The position numbers and the translations under genes are program-made. DNA of 64,000 bases from Streptococcus sanguinis (GTDB lineage: Bacteria; Bacillota; Bacilli; Lactobacillales; Streptococcaceae): positions 377,106-441,105 of the forward strand of contig NZ_CDMW01000001.1 in the NCBI RefSeq assembly GCF_001078705.1, written 5' to 3'. Below the pieces are notes generated by a model that did no database searches, was not told where the DNA came from, and saw only the letters and a program-made list of their open reading frames with translations. Positions 1-64,000 of the stretch are shown here, piece after piece (position 1 is the stretch's first letter; each line of letters starts with the position of its first letter).

Positions 1-1
1 T

Positions 2-649
2 GAATCAGGTTCAGGTAAGAGTACCATTGCCAAACTCATCTGCCGCTTTTTAAAGCCAGACCAAGGGGAGCTGACTCTACTGGGCCAGCCAGTCTCTGCC
101 TACAAGGATAGGGACTACTATGCTCGGGTCCAGTACATCGCCCAGCAGCCCCAGTCGACCTTTCATCCCAAGCGCAGCATTCAGCAGAGCCTAGAAGAGG
201 TCTGTCGAAACTTCTCTCTCTATCAGCAACCGTCAGATAGAAAGCAGGCCATCCATGACTTGCTGACTTCGGTCGGTCTGACACCTGAGCTTGCTCAGCG
301 GCTGCCGTATCAGCTGAGTGGAGGAGAATGCCAGCGGGCCGCCATTGCCCGTGCCCTGCTGATTAATCCTGATGTGCTTATCTGCGATGAAATCACCAGT
401 GCTCTGGATGTGACCGTTCAGTATGAGGTCATGCAGCTGCTGGCAGATATCAAGGAACGCTCGCAGACCTCCTTTCTCTTCATCTCACATGATATCGCTC
501 TGGTTAGCAATTTTGCTGAGGATTTAATCGTCCTCAAGGACGGAATCGTGCAAGAAAAGGGCAGCATGCGAGAGGTCGTCTCTGCTCCCAAGAGTGACTA
601 TACCAAGCTCTTGCTCAGTCAGTACAGGGAGGATAAAGATGAGGATTAA
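2..649 (+). CDS. ABC transporter ATP-binding protein, oligopeptide/nickel type (5' partial)
   Basis: The open frame runs in from the left edge, so the start lies outside the window. The first residues visible are the Walker A loop (ESGSGKST). A Q-loop region follows, then the signature LSGGE, Walker B (LICDEITSALD) and the H-loop (FISHD), which is the order of an OppF/DppF/NikE-type ATPase. It energises import by the permeases encoded at 1615 and 2603. Its stop overlaps the start of the next gene by 11 bases, so the genes are translationally coupled. The substrate cannot be read from an ATPase; peptide or metal-chelate are the usual cargoes of the family. Confidence 0.9.
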   Translation, partial: ESGSGKSTIAKLICRFLKPDQGELTLLGQPVSAYKDRDYYARVQYIAQQPQSTFHPKRSIQQSLEEVCRNFSLYQQPSDRKQAIHDLLTSVGLTPELAQRLPYQLSGGECQRAAIARALLINPDVLICDEITSALDVTVQYEVMQLLADIKERSQTSFLFISHDIALVSNFAEDLIVLKDGIVQEKGSMREVVSAPKSDYTKLLLSQYREDKDED

Positions 650-1622
650 GCAAGAACTAGACTCTATGGCTCCTTGCAGTAGCTATCAAGGCAGTCTGCC
701 CATCACAGATGAGCTGGCTATCCAGTACACTCTGCTCAAAGGACAGGCCTCCCAGCCCTTGCTGACCATCAGTGCTGCAGTCCATGGCTGCGAGTATGTA
801 GGGGTTAAAGCGCTGATGGACTTGGCGCATGAGTGGGACTTTAGCTTTCAAGGCTCTGTCCTCCTCCTGCATGCAGTCAATGTCAGCGGCTTCTGGGCTC
901 GGGAGACGACACTTGTACCTGAGGACGGCCTCAATCTGAACAGGATTTTTCAGGACCAAGAGCCAGTTTCCAGCCTCAGCTATCAGATTCGGTCTGTGAT
1001 TGAGAGCCAGGTTTTTAGCGTCAGTGATTTCCTCATTGACCTACACAGTGGCAATCGGGAAGAACTGCTGACCCCTCATGGTTACTATTCTCTGCGGGCA
1101 AATCCAGAGGTAATGGAGAAGTCCTATCAGATGCTGCAGGCTTCTGGGACACCGATTATCTACCAGTCTCAGGACCGCGGCAATCTTTATCACGCTGCCT
1201 CGGTGGACTATGGTTTGCCTAGCATCCTGCTGGAGCGGGGAGAAAACGGCACCTGTCTGCCAGAGGATGTGCTGGCCATGAAGGAGTCGGTCAAGCAAGT
1301 TGCGCGTTATCTTTTTGAAGGGACTATGCCCTATTATAAGCAGGCGCCGCTGATCTTTGACGACAGTTACTACCTGACCTGTCAGAGGTCGGGCTGCTGG
1401 ATGTGCTTTGTTCGGCCCAATCAAACAGTACAGGCTGGTCAGGTCATCGGTGAAATCTGTGATATTTATGGCAATATTTTAGAAAAGGTGACTGCCAAGG
1501 AAGACGGTCTGGTCCTCTACCAGAAAGCGACCTTGGTCGTCCACCAAGGCGAAGTGCTGTTGGCTGTAGCTAGCAAGAAGCCTGGAAGCTACCAGACATC
1601 TGAAAGGGAGGCGCATGATTAA
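639..1622 (+). CDS. AstE/aspartoacylase-like zinc metallohydrolase
   Basis: 327 residues from the ATG at 639, chosen because GGGAGG lies just upstream; longer in-frame starts lack a ribosome site. Zinc ligands of the M14-like succinylglutamate desuccinylase/aspartoacylase family are visible: H49-G-C-E52 and D134-L-H136, with an N-L-N-R segment at 99-102. The C-terminal part (about 250-327) is a beta-rich domain as in other members. The family cleaves N-acyl or peptide bonds of small amino-acid derivatives. The gene is embedded in an ABC importer operon, overlapping both neighbours, so it probably processes the imported ligand. No signal peptide is seen, so it should be cytoplasmic. Substrate unknown. 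Confidence 0.75.
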   Translation: MRIKQELDSMAPCSSYQGSLPITDELAIQYTLLKGQASQPLLTISAAVHGCEYVGVKALMDLAHEWDFSFQGSVLLLHAVNVSGFWARETTLVPEDGLNLNRIFQDQEPVSSLSYQIRSVIESQVFSVSDFLIDLHSGNREELLTPHGYYSLRANPEVMEKSYQMLQASGTPIIYQSQDRGNLYHAASVDYGLPSILLERGENGTCLPEDVLAMKESVKQVARYLFEGTMPYYKQAPLIFDDSYYLTCQRSGCWMCFVRPNQTVQAGQVIGEICDIYGNILEKVTAKEDGLVLYQKATLVVHQGEVLLAVASKKPGSYQTSEREAHD

Positions 1623-2610
1623 ATTTATTATCAAAACTATTCTGCAATTCGTCCTCATCCTGCTCTGCGTCAGCTTTATCTCCTTTTTACTGGTTTATCT
1701 AGCACCGGGAGATCCGGCTGAGAGCATCCTCAATGCTCAGGGCATTCCTTTTACCAAGGAACTGCTGGAAATCAAGCGGGCAGAGATGGGACTGAATGGC
1801 AGCTTTATGGAGCAATATCTGGCCTGGCTGGGCAGGATTGTCCATGGTGACTTTGGTGTGACCTATAATTCTGGAGCTTCGGTCTGGGAGCAGCTGGTTT
1901 TCTATTTTCCCAATACAGTCTACCTAGCTTTTTATACCCTGCTAGCGACTCTGGGGATTTCCCTGCCGACAGCTCTCTACACATCCTACCATGCTGGAAA
2001 GCCTATCGACCGCTTCCTGATGGCAGGTCTGGCCTTCCTGAATGCCATTCCTAGCTTTGTTATGGGAATTATCCTGATTCTGATCTTTTCCGTTCAGTTG
2101 CATTGGTTTCCCATTCAGGCAACGGCTAATGAGCTGGGCCTAGTCCTGCCAGTCATGACACTTGCCATGATTATGTCTACTCGCTATATCCCGCAGCTGC
2201 GAACTGCTTTGATAGAAGTGCTACATTCGCCAGAAGTCGAAGGTGCGCGAGGTCGGGGGATTCGAGAGGGACATATCCTACTGCATGATGTGATTTACAA
2301 TGTTCTGCCCTTTCTTCTGACCTTGGTCAGCCTTTCTCTGGGCTCGCTCTTAGGCGGTGTAGCTATTATCGAGCACCTCTTTTCCTGGCCAGGCATCGGT
2401 AAGATGCTGATTGGAGTAGTCGCCAAGCGGGATTATCCCCTTATTCAGGGGGCGGTTCTCTTTATCACAGCTGGTGTCTTGACTGTAAATCTAGTCTTTC
2501 AACTGCTCATGGTTTGGCTCAATCCTCGCATCCGACTGGCTCAGGAAAATCCCAAACTGCTACCGCGCGTGAAGAAACTAAAAGCAAGCAAGGAGGGTTC
2601 GTATGGATAA
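1615..2610 (+). CDS. ABC transporter permease, DppB/OppB type
   Basis: 331 residues with about six membrane segments, the first at 8-30. The N-terminal L-A-P-G-D-P motif and the loop E-x-x-F-x-W-P-G-I-G-(x) are typical of DppB/OppB/NikB permeases; the cytoplasmic EGARGRG stretch is the ATPase coupling helix. The start ATG overlaps the previous gene by eight bases behind a GGGAGG site. It pairs with the next permease to form the channel. Confidence 0.9.
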   Translation: MIKFIIKTILQFVLILLCVSFISFLLVYLAPGDPAESILNAQGIPFTKELLEIKRAEMGLNGSFMEQYLAWLGRIVHGDFGVTYNSGASVWEQLVFYFPNTVYLAFYTLLATLGISLPTALYTSYHAGKPIDRFLMAGLAFLNAIPSFVMGIILILIFSVQLHWFPIQATANELGLVLPVMTLAMIMSTRYIPQLRTALIEVLHSPEVEGARGRGIREGHILLHDVIYNVLPFLLTLVSLSLGSLLGGVAIIEHLFSWPGIGKMLIGVVAKRDYPLIQGAVLFITAGVLTVNLVFQLLMVWLNPRIRLAQENPKLLPRVKKLKASKEGSYG

Positions 2611-3412
2611 AAAAATCAATCGAAAACTCCTGATTTTGGGCGGTCTCATCGTCCTGGCCTTGGTCCTCTCCTCCTTGGCTCCTCGTCTCTTGGGTGACAG
2701 TTTGACCAAGGTCAATCTGGGACAAGCCCTGCAAGGACCGAGCAGCAGTGAATGGTTCGGAACGGACGCTCTGGGTCGGTCTGTCTTTGCGCGTGCAGTA
2801 AGCGGAGGTGCGGAAACAGTCCTACCAGCCCTGATGATTCTAATGCTGATTGCGGCGGTGGGCTCCTTTATCGGGGTGACTAGCGCCTTCATCGGCGGGA
2901 AATTCGACCAGTTCATCTTGCTGGTTATCACGGCCTTTCAGGCTTTTCCATCCATCATTCTGGTCATTGCCATCGTCAGTATCTTGGGCATCGGCCTCCA
3001 GCAAACCCTCATCGCTATCTGCTTGACAGCCTGGACCAAGTATGCCTACCTGATGCGTTCCATGACCCTGCAGCTGAAAAATGAACCCTATATCCAGTCC
3101 TCTAAAATGTATGGCAATAGTTTTTGGACAACTCTGAAAAACTATTATTTTCCCAGTCTTTTTCCGCAGATTCTGACGACCATGAGCTTTGACATCAGCA
3201 CCATTATCATGGAAATCGCTGGTCTCAGCTTTGTCGGATTGGGAGCTCAGGCACCGTCGCCTGAGTGGGGAGCCATGATCAATGACGGCCGGATTTACAT
3301 TCAGGAAGCCCCTTGGATTGTGGTCTTTCCTTGTATCTTGCTGATTTTGACCATTCTCCTCTTTACCAAGTTCGGGGATGTTCTCAACAGCAAGTACAAT
3401 CGCATGAGTTGA
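2603..3412 (+). CDS. ABC transporter permease, DppC/OppC type
   Basis: 269 residues, several membrane helices, with the DppC-family motif F-G-T-D-A-L-G-R near residue 50 and the C-terminal G-L-G-A-Q-x-P-x-P-E-W-G loop. It overlaps the preceding permease by eight bases. Together with the upstream permease and the ATPase(s) at the left edge it makes one complete importer. The binding protein could be the NikA-like lipoprotein at 3506 or a gene to the left of the window. Confidence 0.9.
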   Translation: MDKKINRKLLILGGLIVLALVLSSLAPRLLGDSLTKVNLGQALQGPSSSEWFGTDALGRSVFARAVSGGAETVLPALMILMLIAAVGSFIGVTSAFIGGKFDQFILLVITAFQAFPSIILVIAIVSILGIGLQQTLIAICLTAWTKYAYLMRSMTLQLKNEPYIQSSKMYGNSFWTTLKNYYFPSLFPQILTTMSFDISTIIMEIAGLSFVGLGAQAPSPEWGAMINDGRIYIQEAPWIVVFPCILLILTILLFTKFGDVLNSKYNRMS

Positions 3413-3505
3413 TCATCAAAAAATCAACAGCTAAAAAAATGCAGCCTCCTGTCTCTTGGGACTGCAAACAAAAAAATATGAATACAAGAAAGTGATTCAA
3501 TAAAA

Positions 3506-5113
3506 ATGAGAAAAAAATTATTTTTATTAGTTGTCCTCTTGCTGCCTTTATTCTTGGTAGCCTGCCAGCAAAACTCAAACTCTTCCCAACAGGTCAATGA
3601 GAAAGACAAACTCACTATGGTCTGGGGCGAAGACTTTGGGGATGTCAATCCTCACCGCTACAATCCAGACCAATTTGTCATTCAGGATATGGTCTATGAA
3701 GGCCTTGTCCGCTATGGTGACAATGGGAAAATCGAGCCAGCCTTGGCAGAAAGCTGGGATATTAGTGAAGATGGTAAAACCTATACCTTCAAGCTGAGAA
3801 AGGCAAAATTCTCAGACGACTCTGACTTTAATGCAGAGAATGTCAAACGCAATTTCGATACAGTCTTTTCAGAGGAAAATAAGAAAAACCACACTTGGTT
3901 TGACTTTACCAACCAACTGGAAAGCTACCGAGTTGTCGATGAGCATACCTTTGAAATCAAGCTCAAACAAGCTTACAGTGCGACTCTCTATGATTTATCA
4001 ATGATTCGTCCGATCCGCTTCGTAGCTGATGCGGCCTTCCCTGACGGAGATGACACAACTAAGGATAACCTCAAAAAGCCAATCGGAACTGGTCAATGGG
4101 TTGTCAAAGACAAGAAGGCAAATGAGTACATCACCTTTGTCCGTAATGAAAATTACTGGGGTGAAAAGCCTAAATTGAAAGAAGTAACGGTCAAGATTAT
4201 CCCAGATCCACAAACCCGTGCTTTGGAGTTTGAGTCTGGAAATGTAGACTTGCTCTATGGAAATGGCGTTATCGGTTTGGATAACTTTGCCAAGTATGCC
4301 AAGGATGACAAGTACACGACAGATGTATCTCAGCCAATGTCCAGCCGCCTCATGCTCTTGAATGCCAAGCAAGAAATCTTCAAAGACAAGACTGTCCGTC
4401 AGGCGATGAACCATGCGGTTGATAAGAAGTCTATCGCGAAAGACATTTTCCGCGGAACAGAAACACCAGCTGATACTATCTTCTCTAAGTCTACACCGCA
4501 CTCTGATGCCAATATCACTCCGTATGAGTATGATATCGAGCTGGCTGAAAAGATGCTGGACCAAGCAGGCTGGAAGAAGGGCTCTGACGGTATCCGTGAA
4601 AAAGACGGCAAGAAATTAAGCCTAAATGTTCCTTATATTTCGTCTAAGGCGACAGACAAGGACTTGGTTGAGTACTTCCAAGGCGAATGGAAGAAAATCG
4701 GAATTGACGTTCAGCTCAAAGCTATGGAAGAAGATGACTATTGGGAAAATATTAAGACTGGCGACTTTGATTTGATGCTGACCTTCTCTTGGGGAGCACC
4801 TTGGGATCCGCATGCTTGGATGACTGCCCTGACTTCACCAGCTGACCATGGTCACCCAGAAAATGTTGCCCTAGAAGCTCTGCCATCTAAGTCAGAAATG
4901 GACAGCATTATCAAGGCGACTCTGGTTGAGCCAGACGAAGCAAAAGTTGATGAAGGTTATAAGAAAGTTCTCACTATGCTCCATGATGAAGCTATCTATA
5001 TCCCAATCACTTACCAATCTGTTGTCTCTGTCTATCGCAAGGGAGAACTTGATGGCATGCGCTTTGCTCCAGAAGAAAATGCCTTCCCACTGCGCTATAT
5101 TGAGAAAAAATAA
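3506..5113 (+). CDS. nikA: NikA-like substrate-binding lipoprotein (SBP_5 family)
   Basis: 535 residues. A lipoprotein signal ends in L-V-A-C with the acylated Cys at 20. Several blocks recall E. coli NikA: N-P-H near residue 50, FVRNENYWGEKP near 212, IIPDPQTRALEFESGNVDLLYGN near 230-250, and WGAPWDPHAW near 430, which includes the Trp and a nearby His involved in nickel-chelate binding in NikA. NikA binds Ni2+ as a histidine complex; related proteins bind cobalt, heme or peptides. The gene sits between two permease pairs, so it may serve either. The start has only weak SD-like AAG upstream. I am confident of the family and less so of the metal. Confidence 0.8.
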   Translation: MRKKLFLLVVLLLPLFLVACQQNSNSSQQVNEKDKLTMVWGEDFGDVNPHRYNPDQFVIQDMVYEGLVRYGDNGKIEPALAESWDISEDGKTYTFKLRKAKFSDDSDFNAENVKRNFDTVFSEENKKNHTWFDFTNQLESYRVVDEHTFEIKLKQAYSATLYDLSMIRPIRFVADAAFPDGDDTTKDNLKKPIGTGQWVVKDKKANEYITFVRNENYWGEKPKLKEVTVKIIPDPQTRALEFESGNVDLLYGNGVIGLDNFAKYAKDDKYTTDVSQPMSSRLMLLNAKQEIFKDKTVRQAMNHAVDKKSIAKDIFRGTETPADTIFSKSTPHSDANITPYEYDIELAEKMLDQAGWKKGSDGIREKDGKKLSLNVPYISSKATDKDLVEYFQGEWKKIGIDVQLKAMEEDDYWENIKTGDFDLMLTFSWGAPWDPHAWMTALTSPADHGHPENVALEALPSKSEMDSIIKATLVEPDEAKVDEGYKKVLTMLHDEAIYIPITYQSVVSVYRKGELDGMRFAPEENAFPLRYIEKK

Positions 5114-5144
5114 AAGCTAACTTCATACATACAAATTTGCATAT

Positions 5145-5195
5145 AAAGGGAGTAGTGCTGCCAAGGTTAAAAACTTAGCAGCCGCCCCTTTTCTT
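5145..5195 (+). terminator. Hairpin with T-rich tail between nikA and nikB
   Basis: AAAGGG (5145-5150) pairs with CCCTTT, and GCTGC pairs with GCAGC inside it. The hairpin is followed by TTTCTTTT. It lies directly before nikB, which has no clear Shine-Dalgarno sequence, so it may partially terminate transcription and keep the binding protein in excess over the membrane components. Confidence 0.6.
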
Positions 5196-5204
5196 TTAAG
5201 AAAT

Positions 5205-6146
5205 ATGAAAAAAGATTTATTTAAAACAATAGTTTCTCTCTTTGCTGCCCTCTTGATGATTTCAGTATTGACCTTTCTCTTGGCCAAGCTGTCCTCGGCG
5301 GATCAAGCAGAAAACTATTTAAGAATATCTAAGATTCAAGTGACTCCTCAATCCTTGGAAAAAGCCAGAGAATATCTGGGACTCAATCAACCTTGGCCCC
5401 AGCAGTATCTAGGCTGGCTGACTAAGGCTCTTCGTGGGGATTTTGGGACATCTTATCTATTAAAGGTTCCTGTCCTGCCCCTGGTGTTGGAGCGTTTCCA
5501 GTCCACCCTTTCTCTGGGCTTGACTTCCTTTGCCCTCATTTTGCTTACGTCTATTCCTTTGGGAATTTTTAGTGCAGTCTACAAGGGTTCTCTCTTTGAT
5601 AAGGTCAATCGCTTTCTATCCTTTTCCAGCGTTTCCATGCCCAGCTTTTGGCTAGGTTACATGCTGATTGTGGTTTTTGCTGTTCAGCTCAGATGGCTGC
5701 CAGTTTCGGGCAAGCAGGATTTTAGCAGCTTGATTCTTCCCAGTCTGACCCTTAGTATGTCATTGATTGGCCAATATACCGCCTTGATCCGTAAGGCCGT
5801 GATAGAACAGATGAAGAGTGTCCATGTTGAAAATGCCCTCCTGCGCGGAGTCAGCAAGTTCTTCCTGGTCAAGAATCATCTCTTGAGAAATTCCCTGCCA
5901 GCCATTGCGACAGGCCTGAGCCTGACCTTGGTCTATCTTCTGACAGGCTCCTTGATTGTCGAAGAAGTCTTCTCTTGGAATGGTGTCGGCTCTCTCTTTG
6001 TAGATGCTTTGCAGGCTGTGGATCTACCCATCATCCAGTGCTGTATGCTTTTATTTGGCCTATTATTCTTGGGAAATAATATTCTAACCCAGCAGCTGAC
6101 GCTCTGGATCGACCCTAGAGTCAGAAAAAGGAGGAGCAATGTCTAA
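5205..6146 (+). CDS. nikB: ABC transporter permease, NikB type
   Basis: 313 residues with an N-terminal membrane helix and five or more further helices. The block Y-L-G-L-N-x-P-W-P-x-Q-Y and G-D-F-G-T-S around residue 85 are NikB/DppB hallmarks, as is E-E-V-F-S-W-N-G-V-G in the last third. It overlaps nikC by eight bases. The start follows a hairpin closely and lacks a strong ribosome site, so translation may be inefficient. Confidence 0.85.
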   Translation: MKKDLFKTIVSLFAALLMISVLTFLLAKLSSADQAENYLRISKIQVTPQSLEKAREYLGLNQPWPQQYLGWLTKALRGDFGTSYLLKVPVLPLVLERFQSTLSLGLTSFALILLTSIPLGIFSAVYKGSLFDKVNRFLSFSSVSMPSFWLGYMLIVVFAVQLRWLPVSGKQDFSSLILPSLTLSMSLIGQYTALIRKAVIEQMKSVHVENALLRGVSKFFLVKNHLLRNSLPAIATGLSLTLVYLLTGSLIVEEVFSWNGVGSLFVDALQAVDLPIIQCCMLLFGLLFLGNNILTQQLTLWIDPRVRKRRSNV

Positions 6147-6945
6147 ACGATTTATATTTTCAAGTGTCATTTTGCTGGCCCTCTTCATCTGCGCTCTCTT
6201 TGCACCCTATCTATCCTCTTTTGATCCTCAGCATGTAGAGATTTCAAATAAACTGATGCCACCTGATGCTGTTCATATATTGGGAACGGATCAGCTGGGC
6301 AGAGACATCTTGTCTCGTCTGCTTCATGGAGCCCGATACTCCCTCTTCTTATCCCTGACCATCAGTCTGCTGGAAGTGGTCATCGGTGTGGCAGTCGGCT
6401 TGCTGATTGGATGGTACCAAGGAAAGGCTGAAGCGACCTTCTTATGGTTTGCAAATGTCATTTCTGCCTTTCCTAGCTTCCTGCTCTCTCTAGCTACAGT
6501 TGGGATATTAGGACAGGGAATGACCAATATGATTTTAGCCATTGTTATCATAGAGTGGGTCTACTATGCAAGGGTGACGGCCAATCTGGTCAAGAGTGCC
6601 AAGGAGGAAGCCTATGTCATTTCTGCCCAGACCATGGGACTCTCTCAGATTCATATTCTCAAAACTCATATCCTGCCCTTTATCTACAAGCCTATTTTGA
6701 TTATCGTGCTCATGAATATCGGGAATATCATTCTCATGATTTCTGGCTTTTCCTTTCTGGGAATCGGTGTCCAGCCCAACATTACCGAGTGGGGTATGAT
6801 GCTGCATGATGCTAGAAGCCATTTTCAAACGGCAACTTGGATGATGCTGGCGCCCGGACTGGCTATCTTTCTGACTGTGGTCGCCTTTAATCTATTTGCT
6901 GAATGCTTTGAAGAGAAAGGCTGGAAACAGATATGGAAAAAATAG
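6139..6945 (+). CDS. nikC: ABC transporter permease, NikC type
   Basis: 268 residues. G-T-D-Q-L-G-R-D at about 51-58 and F-L-G-I-G-V-Q-P-N-x-x-E-W-G near the C-terminus are diagnostic of NikC/DppC permeases. The start is coupled to nikB behind AAAGGAGG. It forms the channel with NikB. Confidence 0.87.
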   Translation: MSKRFIFSSVILLALFICALFAPYLSSFDPQHVEISNKLMPPDAVHILGTDQLGRDILSRLLHGARYSLFLSLTISLLEVVIGVAVGLLIGWYQGKAEATFLWFANVISAFPSFLLSLATVGILGQGMTNMILAIVIIEWVYYARVTANLVKSAKEEAYVISAQTMGLSQIHILKTHILPFIYKPILIIVLMNIGNIILMISGFSFLGIGVQPNITEWGMMLHDARSHFQTATWMMLAPGLAIFLTVVAFNLFAECFEEKGWKQIWKK

Positions 6946-7724
6946 CAGTAAAGCAACTGACAGCCCAGATTGAGGGAAAGACCATTCTGCAGGACATCAG
7001 CTTTGAAGTGGAGGCGGGTCAGTCTCTGGTCATCATTGGGGGGAGTGGTTCTGGCAAAACCCTCTTAACCAAGATATTGATTGGCCAACTGCCTTCATCC
7101 TTGAGCATGCAAGGTGAAGTTCACTATGGCTCTATGTATCTGGAGCGAAATTCTCTCAAAGCTTGGCAGCAGCTACGAGGCAGTCAAGTGGCCTATATGT
7201 CTCAAAATCCGATGGCTATGTTCAATCCTTTTCAAACCATTCAAAGCCATTTTTGGGAAACCCTGCGCAGCCATAGCAAGATTTCAAAGAGCGCTTGTCT
7301 GACTAAGGCAGTAGCTTCTATGAAGGAGGTCAGACTGGGAGAGCCGGAAGAACTTTTGAAGAAATATCCTTTTGAGCTCAGCGGCGGTATGCTGCAGCGG
7401 GTCATGCTGGCTATCTTGCTTTGCCTAGAGCCAGAGACCATCATTTTGGATGAGCCTACTTCGGCGCTGGACATCCACAATCGAGAGCAGATTATCCTTA
7501 TCTTAAAGGAGCAGCTGGCTAAAGGAAAGACCCTCATCACAGTAACACATGACTATCATTTAGCGCGAGAGCTGGGAGGCAAGATGCTTGTCATGTATCA
7601 GGGGGCCATCATGGAGGAAGGGCAAGTGGACAAGCTCCTCGAAAATCCTTCGCAACCCTATAGCCAAGACCTTATCTTAGGAAATCCATACGAACGGTTG
7701 GTGAGACAAGATGCTGGAATGTAG
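6933..7724 (+). CDS. nikD: ABC transporter ATPase, NikD type
   Basis: 263 residues. Walker A is GGSGSGKT near residue 35, the signature LSGGM near 150, Walker B I-I-L-D-E-P-T-S-A-L-D, and H-loop T-V-T-H-D. The LSGGM variant and the size match NikD/DppD ATPases. It overlaps both nikC and the next gene by about 13 bases, so nikBCDE is one tightly coupled block. Confidence 0.85.
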   Translation: MEKIAVKQLTAQIEGKTILQDISFEVEAGQSLVIIGGSGSGKTLLTKILIGQLPSSLSMQGEVHYGSMYLERNSLKAWQQLRGSQVAYMSQNPMAMFNPFQTIQSHFWETLRSHSKISKSACLTKAVASMKEVRLGEPEELLKKYPFELSGGMLQRVMLAILLCLEPETIILDEPTSALDIHNREQIILILKEQLAKGKTLITVTHDYHLARELGGKMLVMYQGAIMEEGQVDKLLENPSQPYSQDLILGNPYERLVRQDAGM

Positions 7725-8403
7725 ACATGTTTTTAAAAAATTCGATGGTAAAATGGTTGTCAAAGACTGTAACTTCTCTGTCCAGAAGGGTGAAATTATC
7801 GGCCTGATGGGCGAGAGCGGCAGTGGCAAGAGCACACTGGCGAAATTGCTGCTTGGCCTAGAAAAACCTAGTCAGGGTGAGATCCTGCTGGATGGCCAGC
7901 CCTACTCAGTCAAAAAGTCAGGTGTAAGAATCTTGCTGGTTTTTCAGGACTCTCTTCATTCGGTCAATCCGCACTTTACAGTCGAGCAGGTCTTGACAGA
8001 GGCTCTGCCAAAGGATGTGGCTAGAGAAGAGATAGAAGCCATTCTAGAAGACGTCGGTCTAGACAAAAGCTTTCTGAGTCAGCTGGCACGCCAGCTCAGT
8101 GGCGGCCAGCTCCAACGGATTTGTATCGCTCGCGGTCTGCTCTTGAAGCCAGATATTCTCATCTTTGATGAGGCTCTGAGCGGTCTGGATCCCATTGTTC
8201 AAGGCAGGTTGTTACGCCTCCTGTATGATTTGTGGGAGAAATACCAGCTGACCTATGTCTTCATCTCTCATGACTTCAAGCTGAGCTATGCGCTTTGCCA
8301 CCGGATTTTGGTCATGGCAGACGGGGAAATCGTTGACGAGATAAAGGATTTTGCGCTTCCTATCCAGGCTCGTCACCCTGTGACAAAAAAGTTGATAGGC
8401 TAG
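7711..8403 (+). CDS. nikE: ABC transporter ATPase, NikE type
   Basis: 230 residues with Walker A GESGSGKST near 36, signature LSGGQ near 130, Walker B ILIFDEALSGLD, and H-loop FISHD. It is shorter than OppF-type ATPases because it lacks the C-terminal oligopeptide extension, as expected for NikE. It is the last gene of the nik block; about 70 bases separate it from an unrelated gene. Confidence 0.85.
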   Translation: MLECRHVFKKFDGKMVVKDCNFSVQKGEIIGLMGESGSGKSTLAKLLLGLEKPSQGEILLDGQPYSVKKSGVRILLVFQDSLHSVNPHFTVEQVLTEALPKDVAREEIEAILEDVGLDKSFLSQLARQLSGGQLQRICIARGLLLKPDILIFDEALSGLDPIVQGRLLRLLYDLWEKYQLTYVFISHDFKLSYALCHRILVMADGEIVDEIKDFALPIQARHPVTKKLIG

Positions 8404-8472
8404 TAGGAAATTTTAGCTGACAAATAGCTCAGTTAGCTGATTAATCTTAAAATTTAACATAAAGGAACATAT

Positions 8473-9048
8473 ATGAAACGTACTTTTGAAACGAGAAAAC
8501 TTTACTTCGGCTTTCCAGTCTTCTTTTTAGGCTATAAGGACGATGTGCACGGCTATAATATTTCAACCTCAAGCTCGGTTTATTCCTTGGGCAGCATGAT
8601 GGTTATTGCCATGCGTACCAAGGGAAATGCCATTACAGAGATTACCAAGCACCAGCAATTCACAGTCAATGTCCCAGAGAAGGATTTGACCAGAGAGTCT
8701 GAGATTGCTGGCTTCAACAGCCGCAAGGACAAGTTTGCCTTAACTGGTCTTAGCTACACAATCGGCGAGACCGTGGATGCTCCGCTTGTAGACCAGTGCC
8801 CTGTGTCCATTGAGTGTCAGGTGCTGGATATGGTCGAATGCGGTGCCTTGACCAATGTCATCGCCCGTGTCACTCGGCGCGTGGTTGATGAAGACTTGAT
8901 TGATGAGAATGATGCTTTCCGCAGTGACCGTTTTTCTCCTATCAGCTACATGGGAGACGGAGATGGCCGGCTTTACCGCTATTTCAGCGACGAGTCAGTC
9001 AAGATGGGCTCCATTATCAAAGAAATCCGCAAACAAGAAGAAAAATAA
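8473..9048 (+). CDS. Flavin reductase-like (FMN-binding split barrel) protein
   Basis: 191 residues behind AAAGGAAC. The overall layout, with N-terminal strand F-G-F-P-V, a central T-S-S-S-V-Y-S-L-G-S-M segment and H-x-x-F-T-V-N-V-P, fits the flavin reductase/split-barrel family, whose members bind FMN and reduce flavin or use it as cofactor. The partner enzyme is unknown. It ends in a strong bidirectional terminator shared with queG. Confidence 0.65.
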   Translation: MKRTFETRKLYFGFPVFFLGYKDDVHGYNISTSSSVYSLGSMMVIAMRTKGNAITEITKHQQFTVNVPEKDLTRESEIAGFNSRKDKFALTGLSYTIGETVDAPLVDQCPVSIECQVLDMVECGALTNVIARVTRRVVDEDLIDENDAFRSDRFSPISYMGDGDGRLYRYFSDESVKMGSIIKEIRKQEEK

Positions 9049-9050
9049 AG

Positions 9051-9083
9051 AAACCGCTGAGATTTGAAGAATCTCGGCGGTTT
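9051..9083. terminator. Bidirectional intrinsic terminator
   Basis: A 14-bp stem, AAACCGCTGAGATT with AATCTCGGCGGTTT, one G-U pair. T-rich on both sides, between convergent genes; it overlaps the stop codon of queG. Confidence 0.9.
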
Positions 9084-10224
9084 AGTTTTCTATCACAAGC
9101 TTTTCTTCTAGGCCAAATTTCTCTAGGAAACGGCCTTGCTCTTCTTGGATTTGCGGAGTTGGATTTTTGATGCCCATGACCAATTCTATCATTTCTGGAT
9201 GGGCCTCACGCACCAGCTGACCCAGAGCCCAGATAGCCGTAGCGACATGAATCGGATTTTGCCCCTTGTCTATAATTTCCAGCATTTTGGGAATGGCAGA
9301 GCGATCATTGGCATTGGCCAGAGCGATGATGGCATTGCGCTGCAGGATGTTTTTCCCCCGCCAGCTGCCGGCTACATGGCCGAATTTCTCCTTAAACTGA
9401 CCGTTGGAAAGCTCCAAGAAAGGCAGGAGCTCCGGATGAGAAAGGTCGGGGTCAATCTCTGTTGCGAGCGGATTGTCCAAGCCTTTATTATAGGGACAGC
9501 AGATTTGGCAGATATCACAGCCATAGATGACAGTCTTAATCTTCTTGCGAAATTCCAGATCCATGACGCCCTTGTCCTGAGTCTGAAAGGACAGACAGCG
9601 CTTGGCATTCATGCTGCCGTCACCAATCAGGCAGGAAGTAGGACAGGCTGTCACACAGCGGTTGCAGTCTCCGCAGCCGTAGCCGACAGGCTGATCAGGC
9701 TCGATGTCCAGATTGGTGATTAGCTCTCCTAAAAACATATAAGAGCCAAATTCCTTGGAGATGACCAAGCCGTTCTTGCCGATAAAGCCGATTCCTGCTC
9801 TTTGGGCTACAGCAGTATCGACCAAGGCACCCGTGTCCACCATACCCTTGTACTCAAAGTCAGCGGTTAGCTCTTCGATTCCCTTGGCCAGCCGATCTAG
9901 TTTATCCTGCAGGACATAGTGGTAGTCAAGCCCCCAGCTGTTAGGGGTGAATTTCCCTCGCTTGTAGGCCGTTTTCTGAGGTTGCTGCTTGAGCTTGTGG
10001 GGGTAGGCGACGGCGATAGAGATGATGGTCTTGGCCGAGGTCAGACTGAGCTTGGGCTTGATCCGCTCCTCGATATTTTTATGTTCAAATCCTGAATTTC
10101 GCCCTTCTTCTACAGCCAAGCGCAGCGATTTCTCCAGATAGTCAAAATCATCCGCTGTCGTAAAGCCAATCTTAGAAATCCCAATGTCTTTTGCTAAGTT
10201 AATAATTTCTTCTTTGATCTTCAT
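9082..10224 (-). CDS. queG: Epoxyqueuosine reductase
   Basis: 380 residues on the minus strand. Two [4Fe-4S] motifs are present: C-x2-C-x2-C-x3-C (CGDCNRCVTACP, near 190) and the second cluster C-D-I-C-Q-I-C-C-P near 240, followed by HEAT-like C-terminal helices. This is the cobalamin-dependent enzyme that reduces epoxyqueuosine to queuosine in tRNA, the last step of Q synthesis. The length is typical. Its need for cobalamin suits a B12-making host, though QueG is also common in streptococci without that pathway. AAGG directly abuts the start codon. Confidence 0.93.
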   Translation of the reverse strand: MKIKEEIINLAKDIGISKIGFTTADDFDYLEKSLRLAVEEGRNSGFEHKNIEERIKPKLSLTSAKTIISIAVAYPHKLKQQPQKTAYKRGKFTPNSWGLDYHYVLQDKLDRLAKGIEELTADFEYKGMVDTGALVDTAVAQRAGIGFIGKNGLVISKEFGSYMFLGELITNLDIEPDQPVGYGCGDCNRCVTACPTSCLIGDGSMNAKRCLSFQTQDKGVMDLEFRKKIKTVIYGCDICQICCPYNKGLDNPLATEIDPDLSHPELLPFLELSNGQFKEKFGHVAGSWRGKNILQRNAIIALANANDRSAIPKMLEIIDKGQNPIHVATAIWALGQLVREAHPEMIELVMGIKNPTPQIQEEQGRFLEKFGLEEKLVIEN

Positions 10225-10336
10225 CCTTACTATTATAGCGGAAAAATGCCAACTTGGCGAATGATTGAGAAAGGTCTATTCCCTCTAAAGATATACCAAT
10301 ATTTTATAAGACTTCCTAATCCTATAGCCTATATGA

Positions 10337-10342
10337 TATAAT
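10337..10342 (+). promoter_or_regulatory. Extended -10 promoter element
   Basis: TGATATAAT, an extended -10; the -35 region is poor. It lies 70 bases before the membrane-protein gene at 10412 and divergent from queG. Confidence 0.5.
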
Positions 10343-10411
10343 GAAATGCGGAATTTTTTATAGAAAGTTTCGTAAAGTTTAGGGAATTTTTTTAATAAAT
10401 GGGAGTATAAT

Positions 10412-11053
10412 ATGAAAAAGAGATATTATGAGTTTTTGAATGTCCTTATTACGGATGATAGTCCAATCAAAAATTTGGATTTTTATAAAGCCGGTTTGAT
10501 TGAGTTAATTTTTATCTCACTGGTATTTATCGTTTCGATTTTCCTACACGGTGAGATTCATGAGCGGAGCATGATGGTCATGCAGTTTACGATTGGGCAC
10601 ATCGCTATCTTGTTGCTAGCCTTCTTATTGTTCCAAAAGTTTTTTGATACCAAAGCCTTGCAGCTCATTCCGACCAGCTCTTACCTATTTCTTCATTTTG
10701 AATTACTCTTTTGGGGCTCCATCTTTTTTGGTGAGAACTACTTAGCATTTTTTATGATTTTTATCATACTCAGCTTCTCCTACCAGCTGATTAATTTGCT
10801 CTATCAGATGGTGATCGTTTCAAAATTGAGATATTTTGAACAGAAACAAAAGATTAACATTTTGCAGATTCATGCCATCGTCCTGTGCTGCTTGTCAGCA
10901 GCAGTAGCAGTCATCACTCGCTTGTTTATGCTGTCAGGACTTTATATGATTATTGCCTTGGTAGGCTTGAGTATCGCATTGACGCCCTTGTATCTATTGG
11001 GCTATGCACAAGTTTTCACAGGCTGGAGAAATCAAGTGCCTGAAAAATGGTAG
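10412..11053 (+). CDS. Unrecognised integral membrane protein
   Basis: 213 residues. Roughly six hydrophobic segments alternate with short polar loops (about 27-47, 60-77, 87-105, 110-130, 150-170, 177-197). No motif I recognise. The start follows GGGAG. AT-rich compared with the nik genes. It is monocistronic or heads the loose group with the next two genes. Function unknown; possibly the membrane part of an ABC-2-like exporter, but no ATPase gene is adjacent. Confidence 0.7.
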   Translation: MKKRYYEFLNVLITDDSPIKNLDFYKAGLIELIFISLVFIVSIFLHGEIHERSMMVMQFTIGHIAILLLAFLLFQKFFDTKALQLIPTSSYLFLHFELLFWGSIFFGENYLAFFMIFIILSFSYQLINLLYQMVIVSKLRYFEQKQKINILQIHAIVLCCLSAAVAVITRLFMLSGLYMIIALVGLSIALTPLYLLGYAQVFTGWRNQVPEKW

Positions 11054-11333
11054 AATTAAAGGGGATTGTCGAAGAAACAATTTCCTTTTTTTTATTAAGA
11101 GGGAAGCTGGAGATATGAACGTATCCTTTATAACTGGATTGTTTATCAAGAAAAATGTAGAATGGATAAGAGTAATTAATCCTGAGAAGTTTAGAAGAAA
11201 CAAAAATATCAGTATAGGAGTTGCTAATTGAAGAAAAAATATTACTATAGTATAATTCTTTTTGTTCAAGAAGGTAGTAATCGCTACAAGAAACTCAAGT
11301 TAAGGGAAAATCAACGATAGAAGGAGTTAGCTG
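11054..11333 (+). other. AT-rich gap with small ORF remnants
   Basis: 280 bases without a supported gene. Two short open frames exist (38 codons from ATG 11115 and 31 codons from TTG 11228). The second contains R-Y-K-K-L-K, resembling the R-Y-K-A-L-K-K start of the next gene, so it may be the debris of a paralog. Neither has convincing coding character. Confidence 0.4.
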
Positions 11334-12125
11334 ATGCAAAGACAAGGAACTGGTGAGCAGCGCTATAAAGCATTGAAGAAAAAAAGTATTTATAAATCTA
11401 TTTCTGGTATTATTTTCTGGATTTTTGTAGTTTATATATGGCTCAAATTAAAGTCTGACAGCGTATGGTACTGGATAGCTTTTGTTTTTCTTTTAGCCTA
11501 TTACATCTATGGAGAAATACAATGGGCACTCCGAACCAATAATCTATTTTTAGAGGATATTGATTTGGATGCATATAGATACTTTGTAGGGATTTGCAAA
11601 CCTGGGAAAACAACGGAAACTATCTATTTTACTACATTTAGAAAATGTAGGATAGAGCTTGCCGAAGGAAGATTTAAGGATGCTCTGAGTATATTAGAAA
11701 CAACGATTTCAAATCATAGTTTAGAGAAAGTAACAACTTTTAGACAGTTAACGATTTTTAGACAATTGATACTGTGTTCTATTCATTTAGCAGACGAAGA
11801 GAAGTATCAATATTGGCTGTCTCGTTTGCAAGGAGTGGCGACCAATAGAAAATCCCTTTTAAAGCTCAAAGATTCTTTGCTAGAAGAAATGCAGGCGATT
11901 CATGATTTAGTAATAAATAAACAGCCTAATCCCTTTTTTGAGACTCATACTGCTAAAAATAAGTTTTCTTATTTGTTTAATCTTTACTACAAAGGCATTA
12001 ATGCGCAGCTCAATCGTGATGAAGAAAAGGCGCTGACATGTTTTGAGGAATTGGCCAAAGAGAATGAACAGTTATTTATTGTTCAACAAGCAAAAGAAGA
12101 GTTGAGAAAAGCAATGATCGCTTAA
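11334..12125 (+). CDS. Unrecognised membrane-anchored protein with TPR-like C-terminus
   Basis: 263 residues after GAAGGAGTT. Two adjacent membrane helices (about 22-38 and 46-62) are followed by a cytoplasmic helical part with A-E-G-R-F-K-D-A-L-S-I-L-E near 110 and E-E-K-A-L-T-C-F-E-E-L-A near the end, patterns typical of tetratricopeptide helices. Probably a scaffold on the membrane. No family assigned. Confidence 0.65.
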   Translation: MQRQGTGEQRYKALKKKSIYKSISGIIFWIFVVYIWLKLKSDSVWYWIAFVFLLAYYIYGEIQWALRTNNLFLEDIDLDAYRYFVGICKPGKTTETIYFTTFRKCRIELAEGRFKDALSILETTISNHSLEKVTTFRQLTIFRQLILCSIHLADEEKYQYWLSRLQGVATNRKSLLKLKDSLLEEMQAIHDLVINKQPNPFFETHTAKNKFSYLFNLYYKGINAQLNRDEEKALTCFEELAKENEQLFIVQQAKEELRKAMIA

Positions 12126-12150
12126 AAACAGTAGGAGGGTGGTTTAGTTA

Positions 12151-12873
12151 ATGGTGAAGGTGAATATGAAAGATAAAGCAAAGATTACTAATATAGAAAG
12201 AGAAAGATACCATGGTCCTTTGATCACACATGGTGTCAGTTTAGGTTATATTAAATTATATCCATGGATTGGTTTGGCATTAAGCGGTTTTATGTATTTG
12301 GTTGGAAGTTATGAAGATTACCTAGGTATCTTTAAAGGGCTTTCTTTGCTTTGCGGTCTTGTGAATATATTGGGTATTATCATTTCTTTTATTCCCTATT
12401 TAATAAATGCATGGAAGGTTTTAACATATTATTTAATAGCCCTCACAGTGTTAAGCTTAGTGATAGGTCTAAATTTTATTGGTTTACTAATGGTTATTTC
12501 AGACGGTAGTCCTATAGGAGGCAAGGAGATATATCAATCCCCTCTCACTCTAATTTATGTTATCTTTATATTACTTCTTTTTATCTTTGCATGTGGTCTC
12601 TATGCTTGGTACTATCTCCCAAAGAATCAAGGAAAAGTCTGGGCTTTTAATCAAGTGAAAAAGGGAGATAGAAAGAAAACATGGTGGAATAATTTTGCTG
12701 TAGCTTTTGCTGGGGCAACAATCATTCCCTCCCTCCTAACAGGCTATATTCAGATTACTTTTGGTGTTTTATTGGGAATTTTGTTGACCTTGACTTTGCC
12801 AGCTGTCATGGTAGATGCTGTTTATGCAGCTATTTATATAAAGAAGCATCCGAAAAGTGATGAACTGATTTGA
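12151..12873 (+). CDS. Unrecognised multi-pass membrane protein
   Basis: 240 residues. A charged N-terminus (about 30 residues) precedes about six hydrophobic segments. Starts 25 bases after the previous gene behind GGAGGG, so the two are probably co-transcribed. No enzymatic motif is seen. Followed by a terminator. Confidence 0.65.
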   Translation: MVKVNMKDKAKITNIERERYHGPLITHGVSLGYIKLYPWIGLALSGFMYLVGSYEDYLGIFKGLSLLCGLVNILGIIISFIPYLINAWKVLTYYLIALTVLSLVIGLNFIGLLMVISDGSPIGGKEIYQSPLTLIYVIFILLLFIFACGLYAWYYLPKNQGKVWAFNQVKKGDRKKTWWNNFAVAFAGATIIPSLLTGYIQITFGVLLGILLTLTLPAVMVDAVYAAIYIKKHPKSDELI

Positions 12874-12966
12874 GGTGTTTTTAGTAACTGACAAAAAGTT
12901 GAGTGGTGTTCCGAATATCTCCTATGTAGTTAAACAGTCATGGCGTTTATATTCTAAAACTTTGCT

Positions 12967-12999
12967 AAGGTAGAGAAATAATTTTTCTCTGCCTTTATT
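12967..12999 (+). terminator. Intrinsic terminator
   Basis: AAGGTAGAGAAA pairs with TTTCTCTGCCTT, then a run of T. It ends the unrecognised membrane-protein group upstream of the phosphatase operon. Confidence 0.75.
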
Positions 13000-13011
13000 T
13001 TTTTACAAAAT

Positions 13012-13053
13012 TGAAAGCGCTTCATTGACAAAGTCTGCCAGATAGTTTATAAT
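13012..13053 (+). promoter_or_regulatory. Consensus sigma-A promoter with cre-like site
   Basis: TTGACA (13025-13030), exactly 17 bases, TATAAT (13048-13053). TGAAAGCGCTTCAT at 13012-13025 matches 11 of 14 positions of the CcpA cre consensus and abuts the -35, so carbon catabolite control is plausible. Transcription would start near 13060, just before the antitermination leader. Confidence 0.75.
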
Positions 13054-13068
13054 ATAATAACAGTATAG

Positions 13069-13146
13069 AAAATGGCAAGGAAGCCTGATTTGATCGCAAT
13101 GAAGCGAGTGTTTCAGAATCAAAGGGGTTTTCTATGCCATTTTTTT
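13069..13146 (+). promoter_or_regulatory. ANTAR (EutV) dual-hairpin antitermination leader
   Basis: P1: GGC-AAGGAA-GCC (13074-13085). P2: TCGC-AATGAA-GCGA (13094-13107). Both hexaloops have A at position 1 and G at position 4, the signature of ANTAR-bound RNA. AAAATGGCA (13069-13077) can instead pair with TGCCATTTT (13135-13143), followed by a T run, forming a terminator that excludes P1. EutV binding would therefore permit read-through into the phosphatase-eutP-cob operon. The motif match is what I see; binding is inferred from the Enterococcus eut system. Confidence 0.72.
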
Positions 13147-13180
13147 GCGCACTATTATTTTTTTATGGAGGATTGTTTCT

Positions 13181-14497
13181 ATGCGGACAAAAGGAATTGT
13201 GCTGCTTTGTAGTTTGGCTTTGCTTCTGGGAGCTTGTCAAGCGGGGAATAATAAGACGACGACTGAGTCATCCTCGGCTAAGACGGAGACAACGGATAAG
13301 GACAAGGCTAAGACTTTGGATAAGGGCGTTTGGGAAGACAAGCTTTATGCCCGCCTGACTAAGCTCATCAAGGAGAATGGGAACACCAGCTCTAGCTATG
13401 ATAAAAATAAAAAACCTTATGCCGTCTTTGACTGGGATAATACGACAGTCATTAACGACATTGGCGAAGCGACCTTTACCTATCAAATTGAAAATCTAGC
13501 CTTTAAGATGACGCCGGAAGAATTTGACCAAGCAGTACGGACCAATATACCGAGCGACGATTTTGTTGAGGATTACCATAACAAAGATGGTGAGCCAGTG
13601 AATATTGACAAGATTGCGGCTGACTTGCTTTCTGACTACACAGCTATTTACAATAGCTATAAGGGAATGAAAGGGGATAAGTCTCTGGAAGAAGTCAAAA
13701 AGACTGATGAATACCAAGACTTTGCTGCTAAACTTCGCTATCTTTACGAAGCGATTGGTGACACCTTCAGCTCAGATATTAGCTATCCATGGGTGACTTA
13801 CCTCTATGCAGGTATGACTTCTGAAGAAGTTCAAGCCCTATCTGAAAAGTCTATTGACCAGGCTCTTGAGGACAAGCTGACTTCTGAAACCTGGGAAAGT
13901 CCTGAAAGCCTGAAAGGTGAGTCTGGCCAAGTCAGTGTAACCTTCAAGCGGGGTGTTCGCTCAGTCAAGGAAATGCAAAATCTCTACAAGACTCTGATGG
14001 CCAACGGTATTGATGTCTATATCTGCTCAGCATCTTATATCGATGTGATTATCCCTTATGCTAGCAATTCTAAGTATGGCTACAATATTCCTAAGGAAAA
14101 TGTCACGGCTATGCGCCTGAAAAAGGATGACAAGGGTGTGATTCAGCCAGAATATGATACTAACTATGCTCAGACTCAAGGTGAGGGCAAGACAGAAACC
14201 ATCAAGAAGCTAATTGCTGTCAATCATGACAATCAAGAACCAATCCTAATTGCCGGTGACAGTAATGGCGACTATGCTATGCTCAAGGACTTCCCTAAAC
14301 TGCAAATGGGCATCATCTTCAATCTTCTGAGAGATCCTAGCAAGGGAATCGGTCTTTTGCAAACTAAGGCAATTGAAACTTACGGTCAGGACGATGCCCT
14401 TTACTATCTGCAAGGCCGCGATGAAAATAAAGGTGTACTGCTCAATGGCAGGGAAACTATCAAACTAGATAGCAAGGAAGCCCAGCTCAGCAAATAG
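13181..14497 (+). CDS. Secreted HAD-superfamily phosphatase lipoprotein
   Basis: 438 residues from the ATG at 13181 (GGAGG upstream; a longer in-frame start at 13145 would spoil the signal peptide). The lipobox is L-G-A-C with Cys19, then a Thr/Ser-rich linker to about 45. HAD motif I is D84-W-D86-N-T-T; the late C-S-A-S motif II and A-G-D-S-N-G-D motif IV are visible. It should be a surface-anchored phosphomonoesterase. This motif pattern recalls phosphorylcholine/phosphoethanolamine phosphatases, but that is a hypothesis. It leads the operon containing eutP and cob genes and sits behind an ANTAR leader, so ethanolamine signalling should control it. Release of ethanolamine from phosphoethanolamine would fit. 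Confidence 0.8.
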   Translation: MRTKGIVLLCSLALLLGACQAGNNKTTTESSSAKTETTDKDKAKTLDKGVWEDKLYARLTKLIKENGNTSSSYDKNKKPYAVFDWDNTTVINDIGEATFTYQIENLAFKMTPEEFDQAVRTNIPSDDFVEDYHNKDGEPVNIDKIAADLLSDYTAIYNSYKGMKGDKSLEEVKKTDEYQDFAAKLRYLYEAIGDTFSSDISYPWVTYLYAGMTSEEVQALSEKSIDQALEDKLTSETWESPESLKGESGQVSVTFKRGVRSVKEMQNLYKTLMANGIDVYICSASYIDVIIPYASNSKYGYNIPKENVTAMRLKKDDKGVIQPEYDTNYAQTQGEGKTETIKKLIAVNHDNQEPILIAGDSNGDYAMLKDFPKLQMGIIFNLLRDPSKGIGLLQTKAIETYGQDDALYYLQGRDENKGVLLNGRETIKLDSKEAQLSK

Positions 14498-14527
14498 CGG
14501 GCAGTCCCCTGTCATAGAGAGGAATGG

Positions 14528-14971
14528 ATGCAAGATATGAAAAAAATCATGTTTGTCGGTCCGGTCGGAGTGGGTAAGACCACTCTGACCCAGCGACTAA
14601 AGGGTTTGGAGCTGACCTACTATAAGACTCAGGCGGTTGAGTTTCATGATACCATCATTGATACTCCTGGAGAATTTCTCCAGCATCGTAGGTATTATAA
14701 TGCCTTGAACGTGACGGGTGCAGATGCCGATGTGATTGGTCTCTTGGTCGCAGCTTCCAATCAGATGCAGACCTTTCCTCAGGGCTTTTCCTCCCTCTTC
14801 AATCAAGAAGTGATTGGTATTGTCACCAAGATTGATATGGCTGATAAGGAAGAACAGATTGAAAAAGCACGGCGGCAGCTGAAAGCGGCTGGAGCCAAGG
14901 AAATTTTTGAAATATCAGCGACGGAAAATGAAGGAATTGACCGTCTTCAGGCTTATCTGGAGGCAGACTAG
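14528..14971 (+). CDS. eutP: EutP/PduV-type small GTPase-like protein
   Basis: 147 residues. P-loop G-P-V-G-V-G-K-T (near 11-18), D-T-P-G-E switch motif near 47, T-K-I-D (G4) near 100 and S-A-T (G5) near 130 give a compact Ras-like fold of the EutP/PduV family. These are microcompartment-associated; EutP of Salmonella has been reported to have acetate kinase activity. Separated from the main eut locus by the cob genes but likely in the same regulon through the upstream leader. Confidence 0.88.
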   Translation: MQDMKKIMFVGPVGVGKTTLTQRLKGLELTYYKTQAVEFHDTIIDTPGEFLQHRRYYNALNVTGADADVIGLLVAASNQMQTFPQGFSSLFNQEVIGIVTKIDMADKEEQIEKARRQLKAAGAKEIFEISATENEGIDRLQAYLEAD

Positions 14972-15034
14972 GGACGAGAAGTCGAATATGGTATACTAGA
15001 TTCTAACAAGGAAACGAGGAAGGAATGTCTATTT

Positions 15035-16129
15035 ATGGAAGTAGAGCACGGGGGAAATGCGGCAGCTTTGGCTGAGGAATTGGGTTTTTCTTTAGAAGAC
15101 TGTCTGGATTTCAGTGCCAATATCAATCCTTTGGGGATTTCTCAAAAGCTGAGGGCTTGTCTGACCGAGTCCATTGATTGGCTGGTTCATTATCCAGACA
15201 TCAGCTACAACCACTCCAGAGAGCTCTTGGCCCAGCATCATGGGCTGGACAAGGACAATGTCCTGCTGGCAAATGGTGCGGTAGAAGTCTTTTATGAGCT
15301 GGCCCGCTTCCTGCGTCCAAAAACAGTCCTGACTCTGAGCCCTACTTTCATGGAATATGAAAAAGCCTTCTTGCAAGTGCAGGCCAAGGTGGAGCGCTTT
15401 AGCCTCCCTTCCCCATCCTATGAGTGGAATCTAGCTGACATGTTGCCAGCCTTGGATTCACTGACTGCAGGAGACGCTGTGCTCATCTGCAATCCCAATA
15501 ATCCGACGGGTAGCTTGATTCGGCGTACTGAGTTAGAAAAGCTAGCTGACTACTTGCAGGAGCGGCAAATCTTTTTGATATTGGACGAGGCTTTTATAGA
15601 CTTTCTGGACGATGAGGAGGACTATAGCTTCGTCTCACGTCTGGCTGCCTATCCAAATGCAGTAGTGGTGCGGTCTCTGACCAAGTTTTATGCTATTCCT
15701 GGTCTGAGACTAGGCTATGCTCTCAGCTGTCATCCAACTTGCTTTGATGAGATAGAGGGGAACCGCGCTCCTTGGTCGGTCAATGCTATGGCGGATCACG
15801 CCCTGCCTGTCCTTTTGGAGGATCAGGCCTATCAGGAAGCTACCAAGGAGTGGCTTCGAGTAGAAAGAGATTTCCTTTTTCAAGGAATGACTGCATTTTC
15901 ACAGATTCGGCCGGTCAAGCCTAGTGTCAACTATATCTTCTTTGAATATTTAGGTCGGCTGGACCTGCGTCAGGAGCTTCGGCGGAGAAAGATTTTTATC
16001 CGTTCCTGTCAAAATTATCATGATCTGACAGACCGACATTACCGCATAGCCATCCGCAGCCATCAGGAAAATGAACAGCTTCTGGCTTGTCTGACAGAGG
16101 TCTTGGCGAAAGAGGCAGCTTATGACTAA
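15035..16129 (+). CDS. cobD: L-threonine-O-3-phosphate decarboxylase
   Basis: 364 residues, PLP fold-type I. The N-terminal HGGN and D-F-S-A-N-I-N-P-L-G block is diagnostic of CobD. The Schiff-base lysine lies in S-L-T-K217-F-Y. N-P-N-N-P-T-G is near 155. It makes (R)-1-amino-2-propanol O-phosphate, the linker of the cobalamin nucleotide loop, from threonine phosphate supplied by PduX encoded next (overlap eight bases). ATG 15035 follows AGGAAGGA by about ten bases. Confidence 0.92.
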   Translation: MEVEHGGNAAALAEELGFSLEDCLDFSANINPLGISQKLRACLTESIDWLVHYPDISYNHSRELLAQHHGLDKDNVLLANGAVEVFYELARFLRPKTVLTLSPTFMEYEKAFLQVQAKVERFSLPSPSYEWNLADMLPALDSLTAGDAVLICNPNNPTGSLIRRTELEKLADYLQERQIFLILDEAFIDFLDDEEDYSFVSRLAAYPNAVVVRSLTKFYAIPGLRLGYALSCHPTCFDEIEGNRAPWSVNAMADHALPVLLEDQAYQEATKEWLRVERDFLFQGMTAFSQIRPVKPSVNYIFFEYLGRLDLRQELRRRKIFIRSCQNYHDLTDRHYRIAIRSHQENEQLLACLTEVLAKEAAYD

Positions 16130-16988
16130 GGGCATCGTTTCCTGTCCAGGTTCCTGCGGTGAGTTATTTCAAGGTATAGTAGGAGAGCAGGAGGTCCTGC
16201 TCTCCTATGGGATTGAGAAGCGCAGTCGAGTGAGATTGGACGGGGCTTCGTCTCTCGCAAGGCAAGCCCAAGGTGAAAAGGTAAGGCGAGCTTTAGAGCT
16301 CCTGCCTAAGGCCAATGCTTTCTCCTTTGTCCAGGAGTCAGACCTGCCCGTCAGCAAGGGCTATTCCAGCAGTACAGCAGATATGGTTAGCTGCCTGCAA
16401 GTATCTGCTCTGGGACAAAAGCAGCTTCTAAAGGCATCAGATTTGACTCATCTCTGTGCCAAGATTGAGCCTACTGACTCGGTGGCTTTTGCGGACTGGA
16501 CGGTCATTAATCCCCTGACTGGTCAAGTGGTCTGGCAGACAGACTGGCGACCGGAGCTCTATGTCTATATCTTGGAGCCTGTGGAGATGGTGACAACTCT
16601 TGACTTGGTTCGGATGAAGGACAGTCCTAGCTATCCGGCTGAGGAGTCCAAGCGTTTGTTTCCTCTCTTTCAGGAGGCTTGTCAGGAGAAGAGTTTGGAA
16701 AAGATTGGCCATTTAGCGAGCTATAGTGCTTTGTTGAATAACCAACGGCTGCCCAAACCCTATCTGAAAGAATTACTGAATTTGGTAAAAGAACACCAGT
16801 GTTTAGGCCTCAATGTTGCCCATAGTGGTACATTGGTTGGTCTGTTGCTGAACAGGGAACAGCTAGAAATCTTGCCCAAGCTAGAGGCTGAACTAGCTCG
16901 CTCAGCCAGTGGGGCTTATTATCAGACTCGGACCTTGAGCAGGATTATTTTTGAAGGGGTGCAGCCGGTCAGGGAGGAGACAGACTAG
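16122..16988 (+). CDS. pduX: L-threonine kinase (GHMP family)
   Basis: 288 residues. C-P-G-S-C-G-E-L-F-Q-G at the N-terminus is characteristic of PduX. S-K-G-Y-S-S-S-T-A-D near 80 is the GHMP nucleotide-binding motif, and a C-terminal H-S-G-T-L-V-G-L-L segment completes the family pattern. It phosphorylates L-threonine, giving the substrate of CobD; the coding regions of cobD and pduX overlap, so the two-step linker pathway is coupled. It is smaller than E. coli-type homoserine kinases. Confidence 0.88.
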   Translation: MTKGIVSCPGSCGELFQGIVGEQEVLLSYGIEKRSRVRLDGASSLARQAQGEKVRRALELLPKANAFSFVQESDLPVSKGYSSSTADMVSCLQVSALGQKQLLKASDLTHLCAKIEPTDSVAFADWTVINPLTGQVVWQTDWRPELYVYILEPVEMVTTLDLVRMKDSPSYPAEESKRLFPLFQEACQEKSLEKIGHLASYSALLNNQRLPKPYLKELLNLVKEHQCLGLNVAHSGTLVGLLLNREQLEILPKLEAELARSASGAYYQTRTLSRIIFEGVQPVREETD

Positions 16989-16989
16989 T

Positions 16990-18057
16990 TTGAAAGACTT
17001 AGAAAAAATTATTGAGCAGATTCTTCCGATAGATAAAGACAAGCTTCAAGAAGGCCAGCGCTACTGTGATCAGCTAGGAAAGCCGCCAGGTTCCTTGGGA
17101 AAGCTCGAAACTATCTATGCTCGCTTGCATGCCATGTTTTCTGGTTCGATTGATTTGGAGAAGAAGATTGTTCTCGTCTACGTGGCAGATAATGGCATCG
17201 TGGCTGAAGGCGTTTCTGCCAATCCTCAAGAAACGACCTATACTGTTGCTTGCAATATTCTAGCAGGGAAGTCAGGCTTGTGTGCTATTTCCAAGCATGC
17301 TGGTTCAGACATCTGCCTGGTAGACATTGGCTGCAAGAAGGATATCTTTGAGGAGAATAGGGACAAGGTCTGTCATGGGACACGCAATATGCTCGAGGAG
17401 CAGGCCATGACTCGCGAGCAGGCTATAGCGGCAATTCTAGTCGGCTACAGGAAGACAGAGGCTTTGATCAAAGACGGCTTTCGTCTCTTTGGAACAGGGG
17501 AAATGGGGATTGGCAACACCACCACCTCGGCTGCTGTCATTGCGGCAGTTCTCGGTCTCAAAGCAGAAGACGTCACAGGCTATGGAGCTGGTCTGACTCA
17601 GGATATGAAGGCTCATAAAACTGCCGTTATCCAGCGGTGTTTGGATTGCCACGCTCCTTATGGAGATATTCTGGATCTGACCGCTAAGCTTGGTGGGCTA
17701 GATATGCTGGCTATGGCAGGCACTCATCTTGCCTGCGCCCGCTATCAGCTGCCTTGTGTAGTGGATGGTCTTATCTCTCTGACGGGGCTTCTGATTGCCC
17801 ATCAGCTGACTCCTCATGTCTTGGATTATACGTTTGCTTCCCATGTTTCGACAGAGCCTGCCTACAGACTGGTCAGTGACTTTTTAGGACTGGAGCCCAT
17901 GCTTTTGCTGGACATGCGACTGGGTGAAGGCTCGGGCTGTCCTTTGGCTTTCTTTCTGCTGGAAAATGCTGTTTATACCATGGAGCATATGCCAACCTTT
18001 GCAGAAGGTAGCTTGAAAGAAGAAGATTATGTTGATATTCGCAAAAATGTGACTTAA
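16990..18057 (+). CDS. cobT: Nicotinate-nucleotide:DMB phosphoribosyltransferase
   Basis: 355 residues if translation starts at TTG 16990, which has GGAGGAG nine bases upstream; a longer ATG reading at 16951 overlaps pduX without a ribosome site. D-N-G-I-V-A-E-G near 60, G-E-M-G-I-G-N-T-T-T-S near 165 and a G-E-G-S-G near the C-terminus are CobT hallmarks. The enzyme activates the lower axial ligand base of cobalamin as alpha-ribazole phosphate. Confidence 0.92.
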   Translation: MKDLEKIIEQILPIDKDKLQEGQRYCDQLGKPPGSLGKLETIYARLHAMFSGSIDLEKKIVLVYVADNGIVAEGVSANPQETTYTVACNILAGKSGLCAISKHAGSDICLVDIGCKKDIFEENRDKVCHGTRNMLEEQAMTREQAIAAILVGYRKTEALIKDGFRLFGTGEMGIGNTTTSAAVIAAVLGLKAEDVTGYGAGLTQDMKAHKTAVIQRCLDCHAPYGDILDLTAKLGGLDMLAMAGTHLACARYQLPCVVDGLISLTGLLIAHQLTPHVLDYTFASHVSTEPAYRLVSDFLGLEPMLLLDMRLGEGSGCPLAFFLLENAVYTMEHMPTFAEGSLKEEDYVDIRKNVT

Positions 18058-18069
18058 AGGAGGAAAAAT

Positions 18070-18669
18070 ATGCAACTCTATACAAAAACAGGTGACAAGG
18101 GCTTGACTAAGCTAGTTGGCGGCCAAAGTGTCGCCAAGGATGCAGAACGAGTTAATGCTTACGGAACCATTGATGAGCTTAACTCTTGGATTGGTTATAC
18201 CATTACCAAGCTGGACAAGGATGATAAGCTGAGAGATGAGCTGCTCCAGCTGCAGCATTATCTCTTTGACTGTGGTTCAGACCTCTCTACGCCTCAGGGA
18301 GTTTACCCTTATAAGGTCGATCAGCAGCTGATTGACTGGATTGAGGAGAGGATTGATACCTACGCAGAAATTCCACCAGCTTTGGAAAGGTTTATCCTGC
18401 CGGGCGGCGACGAGATTGCTTCCATGATCCATGTGGCTCGGACCATTGCAAGACGGGCAGAGCGTCACATCGTAGGGACCATGTGGACTACGGAAATTAA
18501 CAATAATGTCCTAATTTTTGTCAATCGTCTGTCAGATTACTTCTTTGCCTTGGCTCGAGTAATCAACTTTACCAAACATCAAGAAGATGTGGCCTATGAA
18601 AGAGGTGCCAAGGTCTTCCACAATATCACCAAGGCGGATGTTGAGCGTTGGGCAAGCAAGCGCCAGTGA
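18070..18669 (+). CDS. pduO: PduO-type ATP:cob(I)alamin adenosyltransferase
   Basis: 199 residues behind AAAGGAGG. Y-T-K-T-G-D-K-G at 4-11 is the PduO ATP-binding N-terminus, and T-I-A-R-R-A-E-R-H near 130 with N-R-L-S-D-Y-F-F near 155 are the conserved PduO helices. It attaches 5'-deoxyadenosine to cob(I)alamin and makes the AdoCbl that EutBC needs. The C-terminal heme-binding domain of PduO of Salmonella is absent; this is the single-domain form. Last gene of the operon. Confidence 0.92.
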   Translation: MQLYTKTGDKGLTKLVGGQSVAKDAERVNAYGTIDELNSWIGYTITKLDKDDKLRDELLQLQHYLFDCGSDLSTPQGVYPYKVDQQLIDWIEERIDTYAEIPPALERFILPGGDEIASMIHVARTIARRAERHIVGTMWTTEINNNVLIFVNRLSDYFFALARVINFTKHQEDVAYERGAKVFHNITKADVERWASKRQ

Positions 18670-18685
18670 TAAAAAGAAACAGAAA

Positions 18686-18737
18686 AAGTTCTGTCTTTCC
18701 AATTCGGACTTTACCGAGTCTTGTAAGGACAGAACTT
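18686..18737. terminator. Bidirectional terminator between pduO and the antisense eut RNA
   Basis: AAGTTCTGTCTT pairs with AAGGACAGAACTT (one bulged G). Plus-strand tail TATTTT ends pduO. The minus strand has TTTTTCTGTTTCTTTTT, a strong U tract, to end the minus-strand RNA. Confidence 0.8.
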
Positions 18738-18766
18738 ATTTTAATCTTCGAAAAAGAAAGCAGCCT

Positions 18767-18808
18767 ATACATCATTGTATCTTCATGCTAAGCTTCGTTG
18801 ATTAGCAC
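18767..18808 (-). promoter_or_regulatory. Paired ANTAR-type hairpins in the antisense RNA
   Basis: P1 (18808-18785): GTGCTAA/TTAGCAT stem, one mismatch, a C-G pair closing hexaloop AACGAA. P2 (18780-18767): ATAC-AATGAT-GTAT. Both loops have A1 and G4, four bases apart. They would capture EutV. Confidence 0.65.
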
Positions 18809-18969
18809 TAGCTTTCCAATTATTGACTCTGCTCCTTTGCAGAAAGACAAGAAAAACCTCATCTTTAGAAAATTAACGTACTTAAACGTAGAGTCAATAA
18901 TGGAAACTAAGCTAAAATGTTTGTTCCAAACTGACATCACTACCTTACATCGAGGCATGAAATCTACTA

Positions 18970-19080
18970 AAATTTAAGAATAAAGACCTGACTTAAAGCC
19001 GAAAAGCTTATCACAGTGGCGGGACCGCGCTGGATTTGCACCAGACTTCCATATCCTTAAAAGTACTAAAATCAATTTCC
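18970..19080 (-). promoter_or_regulatory. Adenosylcobalamin riboswitch aptamer
   Basis: On the minus strand the core reads GGAAGTCTGGTGCAAATCC, then a GCGGTCCCGCCACTGTGA block, matching the cobalamin aptamer pattern GGAA-n4-GGTG-n-AA-n-TCC / GC-GGTCCCGCCACTGT; AAGTCAGGTC further on resembles the B12-box end. No coding gene follows in this orientation, so it does not control an ordinary mRNA. The exact boundaries are approximate. Confidence 0.85.
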
Positions 19081-19090
19081 TAGTAACTAG

Positions 19091-19119
19091 ATTGTAACAC
19101 CTTTCACAGGTAATTACAA
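19091..19119 (-). promoter_or_regulatory. Promoter of the antisense riboswitch RNA
   Basis: Minus strand TTGTAA (19119-19114), 17-base spacer, TGT-TACAAT (-10 at 19096-19091) with extended TG. It starts transcription a few bases before the aptamer. Confidence 0.75.
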
Positions 19120-19220
19120 GGAAAACGAATCAAATTTTAATAAAAATTTAATCCTTCAAATAAGCTTGGCTCTGCAAGGAGAAGCGGCACTAAAAACTTC
19201 TTATATTAATGACTTTTTTA

Positions 19221-19249
19221 TTGCCATGAAAGCGCTTTTGTGTTATAAT
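19221..19249 (+). promoter_or_regulatory. eutG promoter with cre site in the spacer
   Basis: TTGCCA (19221-19226), 17 bases, TATAAT (19244-19249) with TG extension. TGAAAGCGCTTTTG (19227-19240) matches 12 of 14 cre positions and fills the spacer, so CcpA would block RNA polymerase directly. Confidence 0.8.
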
Positions 19250-19256
19250 TCAATAT

Positions 19257-19354
19257 AGTACAAAGGGGTACTGAAGATAAATAAGCAATGAAGCTATATG
19301 AAAATGCTGTGACGTGTGTAGGGGAGCAGTCTTATTTTCATATAGCTTCTTTTT
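19257..19354 (+). promoter_or_regulatory. ANTAR dual-hairpin/terminator leader of eutG
   Basis: P1: AGTAC-AAAGGG-GTACT (19257-19272). P2: AGC-AATGAA-GCT (19284-19295). The terminator is a perfect 16-bp stem, GAAGCTATATGAAAAT (19290-19305) with ATTTTCATATAGCTTC (19334-19349), followed by TTTTT. P2 shares bases with the 5' arm, so EutV bound to P1/P2 prevents termination. Confidence 0.88.
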
Positions 19355-19387
19355 GTTTAAAAACAGATACAACAGAAAGGAGAAAAG

Positions 19388-20530
19388 ATGTATAAGATTT
19401 CCTATAAGACTGAATTGCATGTGGGCAAGGGCGCTCTGCAGCAATTAAGCCATTATAAAAACGAGCATATTTTAGTCGTTGCCGATCCTTTTTTGAAGAC
19501 ATCTGGCACGCTGGATGCTATTTTAGCCAACTTTGATGACAGCAATGATATTGTTGTTTTCACGGATATTGTGCCTGATCCGCCAATCGAAACAGTTGTG
19601 GCTGGTATCAAGAGTGCAGGAGACAAGCCAATCAGCATTGTGCTTTCTATTGGCGGAGGCTCTGCCATTGATGCTTCCAAGGCTATGTATTATTTTGCCA
19701 AGAAGCAGGGTGCCTTCTCAGAGGCCATTCTCATTGCCATTCCGACGACAAGTGGAACTGGATCTGAAGTGACCGACTTTTCTGTTATCACAGATGCAGA
19801 CAAAGGCACCAAGTATCCTTTGGTGACCAGTGAAATTCTGCCAGATGTTGCTATCTTGGATGCGGATTTGGTAATGTCTCTTCCTAGCAACATCACAGCA
19901 GATACAGGAATGGATGTGCTGACTCACGCTATTGAAGCCTATGTATCCACTGAAGCAACCGACTTCTCCGATGCCTTGGCTGAAAAGGCAATTAAGCTAG
20001 TCTTTGAATATCTGCCTAAAGCCTACAAAAATGGTCAGGATGTAGAAGCGCGTGAAAAGATGCACGCAGCATCCACTCTGGCAGGTATGGCCTTCAATAC
20101 AGCTTACTTGGGTATCAACCATAGTCTGGCACATGCGGCAGGTGCCAAATTCCATGTTCCTCATGGTCGTTTAAACAGTATTTTAATGCCCCATGTCATT
20201 CAGTATAATGCTGGTATCGATCTCAGTAATCGGGGCCGGCAGGCAGTGGACAAGACTGTAGCCAGCCGCTATCAGGATATTGCCAAACTACTGGGATGCA
20301 GTGCTTCAAGCCCTGTTTCAGGAGTAAGGCAGCTGGTTGAAGCTATCAAGAAGCTGCAGAGAAAGCTGGAGATGCCAACTTCTCTGAGAGAATACGGTGT
20401 GAAAGCAGATGTCTTTGCTCAGTACAAGGTAGAAATTTCAGAAGCTGCCCTGCATGATGGCTGTACTCCGACTAACCCTCGTGTCCCTACGGCAGAAGAA
20501 CTGCTTAAAGTATTAGAGAAAGCGTTTTAA
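19388..20530 (+). CDS. eutG: Iron-dependent alcohol dehydrogenase
   Basis: 380 residues behind GAAAGGAG. The Fe-ADH pattern is complete: GGGSAIDASKA near 90 for NAD(H) binding, T-T-S-G-T-G-S-E near 120, and metal ligands in D-V-L-T-H-A-I-E-A-Y (near 178), N-H-S-L-A-H (near 242) and a later H-V-P-H-G. It reduces acetaldehyde to ethanol and recycles NADH from EutE inside the compartment. First gene after the ANTAR leader; the next gene has its own promoter. Confidence 0.9.
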   Translation: MYKISYKTELHVGKGALQQLSHYKNEHILVVADPFLKTSGTLDAILANFDDSNDIVVFTDIVPDPPIETVVAGIKSAGDKPISIVLSIGGGSAIDASKAMYYFAKKQGAFSEAILIAIPTTSGTGSEVTDFSVITDADKGTKYPLVTSEILPDVAILDADLVMSLPSNITADTGMDVLTHAIEAYVSTEATDFSDALAEKAIKLVFEYLPKAYKNGQDVEAREKMHAASTLAGMAFNTAYLGINHSLAHAAGAKFHVPHGRLNSILMPHVIQYNAGIDLSNRGRQAVDKTVASRYQDIAKLLGCSASSPVSGVRQLVEAIKKLQRKLEMPTSLREYGVKADVFAQYKVEISEAALHDGCTPTNPRVPTAEELLKVLEKAF

Positions 20531-20539
20531 TCCTCTGAA

Positions 20540-20568
20540 TTGCTGTTATGCCAAAATTATTGTATAAT
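20540..20568 (+). promoter_or_regulatory. Promoter before eutS-eutV-eutW
   Basis: TTGCTG (20540-20545), 17-base spacer, TATAAT (20563-20568). No hexaloop pair or terminator follows before eutS, so the regulator genes could be expressed without EutV. Confidence 0.75.
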
Positions 20569-20626
20569 GATTAAGAGCATGCAGTACACTTCTGAACGTT
20601 TAAAATCATGAAGAAGGTTTACTAAA

Positions 20627-20971
20627 TTGGAAGAAAAACAAAGAATGATACAGGAATACGTTCCTGGGAAACAAGTGACCTTGGCGCACCTTATCGCCAA
20701 TCCCGATGAAGTCATTTTTGAGAAGTTGGGATTACAGGCAGAGATTATGGATGCGATTGGAATCTTGACGATCACTCCGAGTGAAGCGGCTATCATTGCG
20801 GTTGATATTGCGACCAAGGCTGCGGATGTTCAAGTTGGTTTTGTGGATCGTTTCAGCGGCTCTGTTGTGATGACAGGCGACGTTTCTTCTGTTGAGGCAG
20901 CTCTCATTGCCGTTTTACAAGGTCTGGAAGAGATTTTAGGTTTCTCCAGCACGGTCGTAACTCGGACATAA
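20627..20971 (+). CDS. eutS: Microcompartment shell protein EutS
   Basis: 114 residues from TTG 20627, nine bases after AAGAAGG. The N-terminal E[15 protein letters not shown] is highly characteristic of EutS/PduU, the circularly permuted BMC hexamer; the rest carries the BMC pattern [15 protein letters not shown]. It forms part of the shell facets and edges. Confidence 0.93.
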
Positions 20972-20994
20972 AAATAAAACTGTCGAGGGGAAGT

Positions 20995-21570
20995 ATGAAG
21001 GGCAGAATTCTAATTGTTGATGATGATCCAATCGTAAGATTAGATATTCGAAAGATCTTAGAAGCTGGCGATTATGAAGTGGTAGCTGAAGCATCTGATG
21101 GCTTTGAGGCTATTGATTTGTGTCAGAAATATCGTTGTGACTTGGTCATGATGGATATCAAACTGCCGCTTTTGGATGGTCTGACAGCAGGCAAGAAGAT
21201 ACTGGAAGATGCCTTGGCTTATAGCGTGATTCTACTGTCAGCCTACAGTGATGAGCACTATATCCAAAAGGCCAAAACCAATGGCATTAGTGCTTATTTG
21301 GTTAAACCTTTGGATGCCAAGTCCTTGATTCCGATGGTAGAGGTCTGCATTGAGAAAGGCCGCGAGCTACAACAGATGTCCAATGAAATGGTCAAGCTGT
21401 CGAAAAAGATAGACGATCGGATTGTGATTGAAAAGGCCAAAGGCCTACTGATGGCTCGTGATCATTTGTCAGAGCCAGAAGCTTTCAAACGCATTCGGAC
21501 AATTAGTATGCAAAAGAGAGTGCCGATGATTGAGATTGCTAAATTGCTGGTGCTCCAAGATGATGTGTAA
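20995..21570 (+). CDS. eutV: ANTAR response regulator EutV
   Basis: 191 residues. The receiver domain spans 1-120 with acidic pocket D9-D10 and phospho-acceptor D54, T/S switch and Lys in Y-L-V-K-P-L. A coiled-coil linker leads to the ANTAR domain (about 128-188: K-A-K-G-L-L-M, then three helices ending I-E-I-A-K-L-L-V). ANTAR domains bind paired hexaloop hairpins and prevent termination; EutV does so in response to ethanolamine sensed by EutW. The target hairpins are found at 13069, 19257 and 23016. The stop codon overlaps the eutW start by one base. Confidence 0.95.
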   Translation: MKGRILIVDDDPIVRLDIRKILEAGDYEVVAEASDGFEAIDLCQKYRCDLVMMDIKLPLLDGLTAGKKILEDALAYSVILLSAYSDEHYIQKAKTNGISAYLVKPLDAKSLIPMVEVCIEKGRELQQMSNEMVKLSKKIDDRIVIEKAKGLLMARDHLSEPEAFKRIRTISMQKRVPMIEIAKLLVLQDDV

Positions 21571-23006
21571 TGATGTATAAAGATAAGATAAAGCAGCTTT
21601 GTCAGGAACAGACAAATTTGGATGAGGCTGATATCGAGCATCTTGTCCAACAGGCTGACGAATTATTGAAAAACTCAGCTTATGCAAATGAAGATGTCTT
21701 CATTGACGTAAAGAATATCTTTTCGGAACATGCCATTGTCATCTTTCATAAAAAGCCGGAAAGCAAGCTCAGCTTGTACGAAAACTCGGTCGTGGGTGCT
21801 ATGGCCTATCTGGAAAATGAGCCAGGTGTTATCCGGACCTTGGAGACGGGTGCTCCTTCGATAGGGCTTTCGGCCAGATCGCAGGAGGGCTTAGCCATCC
21901 ATCAGACGGTCTTTCCGATAGTGAGAGAAGAGCGGGTCATTGGAACGCTGATTATCGAAAGAAATGCTCCTCAGACTTTACCGGACCACTTTTCTTTAGA
22001 TAAAGAGGACGACGATTTTGAGTTACGGAGCAATCCTGAGATTACAGCGCAAGAGCAGTTTGTTTTATTTGATTATATAGATGAAGCTTGTCTGATCTTT
22101 GACCGGGAGGGCTATCTCAAGTATTTCAATCAGGCTGCTGCTGATTCTTATCGCTATAAGCTAGGTTATATGGACTCGATTGAGGGAATGCACTATAGCA
22201 ATCTGGTCTTAGACAGTCTGCCTTTTGAAGAAATCCAGCAACTGGGACCGCAAGCCCCTCAAGAAAAACCTCACCAAGTTGAGGTACATTATGGCACTTA
22301 TTGCTTTTTGGTCAAGCGCTACCTGCTGGCTGAGAGTGAAAATGTGGTCATGATCTGTAAGGATATTACAGACATCAAGGAAAAGGAAGCGCAGCTCTTA
22401 ACCCATACAACTACCATTCGTGAAATGAACCATCGGGTAAAGAATCACTTGCAAACCGTTGTTTCCTTGCTGCGACTACAGGCTCAGCAAAGTCCAGGAG
22501 CAGACACCAAAAAAGCTCTTAATGACAGTATGAATCGTGTGCTCTCCATAGCGGCGACTCACGAGCTCCTGTCTTCTCAGCAGGATGACAGCATTCAGAT
22601 TGAGCATCTGCTGAAGAAAGTTATCGAAAATGTTCAGCGCTGTTTTTCTGGGCATAGGGAAATAGCCCTGACCTACAGCTTGGAACCGGAACTCTGTCTT
22701 GACAGCAGCCGGGCTACTTCACTGGCGCTAATCGTCAATGAATTACTGCAGAATAGCTATGAACATGCTTTTAAGGACAAAAAAAATCTAGAAAAACCGC
22801 AAATCCATTTGCAGGTTGGACTTAAAAATGATATAATAACTTTAAAAGTACTGGATAATGGTAGCGGTTACAATCAAGAGCATTCCTTTGAGAATCATCT
22901 GGGTCTGCTCTTGGTGGAGCGCTTTGTCCAAGGAAAATTGTTTGGAACCTTGTCTATCCACTCAGACCATGAGGGGACGATAACGACCATTCGTTTTAAA
23001 AAATAA
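21570..23006 (+). CDS. eutW: Ethanolamine sensor histidine kinase EutW
   Basis: 478 residues with no membrane segment, so a soluble kinase. N-terminal GAF-like and PAS-like regions occupy about 1-265, with a DHp domain around H288 (E-M-N-H-R-V-K-N-H-L-Q, the HWE/HisKA_2 type), N box in V-N-E-L-L-Q-N-S-Y-E-H and G box V-L-D-N-G-S-G near 430. It phosphorylates EutV when ethanolamine is present. Two ATGs occur in tandem at 21570 and 21573. Confidence 0.93.
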   Translation: MMYKDKIKQLCQEQTNLDEADIEHLVQQADELLKNSAYANEDVFIDVKNIFSEHAIVIFHKKPESKLSLYENSVVGAMAYLENEPGVIRTLETGAPSIGLSARSQEGLAIHQTVFPIVREERVIGTLIIERNAPQTLPDHFSLDKEDDDFELRSNPEITAQEQFVLFDYIDEACLIFDREGYLKYFNQAAADSYRYKLGYMDSIEGMHYSNLVLDSLPFEEIQQLGPQAPQEKPHQVEVHYGTYCFLVKRYLLAESENVVMICKDITDIKEKEAQLLTHTTTIREMNHRVKNHLQTVVSLLRLQAQQSPGADTKKALNDSMNRVLSIAATHELLSSQQDDSIQIEHLLKKVIENVQRCFSGHREIALTYSLEPELCLDSSRATSLALIVNELLQNSYEHAFKDKKNLEKPQIHLQVGLKNDIITLKVLDNGSGYNQEHSFENHLGLLLVERFVQGKLFGTLSIHSDHEGTITTIRFKK

Positions 23007-23015
23007 ATACTACCA

Positions 23016-23106
23016 GACTAACAATGATGTCAGTCGAAAAAAGCAATGACGCTTGAAGAATGTAAATGAACTCTGTTTGTTTGCATTGCTTTGAGCGTCT
23101 TTTTTT
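23016..23106 (+). promoter_or_regulatory. ANTAR dual-hairpin/terminator leader of eutA
   Basis: P1: GACTAAC-AATGAT-GTCAGTC (23016-23035), one A.C mismatch. P2: AAGC-AATGAC-GCTT (23041-23054). The terminator stem GACGCT (23048-23053) with AGCGTC (23094-23099) precedes seven T; its 5' arm is inside P2. Read-through from eutSVW into eutABC would depend on EutV. Confidence 0.85.
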
Positions 23107-23119
23107 GGAGGTTTTTAGT

Positions 23120-24553
23120 ATGTCAGATAAAATTTTGAGTGTGGGGCTTGATATCGGGACAGCCACTACACAGCTGATCCTTTCAGAGCTTACCATCGAG
23201 AATATTGCTTCTGTGTTTACTATTCCTCGTGTCTATATTACAGATAAAAAAGTTCTTTATAAAAGTGAAATTATCTTCACACCAATTTCGGATCAACTCT
23301 TGATTGAGGTGGATAAGATCAAAAACTTTGTTCTGAATGAGTATGCGAAAGCAGGCATTCAGAAAAAAGATATTCAGATGGGAGCAGTCATCATTACTGG
23401 TGAGACGGCTCGCAAGGAAAATGCCAGTCAGGTGCTCCAAGCACTGAGTGGCTATGCTGGGGACTTTGTCGTTGCGACAGCTGGCCCAGACCTTGAGAGC
23501 ATCATCGCAGGTAAAGGGGCCTGCAGCCATCAGTACTCTCAAGAGCATCATACATCAGTCGTCAATATTGATATTGGTGGGGGGACTTCCAATCTGGCAG
23601 TCTTCCGAGAAGGAGATGTGATTGATACAGGGTGTTTTGATATCGGAGGTCGGCTGATAAAGATGGATCCGCAGACCCAGCGGATTAGCTATATTGCTCC
23701 AAAACTGCAGACTATCATTGCAGAGCAGGGGCTTCAGCTGGCAGTTGGTGAAACGGTCCATCGGGCTGATTTGGATCGGCTGATTCAAGAAATGGTCTCC
23801 GTATTAGAACAGTCTGTAGGAATTGACAATCACAGTCCTTACTATGAGCTCCTACAGACCAACCACGGTCTCAAGTTGAACTATGATCTCCACTGCGTAT
23901 CTTTCTCTGGTGGTGTAGCTGATGGAATATACTTGGAAACGACCTCGGCGGATGATTTCCGCTATGGGGATATCGGTATCTTGCTAGGCAGGGCGCTGAG
24001 TAAATCCAAGATTTTTGATCAAAAGAAAGTCATCCAGTCAGCTGAGACCATCCGGGCAACCGTTGTTGGAGCGGGCAGCCATACGACCGATGTCAGCGGC
24101 AGTACCATTACCTACATCTCCGATATCCTTCCTATTAAGAACATTCCAGTTCTCAAACTGGCTGCTTCTGATGAGCATGAGGATAAGGAGGGACTGCAGC
24201 AGATTATCAGGGACAAGGTGGCCTGGTTCACACTGGAAAATGAAGTCCAGCAGGTGGCTTTGGCAATCAATGGAGAAAAAAGCCCAAGCTTCGCCCGGGT
24301 TTTGGAATACGCAGAGGCTATTGTCAAGGGAATGAGCGAAAGCATTGAAAAGAAAATTCCGTTGCTAGTGGTTGTCAGAGAAGATATGGCCAAGGTTTTA
24401 GGTCAATGTCTCTTTGCTCAGTTGCCTAAGGATTATCCATTTGTTTGCATTGACTCAGTGGATGTTCAAAATGGCGACTATATCGATATTGGTAATCCAG
24501 TCATTGAAGGATCGGTCTTACCGATTGTCGTGAAAACATTGGTGTTTAATTAA
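23120..24553 (+). CDS. eutA: Ethanolamine ammonia-lyase reactivating factor EutA
   Basis: 477 residues from ATG 23120 behind GGAGG; the upstream in-frame ATG at 23066 lies inside the terminator. V-G-L-D-I-G-T-A-T-T near 8 and N-I-D-I-G-G-G-T-S near 150 are phosphate loops of the ASKHA ATPase fold. EutA exchanges damaged cobalamin on EutBC for fresh AdoCbl at the expense of ATP. Confidence 0.93.
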   Translation: MSDKILSVGLDIGTATTQLILSELTIENIASVFTIPRVYITDKKVLYKSEIIFTPISDQLLIEVDKIKNFVLNEYAKAGIQKKDIQMGAVIITGETARKENASQVLQALSGYAGDFVVATAGPDLESIIAGKGACSHQYSQEHHTSVVNIDIGGGTSNLAVFREGDVIDTGCFDIGGRLIKMDPQTQRISYIAPKLQTIIAEQGLQLAVGETVHRADLDRLIQEMVSVLEQSVGIDNHSPYYELLQTNHGLKLNYDLHCVSFSGGVADGIYLETTSADDFRYGDIGILLGRALSKSKIFDQKKVIQSAETIRATVVGAGSHTTDVSGSTITYISDILPIKNIPVLKLAASDEHEDKEGLQQIIRDKVAWFTLENEVQQVALAINGEKSPSFARVLEYAEAIVKGMSESIEKKIPLLVVVREDMAKVLGQCLFAQLPKDYPFVCIDSVDVQNGDYIDIGNPVIEGSVLPIVVKTLVFN

Positions 24554-24584
24554 ACTTTTATTTACACAAAGGAGGAAGTAATCC

Positions 24585-25955
24585 ATGATTTTGAAAACAA
24601 AATTGTTTGGTCGGCTTTACGAATTTAAATCCGTAAAAGAAGTGCTGGCCAAAGCCAATGAGTACAAATCCGGAGACCAACTAGCCGGAGTAGCAGCAGA
24701 ATCTGCTGAAGAGCGTGTCGCTGCTAAGGTTGTACTAGCTCAGCTGAAACTGTCTGATTTGTTCAATAATCCGGTAGTGCCTTATGAAGAAGATGAAGTA
24801 ACACGGATTATCATTGACGACGTCAATCTTCGTACTTACGAAAAGATTAAGAATTGGACAGTAGAAGAATTGCGTGAGTGGATCTTGGATAACAAGACTA
24901 AGAACGTAGATATTCAGTGGCTGTCTCGTGGGTTGACTTCTGAAATGGTAGCAGCGGTTGCTAAGTTGATGACCAACTTGGACTTGATTGTAGCTGCCAA
25001 TAAGATTGTCATTACCAAACATGCTAATACAACAATTGGTATGCCGGGAACATTTTCTTCTCGTCTTCAACCAAACCATACCACAGACGATCCAGACGGG
25101 ATTATGGCTTCTACTATGGAAGGTTTTGCCTATGGATGTGGGGATGCTCTCTTAGGATTGAACCCAGTAGACGACTCAGTAGAAAGCGTCAAGCGGGTCT
25201 TGCATAAGTTTAACGACTTCATCGAAGAGTACAAGATTCCAACTCAGCACTGTGTACTGGCTCACGTTACTACTCAGATTGAAGCCATGAATCAAGGTGC
25301 TCCGACAGGATTGGTCTTCCAGTCTATCGCTGGTTCTGAAAAAGGAAATGAAGCCTTTGGTTTTGATGCTAAAATCATTCAGGAAGCTTGGGATACAGCT
25401 CTGAAAGTGGGAACAGCTGCTGGACCGAATGTCATGTACTTTGAAACAGGTCAAGGTTCTGAACTTTCATCTGACGCTCACCATGGAGCAGACCAAGTGA
25501 CTATGGAAGCTCGTTGTTATGGTTTCGCTAAACGCTTCGATCCATTCTTGGTAAATACCGTTGTTGGATTTATCGGACCTGAATATCTCTATGATTCTAA
25601 GCAAGTTATCCGTGCTGGTTTGGAAGACCATTTCATGGGCAAACTGACTGGTATCTCAATGGGTTGTGATATCTGTTACACTAACCACATGAAGGCTGAC
25701 CAAAACGACGCTGAAAATCTCTTGGTTCTTCTCGGAGCAGCTAATGTTAACTACATCATGGCGATTCCTCATGGTGACGATATCATGCTTAACTATCAAA
25801 CAACTGGTTACCATGAAACAGCAACCATGCGTTCACTTCTCAATAGACGTCCAATCAAGGAATTTGAAGAGTGGATGGAAAAGATGGGCTTGATGGAAGA
25901 TGGCCACCTGACAGAAATCGGCGGAGACGGCTCCATCTTTATGAGACAAAATTAG
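24585..25955 (+). CDS. eutB: Ethanolamine ammonia-lyase large subunit
   Basis: 456 residues, full length, behind AAAGGAGG. The TIM-barrel subunit is recognised from [24 protein letters not shown] and G-C-D-I-C-Y-T-N-H. It binds ethanolamine and the adenosyl group and releases ammonia and acetaldehyde. Partner of EutC directly downstream. Confidence 0.96.
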
Positions 25956-25971
25956 CAAGGAGGAAATCATT

Positions 25972-26892
25972 GTGGATGAATTGCAATTAAAAGAAATGAT
26001 TCGCTCATTGTTAAATGAGATGGGCGGCGACTCAGCTGCTAAAGAAACAGCAGCGACTGACCAGAATAAAGTTGAAAAATCTGCAGTTTCTCTGCAGGAA
26101 GAAGTCAAACAAGACACTTCAGTGATAGAAGATGGCGTCATTCCAGATATAACAGAAGTAGATATCCAGGAACAGTTCTTGATTCCGAATGCCATCAATG
26201 AAGAAGCCTACCGGAAGATTAAGAAATTTACTCCGGCACGTCTGGGCTTGTGGCGGGCAGGTGATCGCTACAAGACACAAACTGTTCTGCGTTTCCGAGC
26301 AGACCATGCGGCAGCTCAGGATGCGGTCTTCTCCTATGTTTCAGATGACTTTATCAAGGAAATGGGCTTCATTCCTGTACAGACAAAGGCAGTTACTAAG
26401 GATGAGTACCTGACACGTCCAGATTTTGGCCGCATCTTCCCAGAAGATCAGCAGGCGATTATCAAGGAAAAATGCAAACCTAATGCCAAAGTTCAGATTG
26501 TCGTTGGTGATGGTCTTAGCTCATCAGCTATCGAGGCTAACGTCAAAGACTTCCTCCCAGCTCTGAAGCAAGGTCTGAAAATGTTCGGACTGGACTTTGG
26601 CGAAGTACTCTTTATCAAGCATGCTCGGGTTGCAGCTATGGACCAAATCGCAGAACTGACTGGTGCAGAAGTTATCTGTATGCTGGTTGGTGAGCGTCCA
26701 GGTCTGGTAACAGCTGAGTCCATGAGTGCTTATCTGGCTTACAAGCCAACAGTTGGTATGCCAGAAGCGAAACGGACCGTTGTTTCCAATATTCATAAAG
26801 GCGGAACACCAGCCGTTGAAGCTGGAGCCTATGTAGCAGAAATCATTAAGAAGATTCTTGATAATAAGAAATCAGGAATTGATTTGAAATAA
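25972..26892 (+). CDS. eutC: Ethanolamine ammonia-lyase small subunit
   Basis: 306 residues from GTG 25972, eight bases after AAGGAGG. The first 18 residues ([12 protein letters not shown]) form an amphipathic helix of the type that targets cargo to the shell; an acidic linker follows to about 65. The core has [22 protein letters not shown] and G-E-R-P-G-L, the EutC pattern for cobalamin binding. Confidence 0.95.
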
Positions 26893-26907
26893 TAGGAGGT
26901 AGTGGCT

Positions 26908-27561
26908 TTGAAAAATGATCGATTAGGTGCAAGTGTATTAAGTGCCCTTCTGATTTCGAACGTGGATGCAGGTTTGGCAGCTTCTTTGGAGCTTAAACCA
27001 CATCACAGAAGCCTGGGAATTATCACTTCTGACTGTGATGATGTCACTTATGTAGCCTTGGATGAAGCAACCAAGGCAGCAGATGTCGAAGTAGTCTATG
27101 CTCGCAGTATGTACGCTGGTGCAGGCAACGCTTCAACTAAGCTGGCTGGTGAAGTCATCGGTATCTTGGCTGGTCCAAACCCAGAAGAAGTTCGCAGCGG
27201 TCTGGATGTAGCAGTCTATGAAATCGAAAATGGGGCTAGCTTCTACAGTGCCAATGATGATGACAGCATTCCTTATTTTGCTCATTGTATCTCTCGTGCG
27301 GGCTCTTACCTGTCAGAGGGAGCTAATGCGGAAGAAGGAACAGCGATTGCTTACTTGATTGCTCCACCGGGTGAAGCTATGGTGGCACTGGATGCGGCTT
27401 TGAAAGCGGCGGATGTGCAAGTTGGAGCCTTCTATGGACCACCGAGCGAAACCAACTTTGCCGGCGGACTTCTGGTCGGATCACAGTCAGCCTGCCGAGC
27501 TGCCTGCGACGCATTTGCGAATGCAGTCATCGCAGTAGCAAATGATCCTAAAAGTTATTGA
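26908..27561 (+). CDS. eutL: Microcompartment shell protein EutL
   Basis: 217 residues from TTG 26908, which has AGGAGGT seven bases upstream; GTG 26902 is too close to it. Tandem BMC domains; R-S-L-G-I-I-T-S-D-C-D-D-V-T-Y, the G-P-N-P-x-E-x-R-S-G-L turn and P-P-S-E-T-N-F near the end match EutL. It forms pseudohexameric trimers with a gated pore. Length equals E. coli EutL. Confidence 0.93.
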   Translation: MKNDRLGASVLSALLISNVDAGLAASLELKPHHRSLGIITSDCDDVTYVALDEATKAADVEVVYARSMYAGAGNASTKLAGEVIGILAGPNPEEVRSGLDVAVYEIENGASFYSANDDDSIPYFAHCISRAGSYLSEGANAEEGTAIAYLIAPPGEAMVALDAALKAADVQVGAFYGPPSETNFAGGLLVGSQSACRAACDAFANAVIAVANDPKSY

Positions 27562-27576
27562 TTAGGAGTTGATTAA

Positions 27577-28140
27577 ATGGCAGATAGAGCACTAGGTTTA
27601 ATTGAAGTAAAAGGTTATCTAGGTGCTGTAGTTGCGGCAGATGCGGCTTTGAAGGCTGCCAATGTATCATTGCTTAATATTGAAACGGTCAAAGCTGGTT
27701 TAAACACAGTTCAATTGATAGGCGATGTCAGTGCAGTCCGCTCAGCGGTTGATGCGGCAGTTGAGTTGGTACAGGATAAACCTTACTATCTGGCCAGCCA
27801 TGTAATTTCTAGGTTGGATAACCAGACAGACATTCTCTTTGCACCAAAGAGAAATAGTAAAACAGCTAAAAAGGAGATTGCTTCTACGGCGGAAACAATC
27901 CCTTCAGAAAAAATCGAAGAAAAGCCTCAGCCTGTAAAGGAAACTAAGGCTAAACCAGCAGAGAAGCTTGAAGGAGAGACAAGGACCTACACCAGAGAAA
28001 AACTGGAAAAACTAAAAGTCGTCGAACTACGAAGCCTTGCCTATCATCAAGAAGGTATCCGTCTCAGCAAGAAAGAAATAAAATTTGCCAACAAGAAACT
28101 TCTCGTTGAGACTTTGATGGAAACAATAGGAGAGGAGTAA
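27577..28140 (+). CDS. BMC shell protein with C-terminal SAP/Rho-N-like extension (EutK-like)
   Basis: 187 residues. A BMC domain fills 1-88 (A-L-G-L-I-E-V-K-G-Y, A-A-D-A-A-L-K-A-A-N-V). A charged Lys/Glu/Pro linker covers about 90-140. The last 45 residues (E-K-L-E-K-L-K-V-V-E-L-R-S-L-A to L-V-E-T-L-M-E-T-I) look like a SAP or Rho-N helical unit. E. coli EutK has a BMC domain plus a nucleic-acid-binding-like tail, so the position and design are EutK-like, but the tail type differs. AGGAG precedes ATG 27577. Confidence 0.85.
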   Translation: MADRALGLIEVKGYLGAVVAADAALKAANVSLLNIETVKAGLNTVQLIGDVSAVRSAVDAAVELVQDKPYYLASHVISRLDNQTDILFAPKRNSKTAKKEIASTAETIPSEKIEEKPQPVKETKAKPAEKLEGETRTYTREKLEKLKVVELRSLAYHQEGIRLSKKEIKFANKKLLVETLMETIGEE

Positions 28141-28146
28141 TTGCGG

Positions 28147-29625
28147 ATGTTTTTAGAAGATAAAGATTTGGTATCGATTCAGGAAGTAAGGAATTTGATT
28201 CGGGATGCAAAGAAAGCCCAACAAGAACTTGCTAAAATGAGCCAAGAGCAAATTGATACCATTGTAAAAGTAGTAGCGAAAGCTTGTTATGATGAGCGTG
28301 AACGCCTAGCAAAAATGGCGGCTCAGGAAACTGGCTTTGGCCGCTGGGAAGACAAGGTATTGAAAAATGCTCTTGCTTCCAAAGGTATTCTTGAAGAAAT
28401 CAAGGATATGAAAACTGTTGGGGTTCTCCGCGAAGACAAGGAAAAGAAAGTCTTGGAAGTTGGAGTTCCAGTCGGTGTCATTGCTGGCTTGATTCCATCA
28501 ACCAACCCGACATCAACAGTTATGTATAAGGCTTTGATCGCTTTGAAGGCAGGAAACAGTATCGTCTTCTCACCTCACCCAAATGCTCTTAAGAGTATTG
28601 AGGAAACAGTTGAAGTCATCAAGAAAGCTGCTAAATCAGCTGGCTGTCCGGATGGAGCCATCAGTGCGATTCATCGGGTATCCATCGCAGCTACCAATGA
28701 GTTGATGCGACACAAGGATACAAATCTCATTTTGGCGACTGGCGGAAATGCCATGGTCAAAGCAGCATACTCATCTGGTACACCAGCAATCGGTGTAGGT
28801 CCTGGTAATGGTCCAGCCTTCATCGAAAGAACAGCAGATGTGCCAAAAGCAGTTCGTCAGATTTTGGATTCTAAAACCTTTGACAATGGTGTGATTTGTG
28901 CATCTGAGCAATCTATCATCGTCGAAGAAGATATGAAGGAAAAGGTTGTAGCAGAGTTCAAGAAACAAGGTGCTTACTTTGTTCCAGCAGAAGATGCTAA
29001 GAAACTGGGTGCTTTCATTATCCAACCGAGTGGTGCGATGAATCCGAAGATGGTTGGTAAAACACCTCAGGTGATTGCTGAATTAGCTGGTATCTCTGTT
29101 CCGGCAGACGCTCGTGTTCTGATTGCAGAAGAAACAGGTGTCGGCAAGCAGTATCCATATTCTATGGAAAAACTGGCTCCAGTCTTAGGCTTCTACACTG
29201 TCAAGGACTGGTTGGAAGCTTGTGAGCTGAGTATTAAGATCTTGCATCATGAAGGTGCAGGCCACACTCTTGCTATTCACAGTCAAAACGAAGAAATTAT
29301 TCGTGAATTTGCACTGAAAAAACCAGTATCTCGCCTGCTGATCAATACGCCAGCAGCTCTGGGTGGTGTCGGTGCAACGACTGGTCTCTTCCCAGCCTTT
29401 ACTTTGGGGTGTGGAGCAGTAGGTGGCAGCGCGACATCTGATAATGTCAGCCCGCTCAATCTCTTCAATATACGTCGTGTAGCTTACGGAACAGCTGAAC
29501 TGTCAGACCTGCGACAAGCAGAAAATATGGCAGTGGAAGAACCAAAAGCAGTAGCAGTTGACGGATCAAACGAAGAAGAACTGGTAACCTTGTTGGTTCA
29601 ACGCGTATTGGAAAAACTAAAATAG
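28147..29625 (+). CDS. eutE: Acetaldehyde dehydrogenase (acylating)
   Basis: 492 residues from ATG 28147, nine bases after GGAGAGGAG; TTG 28141 is three bases from it. An N-terminal helix (about 5-40) may target the lumen. The catalytic Cys lies in [10 protein letters not shown] near 256 and the NAD site in [10 protein letters not shown]. It converts acetaldehyde, CoA and NAD to acetyl-CoA; the family includes PduP. Confidence 0.95.
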
Positions 29626-29659
29626 TCAATATTAAACATTAAAATTGGAGGATACAATC

Positions 29660-29941
29660 ATGGCAATCACAAATGCATTAGGAATGGTAGAAACAAAAGG
29701 ACTCGTCGGCGCAATCGAAGCAGCTGATGCAATGGTCAAAGCCGCTAACGTAACTTTGATTGGTAAAGAACAAGTCGGCGCTGGATTGGTAACAGTTTTA
29801 GTTCGTGGTGATGTAGGCGCAGTCAAAGCAGCGACAGATGCTGGAGCAGCTGCAGCTGAAAACGTTGGTGAATTGATTTCAGTTCATGTAATCCCACGTC
29901 CACACGCAGAAGTAGAAGTAATCTTGCCTCATCAAGAATAA
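29660..29941 (+). CDS. eutM: Microcompartment shell protein EutM, copy 1
   Basis: 93 residues from ATG 29660 (GGAGG upstream). Canonical single-BMC protein: [20 protein letters not shown][10 protein letters not shown] and H-V-I-P-R-P-H. Major facet hexamer. Followed by a near-identical copy. Confidence 0.95.
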
Positions 29942-29996
29942 GATTACAGACTTTCATATAAATCTAAAAACAAGAAAATAATCGGAGGAAATAAAC

Positions 29997-30272
29997 ATGG
30001 CAAACGCAAATGCATTAGGAATGGTAGAAACAAAAGGACTCGTCGGCGCAATCGAAGCAGCTGATGCAATGGTCAAAGCCGCTAACGTAACTTTGATTGG
30101 TAAAGAACAAGTCGGTGCTGGATTGGTAACTGTAATGGTTCGTGGTGATGTAGGCGCAGTCAAAGCAGCGACAGATGCTGGAGCAGCTGCAGCTGAAAAC
30201 GTTGGTGAATTGATTTCAGTTCACGTAATTCCACGTCCACATGCTGAAGTGGAAGTTATTCTGCCCAAATAA
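29997..30272 (+). CDS. Microcompartment shell protein EutM, copy 2
   Basis: 91 residues behind GGAGGAAA. Same sequence as copy 1 except at the first few residues, one Leu/Met change near residue 48, and the last four residues. Nucleotide identity is very high over the first 200 bases, with silent differences only toward the 3' end, so this is a recent tandem duplication or one kept alike by gene conversion. Both copies look functional. Confidence 0.95.
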
Positions 30273-30299
30273 TCTGGGACAGATAAATATTTGCTGAAA

Positions 30300-30340
30300 G
30301 AGCCTGTATTGTAGCGTTTAGGCCTGATACAGGCCCCTGA
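30300..30340 (+). repeat. Stem-loop after eutM copy 2
   Basis: GCCTGTAT pairs with ATACAGGC around a 17-base loop. No T run follows, so it is more likely an mRNA-stabilising or processing hairpin than a terminator. Confidence 0.5.
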
Positions 30341-30348
30341 GGCAAATA

Positions 30349-30446
30349 GAATACTCAGTGAAAATGAAGCTTATGGGCAGTAGCTCTATACTTAAAAGGA
30401 AATATTGGTTTTCGAAGAGTATCAGATTGATTTTCACAGAGTATCA
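30349..30446 (+). repeat. BOX-like repeat element between eutM and eutT
   Basis: AATACTCAGTGAAAAT (30350-30365) resembles the boxA start of pneumococcal BOX elements, and TTTTCGAAGAGTAT (30409-30422) resembles the boxC end. ATTTTCACAGAGTAT (30430-30444) is an inverted copy of the boxA start with one mismatch. Similarity to BOX is from memory. It probably adds an RNA stem between the shell and adenosyltransferase genes. Confidence 0.55.
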
Positions 30447-30469
30447 ACGGAGTAGAAGGATGTGAATAC

Positions 30470-31111
30470 ATGTCAGTTTTTACAGAAGCTAAGATTAGAA
30501 AGCTTTATAGAGAATCCGTTCTCGCTGATAACGGTGTCTTTGAATTAAACAAAGATGAAAAACTGACGCCAGCAGCCAGAGGTTTTCTCAATGATCACCA
30601 TATTCGAATCATTTCTTCAGGTCAGACCAAAGGGAAAACAGACTCAGCTGCTGATGCTATCAGGGTGCCGATTACAAACCTTGAGGACTCTGCTGTGTAT
30701 CCACGACTATTTAGACTGACTAAACTTTATACTTGCTTTTTGAAGAACCAGAGAGATTTGCATCAGGCTTTTCAGGATGAAAAGTGTGAGCAAGTTGGCC
30801 AACTATTGAATATAGTAGAACAAATCGTTGGCCAGCATATTCTGGATGATATTTCTGATTACCAGACAGACCTGCCTAGCAATGCAGAATTGCAGGCCAT
30901 TCGGGTCAGTCGACAGCTCGATCAAGAAACGGTTATGATGAGTTATCAGGAGCCGACTTGGCAGCTGAATTGCTATGAAACATATATCGAAACGACCCTC
31001 CTGCGCAAAGAATTGGAGCAGGCTGCTGATGGTGACAGAGATCAATTTGCTTGTAAGGTTTCTCAATTATTAAAATCAATTGAAGTCTTGCTCTGGTTGA
31101 TAGCAAGCTAA
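30470..31111 (+). CDS. eutT: EutT-like cobalamin adenosyltransferase
   Basis: 213 residues behind GAAGG. The N-terminal F-T-E-A-K-I-R and L-T-P-A-A-R-G-F-L module matches EutT of enterics; the C-terminal helical part (E-T-T-L-L-R-K-E-L-E, S-I-E-V-L-L-W-L) fits the adenosyltransferase fold. The cysteine-rich metal site of Salmonella EutT is missing here; the protein is about 50 residues shorter. With PduO nearby, the cell has two adenosyltransferases. Confidence 0.8.
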   Translation: MSVFTEAKIRKLYRESVLADNGVFELNKDEKLTPAARGFLNDHHIRIISSGQTKGKTDSAADAIRVPITNLEDSAVYPRLFRLTKLYTCFLKNQRDLHQAFQDEKCEQVGQLLNIVEQIVGQHILDDISDYQTDLPSNAELQAIRVSRQLDQETVMMSYQEPTWQLNCYETYIETTLLRKELEQAADGDRDQFACKVSQLLKSIEVLLWLIAS

Positions 31112-31134
31112 TAACAAGAGAAAGAAGAACAGCA

Positions 31135-31761
31135 ATGACTTTAGAAAATTTGGTAAATAAAGTAATTGATAAAGTTCAGGAAGAATTGCAGGGGTCATTT
31201 GAGGTAGAGGCGAGCGGACGTCATGTCCATTTGAGTCAGGAAGATTTGGAAGCCTTGTTTGGTCCCAACTATCAATTAACAAAAGCAAAAGACCTATCAC
31301 AGCCAGGCCAGTTCGCTAGTCAAGAAAGGCTGACAGTTGTCGGTCCAAAAGGCGCTTTTCACAATGTGGTTATTCTGGGACCTGTTCGCAAACATTCTCA
31401 GGTAGAAGTTTCCCTGACCGATTGTTTGCAGCTGGGCACCAAGGCTCCCATTCGCGAAAGTGGTGATATTGAAGGAACACCGGGTGTCATCTTGGCTCAT
31501 GGGGACAAGGCAGTTTGTCTGGATAAGGGCCTGATTGTAGCTAAGCGTCATGTTCATATGACACCGGAAGATGCCGAACGTCTGAATGTAAAAAATCACG
31601 AGATTGTACAAGTCAGAGTAGAAGGTGCTCGTCCGCTGATTTTTGATGATGTGGTCATCCGTGTTAGTCCCAAGTTTGCGACCTATATGCATATTGACTA
31701 CGATGAAGCCAATGCTTGTGGTTTCAAAAAAGGAACACGCGGACGGATTATTAAAAAATAA
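31135..31761 (+). CDS. eutD: PduL-type phosphotransacylase
   Basis: 208 residues. Two PduL repeats with metal-binding histidines: S-G-R-H-V-H-L-S near 28 and A-K-R-H-V-H-M-T-P near 140, plus H-I-D-Y-D-E-A-N-A-C-G near the end. It converts acetyl-CoA to acetyl-phosphate and frees CoA in the lumen. This is the microcompartment PduL family, unrelated to the Pta-type EutD of E. coli; the symbol follows its role. Confidence 0.9.
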   Translation: MTLENLVNKVIDKVQEELQGSFEVEASGRHVHLSQEDLEALFGPNYQLTKAKDLSQPGQFASQERLTVVGPKGAFHNVVILGPVRKHSQVEVSLTDCLQLGTKAPIRESGDIEGTPGVILAHGDKAVCLDKGLIVAKRHVHMTPEDAERLNVKNHEIVQVRVEGARPLIFDDVVIRVSPKFATYMHIDYDEANACGFKKGTRGRIIKK

Positions 31762-31792
31762 GTCCTATGAGCAAATAAAAGGTAGGTAAAGA

Positions 31793-32440
31793 ATGGAAAA
31801 TCTAGATCATTTAGTAGATTTGATTACAGACCGCCTGATGGAAAAGTTGAAGAAAAAGCCTCAGGAACCCTCAGTATATGTCATTGGAGGCGATAAGATT
31901 CCTGACTTATTAGAAGGGGAAGGCTTTCAAGTCGTAAAAGATTCTTGCACAGCAGAGATTGTTGTTGTTGAGACACTTGGCTTTGATGCTTTTCTGAGAC
32001 TCTCATCCCTTTGCCCTTTAGCGGTAGAGGAAGCAGTCATTTTAAAGAGTCTTTTGAAAGGCAAAAAAGTCCTAGTGTCAGACAGCGCCTTTGCTATTCA
32101 GCAGTACAAGCAATCTTCTAAAGTGCACTTGTATCAGGAACTGCAGGGACAGCGCGAAAAGCTGATCCGCTACGGTCTGCAATTTTATAAAGAAGGCCAA
32201 CTCTTAGCACTCCTAGAAAGCAATCATGCTGAAGAGCCTCGTCCGGCTGAAAAGCGGGCGGTGACAGAAGAAGTCAGCCAGAAGGCTAAGGCTCCGATTA
32301 AGACGGTTTTGCTGACAGAGAAAAAGCTGAGAGAAATGGGTTTACCTGAAAATGGAAGCTTTAAAATAGAAAAAGGAATGATTGTGACAGCCTTGGCGAG
32401 AGATTATCTAAAACGTCAAAAAATAGAAATCATAGAATAA
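31793..32440 (+). CDS. Microcompartment-associated protein, PduM-like candidate
   Basis: 215 residues. The N-terminus (L-V-D-L-I-T-D-R-L-M-E-K-L) is an amphipathic helix of the encapsulation-peptide type. The middle (25-130) is alpha/beta, with a possible Rossmann-like start V-Y-V-I-G-G-D. After a Pro/Glu linker, the last 45 residues (L-T-E-K-K-L-R ... I-V-T-A-L-A-R-D-Y-L-K) repeat the module found at the N-terminus of EutT and of enteric EutQ. No catalytic site seen. The corresponding gene in the Enterococcus eut locus is, as far as I recall, also hypothetical. Confidence 0.7.
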   Translation: MENLDHLVDLITDRLMEKLKKKPQEPSVYVIGGDKIPDLLEGEGFQVVKDSCTAEIVVVETLGFDAFLRLSSLCPLAVEEAVILKSLLKGKKVLVSDSAFAIQQYKQSSKVHLYQELQGQREKLIRYGLQFYKEGQLLALLESNHAEEPRPAEKRAVTEEVSQKAKAPIKTVLLTEKKLREMGLPENGSFKIEKGMIVTALARDYLKRQKIEIIE

Positions 32441-32454
32441 AGGAGTGGGTAGAG

Positions 32455-32736
32455 ATGTTTGTTGGTAAAGTAAAAGGAAGCCTTTGGGCGACTAGAAAAG
32501 ACGAAAATTTAAATGGTTTGAAATTTTTAGTGGTCGAACGGCAGCTAAATGAACATCAAAGTGACCCAGCTCTGCTTATTGTGGCCGACTGCATCGGTGC
32601 AGGCGAAGGAGACCAAGTAATGGTAACCACTGGCAGTTCTGCCCGTATGAGCCTGAATAAGGTAAATATACCTGTGGATATGGTTGTTGTGGCTATCATT
32701 GACAAGGTTGACTATCACAGTGATGAAGAATATTAG
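32455..32736 (+). CDS. eutN: Microcompartment vertex protein EutN
   Basis: 93 residues. N-terminal M-F-V-G-K-V-K-G-S-L-W-A-T-R-K and D-C-I-G-A-G-E-G-D-Q-V-M-V-T-T-G-S-S-A-R match EutN/CcmL, the pentamer that caps shell vertices. GGAG lies upstream. Confidence 0.95.
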   Translation: MFVGKVKGSLWATRKDENLNGLKFLVVERQLNEHQSDPALLIVADCIGAGEGDQVMVTTGSSARMSLNKVNIPVDMVVVAIIDKVDYHSDEEY

Positions 32737-32752
32737 AAACTAAGGTAATGTT

Positions 32753-33847
32753 ATGAGTATCAATGAAATTATCATTTATATCATGGTTCTATTCATGCTG
32801 ATCGGTGCAGTGGATAAATGTATCGGTGGCAAACTAGGACTAAGTGAAAAATTTGAAGAAGGTATCATGGCTATGGGAGCTTTGGCTCTGTCTATGGCTG
32901 GGATTATGGTAATCGCTCCCCTCTTGGCGGATGTCTTGAAACCGATTGTCGTGCCTTTGTATGGCTTGGTGGGCGCTGACCCGTCAATCTTTGCGACAAC
33001 CTTCATTGCCAATGATATGGGAGGAGCTCCTCTGGCTCTCAGTCTGGCTCAGGATCCGGCGGTAGGAAATTTTGCTGCCTTTGTACTGGGCTCTATGATG
33101 GGGCCAACCATCGTCTTTACGATTCCAGTTGCCTTGGGTATTATCGAAAAAGATGACCGTCCGCTTTTGGCTCGCGGAATCTTATACGGTTTGGTAACTG
33201 TTCCGATTGGCTGTCTTCTCGGAGGAATTTTCGTGCCAGGTCTGCCTTTTGGAACCTTGGTTGTCAATCTTATCCCGATTATCATTGTATCAGCTCTGAT
33301 TTTCGTAGGATTGCTTTTGGCACCTAATGCCATGATCAAAGGTTTTGAAGTGTTTGGTCAGATCATTGTTATCTTGGCAACGCTTGGTTTGGCCTTTGGT
33401 GCAGCTCAGCTCCTGACTGGCAATGAATGGCTCATCAGCATTTATCCAAAAGGTGCTGATACACTGAAGGAAGCCTTTGAAGTTGTAGGAACGATTGCCG
33501 TAACCTTGGCTGGGGCCTTTGGTCTGGTAGCTGTCTTTACCAAGGTAGCCAACAAACCGCTTTCTGCTATCGGAAAATCCCTAGGAATGAATGAAGTTGG
33601 TGCAGCTGGTTTGGTAGCTTCTCTGGCTAATAACATTGCCATGTTCCAGATGATGAAGGATATGGACAAACGCGGTAAGATTATCAACGTAGCCTTTGCC
33701 GTATCTGCTTCCTTTGTTATCGGAGATCACCTAGGCTTCACAGCTGGTCAAAAACCGGAAATGATTGTGCCGATGATGATTGGTAAATTTGTCGGCGGTA
33801 TCACAGCGGTATTACTGGCTTTCTTCTTAACGAAGAAGGAAGCCTAG
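32753..33847 (+). CDS. eutH: Ethanolamine transporter EutH
   Basis: 364 residues with about ten hydrophobic segments. Starts I-N-E-I-I-I-Y-I-M-V; D-K-C-I-G-G-K-L-G-L and F-I-A-N-D-M-G-G-A-P-L-A are EutH family motifs. It should move ethanolamine across the plasma membrane, which matters at low pH or low concentration. Confidence 0.95.
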   Translation: MSINEIIIYIMVLFMLIGAVDKCIGGKLGLSEKFEEGIMAMGALALSMAGIMVIAPLLADVLKPIVVPLYGLVGADPSIFATTFIANDMGGAPLALSLAQDPAVGNFAAFVLGSMMGPTIVFTIPVALGIIEKDDRPLLARGILYGLVTVPIGCLLGGIFVPGLPFGTLVVNLIPIIIVSALIFVGLLLAPNAMIKGFEVFGQIIVILATLGLAFGAAQLLTGNEWLISIYPKGADTLKEAFEVVGTIAVTLAGAFGLVAVFTKVANKPLSAIGKSLGMNEVGAAGLVASLANNIAMFQMMKDMDKRGKIINVAFAVSASFVIGDHLGFTAGQKPEMIVPMMIGKFVGGITAVLLAFFLTKKEA

Positions 33848-33864
33848 ACTTGGAGGTATGAAGT

Positions 33865-34314
33865 ATGGCAGATATTAATCGTTCTGACCTAGAAACATTG
33901 GTTCGTAAGATTTTATTGGAAGAATTAGCCACTAAAGATGGTGGGAAGAAAGTCAGCAAGGCAGGAGTGGCTTCTATCGCCCTGCCAGGTCTAGATGTTC
34001 GTCCAGAAGATCGCTTGGATACAGGTGATGCGAGCCATCAAGTTTATACACGAGACTTGCTGACCTTAGACGAAAGCCCAAGATTGGGCTTGGGTCTGAT
34101 GACCATGGAAAAGACAACTTTCCCTTGGCATCTGGACTATGATGAAGTGGACTATGTTATTGAAGGGCGTCTTGATATTATCGTTGGTGACGAAGTCATG
34201 ACAGCTGGCCCTGGCGAAATACTCTTTATCCCTAAAGGTAGCGACATTCAGTTCTCTGTCAGAGATAAGGCCCGCTTTATCTATGTGACCTATCCGGCTG
34301 ACTGGCAAGGCTAG
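33865..34314 (+). CDS. eutQ: EutQ-type cupin protein (short form)
   Basis: 149 residues. An N-terminal amphipathic helix (D-L-E-T-L-V-R-K-I-L-L-E-E-L) replaces the roughly 90-residue domain found in enteric EutQ; the rest (about 45-149) is the conserved cupin, with W-H-L-D-Y-D-E-V-D-Y-V-I-E-G and P-K-G-S-D-I. EutQ has been reported to have acetate kinase activity and to be needed for compartment assembly in Salmonella. Last gene of the eut operon. Confidence 0.9.
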   Translation: MADINRSDLETLVRKILLEELATKDGGKKVSKAGVASIALPGLDVRPEDRLDTGDASHQVYTRDLLTLDESPRLGLGLMTMEKTTFPWHLDYDEVDYVIEGRLDIIVGDEVMTAGPGEILFIPKGSDIQFSVRDKARFIYVTYPADWQG

Positions 34315-34395
34315 TTTGTCGGAAGATTGAACTATTGGATTCAATAGTTTGATTCCCCATTAAGGGGAAGTAAAAAACGGATGGTATCCCCATAT

Positions 34396-34481
34396 AAAAA
34401 CCAGTGCCTCTGTATTGCACTACAAAAGTTAGACACAAAAATCTAACTTTTTAGGGCCAGTACACTTTAGGTGCTGGTTTT
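34396..34481 (+). terminator. Nested hairpins after the eut operon
   Basis: The outer stem is ACCAGTGCC with GGTGCTGGT followed by TTTTCGTTT. Inside is AAAAGTTAGA (34424-34433) with TCTAACTTTT (34442-34451). It ends the eut operon. The inner part has the look of facing IS3-family ends (AAAGTTAGAC), possibly a relic. Confidence 0.6.
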
Positions 34482-34656
34482 CGTTTAAGCAACTGTCAGT
34501 CTGTCTAGTTCCGTAAGCTACTAGGCGAATAAATCACGCCATGCAGGTGCGAATTAAAGATTACCCTAAAAAATCCAAATGCTATACAATTATGATGTTG
34601 AAGTTTGCTCAAAACTGAGAGGGGAAAAATATAGATTGAAAGGAGCATGGTTTATC

Positions 34657-34713
34657 ATGCACAAATTATCCTCGAATATCCTGCCATCTCCCAGTTCTGT
34701 AAGCACAGTCTGA
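34657..34713 (+). other. Possible 18-codon leader ORF with terminator before secA
   Basis: The ATG 34657 frame encodes 18 residues (MHKLSSNILPSPSSVSTV), 11 bases after AAAGGAG. Its end overlaps a hairpin (CCATC/GATGG enclosing CTGT-AAGC-ACAG) followed by GCTTTTTTGCTTTTTT. A weak promoter (TGC-TATACA near 34580) could drive it. Either a small peptide gene or a structured small RNA; evidence is limited. The rest of the 34315-34738 gap shows nothing else I can name. Confidence 0.35.
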
Positions 34714-34738
34714 TGGAGCTTTTTTGCTTTTTTCATTC

Positions 34739-34767
34739 TTGAAAGATATAGGAAAACATGCTATAAT
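34739..34767 (+). promoter_or_regulatory. secA promoter
   Basis: TTGAAA (34739-34744), 17-base spacer, extended TGC-TATAAT (34762-34767), 50 bases upstream of the secA start. Confidence 0.8.
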
Positions 34768-34817
34768 GAAAAGAACATTCTAAAAATCAGAAAGATTATT
34801 ATATAGTAAGGAAAAAA

Positions 34818-37337
34818 ATGGCGAATATTTTAAAGACTATCATTGAAAATGATAAAGGTGAATTAAGAAAATTAGAAAAAATGGCTGACAAGGTCTTGGC
34901 TTATGAAGACGAAATGGCGGCCTTATCTGATGAAGAACTTCAGGCAAAAACAGAAGAATTCAAGAAACGCTATGCTGATGGTGAAAGTTTAGATCAGCTC
35001 TTATTTGAAGCTTTTGCGGTTGTCCGTGAAGGAGCTAAGCGGGTATTGGGCCTTTTCCCTTATAAGGTACAGGTTATGGGGGGGATCGTTCTCCATCATG
35101 GTGACGTTCCAGAGATGCGTACTGGTGAAGGAAAAACCTTGACTGCGACGATGCCAGTTTACTTAAATGCCCTTGCAGGCCAAGGAGTGCACGTTGTCAC
35201 AGTCAATGAATACCTGACTGAGCGTGACGCGACCGAAATGGGTGAACTCTACTCTTGGCTGGGCCTTTCTGTCGGTATCAATCTGGCAGCTAAATCTCCA
35301 TCTGAGAAGAAAGAAGCATACGCTTGCGACATTACCTATTCAACCAATGCTGAGATCGGCTTTGACTATCTGCGTGATAACATGGTAGTCCGCGCTGAAA
35401 ACATGGTACAGCGCCCACTCAACTATGCCTTGGTCGATGAGGTGGACTCAATCCTGATTGACGAAGCTCGGACACCATTGATCGTATCCGGACCGGTTTC
35501 TTCAGATACCAACCAGCTTTATCATATGGCTGACCACTATGTCAAATCTCTGGATAAGGACGACTACATCATCGATGTTCAGTCTAAGACGATTGGTCTG
35601 TCTGACTCAGGTATTGACAAGGCAGAAAGCTACTTCAAGCTGGACAATCTCTACGATATTGAAAATGTTGCCCTGACTCACTTTATCGACAATGCTCTGC
35701 GAGCTAACTACATCATGCTCCTTGACATTGACTATGTGGTCAGTGAAGATCAGGAAATTCTGATTGTCGATCAGTTTACTGGTCGGACTATGGAAGGACG
35801 CCGTTACTCTGACGGTCTCCACCAAGCGATTGAAGCCAAAGAAGGTGTGCCGATTCAGGAAGAAACAAAGACTTCTGCTTCTATCACTTATCAGAACCTC
35901 TTCCGTATGTATAAGAAGCTGTCCGGTATGACAGGTACAGCTAAGACAGAGGAAGAAGAGTTCCGCGAAACTTATAACATCCGTGTTATTCCGATTCCAA
36001 CCAACCGTCCGGTAGCACGTATTGACCATTCTGACCTGCTCTACCCAAGTATTGATTCTAAGTTCAAGGCAGTTGTTCAGGATGTTAAAGAGCGTCATGA
36101 AAAAGGCCAGCCAGTTCTGGTCGGTACTGTTGCGGTTGAGACCAGTGATTATATTTCTAAGAAATTGGTGGAAGCTGGGGTTCCTCACGAAGTTCTTAAT
36201 GCGAAAAATCACTATAAAGAAGCGCAAATCATCATGAACGCCGGCCAACGTGGGGCGGTTACCATTGCGACCAATATGGCTGGACGGGGAACCGACATCA
36301 AGTTGGGTGAAGGTGTTCGCGAACTGGGCGGTCTCTGCGTTATCGGTACAGAGCGCCATGAAAGCCGCCGGATTGACAATCAGCTGCGTGGACGTTCAGG
36401 ACGTCAGGGCGATCCAGGTGAGTCACAGTTCTACCTGTCACTGGAAGATGAGCTTATGCGCCGCTTTGGTTCAGAGCGGATCAAGGCCCTGCTGGAACGG
36501 CTGAACTTTGACGATGAAGATTCTGTTATCAAGTCTGGCATGCTGACCCGTCAGGTAGAGGCAGCTCAGAAGCGTGTCGAAGGAAATAACTACGATACGC
36601 GGAAACAAGTCTTGCAGTATGACGATGTGATGCGTGAGCAACGGGAAATTATCTATGCCGAGCGCCACGATGTCATTACTGCTGACCGTGACCTCAGTCC
36701 TGAAATCCAGGCTATGATTAAACGGACTATCAACCGTATTGTTGATGGCAGCAGCCGCTCTGATCAGGATGATAAGATTGAAGCGATTTTAAACTTTGCT
36801 AAGTATAACTTGGTTTCAGAAGATTCTATTTCAGATAGCGATTTGGAAGGCAAGTCTGACCAAGAAATCAAAGATTATCTGTTTGAACGTGCATTGGAAG
36901 TCTACGACAGTCAGATTGCTAAACTGCGAGACGAAGAAGCAGTGCGTGAATTCCAGAAGGTCTTGATTCTGCGCGTAGTGGACAGCAAGTGGACTGATCA
37001 TATTGATGCCCTTGACCAGCTACGCAATGCTGTTGGATTGCGTGGTTATGCACAAAATAACCCAGTTGTCGAATACCAAGCGGAGAGCTTCCGTATGTTC
37101 AACGACATGATTGGATCCATCGAGTTTGATGTGACTCGTCTGATGATGAAAGCGCAGATTCATGAGCAAGAGCGTCCACGGACAGAGCGTGCTATTAGTA
37201 CGACAGCTACCCGCAATATCTCTGCTAAGGCGCCAAATATACCTAATAATATAGACTTGTCTAACGTAAAGAGAAACGACCCTTGTCCATGTGGTTCTGG
37301 CAAGAAGTTCAAGAACTGTCACGGCCGTAAAAAGTAA
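34818..37337 (+). CDS. secA: Preprotein translocase ATPase SecA
   Basis: 839 residues, full length. Walker A M-R-T-G-E-G-K-T near 100, [14 protein letters not shown] near 207, G-R-G-T-D-I near 490, and the C-terminal zinc motif [13 protein letters not shown]. This is the housekeeping SecA1 that drives Sec export; accessory SecA2 lacks that zinc tail. First gene of a six-gene run ending in recG. Confidence 0.98.
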
Positions 37338-37357
37338 GCATAAAAGAAGGAGAATAG

Positions 37358-38389
37358 ATGACCTTTAAAGCAACCAGTCAACCCATTGATGTGGCAGAAG
37401 TTCGCCAACTTGCTAAGCTAGAAGGCGACATGCTCGCTCGCAAGGAAAAGCGTGACCGAGAGTTGGAAGCAATTCTGCGTGGTCAGGATGACCGCATTCT
37501 CTTGGTCATTGGTCCCTGCTCTTCAGATAATGAAGAAGCGGTGCTGGAGTATGCCAAGCGTCTATCTGCTCTCCAAGAAGAAGTAAAAGACCGTATTTTC
37601 ATGGTCATGCGGGTTTATACTGCCAAGCCTCGGACGAACGGAGATGGCTACAAAGGGCTTATTCATCAGCCTAATGCGACAGCCGCTCCTAGTCTGATTA
37701 ACGGAATCAAGGCAGTCCGCAATCTACACTATCGGGTTATTTCTGAGACAGGCATGACCACAGCTGATGAGATGCTCTATCCAGAAAATCTGCCTCTGGT
37801 AGATGATTTGATTTCTTACATGGCTGTAGGAGCTCGCTCGGTCGAAGACCAGCAACATCGCTTTGTGGCTAGTGGGGCAGATTTGCCAACCGGCTTGAAA
37901 AATCCGACTTCTGGCAATCTCAATGTCATGTTTAACGGTATCTATGCAGCTCAGAACAAGCAGAGTTTCCTCTTTTCCGGTAAGGAAGTAGAAACATCTG
38001 GTAATCCCTTGGCGCATGCCATCTTGCGCGGTGCCCTCAATGAATACGGTAAGAATATTCCAAACTACTATTATGATAACCTACTGGACACCATTGCTCA
38101 ATATGAAAAAATGGGCTTAGAAAATCCCTTTATCATCATTGATACCAATCATGATAACTCTGGTAAGCAGTATCTGGAGCAGGTGCGTATCGTTCGCCAG
38201 ACTCTGATTAATCGGGACTGGAATGAAAAGATTAAGGCTACAGTACGGGGCTTTATGATTGAGTCTTATCTGGAAGACGGTCGTCAGGACGAACCAGAAG
38301 TCTTTGGCAAGTCCATTACTGATCCTTGTCTGGGTTGGGCAAATACAGAACAGCTGGTTCGTGAAATTTATGATACATTAGGAAAATAG
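37358..38389 (+). CDS. aroF: DAHP synthase (first of two)
   Basis: 343 residues, class I AroFGH type: I-G-P-C-S-S-D-N-E-E near 67, Y-T-A-K-P-R-T-N-G-D-G-Y-K-G near 100, and D-T-N-H-D-N-S-G-K-Q-Y near 265. It condenses PEP with erythrose-4-phosphate, the first step of the shikimate pathway. Followed one base later by a close paralog; the two probably differ in feedback inhibition. Behind AAGGAG. Confidence 0.94.
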   Translation: MTFKATSQPIDVAEVRQLAKLEGDMLARKEKRDRELEAILRGQDDRILLVIGPCSSDNEEAVLEYAKRLSALQEEVKDRIFMVMRVYTAKPRTNGDGYKGLIHQPNATAAPSLINGIKAVRNLHYRVISETGMTTADEMLYPENLPLVDDLISYMAVGARSVEDQQHRFVASGADLPTGLKNPTSGNLNVMFNGIYAAQNKQSFLFSGKEVETSGNPLAHAILRGALNEYGKNIPNYYYDNLLDTIAQYEKMGLENPFIIIDTNHDNSGKQYLEQVRIVRQTLINRDWNEKIKATVRGFMIESYLEDGRQDEPEVFGKSITDPCLGWANTEQLVREIYDTLGK

Positions 38390-38390
38390 T

Positions 38391-39422
38391 ATGGCATTTA
38401 TTGAAAAAGGTCAGAAGATTGACATTGAGCAGATTAAGTCCAGAACCAGACTGACTGGTCAGGCCTTGGCTCATAAAAACAAGCGAGACCAAGAACTAGC
38501 TGAGATTCTCAGTGGGGAAGACGAGCGTATTCTCTTGGTGATTGGCCCTTGCTCATCGGACAATGAAGAGGCTGTGCTGGAGTATGCCCGCCGTTTGTCA
38601 GAGCTGCAGAAGAAGGTCGCGGACAAGATTTTTATCGTCATGCGGGTCTATACTGCTAAGCCGCGGACCAATGGGGATGGCTATAAGGGCTTGGTTCATC
38701 AGCCTGATACTTCTAAAGCACCTAGTCTTATCAATGGTTTGCAGGCAGTTCGTCAGCTGCACTACCGCGTCATTACAGAGACTGGTCTGACGACGGCTGA
38801 TGAGATGCTCTATCCGTCCAATCTTGTGCTGGTAGACGACTTGGTCAGCTATCATGCTGTGGGGGCACGCTCGGTTGAAGACCAGGAGCACCGCTTTGTG
38901 GCATCAGGTATTGACGCTCCAGTCGGCATGAAAAATCCAACTTCTGGCAATCTGGGTGTTATGTTTAACGCTGTCTATGCGGCACAAAATAAGCAGACTT
39001 TCCTTTTTCACGGCCAGGAAGTAGAAACCTCTGGGAATCCTTTGGCACACGTTATTCTGCGTGGGGCAACCAATGAATATGGTAAAAATATCCCAAATTT
39101 CTACTATGAAAATATGCTGGATGCCATTTCCTACTACGAAAAGATGAGCTTGGAGAATCCTTTCATCGTCATCGATACCAATCACGATAACTCTGGCAAG
39201 CAGTATCTGGAACAGATTAGGATTGTGCGTCAGACCTTGCTGAATCGGGATTGGAACGAAAAGATTAAGAGAGCGGTTCGTGGTTTTATGATTGAGTCTT
39301 ATCTGGAAGATGGTCGGCAAAATGAGCCGGAAGTCTTTGGTAAATCCATTACAGACCCTTGTCTAGGCTGGGACAATACTGTTCAGCTCATTGAAGAAAT
39401 TTACAACACTTTAGATAAATAA
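38391..39422 (+). CDS. aroG: DAHP synthase (second of two)
   Basis: 343 residues, same motifs as the gene before and the same length, roughly three quarters identical by eye. The N-terminal 60 residues, which carry allosteric sites in this class, are the most divergent. No separate promoter. Confidence 0.94.
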   Translation: MAFIEKGQKIDIEQIKSRTRLTGQALAHKNKRDQELAEILSGEDERILLVIGPCSSDNEEAVLEYARRLSELQKKVADKIFIVMRVYTAKPRTNGDGYKGLVHQPDTSKAPSLINGLQAVRQLHYRVITETGLTTADEMLYPSNLVLVDDLVSYHAVGARSVEDQEHRFVASGIDAPVGMKNPTSGNLGVMFNAVYAAQNKQTFLFHGQEVETSGNPLAHVILRGATNEYGKNIPNFYYENMLDAISYYEKMSLENPFIVIDTNHDNSGKQYLEQIRIVRQTLLNRDWNEKIKRAVRGFMIESYLEDGRQNEPEVFGKSITDPCLGWDNTVQLIEEIYNTLDK

Positions 39423-39480
39423 GGAAAATTGAAAGGGACAGTCTTGACCTGTAAAGAGGACTAACTGTCGGGTGAAGACG

Positions 39481-39510
39481 AACTCAGCTGGCGGTCCAGC
39501 TGAGTTTTGT
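39481..39510 (+). terminator. Hairpin between aroG and acpS
   Basis: AACTCAGCTGG / CCAGCTGAGTT, an 11-bp perfect stem with a CGGT loop, followed by TTGTCGCC. The T tract is poor, so read-through to acpS-alr-recG is likely. Confidence 0.6.
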
Positions 39511-39529
39511 CGCCTTTCCAGATAATGAT

Positions 39530-39892
39530 ATGATAAAAGGACACGGAATTGACATAGAAGAACTGGCTGCCATTGAGCGAGCCTATCTGAAAAATGCCCG
39601 CTTTGCAAAGAAAGTGCTGACCAAGGCGGAGCTTTCTCGTTTTGAGGAGTTATCTGGTAAGCGGAAAATTGAATTTCTGGCTGGTCGTTGGGCTGCCAAG
39701 GAGGCTTTTTCTAAAGCTTGGGGAACCGGTATCGGTAAGCTTAGGTTTCAGGATTTGGAGATTTTAAACGACCGTCAGGGAGCACCTTATTTCAGCCGGT
39801 CACCTTTTACTGGCAAGGTTTGGATTTCGCTCAGCCATGCTGCTGGGCTAGTTACGGCCAGCGTTATTTTGGAGGAAAATGATGAAAGCTAG
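39530..39892 (+). CDS. acpS: Holo-ACP synthase
   Basis: 120 residues: G-H-G-I-D-I-E-E at 4-11 (Mg2+ Asp) and [14 protein letters not shown] near 55 are the phosphopantetheinyl transferase motifs. It charges acyl carrier protein with 4'-phosphopantetheine. No recognisable Shine-Dalgarno precedes the start, unusual here. The stop overlaps alr. Confidence 0.93.
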
Positions 39893-40988
39893 TCTGCATA
39901 GACCCAGTAAGGCAGTGATTGATTTAGCTGCCATTGCTTTTAATATTAGACAACTGAGTGCCCATCTGCCTCAGACGACAGAGAAGTGGGCTGTTGTCAA
40001 GGCCGATGCTTATGGCCATGGAGCTATTGAGGTTTCTAAGCACATTGAGCCCCTCGTAGATGGATTTTGTGTGTCTAATATCGATGAAGCCTTGGAGCTT
40101 CGCTCAGTTGGTATTGGAAAAAAAATTCTGGTGCTAGGAGTGTCAGATTTGGCTGCGCTTCCGCTAGCTAGACAAGGAAGAGTTTCTCTGACTGTGGCTA
40201 GTCTGGAATGGCTAGACTTAGCTTTATCCGCTAACGAAGATTTAACTGGATTGAATTTTCATATCAAGATTGACTCTGGTATGGGGCGGATTGGTTTTCG
40301 AGATAGTCAGGAAGCTCAGGAGGCAATCCATCGCTTGCAGGCTGCTGGGGCTGTCGCGGAGGGAATTTTTACCCACTTTGCAACGGCAGATGAAGCGGAC
40401 CACCATAAGTTTGAAGCCCAGCTGGCTCGTTTTCATCAGATCTTATCTGAGCTGGACAGTGTTCCTCCTCTTGTCCATGCTAGTAATTCCGCCACCTCTA
40501 TCTGGCACAGCGAGACCGTTCTAAATGCCGTTCGGCTAGGGGATATCATCTATGGTCTCAACCCCAGCGGAAGAGTTTTGGAACTTCCTTATGAATTCAA
40601 GCCGGCTCTGTCACTGGTCTCAGAATTGGTACATGTCAAGGAAGTAGAGGCTGGAGCAGATGTTGGCTATGGAGCCACCTATACGAGCAAGTCTCAAGAG
40701 TGGATTGGCACCATTCCTTTGGGTTATGCGGATGGCTGGACACGCGATATGCAGGGCTTTGATGTCTTGATTGATGGTCAGCGCTGTCCTATTGTCGGCC
40801 GGGTTTCCATGGACCAGATTACAGTGCGCCTGCCTCAGGCTTATCCCCTTGGCACTCCAGTTGTGTTGATTGGAAATAGCGGAGCGGAGACCATTACGGC
40901 GACAGATGTGGCAGAAAAGCGTGGCACCATTAACTATGAGGTGGTTTGCCTGATTAGTGACCGTGTACCGAGGGTCTATAAAGACTAA
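39882..40988 (+). CDS. alr: Alanine racemase
   Basis: 368 residues from ATG 39882 (six bases after GGAGG; ATG 39879 is possible). PLP lysine in [10 protein letters not shown] near 40, catalytic Tyr in G-Y-G-A-T-Y near 260, and V-S-M-D-Q-I near 310. Supplies D-alanine for peptidoglycan and teichoic acids. Confidence 0.95.
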
Positions 40989-41092
40989 GATGATTAATGC
41001 AGGGAACCGCTTGAAGTATTTGATAATGTTCTAGCTTGGCCACCTGTCTGTGATGTCAGCACCGCAGCAGTATCAGAACTGAAAGAGGAATT

Positions 41093-43108
41093 ATGAATTT
41101 ACACCAACCTTTGACGGTTCTGCCTGGTGTGGGACCGAAATCAGCAGAAAAATTTACCAAGCTGGGTCTAGAGACCTTGCAGGATTTGCTGCTTTATTTT
41201 CCTTTTCGTTATGAGGATTTTAAGAGTAAGAACGTCCTAGACTTGGAGGATGGAGAAAAGGCAGTTGTTTCTGGTCAGGTCGTGACTCCAGCCAATGTCC
41301 AGTATTACGGCTACAAACGCAACCGGCTGCGCTTCACCATCAAGCAGGGGGAAGTCGCTCTGGCAGTTAATTTCTTTAACCAGCCTTATCTGGCAGACAA
41401 GATTGAAGTGGGAGCTAATATAGCTGTCTTTGGAAAGTGGGACAAAGCCAAGGCCAGTCTGACTGGCATGAAACTTCTGGCTCAGGTAGAAGAGGACTTG
41501 CAGCCTGTCTATCGGCTGGCTCAGGGAATTAGTCAGGCCAGTCTGGTCAAGCTGATTAAGACTGCCTTTGACCAAGGATTGGACTTGCTCTTAGAGGAAA
41601 ATCTGCCCCAGCCCCTGCTGGAACGCTACCAGCTAGTGAGCAGAGTTGAGGCTGTGCGGGCTATGCATTTTCCAAAGGACTTGGCGGATTACAAGCAGGC
41701 TCTTCGGCGGGTTAAATTTGAAGAACTTTTTTATTTCCAAATGCAGCTGCAGGTCTTAAAGAGAGAAACCAAGGCTGTCAGCAATGGATTAAAAATTGAT
41801 TGGCAGTCGGATGCTGTGGCCGTGAAAAAGAAGAGCTTACCTTTTGAGCTGACTTCAGCTCAGGAGCGCAGTCTGACAGAGATTTTGCAGGATTTGCGGT
41901 CTCCTGGGCACATGAATCGCCTGCTGCAGGGGGATGTGGGAAGTGGAAAGACTGTAGTCGCTGGTCTGGCTATGTATGCTGTTTATACAGCAGGCTTTCA
42001 GTCAGCTCTGATGGTTCCAACAGAAATTTTGGCTGAGCAGCATTTTGACAGCCTAGCTCAGCTTTTTCCAGAATTGAAGCTGGCCCTACTTACTGGGGGA
42101 ATGAAAGCAGCTGAACGCCGGGAAACCTTGGTAGCAATTGAAAAGGGTCAGGTGGACATGATTGTCGGAACCCATGCCCTGATTCAGGAAGGAGTCCGTT
42201 ACCATGCATTGGGCTTGGTCATCATTGACGAGCAGCATCGCTTTGGGGTGGAGCAACGCCGGATTTTACGGGAAAAGGGGGACAATCCTGATGTCCTCAT
42301 GATGACGGCGACTCCTATTCCCAGAACCCTTGCTATTACAGCTTTTGGTGATATGGATGTGTCCATTATTGACCAGATGCCGGCAGGACGCAAGCCTATC
42401 ATCACCCGCTGGGTCAAGCATGAGCAGCTGGAAGTAGTCCTCGACTGGCTAAAAAAAGAACTCCACAAGGGTGCTCAGGTCTACTTTATTTCTCCCTTGA
42501 TTGAGGAATCTGAGGCGTTGGATCTTAAGAATGCCATTGCCTTAGAAGAAGAATTGACAGCCTATTTTGGTCGGCAGGCCCAAGTGGCTCTGCTTCATGG
42601 CAAGATGAAGAGCGAGGAAAAAGAGGCGATTATGCAGGACTTCAAGGAAGGACGGACTGATATTCTGGTCTCTACCACGGTCATTGAGGTCGGAGTCAAC
42701 GTCCCCAATGCTACGGTGATGATCATCATGGACGCAGACCGCTTTGGGCTCAGCCAGCTTCATCAGCTGAGAGGCCGTGTCGGCCGGGGGAACAAGCAGT
42801 CTTATGCCGTCCTTGTTGCCAATCCTAAGACGGAGTCGGGCAAGCGCCGCATGAAAATCATGACTGAAACGACCGATGGTTTCCTGCTGGCTGAGGAGGA
42901 TCTGAAAATGCGAGGTTCCGGAGAAATCTTTGGCACTCGGCAGTCTGGTATTCCTGAGTTTCAAGTGGCAGACATCGTAGAAGATTATCCGATTTTAGAA
43001 GAAGCCAGAAAGGTTGCCAGCCAGATTACAGCTGATTCGAACTGGCGGACAGATCCTAGTTGGCACTTGATTGCTCTTCATTTGGACAAGCGAGATTACC
43101 TAGATTAA
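41093..43108 (+). CDS. recG: ATP-dependent DNA helicase RecG
   Basis: 671 residues. N-terminal wedge (P-G-V-G-P-K-S-A-E at 11-19), Walker A G-D-V-G-S-G-K-T near 282, D-E-Q-H-R-F-G-V near 380, T-A-T-P-I-P-R-T-L near 405, and C-terminal Q-L-R-G-R-V-G-R-G. It remodels stalled replication forks and Holliday junctions. GAGGAA precedes the start; last gene of the secA run. Confidence 0.97.
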   Translation: MNLHQPLTVLPGVGPKSAEKFTKLGLETLQDLLLYFPFRYEDFKSKNVLDLEDGEKAVVSGQVVTPANVQYYGYKRNRLRFTIKQGEVALAVNFFNQPYLADKIEVGANIAVFGKWDKAKASLTGMKLLAQVEEDLQPVYRLAQGISQASLVKLIKTAFDQGLDLLLEENLPQPLLERYQLVSRVEAVRAMHFPKDLADYKQALRRVKFEELFYFQMQLQVLKRETKAVSNGLKIDWQSDAVAVKKKSLPFELTSAQERSLTEILQDLRSPGHMNRLLQGDVGSGKTVVAGLAMYAVYTAGFQSALMVPTEILAEQHFDSLAQLFPELKLALLTGGMKAAERRETLVAIEKGQVDMIVGTHALIQEGVRYHALGLVIIDEQHRFGVEQRRILREKGDNPDVLMMTATPIPRTLAITAFGDMDVSIIDQMPAGRKPIITRWVKHEQLEVVLDWLKKELHKGAQVYFISPLIEESEALDLKNAIALEEELTAYFGRQAQVALLHGKMKSEEKEAIMQDFKEGRTDILVSTTVIEVGVNVPNATVMIIMDADRFGLSQLHQLRGRVGRGNKQSYAVLVANPKTESGKRRMKIMTETTDGFLLAEEDLKMRGSGEIFGTRQSGIPEFQVADIVEDYPILEEARKVASQITADSNWRTDPSWHLIALHLDKRDYLD

Positions 43109-43584
43109 GAGTTCTTTGGATTAAGTTTCCTACAAGATATTTATAAGTAGGCTTTAAGTTTGAGGGATTATACTGTTGTCAAATCAAAGAAAGAGGTAGG
43201 ACCAATGACAATGTAAACATCCCTTAAAATCCTGTAGCCAAAGCTTGAAGACTAGAAGACCTACGAGGTATAAGTTACTCAAAGAAGCAGAATAAATTAG
43301 AATTTTTTCATCAACAATCTCCTAACAAATCACAAGCTTCACCCGATTGGTGAAGTTTTTTGTATGCGACTGAAAAGGCTTGTTCATTTCAAGTAGTAGA
43401 TAGAGATTGCTGGACTTCTTTGACTATAAGCTTTCCCTAAGAAATCTATAAGAGATTCTTAAGTTTAGGGCTGTATCCTTATATCCAAGTAAGAACAAAA
43501 AGATTAGGGACCAAACTTGAAGCTAAACACTCCAAGAGTTTCGTTTTTGTTCTTAAAGAATTAATGATAAGCGAGGTAAAAGCT
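43109..43584 (+). other. Gene-poor stretch after recG
   Basis: About 475 bases without a supported gene. It holds a terminator (43337-43361) and two related stretches, CTTTAAGTTTGAGGGATTAT near 43152 and CTTAAGTTTAGGGCTGTATC near 43459. I see no ORF of worth here. Confidence 0.5.
43337..43361 (+). terminator. Intrinsic terminator downstream of recG
   Basis: CTTCACC pairs with GGTGAAG around CGATT, followed by six T. Confidence 0.75.
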
Positions 43585-43662
43585 ATGAAAGTTGCAATCA
43601 AAGTCCGCTATCCGAAGACATTTAAGCAAGCTCAGAAAATGGAGGTGACCTATGGTAAGTGA
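43585..43662 (+). CDS. Candidate 25-residue cationic peptide ORF
   Basis: ATG 43585 follows GAGGT by seven bases and encodes 25 residues rich in Lys and Arg (start MKVAIKVRYPKTFKQ). The stop overlaps the next ORF by 11 bases. No homolog is known to me. Coding status rests on the two Shine-Dalgarno sequences, the overlap and the terminator after the pair. Confidence 0.4.
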   Translation: MKVAIKVRYPKTFKQAQKMEVTYGK

Positions 43663-43708
43663 TTATATTTTTGAAATTCTAGAGTCTCTGTTTGAGATTA
43701 TCTTCTAA
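43652..43708 (+). CDS. Candidate 18-residue amphipathic acidic peptide ORF
   Basis: ATG 43652 is six bases after GGAGG within GGAGGTGACC, one of the best ribosome sites in the window. It encodes 18 residues (MVSDYIFEILESLFEIIF), almost entirely hydrophobic and acidic, consistent with an amphipathic helix. It might be a signalling peptide, membrane-active peptide or toxin. No receptor or export gene is adjacent. Confidence 0.45.
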   Translation: MVSDYIFEILESLFEIIF

Positions 43709-43757
43709 GCACAGCAATTCAATGAGATTTGCCCAGTTTTAGAATATGAAAGAATCA

Positions 43758-43787
43758 AAAAAGTGCTAAGCAAACTTAGCACTTTTT
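43758..43787. terminator. Bidirectional terminator
   Basis: AAAAAGTGCTAAG / CTTAGCACTTTTT, a 13-bp perfect stem with a four-base loop; T runs on both sides. Ends the small ORF pair (plus) and asparaginase (minus). Confidence 0.9.
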
Positions 43788-43819
43788 GATTTAAAGAAAA
43801 TAAATAGGGACTTTTTCTC

Positions 43820-44782
43820 TCAGCCTTCCATATAATCTCGGAGTTCTTGACCTTTGAGTCCGGAATTCAGGGCGATGAGCAGTTTGATTCTGGCTTTTTG
43901 GGCATTGAGCTCTTTGACGAAGAAGATACCAGCCTGGTGCAGCTGGACGCCGCCTCCTTCATAAGCATAGACTGGCTCAGCGATCCCGTTAAAACAGCGA
44001 GAGACCAGAGCGATTGGCAGTCCGGCTGCTATCATATCAGCCAGCTTGTCAGCTACTTCCTTGGGGAGGTTGCCAGCACCGAATGCCTCTATGATGAGGC
44101 CGTCTATCTTGTCTAAATCCAGCATGTCCAGAAGTTCTGTCTTCATACCGGCATAAGCTGGAATGATGGGCACCAGACCAGAAATGCTATTCAAGTCAAA
44201 GCGGACTCGAGGCTCCGCTGTCTTAAAATAGAGAATCTCCTGCTTCATAATCAAGCCGAGCGGTCCGTGAGTCGGCGTTTGGAAGGTGCTGACATTGGTC
44301 GTGTGGGTCTTGGTTACATACTTGGCAGCATGTGCCTCGTCATTCATCACGACAAGCACGCCTTTATCACTGGCTTTTTCATCACTAGCCACCCGCAGGG
44401 CTGTCAGGTAGTTATAGACTCCGTCGCTCCCCAGCTCATTGGGACTGCGCATAGCTCCGGTCAGAACGACTGGAATCTTCGGCAGCTGCATAGTATCCAG
44501 AAAGTAAGCCGTCTCTTCTAAAGTGTCTGTCCCATGAGTAATGACTACTCCGTCAAATTGGTTAGCACTGGCTTTGATTTTCTGGTAAAGTTTGAGCATG
44601 TGTTGGGGCGTGATATGAGGACTGGGAATGTTAAAAAAGTCAATGACTTCCGTCTCAATCCCCTCAAGCGGAACTGTCACATGGTTCATAGGGTTATCAG
44701 CATTGGTGACGACAGCCCCAGAGCCGTCAGCCTGCATGGAAATAGTTCCTCCTGTATGCAGGACCAAGATTTTCTTTGTCAT
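43820..44782 (-). CDS. ansA: L-asparaginase
   Basis: 320 residues on the minus strand. Catalytic threonines sit in H-T-G-G-T-I-S near 9-15 and H-G-T-D-T near 85; the active-site region A-M-R-S-P-N-E-L-G-S-D-G follows. No signal peptide, so cytosolic type I. Hydrolyses asparagine to aspartate and ammonia. Preceded by AAGGAG. Confidence 0.92.
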   Translation of the reverse strand: MTKKILVLHTGGTISMQADGSGAVVTNADNPMNHVTVPLEGIETEVIDFFNIPSPHITPQHMLKLYQKIKASANQFDGVVITHGTDTLEETAYFLDTMQLPKIPVVLTGAMRSPNELGSDGVYNYLTALRVASDEKASDKGVLVVMNDEAHAAKYVTKTHTTNVSTFQTPTHGPLGLIMKQEILYFKTAEPRVRFDLNSISGLVPIIPAYAGMKTELLDMLDLDKIDGLIIEAFGAGNLPKEVADKLADMIAAGLPIALVSRCFNGIAEPVYAYEGGGVQLHQAGIFFVKELNAQKARIKLLIALNSGLKGQELRDYMEG

Positions 44783-44950
44783 AAATTCTTTTTCTCCTTG
44801 TAGTCATGATGCAGGTCCGAAAACTAACATTATATTTTCATGGAGTTTTCAATTCCGTTGCATAGATATTACTCCAGCTTTTCTTTTCTGCAATTCATGT
44901 GATTGTATGCCATTTTTGTGTTATAATTTATTGTATCATAAAAGGAAAGA

Positions 44951-46360
44951 ATGAGAAAATCAATGGAAGTAAAAGCCGTCTTTTTTGATATTGATGGGAC
45001 ACTGGTCAATGACAGTCGAACGGTTTTGAAATCTACAGAAAAGGCTATTCAGAGTTTAAAGGAGCAAGGAATATTGGTCGGTTTGGCAACAGGCCGTGGT
45101 CCTTTCTTTGTCAAACCTTTTATGGAGCAATTGGACTTAGATTTTGCTGTGACCTATAATGGCCAGTACATTTTTTCAAGAGACAGGGTAATTTCTGCCA
45201 GTCCCATTGACAAGCAGAGTTTGCGGGATTTAATCGCCTATGCTAAGAAGCATCGGAAAGAAATTTCCTTGGGAACAGCTGAGGCTATGCTGGGCTCCAA
45301 GATTATGTCCTTTGGAATGAGCCCTTTCTCCCAGTGGACTAGCCGCTTCATCCCTAAGCGAATGGCGCGAACAGTTAGTCATGGTTTTAATAAAGTCATC
45401 AGCAAGGCCTTGCCCCAGCATGAAAAGGATCTCCTGCAGCTGATTCAGGAGCCGATTTACCAAGCTTTGATTTTGGCCAGTCCAGAAGAAAGCCGTAAGA
45501 TTGAAGCGGACTTTCCAGATTTGAAATTTACCCGCAGTAGCCCCTATGCGGTCGATATTATCAATAAAGACACGTCTAAGCTAGAGGGGATTCGCCGAGT
45601 TGGCAAGGAATACGGTTTTGACATTCATCAGGTCATGGCCTTCGGTGACTCTGACAATGACTTGGAAATGCTATCGGGAGTTGGCCTCTCCATTGCTATG
45701 GGAAATGGAACCAGCTCGGTCAAGGAAGTGGCCAAGCATACAACCAGCAGCAATAGTCAGGATGGGATTCATAAGGCTTTGGAGCATTTTGGCATCCTAG
45801 CGAGAGAAAAGGTCTTTACCAGCAGCGACCATCACTTTAATAAGGTAAAAGAGTTCCATAGTGTTATGGATGAAAGCACTCAGGAAGAGCCGATTGCTTG
45901 GTCGCCTCAGGACGCTCGCTATCGGGCAGGCTTTAAGCTGGAAGAGCTGGTCGAGTTTCTGCGAGCAGCTAGTGACTCAGAGGAAGACTTTGACAGTTCT
46001 GTAGCCTACCTCCATCAAGCGCTTGACAAGGCTGCTGATAAGGTTCGCTCCAAGAGTCAGGCTGAGGTTTCTCTAGTCGGTCAGGTAGATGCCTTGATTG
46101 ATACTCTATACTTCACTTATGGCAGCTTTGTCCTGATGGGAGTAGATCCAGAGCAACTATTCGATATTGTCCATCGGGCTAATATGGGCAAGATTTTCCC
46201 AGACGGGAAGGCTCACTTTGACCCCGTCACTCATAAAATCCTAAAACCAGATGATTGGGAAGAAAAATACGCTCCCGAAGGAGCTATCAAAGAAGAACTG
46301 GAACGACAGATTCAGGCCTACCAACGTACCATAGAGCAGAAAGAAGAAAGCAAAGAATAA
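44951..46360 (+). CDS. Cof-type HAD hydrolase fused to a MazG-like domain
   Basis: 469 residues. The first 270 are a Cof-type HAD phosphatase: F-F-D-I-D-G-T-L (motif I), V-M-A-F-G-D-S-D-N-D-L-E-M (motif IV). The C-terminal 190 residues contain F-K-L-E-E-L-V-E-F, D-A-L-I-D-T-L-Y-F and N-M-G-K-I-F-P-D-G-K-A-H-F-D, a MazG/phosphoribosyl-ATP pyrophosphohydrolase-like helical domain. Such domains cleave nucleotide pyrophosphates; with a phosphatase in the same chain, a nucleotide clean-up role is plausible. Starts ATG 44951, or 44963. Confidence 0.8.
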   Translation: MRKSMEVKAVFFDIDGTLVNDSRTVLKSTEKAIQSLKEQGILVGLATGRGPFFVKPFMEQLDLDFAVTYNGQYIFSRDRVISASPIDKQSLRDLIAYAKKHRKEISLGTAEAMLGSKIMSFGMSPFSQWTSRFIPKRMARTVSHGFNKVISKALPQHEKDLLQLIQEPIYQALILASPEESRKIEADFPDLKFTRSSPYAVDIINKDTSKLEGIRRVGKEYGFDIHQVMAFGDSDNDLEMLSGVGLSIAMGNGTSSVKEVAKHTTSSNSQDGIHKALEHFGILAREKVFTSSDHHFNKVKEFHSVMDESTQEEPIAWSPQDARYRAGFKLEELVEFLRAASDSEEDFDSSVAYLHQALDKAADKVRSKSQAEVSLVGQVDALIDTLYFTYGSFVLMGVDPEQLFDIVHRANMGKIFPDGKAHFDPVTHKILKPDDWEEKYAPEGAIKEELERQIQAYQRTIEQKEESKE

Positions 46361-46367
46361 ATGTTTG

Positions 46368-46396
46368 AAGAGCAGAAATTTTTTGCTCTTTTTTTA
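46368..46396 (+). terminator. Intrinsic terminator
   Basis: AAGAGCA / TGCTCTT with eight or more T after it; ends the HAD-MazG gene. Confidence 0.75.
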
Positions 46397-46410
46397 TTTT
46401 ATGGTACAAT
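46383..46410 (+). promoter_or_regulatory. Probable promoter of the LXG toxin locus
   Basis: TTGCTC (46383-46388), 16 bases, extended TGG-TACAAT (46405-46410). The -35 lies in the arm of the preceding terminator. Confidence 0.5.
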
Positions 46411-46437
46411 AAGAAAAAAATGTAGAGGAGAGGACGG

Positions 46438-46788
46438 ATGGATCAATACCAAGTTAAGAGCGACCTATCAACAGCAGCCCGTCATGCAACAGCAATCGGG
46501 GATGCAAATTTCCTGCAGATGATAGCTATTACTCGAGATTCGCAGACAACTGTTGCTGGAAATTCTAATGCAAATGCAGGGATTTCACATGTTGAAAGCT
46601 TACAAGGGCAGCTCGGGGCACACATTACAAGTATTATTCAGAATGTTCATAGTGTAGAAGCAGAGTTTGAGGATAAGGATGCTATGATTCGTCAAAGTCT
46701 GACTACTAACTATTTACCGCCTAAAAAGGAACCGACAGTCACTAAAAAAGATTTAGGTCTGAATACCTTGACTACTTTGGAGGAATAA
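46438..46788 (+). CDS. Type VII secretion LXG-partner protein (small alpha-helical)
   Basis: 116 residues behind GGAGAGGA. Predicted helical hairpin with alternating hydrophobics (I-Q-N-V-H-S-V-E-A-E-F near 68) and no signal sequence. Size and place at the head of an LXG operon match the TIGR04197-type small effector/chaperone proteins, which pair with the LXG N-terminal helix for ESX export. Assignment mainly by context. Confidence 0.6.
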   Translation: MDQYQVKSDLSTAARHATAIGDANFLQMIAITRDSQTTVAGNSNANAGISHVESLQGQLGAHITSIIQNVHSVEAEFEDKDAMIRQSLTTNYLPPKKEPTVTKKDLGLNTLTTLEE

Positions 46789-46791
46789 TCA

Positions 46792-47139
46792 ATGCAGGAA
46801 GATAAGCGGTGGACTGCCTTGTTGGCCAAGGAGCGGAGGCTTGCTGATCATGAATGGGAACTCTATCAAAAGTTGGGACAGGCAAAAGCTCAAGAAGAAG
46901 ATGTATTATGTCAGTTGGATTCTATGGGGACGTGGTTTCATGATCTGTCTTATGATTTCGAAGGAAGCCGATATTACAGTAAGATAGCAGACTGTCAGCT
47001 AGATTTTTCTCATCGAACCAGACAGTTAAAACTTGATATAGAGGAACAGATACACAAACTGCGGAAAGAACATCAAAATGCAGAAAATCAGCTAGAGGAA
47101 GTATACCAAGAGAAGCGTGCCTTAGCTGTCGAGGAGTAA
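46792..47139 (+). CDS. Type VII secretion LXG-partner protein, DUF3958-like
   Basis: 115 residues, almost wholly charged coiled-coil helix with a central W-F-H-D-L motif. Sits between the first partner and the LXG gene with three-base gaps on both sides. DUF3958-like proteins occupy this place in streptococcal LXG loci and act as targeting chaperones. Confidence 0.55.
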   Translation: MQEDKRWTALLAKERRLADHEWELYQKLGQAKAQEEDVLCQLDSMGTWFHDLSYDFEGSRYYSKIADCQLDFSHRTRQLKLDIEEQIHKLRKEHQNAENQLEEVYQEKRALAVEE

Positions 47140-47141
47140 AG

Positions 47142-48974
47142 ATGAGTATTGATATGTATTTAGAAGCTGCTCGAACGCAGGCAGAAAGCCTTGGGCGAGC
47201 GGTTGAACAATGTTTGGGGCAGAATCTCAAATTAATAAGCGTTTTATCAGCTTTTCATAATGAGGATGAACTAACAGGTAAAGCCTATGATTCTGCCAAA
47301 AATCATATTGTTGGAACTGTCATCCCGATTGTTCAGGGAGTCATTCTCTATCAGGAAGCGATAGCCTTAGCTTGTCAAAATTTTGTTAGTAACTACACGG
47401 CAGAAGTAGACGGTAAGAGCTAGCGCCAATCAGAACTGGAAGAGAAAATTCGTTTTGCGGAACAGCAACTGGCTGAGTTGGAACGCAAATCGCAACTCTA
47501 TTCAAATAATAAGGGTATGTCTATTGTTGATTTCAGCGCTTCCATCGCTGTTGCAGAAAGTGCTAGGCAAGTTTTCCAAGAGATTCTGGATAATTTGCTT
47601 GCTTTTAATGAGAGTTCGCCAACTATCTTCGCGGAGGCTGAGTCTTACTTGGCAGCCGCATCTACGGGTCTATCTCAGGCAGGTCAGAGCTGGGATGCGT
47701 CGACTCAGACTTATCTCCCTCCGCGCCGAGATGCTGATCTCAGCTGGAAAGCTACCATCAATTCTGGATGGACTAAGCGGCAGGAGATGATTGAGGAAGT
47801 GAAGAGGCAAAATGCCAAGAAGACAGAGTTTGATAGAATTGCTGAGATGGATTACGATGATTTACATCATAATTATTCTGAAATTATTTTAGCAAAAGAG
47901 AGTGGCGATTTAAACAGTCCATTCTATAAGCAAAGCAAGACTGAATATAGGATTAAACTTGAAAAAGCCGTTGTTAAGAGGTACGAAGAAGTAAAAGATT
48001 TACCTCGGGAAACCAATATTAGTAAGTATACTTTGCAGAAGGTGGATCCATTTTTCAAAGCAAAGATTGACCGAATGAACCATAAGGAGCTGGAAGAATA
48101 TTATCCTGGATTAAAATTTAGTCCTATAGCTCCGATTCTAGATCATAACTATTATTCATCCGAAATAGATGAGGCGAATGATATATATCTGGCTGCTCGC
48201 TATCAAGAATTGGATAGCCAAAATCCTATCAGTAAACATGATCCCAACTTTGAGCAAAAACGTTTTGACTATATCGCTGAAACGGGCCTTGATCCAGTCA
48301 CAGGCAAAGAGGCTGATAAGGAGCTCCTGAATTATGCCACAAACTATACTAATTACGCACCTGGTATAAAAGCGGGTTATGACTTCCTCATGGTAGGAAC
48401 AGCAGCTTGGAGTACTCGGGCTTATAATAAGGATATACAAACACAAAGGGCTGATGCCCAGATTAATGAGTATTATCAGATTAAGGATGCGGTGAGAAAT
48501 TCGAGTGTGGGGAGTAAGCCGGTGGTTGAGATTAAAACCTACAGTATGGATGATTTAGTGAATCTTAAACACACAGATAACTTTACTGAGAAGTCTAAGA
48601 TTCACATTTTTGAAGGTGATATAAATAAAAAAGGTCGAGCAGGAGGCTATCATTATGATATGGTAGAAGGGACTTCTGGAAATATTATCGAAGGTACGAA
48701 AGGGCCGACCTTAAGTGATGCTGGGATTTATGAGGCAAAAGTTGAAGTAAATGGAACTTTTAAGAAAGCTAATGGAGGGAAATCAACCTTCTTCCCTGAC
48801 CATATGAGCCCGCAGGAGGTTGTAGATGCCATTAATGAGGCATATAGTAATAAGATTTATCAAGAAGGTTCAAGAGGTGTTTATGTCGGCAATAGTAAGG
48901 AAGGAATTAAAATTAGAATGGTTCTTACTGATGATGGAAAAATTATTACAGCTTATCCAACTGTTTCAGAGTAG
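47142..48974 (+). pseudogene. LXG polymorphic toxin with EndoU-type nuclease tip, split by in-frame TAG
   Basis: The frame opens at ATG 47142 and stays in register to 48974 apart from one TAG at 47421-47423 (codon 94). Both sides are coherent: the N-terminal LXG helical domain (1-93, S-L-G-R-A-V-E-Q) and its continuation R-Q-S-E-L-E-E-K-I-R-F-A-E-Q. Codons after the stop run through a linker, the pre-toxin segment ending S-V-G-S-K-P-V (near 457), then an EndoU-like nuclease of about 150 residues (H-I-F-E-G-D, G-G-Y-H-Y-D, S-T-F-F-P). EndoU enzymes cleave RNA. The C-terminal part could be translated from ATG 47478, but without LXG it could not be secreted. Confidence 0.75.
48231..48525 (+). 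repeat. Pre-toxin direct repeat, copy 1
   Basis: About 295 bases of the LXG gene, from S-K-H-D-P-N-F-E-Q to S-V-G-S-K-P-V, repeated at 49427-49722 with scattered substitutions. It is the homology through which alternative toxin tips could recombine. Confidence 0.85.
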
Positions 48975-48986
48975 AAAGGTTTATAG

Positions 48987-49364
48987 ATGTTAAGAAGAGA
49001 ATATAAATTATTTAAAAGTGTTGAGAACAGAAATGCACTTACGGTATTGTATAATAGAGAAGATTATAAAATTATAACAACCTTTATGATTACAGAAGTC
49101 ACGGATTTTTATCTGGATGTTCGAGAAGCTTTGGAGAGTGTAATTTCTGGGAGTATGGAAGAATATGCTTTTGATGGTAATCTTTTAGGGATTGAAATTG
49201 GCAACGAAATAACGGAAGTATACTTCCAATTTGAGGAAGAAATATTAGGTGGTCCATGCTTTATTCCTACAAATGAGCTTAATAAATTGGTTTTAGAGTG
49301 GAAAGAAATGGAAGAAAAAATGCACAGAGGGGAAGATATTTTTCCTGTGATTTTAGAAGATTGA
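48987..49364 (+). CDS. Putative immunity protein of the EndoU toxin
   Basis: 125 residues, acidic, no signal peptide, behind AAAGG 12 bases after the toxin stop. Position directly after the nuclease tip and its acidic character are the evidence; I recognise no family. It would bind and block the nuclease in the producer. Confidence 0.6.
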   Translation: MLRREYKLFKSVENRNALTVLYNREDYKIITTFMITEVTDFYLDVREALESVISGSMEEYAFDGNLLGIEIGNEITEVYFQFEEEILGGPCFIPTNELNKLVLEWKEMEEKMHRGEDIFPVILED

Positions 49365-49381
49365 TATAGTATAAAGAATTT

Positions 49382-49408
49382 AGGGTAGGATGCTTTCCTT
49401 GCCCTTTT
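49382..49408 (+). terminator. Terminator-like hairpin before the second tip cassette
   Basis: AGGGTAGGA pairs imperfectly with TTCCTTGCCCT and is followed by TTT. It separates the intact toxin-immunity pair from the orphan cassette. Confidence 0.5.
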
Positions 49409-49420
49409 CGTATCATAGAT

Positions 49421-50056
49421 TTGTTAAGCAAACACGATCCTAACTTTGAGCAAAAACGTTTTGAATATATCTCTAGAACTGGCATTGATCCAGTCACAGG
49501 CAAAGAGGCTGATGAGGAACTCCTGAATTATGCTACAAACTATACCAAGTACGCACCGAGTATAAAAGCGGGTTATGACTTCCTAATGGTAGGGGCAGCA
49601 GCTTGGAGTACTCGGGCTTATAATAAGGATATACAAACACAAAGGGCCGATGCCCAGATTAATGAGTATTATCAGATTAAGGATGCGGTAAGGACTCAGA
49701 GCGTGGGGAGTCAGCCGGTGATGCCGAATGCTGAAATGAATACTGGAATTCCTAAATTAAATTACTCTAGTTTACCTGATAATGCACAAAATTCTTACAA
49801 TGAGTATACAAAGGTAGGTTGGGAAGGTAATTTTAAAGGTCAGACAGAAGGAACTGCAGCAGGGAAAAAATTCAGAAATGCTGATAATGTTTTGCCAGCT
49901 ACTGATCAGCACAATACTCCAATCACTTATAAAGAATTTGATGTCAATAATAAACTCCCGTCCCAAGGAAGAGATGGCGAGAGGTTTGTAAGGGGAAGTG
50001 ATGGCAGTGTCTACTACACAGAAGACCATTATAAAACATTTAAAAAAATAGAATAG
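49421..50056 (+). CDS. Orphan toxin tip, barnase-like (microbial RNase) module
   Basis: About 211 codons, with only a TTG at 49421 and no ribosome site, so probably a silent cassette. After the pre-toxin repeat the tip reads S-L-P-D-N-A-Q-N-S-Y-N-E-Y, Y-K-E-F-D-V-N, G-E-R-F-V-R-G-S-D-G-S-V-Y-Y-T-E-D-H-Y, the pattern of ribonuclease N1/barnase: catalytic Glu, Arg and His in order. It could replace the EndoU tip by recombination across the repeat. Confidence 0.75.
   Translation: MLSKHDPNFEQKRFEYISRTGIDPVTGKEADEELLNYATNYTKYAPSIKAGYDFLMVGAAAWSTRAYNKDIQTQRADAQINEYYQIKDAVRTQSVGSQPVMPNAEMNTGIPKLNYSSLPDNAQNSYNEYTKVGWEGNFKGQTEGTAAGKKFRNADNVLPATDQHNTPITYKEFDVNNKLPSQGRDGERFVRGSDGSVYYTEDHYKTFKKIE
49427..49722 (+). 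repeat. Pre-toxin direct repeat, copy 2
   Basis: Matches 48231-48525 almost throughout, ending in S-V-G-S-Q-P-V, then switches to an unrelated toxin tip. No LXG domain precedes it. Confidence 0.85.
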
Positions 50057-50068
50057 AGGTTTGAAATC

Positions 50069-50446
50069 GTGAAAAACAAAATTCATTACATTACAAAGCT
50101 TGAATTGCAAGACCTATTGCCTTTCAGCGGCTTTGTAGAAATTTTTGATGGGAATCAGATCCAAAACAAAGAAGAGCTATTCCGTTTTCTTGAAAAACAT
50201 GTCGGCCTTCCTGATGCGAATAATTGGTCATCTATTACGGATTGGCTGACAGACTTATCATGGTTAAAAGCTGAAGAATACACTTTTATTTTTGAAAATT
50301 ATGATGGTTTCTTAAAAGATGACTTATCTTCTAAAGACTTATTTTTAGAAATTTTGGAAGAAGACGTCCTTCCTTGGTGGGAAAGTGATGTTCAAAAACA
50401 TGTTGTTGGCGGTAAGGTCAAGAGTTTTCAAGTTTACATAGTGTAA
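50069..50446 (+). CDS. Barstar-family immunity protein
   Basis: 125 residues from GTG 50069, about nine bases after GAGGT. E-I-F-D-G-N-Q-I near 23, the barstar N-W-S-S-I-T-D-W-L-T-D-L-S-W-L near 62 and acidic surface residues mark it as a barstar-like inhibitor. It directly follows a barnase-like tip, so the pairing is self-consistent. Confidence 0.85.
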   Translation: MKNKIHYITKLELQDLLPFSGFVEIFDGNQIQNKEELFRFLEKHVGLPDANNWSSITDWLTDLSWLKAEEYTFIFENYDGFLKDDLSSKDLFLEILEEDVLPWWESDVQKHVVGGKVKSFQVYIV

Positions 50447-50485
50447 AATTAAAAAATGGAAAACATTTTTATGGAGTTGCCTTAA

Positions 50486-51103
50486 GGTAAAAAATTTGAT
50501 GATTCATATAGCGGTATATTCATATCAGAGACTGAGAGTGCTAATCACAGCTATGCAATTGACCGTTACTTCCTGACGGACAGTCAGAAAATACTTAGCT
50601 GGCGTGACCCGAATTACATGGCGAAGTTCAATCATTACATTCTTGAAGAAGGTATCAATCCGAATACACTTGAGCCAGCAACAGCGGAAGAAATTCAAAC
50701 AGCTGAATGGTATAACCGCTTCTATCCTATCACCGAAAAACTTAGCTGGGGAGCTGCCTTGTATTCTGCTTATGTGGGGTATAACCAGTATTATAATAAA
50801 CCTTATACAACAATCCCCGAAGCCATCGGCAAAGGAAAAGACTGGATTAAAGGGGAAATTCCGAGTGTGGGGAGTCAGCCGGTGCTTGGTCCTCAACTCC
50901 CATATGGTTCCTATAGTGGTCGGTCTGCAATTGATAAAGTCTATAAAATAAAGATTCCTAAAGGAACTACTATCTATGACGGTCCTGTAGGGAGTCAAGG
51001 AGGAATTTATCAAGGTGGGCTCAATAAAGAGCAAATTTTCATTGATTCACCATGGAATTTAGATGGTGTGGAGGTCATAGATTCATGGCCAATAATTCAT
51101 TGA
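50486..51103 (+). CDS. Orphan toxin tip of unrecognised type
   Basis: The frame is open from 50486 to 51103; in-frame ATG 50618 has no ribosome site and an upstream TAA (50483) cuts it off. A linker differs from the first two modules, then S-V-G-S-Q-P-V (about 50865-50885) again marks the junction. The tip is about 70 residues, with I-P-K-G-T-T-I-Y-D-G and G-S-Q-G-G-I-Y-Q-G-G. The glycine-rich motif could fit an ADP-ribosyltransferase or TNT-like NADase; this is a guess. Confidence 0.5.
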   Translation, partial: GKKFDDSYSGIFISETESANHSYAIDRYFLTDSQKILSWRDPNYMAKFNHYILEEGINPNTLEPATAEEIQTAEWYNRFYPITEKLSWGAALYSAYVGYNQYYNKPYTTIPEAIGKGKDWIKGEIPSVGSQPVLGPQLPYGSYSGRSAIDKVYKIKIPKGTTIYDGPVGSQGGIYQGGLNKEQIFIDSPWNLDGVEVIDSWPIIH

Positions 51104-51116
51104 GGAGGAAGATAGT

Positions 51117-51410
51117 ATGTTAGAAACAGTTTTAAAAGCAATTGATAATTTGTTATCAATAATTGAGCAATATAAAATTAAAAACGTTCATCCGCAAGTA
51201 GAGGATTTAAAGTATTTAAAAAAATCTTTGAATACCAATGACGAGCTAAGTACAAGGGAAAAATTTACTCTTTATCAAGAACTTTTTCCACCACGCGGTG
51301 GTTTATCAGATATTCACTATTGGCATAACGACTTTGAAGCAAGAAAAACAGTTAATGAAGTCATATCAGATTTGACGAATACAATTGCTGATTATTTACT
51401 GGAACGGTAA
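51117..51410 (+). CDS. Putative immunity protein for the third tip
   Basis: 97 residues, helical, behind GAGGAGG 14 bases after the tip stop. F-P-P-R-G-G-L-S-D-I-H-Y-W near 60 recurs in small proteins of polymorphic-toxin loci in my memory. Immunity role inferred from position. Confidence 0.55.
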   Translation: MLETVLKAIDNLLSIIEQYKIKNVHPQVEDLKYLKKSLNTNDELSTREKFTLYQELFPPRGGLSDIHYWHNDFEARKTVNEVISDLTNTIADYLLER

Positions 51411-51421
51411 AAAATAATATA

Positions 51422-51685
51422 ATGGTGAATATTCTTAATGTAAACGAAGTCTTCAGAAATGGAATAAAGATTAAGATGGACAAAATTACATATCAAGAAA
51501 TAATTAAAACGATTGACAGAGGAGAAGAATTTGAAATATTTTATCAATCGCATAAGCTTTGGATTAGTCAAACGAAAGAAAATGTAATATTAACTCCAGA
51601 CGGAAAGCCGGAGGAAAGCCAATATTTTAAAAATTTGAGTGAATTTGAAGAAAAAGCTAATAGAGTGAAAAGATATCTAGCATAA
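51422..51685 (+). CDS. Small unrecognised protein, possible second immunity gene
   Basis: 87 residues from ATG 51422 or 70 from ATG 51476; neither has a good ribosome site. Composition suits a small cytosolic protein (Y-Q-E-I-I-K-T-I-D-R-G-E-E-F). Ends at a strong terminator that also serves usp. Confidence 0.45.
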   Translation: MVNILNVNEVFRNGIKIKMDKITYQEIIKTIDRGEEFEIFYQSHKLWISQTKENVILTPDGKPEESQYFKNLSEFEEKANRVKRYLA

Positions 51686-51690
51686 ACAAG

Positions 51691-51720
51691 AAAACTAGAG
51701 CAGTCATCTGCTCTAGTTTT
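51691..51720. terminator. Bidirectional terminator
   Basis: AAAACTAGAGCAG / CTGCTCTAGTTTT, a 13-bp perfect stem with TCAT loop, between the toxin locus and usp (minus). Confidence 0.9.
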
Positions 51721-52172
51721 TATAAAGTCTTGTCTGGGTCTCTGACCACCAGCAAGTCAACCTTGGCGTGGCGCAGGATATATTCGGAGGAAGAACCGAC
51801 TAGCAGCCGTTCAAAGGCATTGAGACCGGTAGCACCAACCATGATCAGATCTACCTTGTGCTCTTCTGGGATATCTGTAGCCAAGAGAGTCTTGGGATTG
51901 CCCATCTCAATGACAATGTCAACATACTTGATACCGGATTTTTGAGCTTTTTCTTTCAACTCAGCTGTCAGCTTTTTGGCATCTTCCTGCAAGTCCTCGT
52001 AAACATCTGCATCAAAGGTTGAGACACTTTGCAAAGCCCGGGTGTCAATGACATGGGCGATAGTGAGACGAGAGCCGTTTCGGAGAGCCACGTTTACACC
52101 TTTTTCAAAAGCTAGTTCGGATTCGTGAGAACCATCTACAGCAACCATAATATTTTCATATTTCTGAGTCAT
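51720..52172 (-). CDS. Universal stress protein (UspA family)
   Basis: 150 residues from the minus-strand ATG at 52172 (AGGAGGTAG upstream); a longer in-frame start is unlikely. V-A-V-D-G-S near 10 and the ATP-binding G-A-T-G-L-N-A-F-E-R-L-L-V-G-S-S-S-E near 112-129 are the Usp signature. Role in stress tolerance unknown. Confidence 0.93.
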   Translation of the reverse strand: MTQKYENIMVAVDGSHESELAFEKGVNVALRNGSRLTIAHVIDTRALQSVSTFDADVYEDLQEDAKKLTAELKEKAQKSGIKYVDIVIEMGNPKTLLATDIPEEHKVDLIMVGATGLNAFERLLVGSSSEYILRHAKVDLLVVRDPDKTL

Positions 52173-52456
52173 AGAGCTACCTCCTCTAAAATGGTCGGCA
52201 AAGGACGTCGTATCATTCACAGAATGATTGGGCTGACTAAAAATCAATCAGTCCATAACGTCCGAGTGATTTGCAACTATTTTCTTGTTTCTATTGTAAC
52301 CCTTTTCAGAAAAAAAGTAAAGATAAAATGGAAATGCTGTCAGAAAATTGCAAGCAGAAAAAGATTCCTTTACTTTGAGGGGTTAGAAAAGGAATAGTGC
52401 TCTTTATCTTATAAATCGCTTCATAATCGCGTGAAAAGTGAGCTTATTTTTTTTTG
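52173..52456. other. Intergenic region between usp and the aminotransferase
   Basis: Divergent genes with a gap of about 280 bases. A-T rich; no ORF worth reporting and no strong repeat. The usp promoter should lie here, but I cannot fix it. Confidence 0.5.
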
Positions 52457-52485
52457 TTGTCAATCGCTTTTTCTGGTGGTATAAT
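52457..52485 (+). promoter_or_regulatory. Aminotransferase promoter
   Basis: TTGTCA (52457-52462), 17-base spacer, TATAAT (52480-52485), 34 bases before the start codon. Confidence 0.85.
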
Positions 52486-52518
52486 GATAACATTCTGATG
52501 AATAGAGGAAAAATAAGA

Positions 52519-53733
52519 ATGAAAGAATTTGACAAGTCCAGCAAGTTGGAACATGTTGCCTATGATATTCGCGGTCCAGTTTTGGATGAAGCTATGCGCA
52601 TGCGGGCCAATGGTGAAAAGATTCTCCGCCTCAATACTGGGAATCCGGCTGAATTTGGTTTTACCGCTCCAGATGAGGTCATTCATGATTTGATTATGAA
52701 TGCACGTGACAGTGAAGGCTACTCTGATTCCAAGGGAATTTTTTCAGCCCGTAAGGCTATCATGCAGTATTGCCAGCTTAAGAATTTTCCTAATGTAGAT
52801 ATTGATGACATTTATCTGGGAAATGGCGTCAGCGAGCTGATTGTCATGTCCATGCAGGGACTTCTGGATGACGGGGATGAGGTGCTGGTGCCAATGCCAG
52901 ACTACCCACTCTGGACGGCTGCAGTCAGTCTGGCTGGTGGGAATGCTGTTCACTATGTCTGTGATGAGCAGGCAGAATGGTATCCAGATATTGACGATAT
53001 CAAGTCAAAAATCACATCTAATACCAAGGCTATCATTATCATCAACCCTAACAATCCAACGGGAGCGCTTTATCCTAAGGAACTGCTGCTGGAAATTGTG
53101 GAAATTGCTCGCCAAAATAATCTCATTATCTTTGCGGATGAAATCTATGACCGCATGGTGATGGATGGTAATGTCCACACCCCTGTGGCCAGTCTGGCTC
53201 CTGATATCTTCTGTGTCAGCATGAATGGTCTTTCCAAGTCGCACCGTATTGCAGGCTTCCGGGTTGGCTGGATGGTGCTATCTGGGCCTAAGCATCATGT
53301 TAAAGGTTATATTGAAGGATTAAATATGCTCTCCAACATGCGCCTGTGCTCCAATGTCTTGGCTCAACAGGTCGTCCAAACCTCACTTGGCGGTCACCAA
53401 TCTGTGGATGAACTGCTTTTGCCAGGTGGCCGTATCTATGAGCAGCGTAATTTCATCTATCAGGCTATTCAGGATATCCCGGGGCTATCAGCTGTAAAAC
53501 CTAAAGCCGGACTCTATATTTTCCCGAAAATTGACCGTAACATGTATCGCATCGACGATGATGAGCAGTTTGTGCTCAATTTCCTCAAGCAGGAAAAAGT
53601 CCTTCTCGTCCATGGACGAGGCTTTAACTGGAAAGACCCAGATCATTTCCGAATCGTTTATCTGCCTCGAGTAGATGAGCTAGCTCAAATCCAAGAAAAA
53701 ATGACGCGCTTCTTGCGCCAATATCGCCGTTAA
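52519..53733 (+). CDS. Aminotransferase, alanine/aspartate type (PLP fold I)
   Basis: 404 residues from ATG 52519; the longer in-frame ATG 52438 sits before the promoter. N-P-N-N-P-T-G near 175, D-E-I-Y-D near 208, PLP Lys in S-K-S-H-R near 242, and the Arg in the C-terminal F-R-I-V-Y-L-P. Most like AlaA/AlaT aminotransferases, which link alanine and pyruvate with glutamate. The next gene but one is codY, so amino-acid metabolism is clustered here. Confidence 0.88.
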   Translation: MKEFDKSSKLEHVAYDIRGPVLDEAMRMRANGEKILRLNTGNPAEFGFTAPDEVIHDLIMNARDSEGYSDSKGIFSARKAIMQYCQLKNFPNVDIDDIYLGNGVSELIVMSMQGLLDDGDEVLVPMPDYPLWTAAVSLAGGNAVHYVCDEQAEWYPDIDDIKSKITSNTKAIIIINPNNPTGALYPKELLLEIVEIARQNNLIIFADEIYDRMVMDGNVHTPVASLAPDIFCVSMNGLSKSHRIAGFRVGWMVLSGPKHHVKGYIEGLNMLSNMRLCSNVLAQQVVQTSLGGHQSVDELLLPGGRIYEQRNFIYQAIQDIPGLSAVKPKAGLYIFPKIDRNMYRIDDDEQFVLNFLKQEKVLLVHGRGFNWKDPDHFRIVYLPRVDELAQIQEKMTRFLRQYRR

Positions 53734-53749
53734 TAAGTGGATGTTATAA

Positions 53750-53780
53750 AAAGGCTGGAAATTATTCCGGTCTTTTTCTT
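53750..53780 (+). terminator. Intrinsic terminator
   Basis: AAAGGCTGG / CCGGTCTTT with TTTCTT after it (two G-U pairs). Confidence 0.7.
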
Positions 53781-54048
53781 ATCTATCTTACATATTTTTT
53801 AGTTTAATGGCTGTCTTTGAATTGCAAAAATAAAAAAATTAAGATGCTCTGAAAACCGAATTTGAGGTCTATTGGTAAAAATTATAGGTAGATTTACCGA
53901 CATTTTTTAGGATTTTGTCCAACATTTTTTATGTATCTGTCCAAAAATGCTTAAAAAAATGTGTTAGCGTCTTCCTTCCAGAAGACAAACATGGTAGAAT
54001 GTGTTTGTCAATGTTTTTAACAATGATGAAAAAGTGGAGGAGATTATA
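53781..54048 (+). promoter_or_regulatory. AT-rich upstream region of the surface-protein gene
   Basis: About 268 bases, no gene. Extended -10 TGG-TAGAAT near 53990 gives a likely promoter; the -35 is poor. Two ACATTTTTTA-type runs precede it. An activator may be needed. Confidence 0.45.
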
Positions 54049-56676
54049 TTGACAATGAAAAAGACACTTAGTGCTTTTTCTGTCAGTGCAGCGGCATTGT
54101 CTTTGGTGCTCGCAGAAGGAGTTCAGGCTGATCAATTAGTTGATAATCAGTCTTATTCTGATGCGCCCGTTAGTCAAAGCCAACCACAGGCAGAAAACAC
54201 ACAGAAGGATGAATCTGTTTCGAAAGAACAGGTAGACGCTGCTCAGGCTCTTGTACAAGAAGCCGACAGCAATGTTGCACAAGGGAAAGCTGATTTGGCT
54301 CAAGCTCAGGCAAATACTGCTGCGGCTCAAAGTCAGGTCGAGCAAGCACAAGCTGAAGCTAACCGGGCACAGGAGGCAGCTGATAAAGCTGGTCCGGAAG
54401 CTATTGAAACAGCTAAGCAAGAAGAGAGCAATCAAAAAGCTCAAGTGGACAGCAATAAGTCAGAACTGGCTAAAGCTGACCAAGCAACTAAGATGGCTGA
54501 AGCTGAGCGCGATGCTCAGGCAGCCAAGACTAAAGAAGCTCAAGAGCAAGCGAAAACTCAAGAAGGACGCCTTGCTAAAGCTCAAAATGACGTGAAGGAA
54601 GCTCAGGCCAACCTAAGCGGTGAAGCTACAGCTAAGGCAGAAAAGAATGTGAAAGCAGCCCAAGATAAGGTGGCAGCTGATCAGTCTGCTGTTGAAACAG
54701 CTCAAGCAAAAGTAGCTACAGCTCGTCAGACTGACAGTCAGAAGCAGGCTGAGGTTGCAAAAGCTCAGACCAACCAGACTCAGGCTAAGACGGCTCGTGA
54801 TGCTTCTCAGAAGAACTTGCAGGACAAAACTGCTGCAGCTGAGAAGACTCAGTCAGACTTGAACCAAGCTCAACAGGCTTTGAAAAAGGCTCAAGCTGGA
54901 ACAATTACTACTGAAGCTTCTAGCAATAAAAACCGTGTGTCTATGACTCCGGAATACATTGCAACCTTGAGAGAGCTAATTGCACCGAATTTATCAGAGC
55001 AAAAAACTAAAGAGATTGAAAATAGACTGGCTGCACTTAATGCCAATGCTAAGGCTCTCAATCGTTATGTAGCAGATCCTACAGATAGCAAAGCTTTGAT
55101 TGATACCAATAATATTCCACAGAATGTTCGTCAGGAACTTTCACAGTTTGCTTCAGAACTCATCAACCAGCTGCGTGCTCAGATGGGAACAGGTGAAGTA
55201 GTTGTGACACCATCTTCAATTGATTTCGCTGATAAGGTGGCAACAGAATACCGTAAAGACAACTGGAACTGGGATTTGATGGAGAAATACCATCACGACG
55301 CTCGAGGAATTAATCGCGTAGCGCGTGAATATGGTTTGATGACCACAAGTGCTGACCAGGAAAGCAAAGGTCTCCAGTACTATGAAAACGCTTATATCTG
55401 GCGAGAAAATGCTAGTCAAATGAGTGTAGCTGAAATGAAGAGACGAATCTACGATTCTGTTGTTGAATTCATGTTTAATGGCTATGAATGGCTGCATGCT
55501 ACCTCTATCTCTGGTCTCAATACTGGTCGCCAGAAAAACTATCTGGGAGTTGATTTCTCAATGGAAGGCGACATCACTATGGCTCATTTCACCATGGTGT
55601 CAGAAGATCAAGTCAAATATGCTAGCAAAAAGAACTTCAATGCCAGCCCTATTACAGGAAAAGCTCCAACAGCAAAAGTAGATCCGCAGGAAGTAGCTAA
55701 GGCACAAACCGCTTATGACGCTGCCTTCAAGGCTAATCAACTGGCTCTGGCATCTAAGGGAGTTGCCCAGTCTACTTATAATCGGAGAGTTGCAGCTTTA
55801 GAGCAAGCCAACCAGCAACTGGCTCAGGCGCAAGCTCAAGCAGGTGAGTCAGCAACTGCTCAGGCTCAAGCAGCTCTTGCCGCAGCCCAAGAGAGGTTGG
55901 CAGCTGATCAAGCAGCTTTGGCAGCAGCACAAGCGGCCCTGCAAAACTCAAACTTGGATGACAAGACTAAAGCGGACAAATTAACTCAGGCTCAAGAAGC
56001 TCTGACTGCTGTTCAAGCAACAGTTGCCGCAGCTCAAGAAGCTCTAAAAACTGAATCAGAGAAGTTGGATCAGCTAGAAGCGGCTTTGAATGCAGCAAAA
56101 GAAAGACAGACTAAACTTGAAAATGCTCTTACAGCAGCTGAAGCAGCCTTGCAAACAGCTAAAGAGTCATTGTCAAATCTTGAAAATGCAGAAGAAAACT
56201 TGGAACAAGCTAAAAGCAAGCTAGCCGTAGCTCAGGCAGCTTACCAAGCAGCTCTTACAGCTCAAACAGATCAAGAAGCAAAAGTAGCAGTTTTAACTGC
56301 GGTTCAAGCACAAGCTAAGGCGACATACGACTTGCTAGCTCAAACTTATGCTGAGCAAAACAAGGAAGAAGATATTCGCTATTACCAATCTGTTTTGGCT
56401 CACACAGAGGAGCGCTTAGTTCAATCTCAGCCAGCTGGACAAGCAAGAGCTCCTCAACATACGACTGTTTCAACTACTGGAACTGGAATTACTGAAAGTG
56501 GAACTGTTGGAACTGGAACTGCTGGAAGTGCTAGCCCTGTAAACCATAAACAGGCAGTTGCCTCAGGTCATGTCTTACCTAAGACAGGAGAAAACTCTTC
56601 TTGGCTTCTTCTGGCAGGCCAAATGCTTTTGATCATGGCTATGAAATTGTTCTACAAGAAACGTTCTCTTGATTAG
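54049..56676 (+). CDS. LPXTG surface protein with coiled coil and SEC10/PgrA-type domain
   Basis: 875 residues from TTG 54049, eight bases after GGAGG; ATG 54055 is the alternative. Signal peptide to about 32 (cleavage after V-Q-A-D). Ala/Gln/Lys heptad coiled coil from about 60-280; a middle domain about 295-545 (S-M-T-P-E-Y-I-A-T-L-R to the H-F-T-M-V-S region) resembles SEC10/PgrA surface-exclusion domains; a second coiled coil about 560-790. LPKTG at about 843, then a hydrophobic segment and K-K-R-S. Sortase anchors it to peptidoglycan. Likely an extended stalk adhesin; ligand unknown. Confidence 0.85.
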   Translation: MTMKKTLSAFSVSAAALSLVLAEGVQADQLVDNQSYSDAPVSQSQPQAENTQKDESVSKEQVDAAQALVQEADSNVAQGKADLAQAQANTAAAQSQVEQAQAEANRAQEAADKAGPEAIETAKQEESNQKAQVDSNKSELAKADQATKMAEAERDAQAAKTKEAQEQAKTQEGRLAKAQNDVKEAQANLSGEATAKAEKNVKAAQDKVAADQSAVETAQAKVATARQTDSQKQAEVAKAQTNQTQAKTARDASQKNLQDKTAAAEKTQSDLNQAQQALKKAQAGTITTEASSNKNRVSMTPEYIATLRELIAPNLSEQKTKEIENRLAALNANAKALNRYVADPTDSKALIDTNNIPQNVRQELSQFASELINQLRAQMGTGEVVVTPSSIDFADKVATEYRKDNWNWDLMEKYHHDARGINRVAREYGLMTTSADQESKGLQYYENAYIWRENASQMSVAEMKRRIYDSVVEFMFNGYEWLHATSISGLNTGRQKNYLGVDFSMEGDITMAHFTMVSEDQVKYASKKNFNASPITGKAPTAKVDPQEVAKAQTAYDAAFKANQLALASKGVAQSTYNRRVAALEQANQQLAQAQAQAGESATAQAQAALAAAQERLAADQAALAAAQAALQNSNLDDKTKADKLTQAQEALTAVQATVAAAQEALKTESEKLDQLEAALNAAKERQTKLENALTAAEAALQTAKESLSNLENAEENLEQAKSKLAVAQAAYQAALTAQTDQEAKVAVLTAVQAQAKATYDLLAQTYAEQNKEEDIRYYQSVLAHTEERLVQSQPAGQARAPQHTTVSTTGTGITESGTVGTGTAGSASPVNHKQAVASGHVLPKTGENSSWLLLAGQMLLIMAMKLFYKKRSLD

Positions 56677-56694
56677 AAAGAACAAAATCAATCA

Positions 56695-56723
56695 AAAACA
56701 GTCAAAAATTTGACTGTTTTTTT
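56695..56723 (+). terminator. Intrinsic terminator
   Basis: AAACAGTCAAA / TTTGACTGTTT with seven or more T, directly after the surface-protein gene. Confidence 0.85.
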
Positions 56724-56807
56724 GTTTAATATGACTTGATATATCAAGTCATATACTTGAAAAATTCTTTATTTTATCGAATTGTATGTAATTGTTTTTC
56801 AATAAAA

Positions 56808-56852
56808 AATTTTCAGATAATTATTGAAATTTTACTGCTTTTATGTTACAAT
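56808..56852 (+). promoter_or_regulatory. codY promoter with adjacent CodY box
   Basis: AATTTTCAGATAATT (56808-56822) matches 14 of 15 positions of the CodY box AATTTTCWGAAAATT. TTGAAA (56824-56829), 17 bases, extended TGT-TACAAT (56847-56852). The box sits immediately upstream of the -35, so CodY probably autoregulates. Confidence 0.8.
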
Positions 56853-56878
56853 GAAGCCAATAAATACGAGGTAAAAAC

Positions 56879-57667
56879 ATGGCCAATTTACTAGAAAAAA
56901 CACGAAAAATTACGTCTATTTTGAAGCGCTCAGAGGAGCAGATGCAGGAAGAACTGCCCTACAATGCTATTACGCGTCAGTTGGCTGATATTATCCACTG
57001 TAATGCCTGCATTATCAACAGCAAGGGCCGTCTTTTAGGCTATTTCATGCGCTACAAGACCAATAATGACCGTGTGGAAGCTTTTTTCCAGGATAAGAAT
57101 TTCCCAGAGGAATACGTTCACGAAGCTAATCTGATCTATGAAACAGAGGCTAATCTGCCGGTTGCACATGATTTGACGATTTTCCCAGTGGAGACCAAGG
57201 ATGAGTTTCCAGACGGGCTGACAACCATTGCTCCTATTCATGTGTCAGGAATTCGTCTAGGCTCACTGATTATCTGGCGCAATGACAAGGAATTTGCGGA
57301 CGATGATCTGATTTTGATTGAGATTGCTAGCACAGTGGTTGGTATCCAGCTGCTTAACTTCCAGCGGGAAGAGGATGAGAAAAATATCCGCCGCCGGACA
57401 GCAGTGACTATGGCAGTCAATACCCTGTCCTACTCAGAACTGAGAGCTGTTTCAGCTATTCTGGGCGAGCTGACTGGCAATGAAGGCCAGCTGACAGCAT
57501 CTGTCATTGCTGACCGTATTGGGATTACCCGCTCAGTGATTGTCAATGCCTTGCGTAAGCTGGAAAGTGCTGGGATTATTGAAAGCCGTTCGCTGGGGAT
57601 GAAAGGAACTTATCTAAAAGTCCTGATTCCAGATGTCTTTGATGAAATTAAAAAGAGGGACTACTAA
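56879..57667 (+). CDS. codY: Global nutritional regulator CodY
   Basis: 262 residues. N-terminal GAF ligand domain (about 1-155; [12 protein letters not shown] start typical) for branched-chain amino acids; C-terminal winged helix (about 185-262) with [21 protein letters not shown]. It represses amino-acid uptake and synthesis genes. The stop overlaps the next start by one base. Confidence 0.97.
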
Positions 57668-58224
57668 TGCCAAAAGCACTGATTTCCATTGATTATACAG
57701 TTGATTTTGTCGCAGATGAGGGCAAGCTGACAGCAGGAGCGCCCGCTCAGGCGATTTCTGAAGCCATTGCTCAAGTGACGGAGGCAGCTTTTGACCGAGG
57801 CGATTATATCTTCTTTGCTATTGATGCCCATGATGAGAATGATGTCTTTCACCCTGAGAGTAAGTTGTTCCCGCCTCACAATATCAAAGGGACTAGCGGG
57901 CGCAATCTTTATGGTCCTTTGGCTGATTTTTATGACAAGCATCAAGCAGATTCGCGGGTCTTTTGGATGGATAAGCGCCATTATTCTGCCTTTTCCGGTA
58001 CGGATTTAGATATTCGCTTGCGGGAAAGAAAGGTAGATACGGTCATTTTGACTGGGGTCTTGACGGATATTTGCGTCTTGCATACAGCGATTGATGCCTA
58101 TAATCTTGGTTATCAGATTCAGGTGGTAGAGCCGGCAGTGGCTTCTCTGTCAGAGGAAAATCACAAATTTGCCTTAAACCACTTGCAAAATGTCCTGGGT
58201 TCGACTATAATAGATACAATTTAA
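57667..58224 (+). CDS. pncA: Nicotinamidase (cysteine hydrolase family)
   Basis: 185 residues, coupled to codY. Asp10 in D-Y-T-V-D-F, Lys in M-D-K-R-H-Y-S-A-F and Cys in T-D-I-C-V-L-H form the catalytic triad pattern of isochorismatase-like hydrolases. Most likely deamidates nicotinamide to nicotinate; isochorismatase cannot be ruled out from motifs. Confidence 0.85.
   Translation: MPKALISIDYTVDFVADEGKLTAGAPAQAISEAIAQVTEAAFDRGDYIFFAIDAHDENDVFHPESKLFPPHNIKGTSGRNLYGPLADFYDKHQADSRVFWMDKRHYSAFSGTDLDIRLRERKVDTVILTGVLTDICVLHTAIDAYNLGYQIQVVEPAVASLSEENHKFALNHLQNVLGSTIIDTI
58183..58211 (+). promoter_or_regulatory. Promoter of the aspS T-box transcript
   Basis: TTGCAA (58183-58188), 17-base spacer, TATAAT (58206-58211), inside the 3' end of pncA. 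Confidence 0.75.
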
Positions 58225-58445
58225 GAGTAAAAGAGAAGCAGAGTAGGCTTGCTGACTTGTACAGAGAGTGCTGATAGCTGAGAGCAGCACCAAGAAAGCA
58301 AAAACCGAAGAACATGTTTCGTAATCTTTTGTGTGATTAAGCACAAACGTCGCTCACGTTACGAGCTCAGAGGCTGCCTTTTAGGGCAGCGAATAACAGT
58401 GGTACCACGGCTTTCGTCTGTTTTAGAGACGAAAGCTTTTTATTT
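58218..58445 (+). promoter_or_regulatory. T-box leader of aspS-gatCAB, probable Asn specifier
   Basis: AGAGAG near 58263, T-box core AACAGTGGTACCACGG (58395-58410) and terminator GCTTTCGTCT / AGACGAAAGC (58410-58419, 58427-58436) with T run. The trinucleotide in the S-turn context GAAG-AAC-A (58307-58314) aligns with GAA(A)-specifier-A of known leaders and gives AAC, an asparagine codon. A GAC (Asp) specifier is not found in that context. Uncharged tRNA would stabilise the antiterminator. Confidence 0.75.
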
Positions 58446-58535
58446 TGCAGTAGGTCAAGTGAAGACGATAGAAGAATGCTTCAAATATCTTTAACAGCAA
58501 AACGGAGCTACTAATTGATTTGAGAGGGAAAGAAC

Positions 58536-60272
58536 ATGAAAGAAATTTTTATCGGAAACTATGGTTTAGAGCAGGTCGGACAGACCATGACCGCAACTGG
58601 CTGGGTGGCCAATATCCGTAATCACGGCAAGCTAGCCTTTATTGAATTGCGGGACCGCGAGGGCTTGCTTCAGGTCTTCGTTGGCGGTGAGATTGAAGAC
58701 TTTGCTAAGCTGGAAGACATTGGCAAAGAGGATGTCATAGCAGTGACGGGGCAAGTAGTTCAGCGGGAAGAACGCTTTGTCAACAAGGCCATCAAGTCTG
58801 GTAAGGTTGAGCTGAGGGCAGAGAAGATTGAGGTTATTGCTAGCAGCAAGGCCCTGCCTTTTGAGCTGGCTCAACATGCCTATACAGGGGAAGACCTGCG
58901 TCAAAAATACCGCTACCTGGACTTGCGGCGCGAGAAGATGACACACAACCTCAAACTACGCCACCAGGTCGCCTCAACCATTCGGGAATATTTGAATGGT
59001 TTGGACTTTTTGGAAGTGGAGACGCCTTATCTGACCAAGTCAACACCTGAAGGGGCTAGGGATTTCTTGGTGCCTAGCCGGGTCTTTAAAAATCAGTTCT
59101 ACGCCTTGCCACAGAGCCCGCAGATGCTCAAGCAGTTGCTGATGGGAGCTGGCCTCGAGCGCTATTATCAGATTGTTCGATGCTTCCGTGACGAAGACTT
59201 GCGGGGCGATCGTCAGCCAGAGTTTACCCAGGTGGATTTGGAGCTGAGTTTTGCCAGTGAGGAAGAAATCCGAGCTTTGGTTGAAGCTATGCTCAAGGCT
59301 GTTGTTAAGAAAACTCATGGTTTAGAGTTGACAGAAGATTTTCCGACTATCAGCTATGAAGAGGCTATGAGCCGCTTTGGTTCTGATAAGCCAGATACAC
59401 GCTTTGGTCTGGAGCTAAAGAGTTTGACGGATTTGTGTCAGTCCAATGACTCGCTTCTCATCAAGAAAGCCTTGGATAACCAAGAGGAAGTGATGGGAAT
59501 CTGTGTGCCAGATGCGGCTAGTGCTTTTAGCAAGAAACAGCTGAGTCACTACTATCAGGAAATGAAGGAATTTGGCTGCAGTCGTTTTGCCAGTCTCAAG
59601 ATTGAAAATGGCCAGTTAGTTGGTGATTTGGCTAGTACCTTTGAAGCTGAAAGTCAGGAGTTGCTGGCACGTTTTGAGGCCAAGGAGGGAGACCTCATCC
59701 TGCTAGTCATGGCTAAGAAGCGTCGGGCTCAGGAAGCTTTGGGACATCTGCGCATAGAAGTCGCAAAAGCTTTGGATTTGATTGACCCGAGTTTGCTTCA
59801 TTTTCTCTGGGTTGTGGATTGGCCGCTGCTGGAGTGGAATGAAGACCAAAACCGCTATCAAGCCATGCACCATCCTTTCACACAGGGAATCTTTGAAGAT
59901 GGACAGGAGCCAGACCAATTCCGCAGTCACGCTTACGACATCGTCTTGAACGGCTATGAAATTGGTGGGGGGAGTCTGCGGGTTCATGATCGGAAGGCTC
60001 AGGAGGCTATGTTTGAGCTATTGGGCATGAGCCGAGAAGACTATGAACGGGACTTTGGTTTCTTCCTAGAAGCTTTGGAGTACGGCTTCCCGCCACACGG
60101 CGGTTTGGCTCTGGGCTTAGATCGCTTGGTTATGATTTTGGCTGGGGAAGAAAATATCCGCCAAGTCATCGCTTTTCCAAAAAATGGTACTGGCTTTGAT
60201 CCTATGCTGGAAAGCCCAAGTTTGGTTGATCAAAGACAACTCAAAGAACTGCATTTGGAATTGAAGAATTAG
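58536..60272 (+). CDS. aspS: Aspartyl-tRNA synthetase, probably non-discriminating
   Basis: 578 residues, bacterial type: OB-fold N-terminus, class II motif 2 R-C-F-R-D-E-D-L-R-G-D-R-Q-P-E-F-T near 213, GAD insertion (about 290-400), and motif 3 G-L-A-L-G-L-D-R near 530. His30 (R-N-H-G) occupies the position where discriminating bacterial AspRS has Leu and non-discriminating forms have His. It differs markedly from the pneumococcal hisS-linked AspRS as I recall it. With the linked gatCAB and Asn-type T-box, it would charge tRNA-Asn with Asp for amidation. Confidence 0.88.
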   Translation: MKEIFIGNYGLEQVGQTMTATGWVANIRNHGKLAFIELRDREGLLQVFVGGEIEDFAKLEDIGKEDVIAVTGQVVQREERFVNKAIKSGKVELRAEKIEVIASSKALPFELAQHAYTGEDLRQKYRYLDLRREKMTHNLKLRHQVASTIREYLNGLDFLEVETPYLTKSTPEGARDFLVPSRVFKNQFYALPQSPQMLKQLLMGAGLERYYQIVRCFRDEDLRGDRQPEFTQVDLELSFASEEEIRALVEAMLKAVVKKTHGLELTEDFPTISYEEAMSRFGSDKPDTRFGLELKSLTDLCQSNDSLLIKKALDNQEEVMGICVPDAASAFSKKQLSHYYQEMKEFGCSRFASLKIENGQLVGDLASTFEAESQELLARFEAKEGDLILLVMAKKRRAQEALGHLRIEVAKALDLIDPSLLHFLWVVDWPLLEWNEDQNRYQAMHHPFTQGIFEDGQEPDQFRSHAYDIVLNGYEIGGGSLRVHDRKAQEAMFELLGMSREDYERDFGFFLEALEYGFPPHGGLALGLDRLVMILAGEENIRQVIAFPKNGTGFDPMLESPSLVDQRQLKELHLELKN

Positions 60273-60475
60273 CCTGAAATATGGTAAAATGAAATGATGC
60301 GAATTCCTGAAGAATGGCAGGAAGAAGCTGAAGAAAAGAGCTAGCGGATGGCAAATAAATGAGCGTCCCTGGCTTGTCAAAGTAAAGGTGAGCTGAAGCT
60401 TGGAAATAAAGATATCATCTAGAAATTGTTATTTTCAGTCGCTAAAGCTCACATATCTTATGAAAGGAATCAGAG
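60273..60475 (+). other. Short gap between aspS and gatC
   Basis: About 200 bases. Holds a -10-like TGG-TAAAAT near 60284, so gatC may have its own promoter, and a 16-codon frame (MMRIPEEWQEEAEEKS) of doubtful reality. No T-box here. Confidence 0.4.
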
Positions 60476-60778
60476 ATGAAGATTACTCAAGAAGAAGTAA
60501 GTCACGTTGCTAAGCTGTCAAAACTGGCTTTTTCACCAGAAGAAACGGCTGAGTTTGCGACGACCTTAACCAAGATTGTCGACATGGTCGAATTGCTTAA
60601 TGAAGTGGACACAGAGGGTGTGCCTTTCACTTCCAATGTAGCTGCCAATATCAACTACATGCGAGAAGATGTGGCTCAACCAGGCTGGAATCGGGAAGAG
60701 CTTTTCCAAAATGTACCTGAAAAAGAGCGGGGCTACATCAAAGTGCCTGCCATCCTAGATGACGGAGGAGATGCCTAA
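60476..60778 (+). CDS. gatC: Asp/Glu-tRNA amidotransferase subunit C
   Basis: 100 residues behind [17 protein letters not shown] at 8-17 is the GatC start motif, and [12 protein letters not shown] near 60 is its usual core. It clamps GatA to GatB. Overlaps gatA by one base. Confidence 0.95.
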
Positions 60779-62244
60779 TGACTTTTAATCACAAGACCAT
60801 TGAAGAGCTGCATAATTTGCTGGTCAAGAAAGAAATTTCTGCGGTAGAGCTAACTCAGGCAACTCAGGCGGACATCAAAGAACGCGAAGCAGCTGTGGAT
60901 AGTTTCATTACTGTCAGCGAAGAGGAAGCTTTGGCTCAGGCTGCGGCTCTAGACGCCAAGGGCATTGACGCCGAGAATCTCATGAGTGGGATTCCGCTGG
61001 CAGTTAAGGACAATATCTCAACCAAAGGAATGTTGACGACGGCTGCCTCCAAGATACTCTACAATTACAAGCCAATTTTTGATGCGACCAGCGTGGAGAA
61101 ACTCTACGGTAAGGACATGATTATCGTCGGAAAGACCAACATGGACGAGTTCGCCATGGGTGGATCCAGCGAAAACTCTCACTTTAAGACGACTAAGAAT
61201 GCTTGGGACAGCAGCAAGGTTCCTGGTGGATCATCTGGTGGTTCAGCGACTGCGGTTGCTTCTGGTCAGGTCCGTCTGTCACTGGGTTCAGATACGGGTG
61301 GTTCCATTCGTCAGCCGGCTTCCTTTAACGGTGTAGTAGGCCTCAAGCCAACCTACGGACGGGTTTCTCGTTTTGGTCTCATTGCTTTTGGTTCTTCTTT
61401 AGACCAGATTGGGCCTTTCTCTCAGACAGTTAAGGAAAATGCCCAGCTCTTGAATGTTATTTCTGGTAATGATCCTAAGGACTCTACATCATCACAAGAG
61501 GCAGTGCCAGACTTTACCAGCAAGATTGGCCAAGACATCAAGGGTATGAAGATTGCCCTGCCTAAGGAATACATGGGTGAGGGAATTGACAGCAAGGTCA
61601 AGGAAACGATTCTGGCAGCGGCGAAGCACTTGGAAAGCCTAGGTGCAATCGTTGAAGAAGTGAGCCTGCCCCACAGCAAGTACGGCGTGGCAGTCTACTA
61701 TATTATTGCTTCCTCTGAGGCCAGCTCTAACCTGCAGCGTTTTGACGGTATTCGCTATGGCTACCGCGCAGAAGGAATTGAAAATCTAGAAGATGTCTAT
61801 GTCAAATCTCGCAGCGAAGGCTTTGGTGACGAGGTGAAACGCCGCATCATGCTGGGAACGTTCAGTTTGTCATCTGGTTACTACGATGCCTACTTCAAGA
61901 AAGCTGGTCAGGTTCGGACCTTGATTATGCAGGATTTTGCCAAGGTTTTTGAAAAATATGACTTGATCTTAGGTCCAACTGCACCAAATGTAGCTTATGA
62001 CTTGGGCAGTCAAAACCAAGATCCAGTGGCCATGTATCTGGCTGACCTTTTGACCATTCCAGTCAATCTGGCCGGCCTGCCTGGCATTTCAATCCCGGCT
62101 GGCTTTGCGGATGGTCTTCCAGTCGGTTTGCAGTTGATTGGGAACCACTTCGATGAAGCGACCATCTATCAGGCAGCCGCAGCATTTGAAGCGACGACTG
62201 ACTATCACAAACAGCAGCCAGTTATCTTTGGAGGTGAAAAATAA
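60778..62244 (+). CDS. gatA: Asp/Glu-tRNA amidotransferase subunit A
   Basis: 488 residues, amidase signature family. Lys in V-K-D-N-I near 79 and the Ser-cis-Ser-Ser region [10 protein letters not shown] near 155 (nucleophile in the S-D-T-G-G-S-I-R that follows). Releases ammonia from glutamine or asparagine for GatB. Confidence 0.97.
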
Positions 62245-63677
62245 TGAACTTTGAAACAGTTATCGGACTGGAAGTCCATGTTGAATTGAAGACCAATTCA
62301 AAAATTTTCTCACCGGCTCCAGCTCACTTCGGTGAGGATCCCAATGCCAACACCAATATCATTGACTGGTCCTTCCCAGGTGTCCTGCCTGTTATGAACA
62401 AGGGTGTCATTGACTATGGTATCAAGGCTGCTCTGGCCTTGAACATGGATATTCACCAGAAGATGCACTTTGACCGCAAGAACTACTTCTATCCGGACAA
62501 TCCAAAAGCCTATCAAATTTCTCAGTTTGATGAGCCGATTGGCTACAATGGCTGGATTGAGATTGAGCTAGAAGATGGCACGACCAAGAAAATCCGTATC
62601 GAGCGGGCCCACTTGGAAGAAGATGCTGGAAAGAATACCCACGGCAGCGATGGCTACTCTTATGTGGACCTCAACCGCCAAGGTGTGCCGCTGATTGAGA
62701 TTGTATCGGAAGCAGATATGCGCAGTCCAGAAGAAGCTTATGCCTATCTGACTGCCCTCAAGGAAATCATCCAGTACACGGGTATTTCGGATGTCAAGAT
62801 GGAAGAGGGCTCCATGCGGGTTGATGCCAATATTTCTATCCGTCCTTACGGCCAGAAAGAGTTTGGTACCAAGACTGAGCTGAAAAATCTTAATTCCTTC
62901 AACTTTGTCCGTAAGGGTCTGGCATTTGAGGAAAAACGCCAAGCAGAAATCCTACGCAGTGGCGGTCAAATTCGTCAGGAAACCCGTCGTTACGACGAAG
63001 CAACTGGCGAAACCCTGCTCATGCGAGTTAAGGAAGGTTCAGCGGACTACCGTTACTTCCCAGAGCCTGATCTACCGATCTTTGAGATTGAGGATGCTTG
63101 GATTGAGCAAGTACGTAGCAGCTTGCCAGCCTTTCCAAAAGAACGACGTGCCAAATATGTGGGTGACTACGGTCTGTCTGACTACGATGCCAAGCAGCTG
63201 ACAGCGACGAAGGCTGTGTCAGACTTCTTTGAAGCAGCTGTTGCCGCAGGTGGTGACGCTAAGGCTGTCTCTAACTGGCTCCAAGGAGAAGTGGCTCAAT
63301 ACCTCAATGCCGAAGGCAAGACTATCTCTGAGATTGAGCTGACACCTGAGAATCTGACTGAGATGATTGCTCTGATTGCAGACGGAACGATTTCCTCTAA
63401 GATTGCTAAGAAGGTCTTTGTTCATCTAGCCAAAAATGGCGGCTCTGCTAAAGAGTATGTGCAGAAAGCAGGCCTGATTCAAATCTCAGATCCTGCCCAG
63501 CTTCTTCCAATCATCCAAGAAGTATTTGCCAACAATGAAAAAGCTATCAATGACTATAAAGGCGGCAATAAGAATGCTGCTAAATCCCTGATCGGTCAGC
63601 TCATGAAGGCCACCAAGGGTCAAGCTAACCCACAAGTAGCACAAAAACTGCTCAATGAAGAGTTGGAGAAATTGTAG
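62244..63677 (+). CDS. gatB: Asp/Glu-tRNA amidotransferase subunit B
   Basis: 477 residues. N-terminal [10 protein letters not shown], kinase-like cradle with [10 protein letters not shown]-x-N-S-F-x-F-V-R near 212, and the C-terminal YqeY-like tail domain that reads the tRNA. It phosphorylates and amidates Asp- or Glu-tRNA. Overlaps gatA by one base. Confidence 0.97.
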
Positions 63678-63689
63678 AAATAAGTAGAA

Positions 63690-63712
63690 AACCAGTCAAG
63701 AGGCTGGTTTTT
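63690..63712 (+). terminator. Terminator after gatB
   Basis: AACCAGTC / GGCTGGTT with an AAGA loop (one G-U pair), then TTTTG. Confidence 0.8.
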
Positions 63713-63763
63713 GTTGTGGAGAATAAATATGATAAAATAGAAAAAAACATAGGAGCTATAGAT

Positions 63764-64000
63764 ATGAAACAAGTCTCAAAAATAATTATTCTCCTACTAG
63801 CTGGAATATTGATAATGATAGGATTAAGTGCATGTGGAGAGAAAATACCAGAAAATCGCACAAAAGAACAGTACGAATTAGAGAAGGAGTTTCAGCCACT
63901 TTTTGACTTTTTAGCAGAAGAAAAGAAGGATTTCTCAAATGTAAAATTATATAGCAGTAAAATTTTTATGATAGATGAAAATGCTAATAGTAAAATATCA
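63764..64000 (+). CDS. Lipoprotein of unknown function (3' partial)
   Basis: 79 codons visible. A hydrophobic signal ends in the lipobox L-S-A-C (Cys24), followed by Glu/Lys-rich mature protein. AGGAG precedes ATG 63764. AT-rich relative to gatB. It continues past the window edge; no function can be read from the part seen. Confidence 0.75.
   Translation, partial: MKQVSKIIILLLAGILIMIGLSACGEKIPENRTKEQYELEKEFQPLFDFLAEEKKDFSNVKLYSSKIFMIDENANSKIS

Follow-up and report, generated by a model that had tools for sequence, protein, structure and literature searches.

The window analysed here, a stretch of 64,000 nucleotides of Streptococcus sanguinis DNA, contained an EutX-like feature on the minus strand (18683–19119), between pduO and the gene in the eutG position. 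Along that strand, a promoter-like site was followed by an AdoCbl aptamer, by three hairpins with hexaloops and by a terminator-like repeat. The window also encodes EutV and EutW and has three EutV leader sites on the plus strand. The features of the locus were assigned as follows:

13070–13150, plus strand: EutV-type leader before the gene at 13145 and eutP, a presumed target (hexaloop scan)
18070–18669, plus strand: pduO (PduO_Nterm above cut-off)
18683–18740, minus strand: terminator-like inverted repeat, arms 18740–18721 and 18702–18683 (repeat search)
18767–18780, minus strand: hairpin H3, ATAC-AATGAT-GTAT (hexaloop scan, alignment, covariation test)
18786–18807, minus strand: hairpin H2, loop AACGAA, one stem mismatch (hexaloop scan, alignment, covariation test)
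18829–18842, minus strand: hairpin H1, CTGC-AAAGGA-GCAG (hexaloop scan, alignment, covariation test)
18929–19077, minus strand: AdoCbl (cobalamin) aptamer (RF01482, 128.6 bits, E 1.7e-24)
19091–19119, minus strand: promoter-like site with an extended -10 (promoter scan; TTGTAA-17-TACAAT, TG before the -10)
19221–19352, plus strand: promoter-like site and EutV-type leader of eutG, a target (scans for promoter, hexaloop and repeats)
19388–20530, plus strand: iron-type alcohol dehydrogenase gene in the eutG position, named by position
20995–21570, plus strand: EutV, response regulator with an ANTAR domain (Pfam Response_reg, ANTAR)
21570–23006, plus strand: EutW, histidine kinase, named by position (Pfam GAF_PdtaS, HisKA_2, HATPase_c)
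23015–23115, plus strand: EutV-type leader before eutA, a presumed target (hairpins, terminator partly by eye)

The gene in the eutG position matched no NCBIfam model at its cut-off. On the plus strand at 1615–6146, ahead of the eut region, a gene for a NikA-type binding protein (above cut-off) was observed beside NikB/Opp-like permease genes that scored below cut-off.

The promoter-like site of the minus-strand RNA matched 9 of 12 consensus positions. A promoter scan of a 2-kb stretch returned 6 sites against a shuffle mean of 4.0 (sd 2.0), which is within chance; the support for the site therefore comes from its conservation, the -10 with its TG and the -35 being recognisable throughout the streptococcal alignment. 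Based on the position of the -10, the RNA would start near 19084. The aptamer was complete, represented the sole Rfam match at gathering level in the window, and was overlapped by small reading frames only. A 56-codon minus-strand frame (18958–18788) overlapping the region could suggest an ordinary cis riboswitch for a small gene on that strand. This frame starts inside the aptamer and crosses helix P0 (described below) and H1, relatives carry indels there, conservation across it tracks structure, and the next gene, pduO, is on the plus strand; the probability of such a riboswitch was considered negligible.

The arms of the terminator-like repeat were 85% complementary, with 18 nt between them, and were followed by a T-rich stretch on the minus strand; reading of the sequence revealed T-rich sequence after the stem on both strands. 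The repeat was not in the list of the terminator scan, as its 18-nt loop exceeded the limit of that scan. Approximately 26 nt separate the end of H3 from the repeat, so the hexaloops do not overlap the terminator. The original prediction of a promoter, a cobalamin aptamer and a terminator on the minus strand was thus accurate in both coordinates and order.

Hexaloop hairpins and the EutV regulon

The original prediction counted two A1/G4 hexaloops; their kind and their place on the minus strand were confirmed, but their number was not, as three could be found and H3 (18780–18767) had been missed. H2 and H3 occur close together, resembling the published dual motif, and the outer two pairs of H1 use bases common to P0. 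Close pairs of A1/G4 hexaloops closed by C-G numbered 4 on both strands of the window, whereas 30 block shuffles gave 0.53 on average and never more than 3; the 4 pairs were H1-H2, H2-H3, the eutG leader, and the leader at 13094–13131. The published P2 consensus with one mismatch allowed gave 12 matches in the window against 7.84 expected, which is not above chance, while a P2-related pattern gave 18 matches genome-wide and 4 for the reversed control.

Alignment of 17 distinct sequences (16 streptococcal loci and the window) revealed an invariant G4 in all three hairpins. Across the streptococcal alignment, some strains carry another base at A1 of H1 or H3, and the H2 stem mismatch was seen in most species. 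According to the structure paper (PMC8934654), G4 is contacted by EutV and A1 is not. Pairing of H1–H3 was retained in 98.0% of alignment cells compared to at most 51.6% when the pairing was slid, and the covariation score exceeded all 500 shuffles, although the tool cautions that related sequences can do so. Pairs changed on both sides numbered 2 against a shuffle mean of 1.2, a value reached by 159 of 500 shuffles and hence not above chance.

EutV of the window matched E. faecalis EutV (6wsh/6ww6) with 217.5 bits. Within the aligned ANTAR segment, Tyr164, Arg168 and Met172 of the structure paper (PMC8934654) correspond to Phe, Arg and Met in the window protein, with the numbering assigned by counting.

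The three plus-strand leaders have their hexaloops beside terminators; that of eutG carried a dual hexaloop (19256–19295) and terminator arms at 19287–19305 and 19334–19352. The hexaloop scan of the window revealed no EutV-type leader ahead of eutS. The gene at 13145, which sits between the first EutV-type leader (plus-strand region 13010–13150) and eutP and had no strong NCBIfam match, may belong to the EutV regulon based on the leader position. Genes downstream of the same leader include cobD, cobT and pduO, which help to make AdoCbl, so that a positive feedback loop through AdoCbl synthesis is plausible. TGAAAGCGCTT-type sequences, which we take to be cre-like, were present at the plus-strand promoters before the 13145 gene (13012–13024) and eutG (19227–19239), and visual inspection revealed none in the promoter of the minus-strand RNA.

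Taken on its sequence features, the minus-strand RNA is very probably the streptococcal EutX, a trans-acting sponge for EutV under AdoCbl control. As in EutX and Rli55, an AdoCbl aptamer occupies the 5' part of a predicted non-coding transcript, A1/G4 hexaloops follow the aptamer clear of the terminator, and EutV/EutW share one locus with EutV-type leaders. The original proposal of an AdoCbl-controlled EutV sponge like EutX/Rli55 is consistent with every testable feature (aptamer, hexaloops, EutV/EutW and leaders). In the absence of AdoCbl, the full RNA of approximately 400 nt would be transcribed and its three G4 hexaloop hairpins would capture active EutV, which would then no longer counteract the leader terminators of the eutP operon, eutG and eutA. 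When AdoCbl is bound, a shorter RNA lacking the hairpins would be made and EutV would stay free. AdoCbl-dependent shortening and EutV capture are described for E. faecalis and Listeria in a review (PMC5821096), and the streptococcal RNA is presumed to behave alike.

Section 9 of that review, citing Mellin et al. 2014, describes EutX as reverse-oriented in the S. sanguinis eut locus, so the finding was already known: the RNA is a known case of a known kind, and the genus-wide flip, the third hexaloop and the candidate helix PX described below are additions of modest weight. A metatranscriptome paper (PMC7160235) mentions a Streptococcus cobalamin-riboswitch transcript beside an adenosyltransferase gene, which is probably this locus. 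The paper on a riboswitch RNA-seq tool (PMC12121620), which included S. sanguinis data, reports that under its conditions the tool picked up no termination event even for the characterised locus of E. faecalis; this null result at the counterpart weighs against the sponge reading.

Genome-wide, RF01482 gave a single match, at this aptamer, and RF00174 hit only the same location with a score under cut-off. As the sole site found with either model in the genome, the aptamer suggests that riboswitch sensing of AdoCbl is devoted to a protein sponge here.

Orientation in relatives and the neighbouring genes

The RNA was initially described as opposing both neighbouring operons. This applies to pduO, with which the RNA is convergent, but not to eutG, from which it is divergent; neither frame is overlapped. 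A second layer of control had also been proposed, namely possible interference with pduO or eutG, read here as action of the RNA in cis, by antisense pairing or polymerase collision, in addition to its sponge role. In favour of this, the terminator-like repeat is common to both strands of the convergent pair, and 18 of 30 streptococcal loci have pduO as the immediate, convergent neighbour. However, the RNA ends approximately 14 nt past the pduO stop, so its overlap with pduO transcripts would be limited to the shared terminator; this repeat, placed just past the stop and T-rich on both strands, can end both transcripts tail-to-tail. At the other end, the RNA start lies about 137 nt from the eutG -35 (19221) and transcription heads away. 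The positions and directions of the predicted transcripts thus lend no support to an effect of the RNA on the 3' end of pduO or on the promoter of eutG.

The region was matched by 33 of 284 genomes of the genus, ten of them at 95–97%, and EutV of named S. sanguinis records was 97% identical to the window EutV, which places the window in that species group. Among the 30 streptococcal loci compared, 29 included the hairpin region, and in the remaining one (L030) the match was limited to the aptamer. The eutG gene was divergent from the RNA in all 28 loci where it was found; it was not found within reach in L023, which is near a contig end, and L030. For pduO, the distance was approximately 1.4 kb in L014, and a search over 1.5 kb did not locate the gene in 11 of the 30. 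Twelve of the 30 loci therefore retain the RNA even though pduO is either separated from it or was not located within 1.5 kb, and the RNA is kept in divergent streptococci although its downstream neighbour changes. In L030 (G030, 1501–1660), the aptamer resembled the streptococcal one, the downstream sequence differed, and eutG was not found within 1.5 kb; this aptamer may be a decayed copy or a riboswitch of the ordinary kind.

A strict aptamer pattern was found in 20 of 80 EutV loci from named genomes. The aptamer was opposite eutG in all 12 Streptococcus loci, which partly come from the same genomes as the 33 region matches, and on the eutG strand in all eight others (Jeotgalibaca, two Listeria, Floricoccus, Brevibacillus, two Enterococcus and Veillonella). 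Among 35 further stretches upstream of eutV, the Rfam aptamer was present in 32, on the eutV strand in 30 and opposite in two, L172 (Streptococcus) and L163 (another genus). The flip was thus seen in all Streptococcus loci that had both features, and outside the genus in a single genome. In L163 (G579, 2160–2305), a flipped EutX of streptococcal type occurred with an EutV 75% identical to that of the window, which points to a transfer of this locus, with the L163 lineage as a possible donor or recipient. An Rfam rli56 match was observed near eutV in the Listeria-type loci L165, L166, L167 and L168.

The flip is a streptococcal trait that probably arose in one event, and it reads as a trait of the genus rather than as a sign of a second control layer. 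Since the RNA is kept without an adjacent pduO and lies codirectionally in the other genera examined except L163, cis interference is unlikely as a conserved function, and we regard action of the RNA on pduO or eutG in cis, besides its sponge role, as highly improbable. The reversed orientation would make no difference to EutX action, because the RNA would act in trans. The sponge reading gains a wider meaning here: across streptococci that use ethanolamine, a B12-controlled EutV sponge appears to be conserved in flipped orientation, and this fits action in trans and argues against cis interference.

Site of AdoCbl action and candidate long-range pairing

A strict search revealed no canonical terminator just after the aptamer in any of 15 streptococcal sequences; the sequence therefore does not show where the AdoCbl-dependent form would end. 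In the other set, such a terminator was found in 7 of 31 loci, including all three Listeria-type loci; L172, the Streptococcus locus of this set, had none, and L162, with a visible T-run after an imperfect stem, was left out of the count. A hairpin right after the aptamer (GGAA...UUUCC, T hairpin) was considered as the AdoCbl terminator and was not supported: it lacked compensatory changes, a slide of -1 paired nearly as well (91.2% against 92.6%), and shuffles of the inner loop gave a Fisher p of 0.117 over 9 sequences, a test that left out the computed tenth sequence, L072, with S. sanguinis scoring worse than its own shuffles.

Two further helices could be proposed, with the following arms:

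18813–18830, minus strand: P0 3' arm (fold, repeat search, alignment, shuffle test)
18890–18906, minus strand: P0 5' arm (fold, repeat search, alignment, shuffle test)
18866–18883, minus strand: candidate PX 3' arm (folding of growing RNA, shuffle tests)
19061–19082, minus strand: 5' leader, also the 5' arm of candidate helix PX (PX folding and shuffle tests)

P0 (18906–18890 with 18830–18813) comprises 17 pairs and encloses H1. Taken as one set, P0, H2, H3 and the two inner pairs of H1 were paired in 97.0% of cells against at most 47.4% when slid. The covariation score of the same set was above all 500 shuffles, while its pairs changed on both sides (3 against a mean of 2.2, reached by 174 of 500) were not above chance. 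A P0-like stem in the same place reached p < 0.05 in 13 of 24 sequences, the window included. The shuffles in the hexaloop scan, in the T hairpin and PX tests and in the test for P0-like stems were of single letters, not dinucleotides.

The candidate PX, in which the leader (19082–19061) pairs with 18883–18866, emerged on folding of the nascent RNA up to 18866. Within Streptococcus, all 14 distinct leader/element pairs beat their shuffles (p 0.002–0.044), the sequences being related; coevolution was not significant (own pairs -12.7 against cross pairs -12.1 kcal/mol, permutation p 0.12). The first cross-genus test, which was unconstrained, gave a weak result, with p < 0.05 in 7 of 32 sequences and p 0.59 for the window itself. 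With the search for the partner restricted to the stretch before H1, 11 of 27 sequences, representing 7 of 14 genera, had p < 0.05; the leader and search stretch had been narrowed after the partners were seen, so these p values are not those of a pre-fixed test, and several of the 11 sequences come from one genus. The positive set includes Listeria-type loci with different leader sequences. This test dropped L149, L152, L158, L159 and L172, which had no clear H1; L166, near-identical to L165, was omitted from both cross-genus tests, and the P0 test also dropped L148, L167 and L175 as redundant. A CTACG stretch just before the PX 3' arm (18883–18890, minus strand) was nearly invariant in the streptococcal alignment, and neither P0 nor PX accounts for the whole of it.

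The arms of PX and P0 interleave, and the minimum-energy fold of the full-length RNA contains P0 but not PX. It is conceivable, though rather doubtful, that EutX RNAs share a long-range architecture in which the 5' end pairs before the first hairpin and forms a pseudoknot interleaved with P0, with PX serving as a clamp or a hexaloop selector. PX would occur only in the B12-free long form, because only this form contains its 3' arm. If so, the 5' end of the active sponge could be clamped by PX and thereby shielded, with the B12-terminated short form left exposed to decay; alternatively, PX could set which hexaloops are shown.

The interleaved arms, the conserved P0 and the missing canonical terminator in Streptococcus could also suggest that AdoCbl refolds the full RNA instead of causing termination, with P0 and PX competing against the aptamer to hide or show the hexaloops. 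The review (PMC5821096) describes the E. faecalis short form as ending at the end of the aptamer without a long U-run, so the missing terminator is weak evidence for refolding, and control by refolding was considered unlikely. Nor is a canonical terminator after the aptamer a defining feature of EutX/Rli55, because Enterococcus-like loci also lack one.

Comparison with known systems

The nearest counterpart is the EutX of S. sanguinis itself (Mellin et al. 2014, as cited in PMC5821096), which occurs at the same locus in the same reverse orientation; no difference from the account in that review was found. The E. faecalis EutX (DebRoy et al. 2014), as described in PMC5821096 and PMC8934654, likewise consists of an aptamer followed by terminator-free EutV hexaloops and adjoins eutG. 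PMC8934654 also describes a single hexaloop additional to the dual one in E. faecalis EutX, as in the window RNA, and the Enterococcus loci L084 and L085 showed H1-H2-H3 with similar spacing. The Enterococcus-like loci examined resembled Streptococcus in having no canonical U-run terminator after the aptamer. In contrast to the window RNA, E. faecalis EutX is codirectional with eutG (PMC5821096; L084 and L085). Listeria Rli55 revealed the same order of leader, aptamer, P0 arm, PX arm, hexaloop, P0 arm and hexaloops, whereas the Listeria loci differed from the streptococcal RNA in carrying a canonical U-run terminator right after the aptamer and in being codirectional with eutG.
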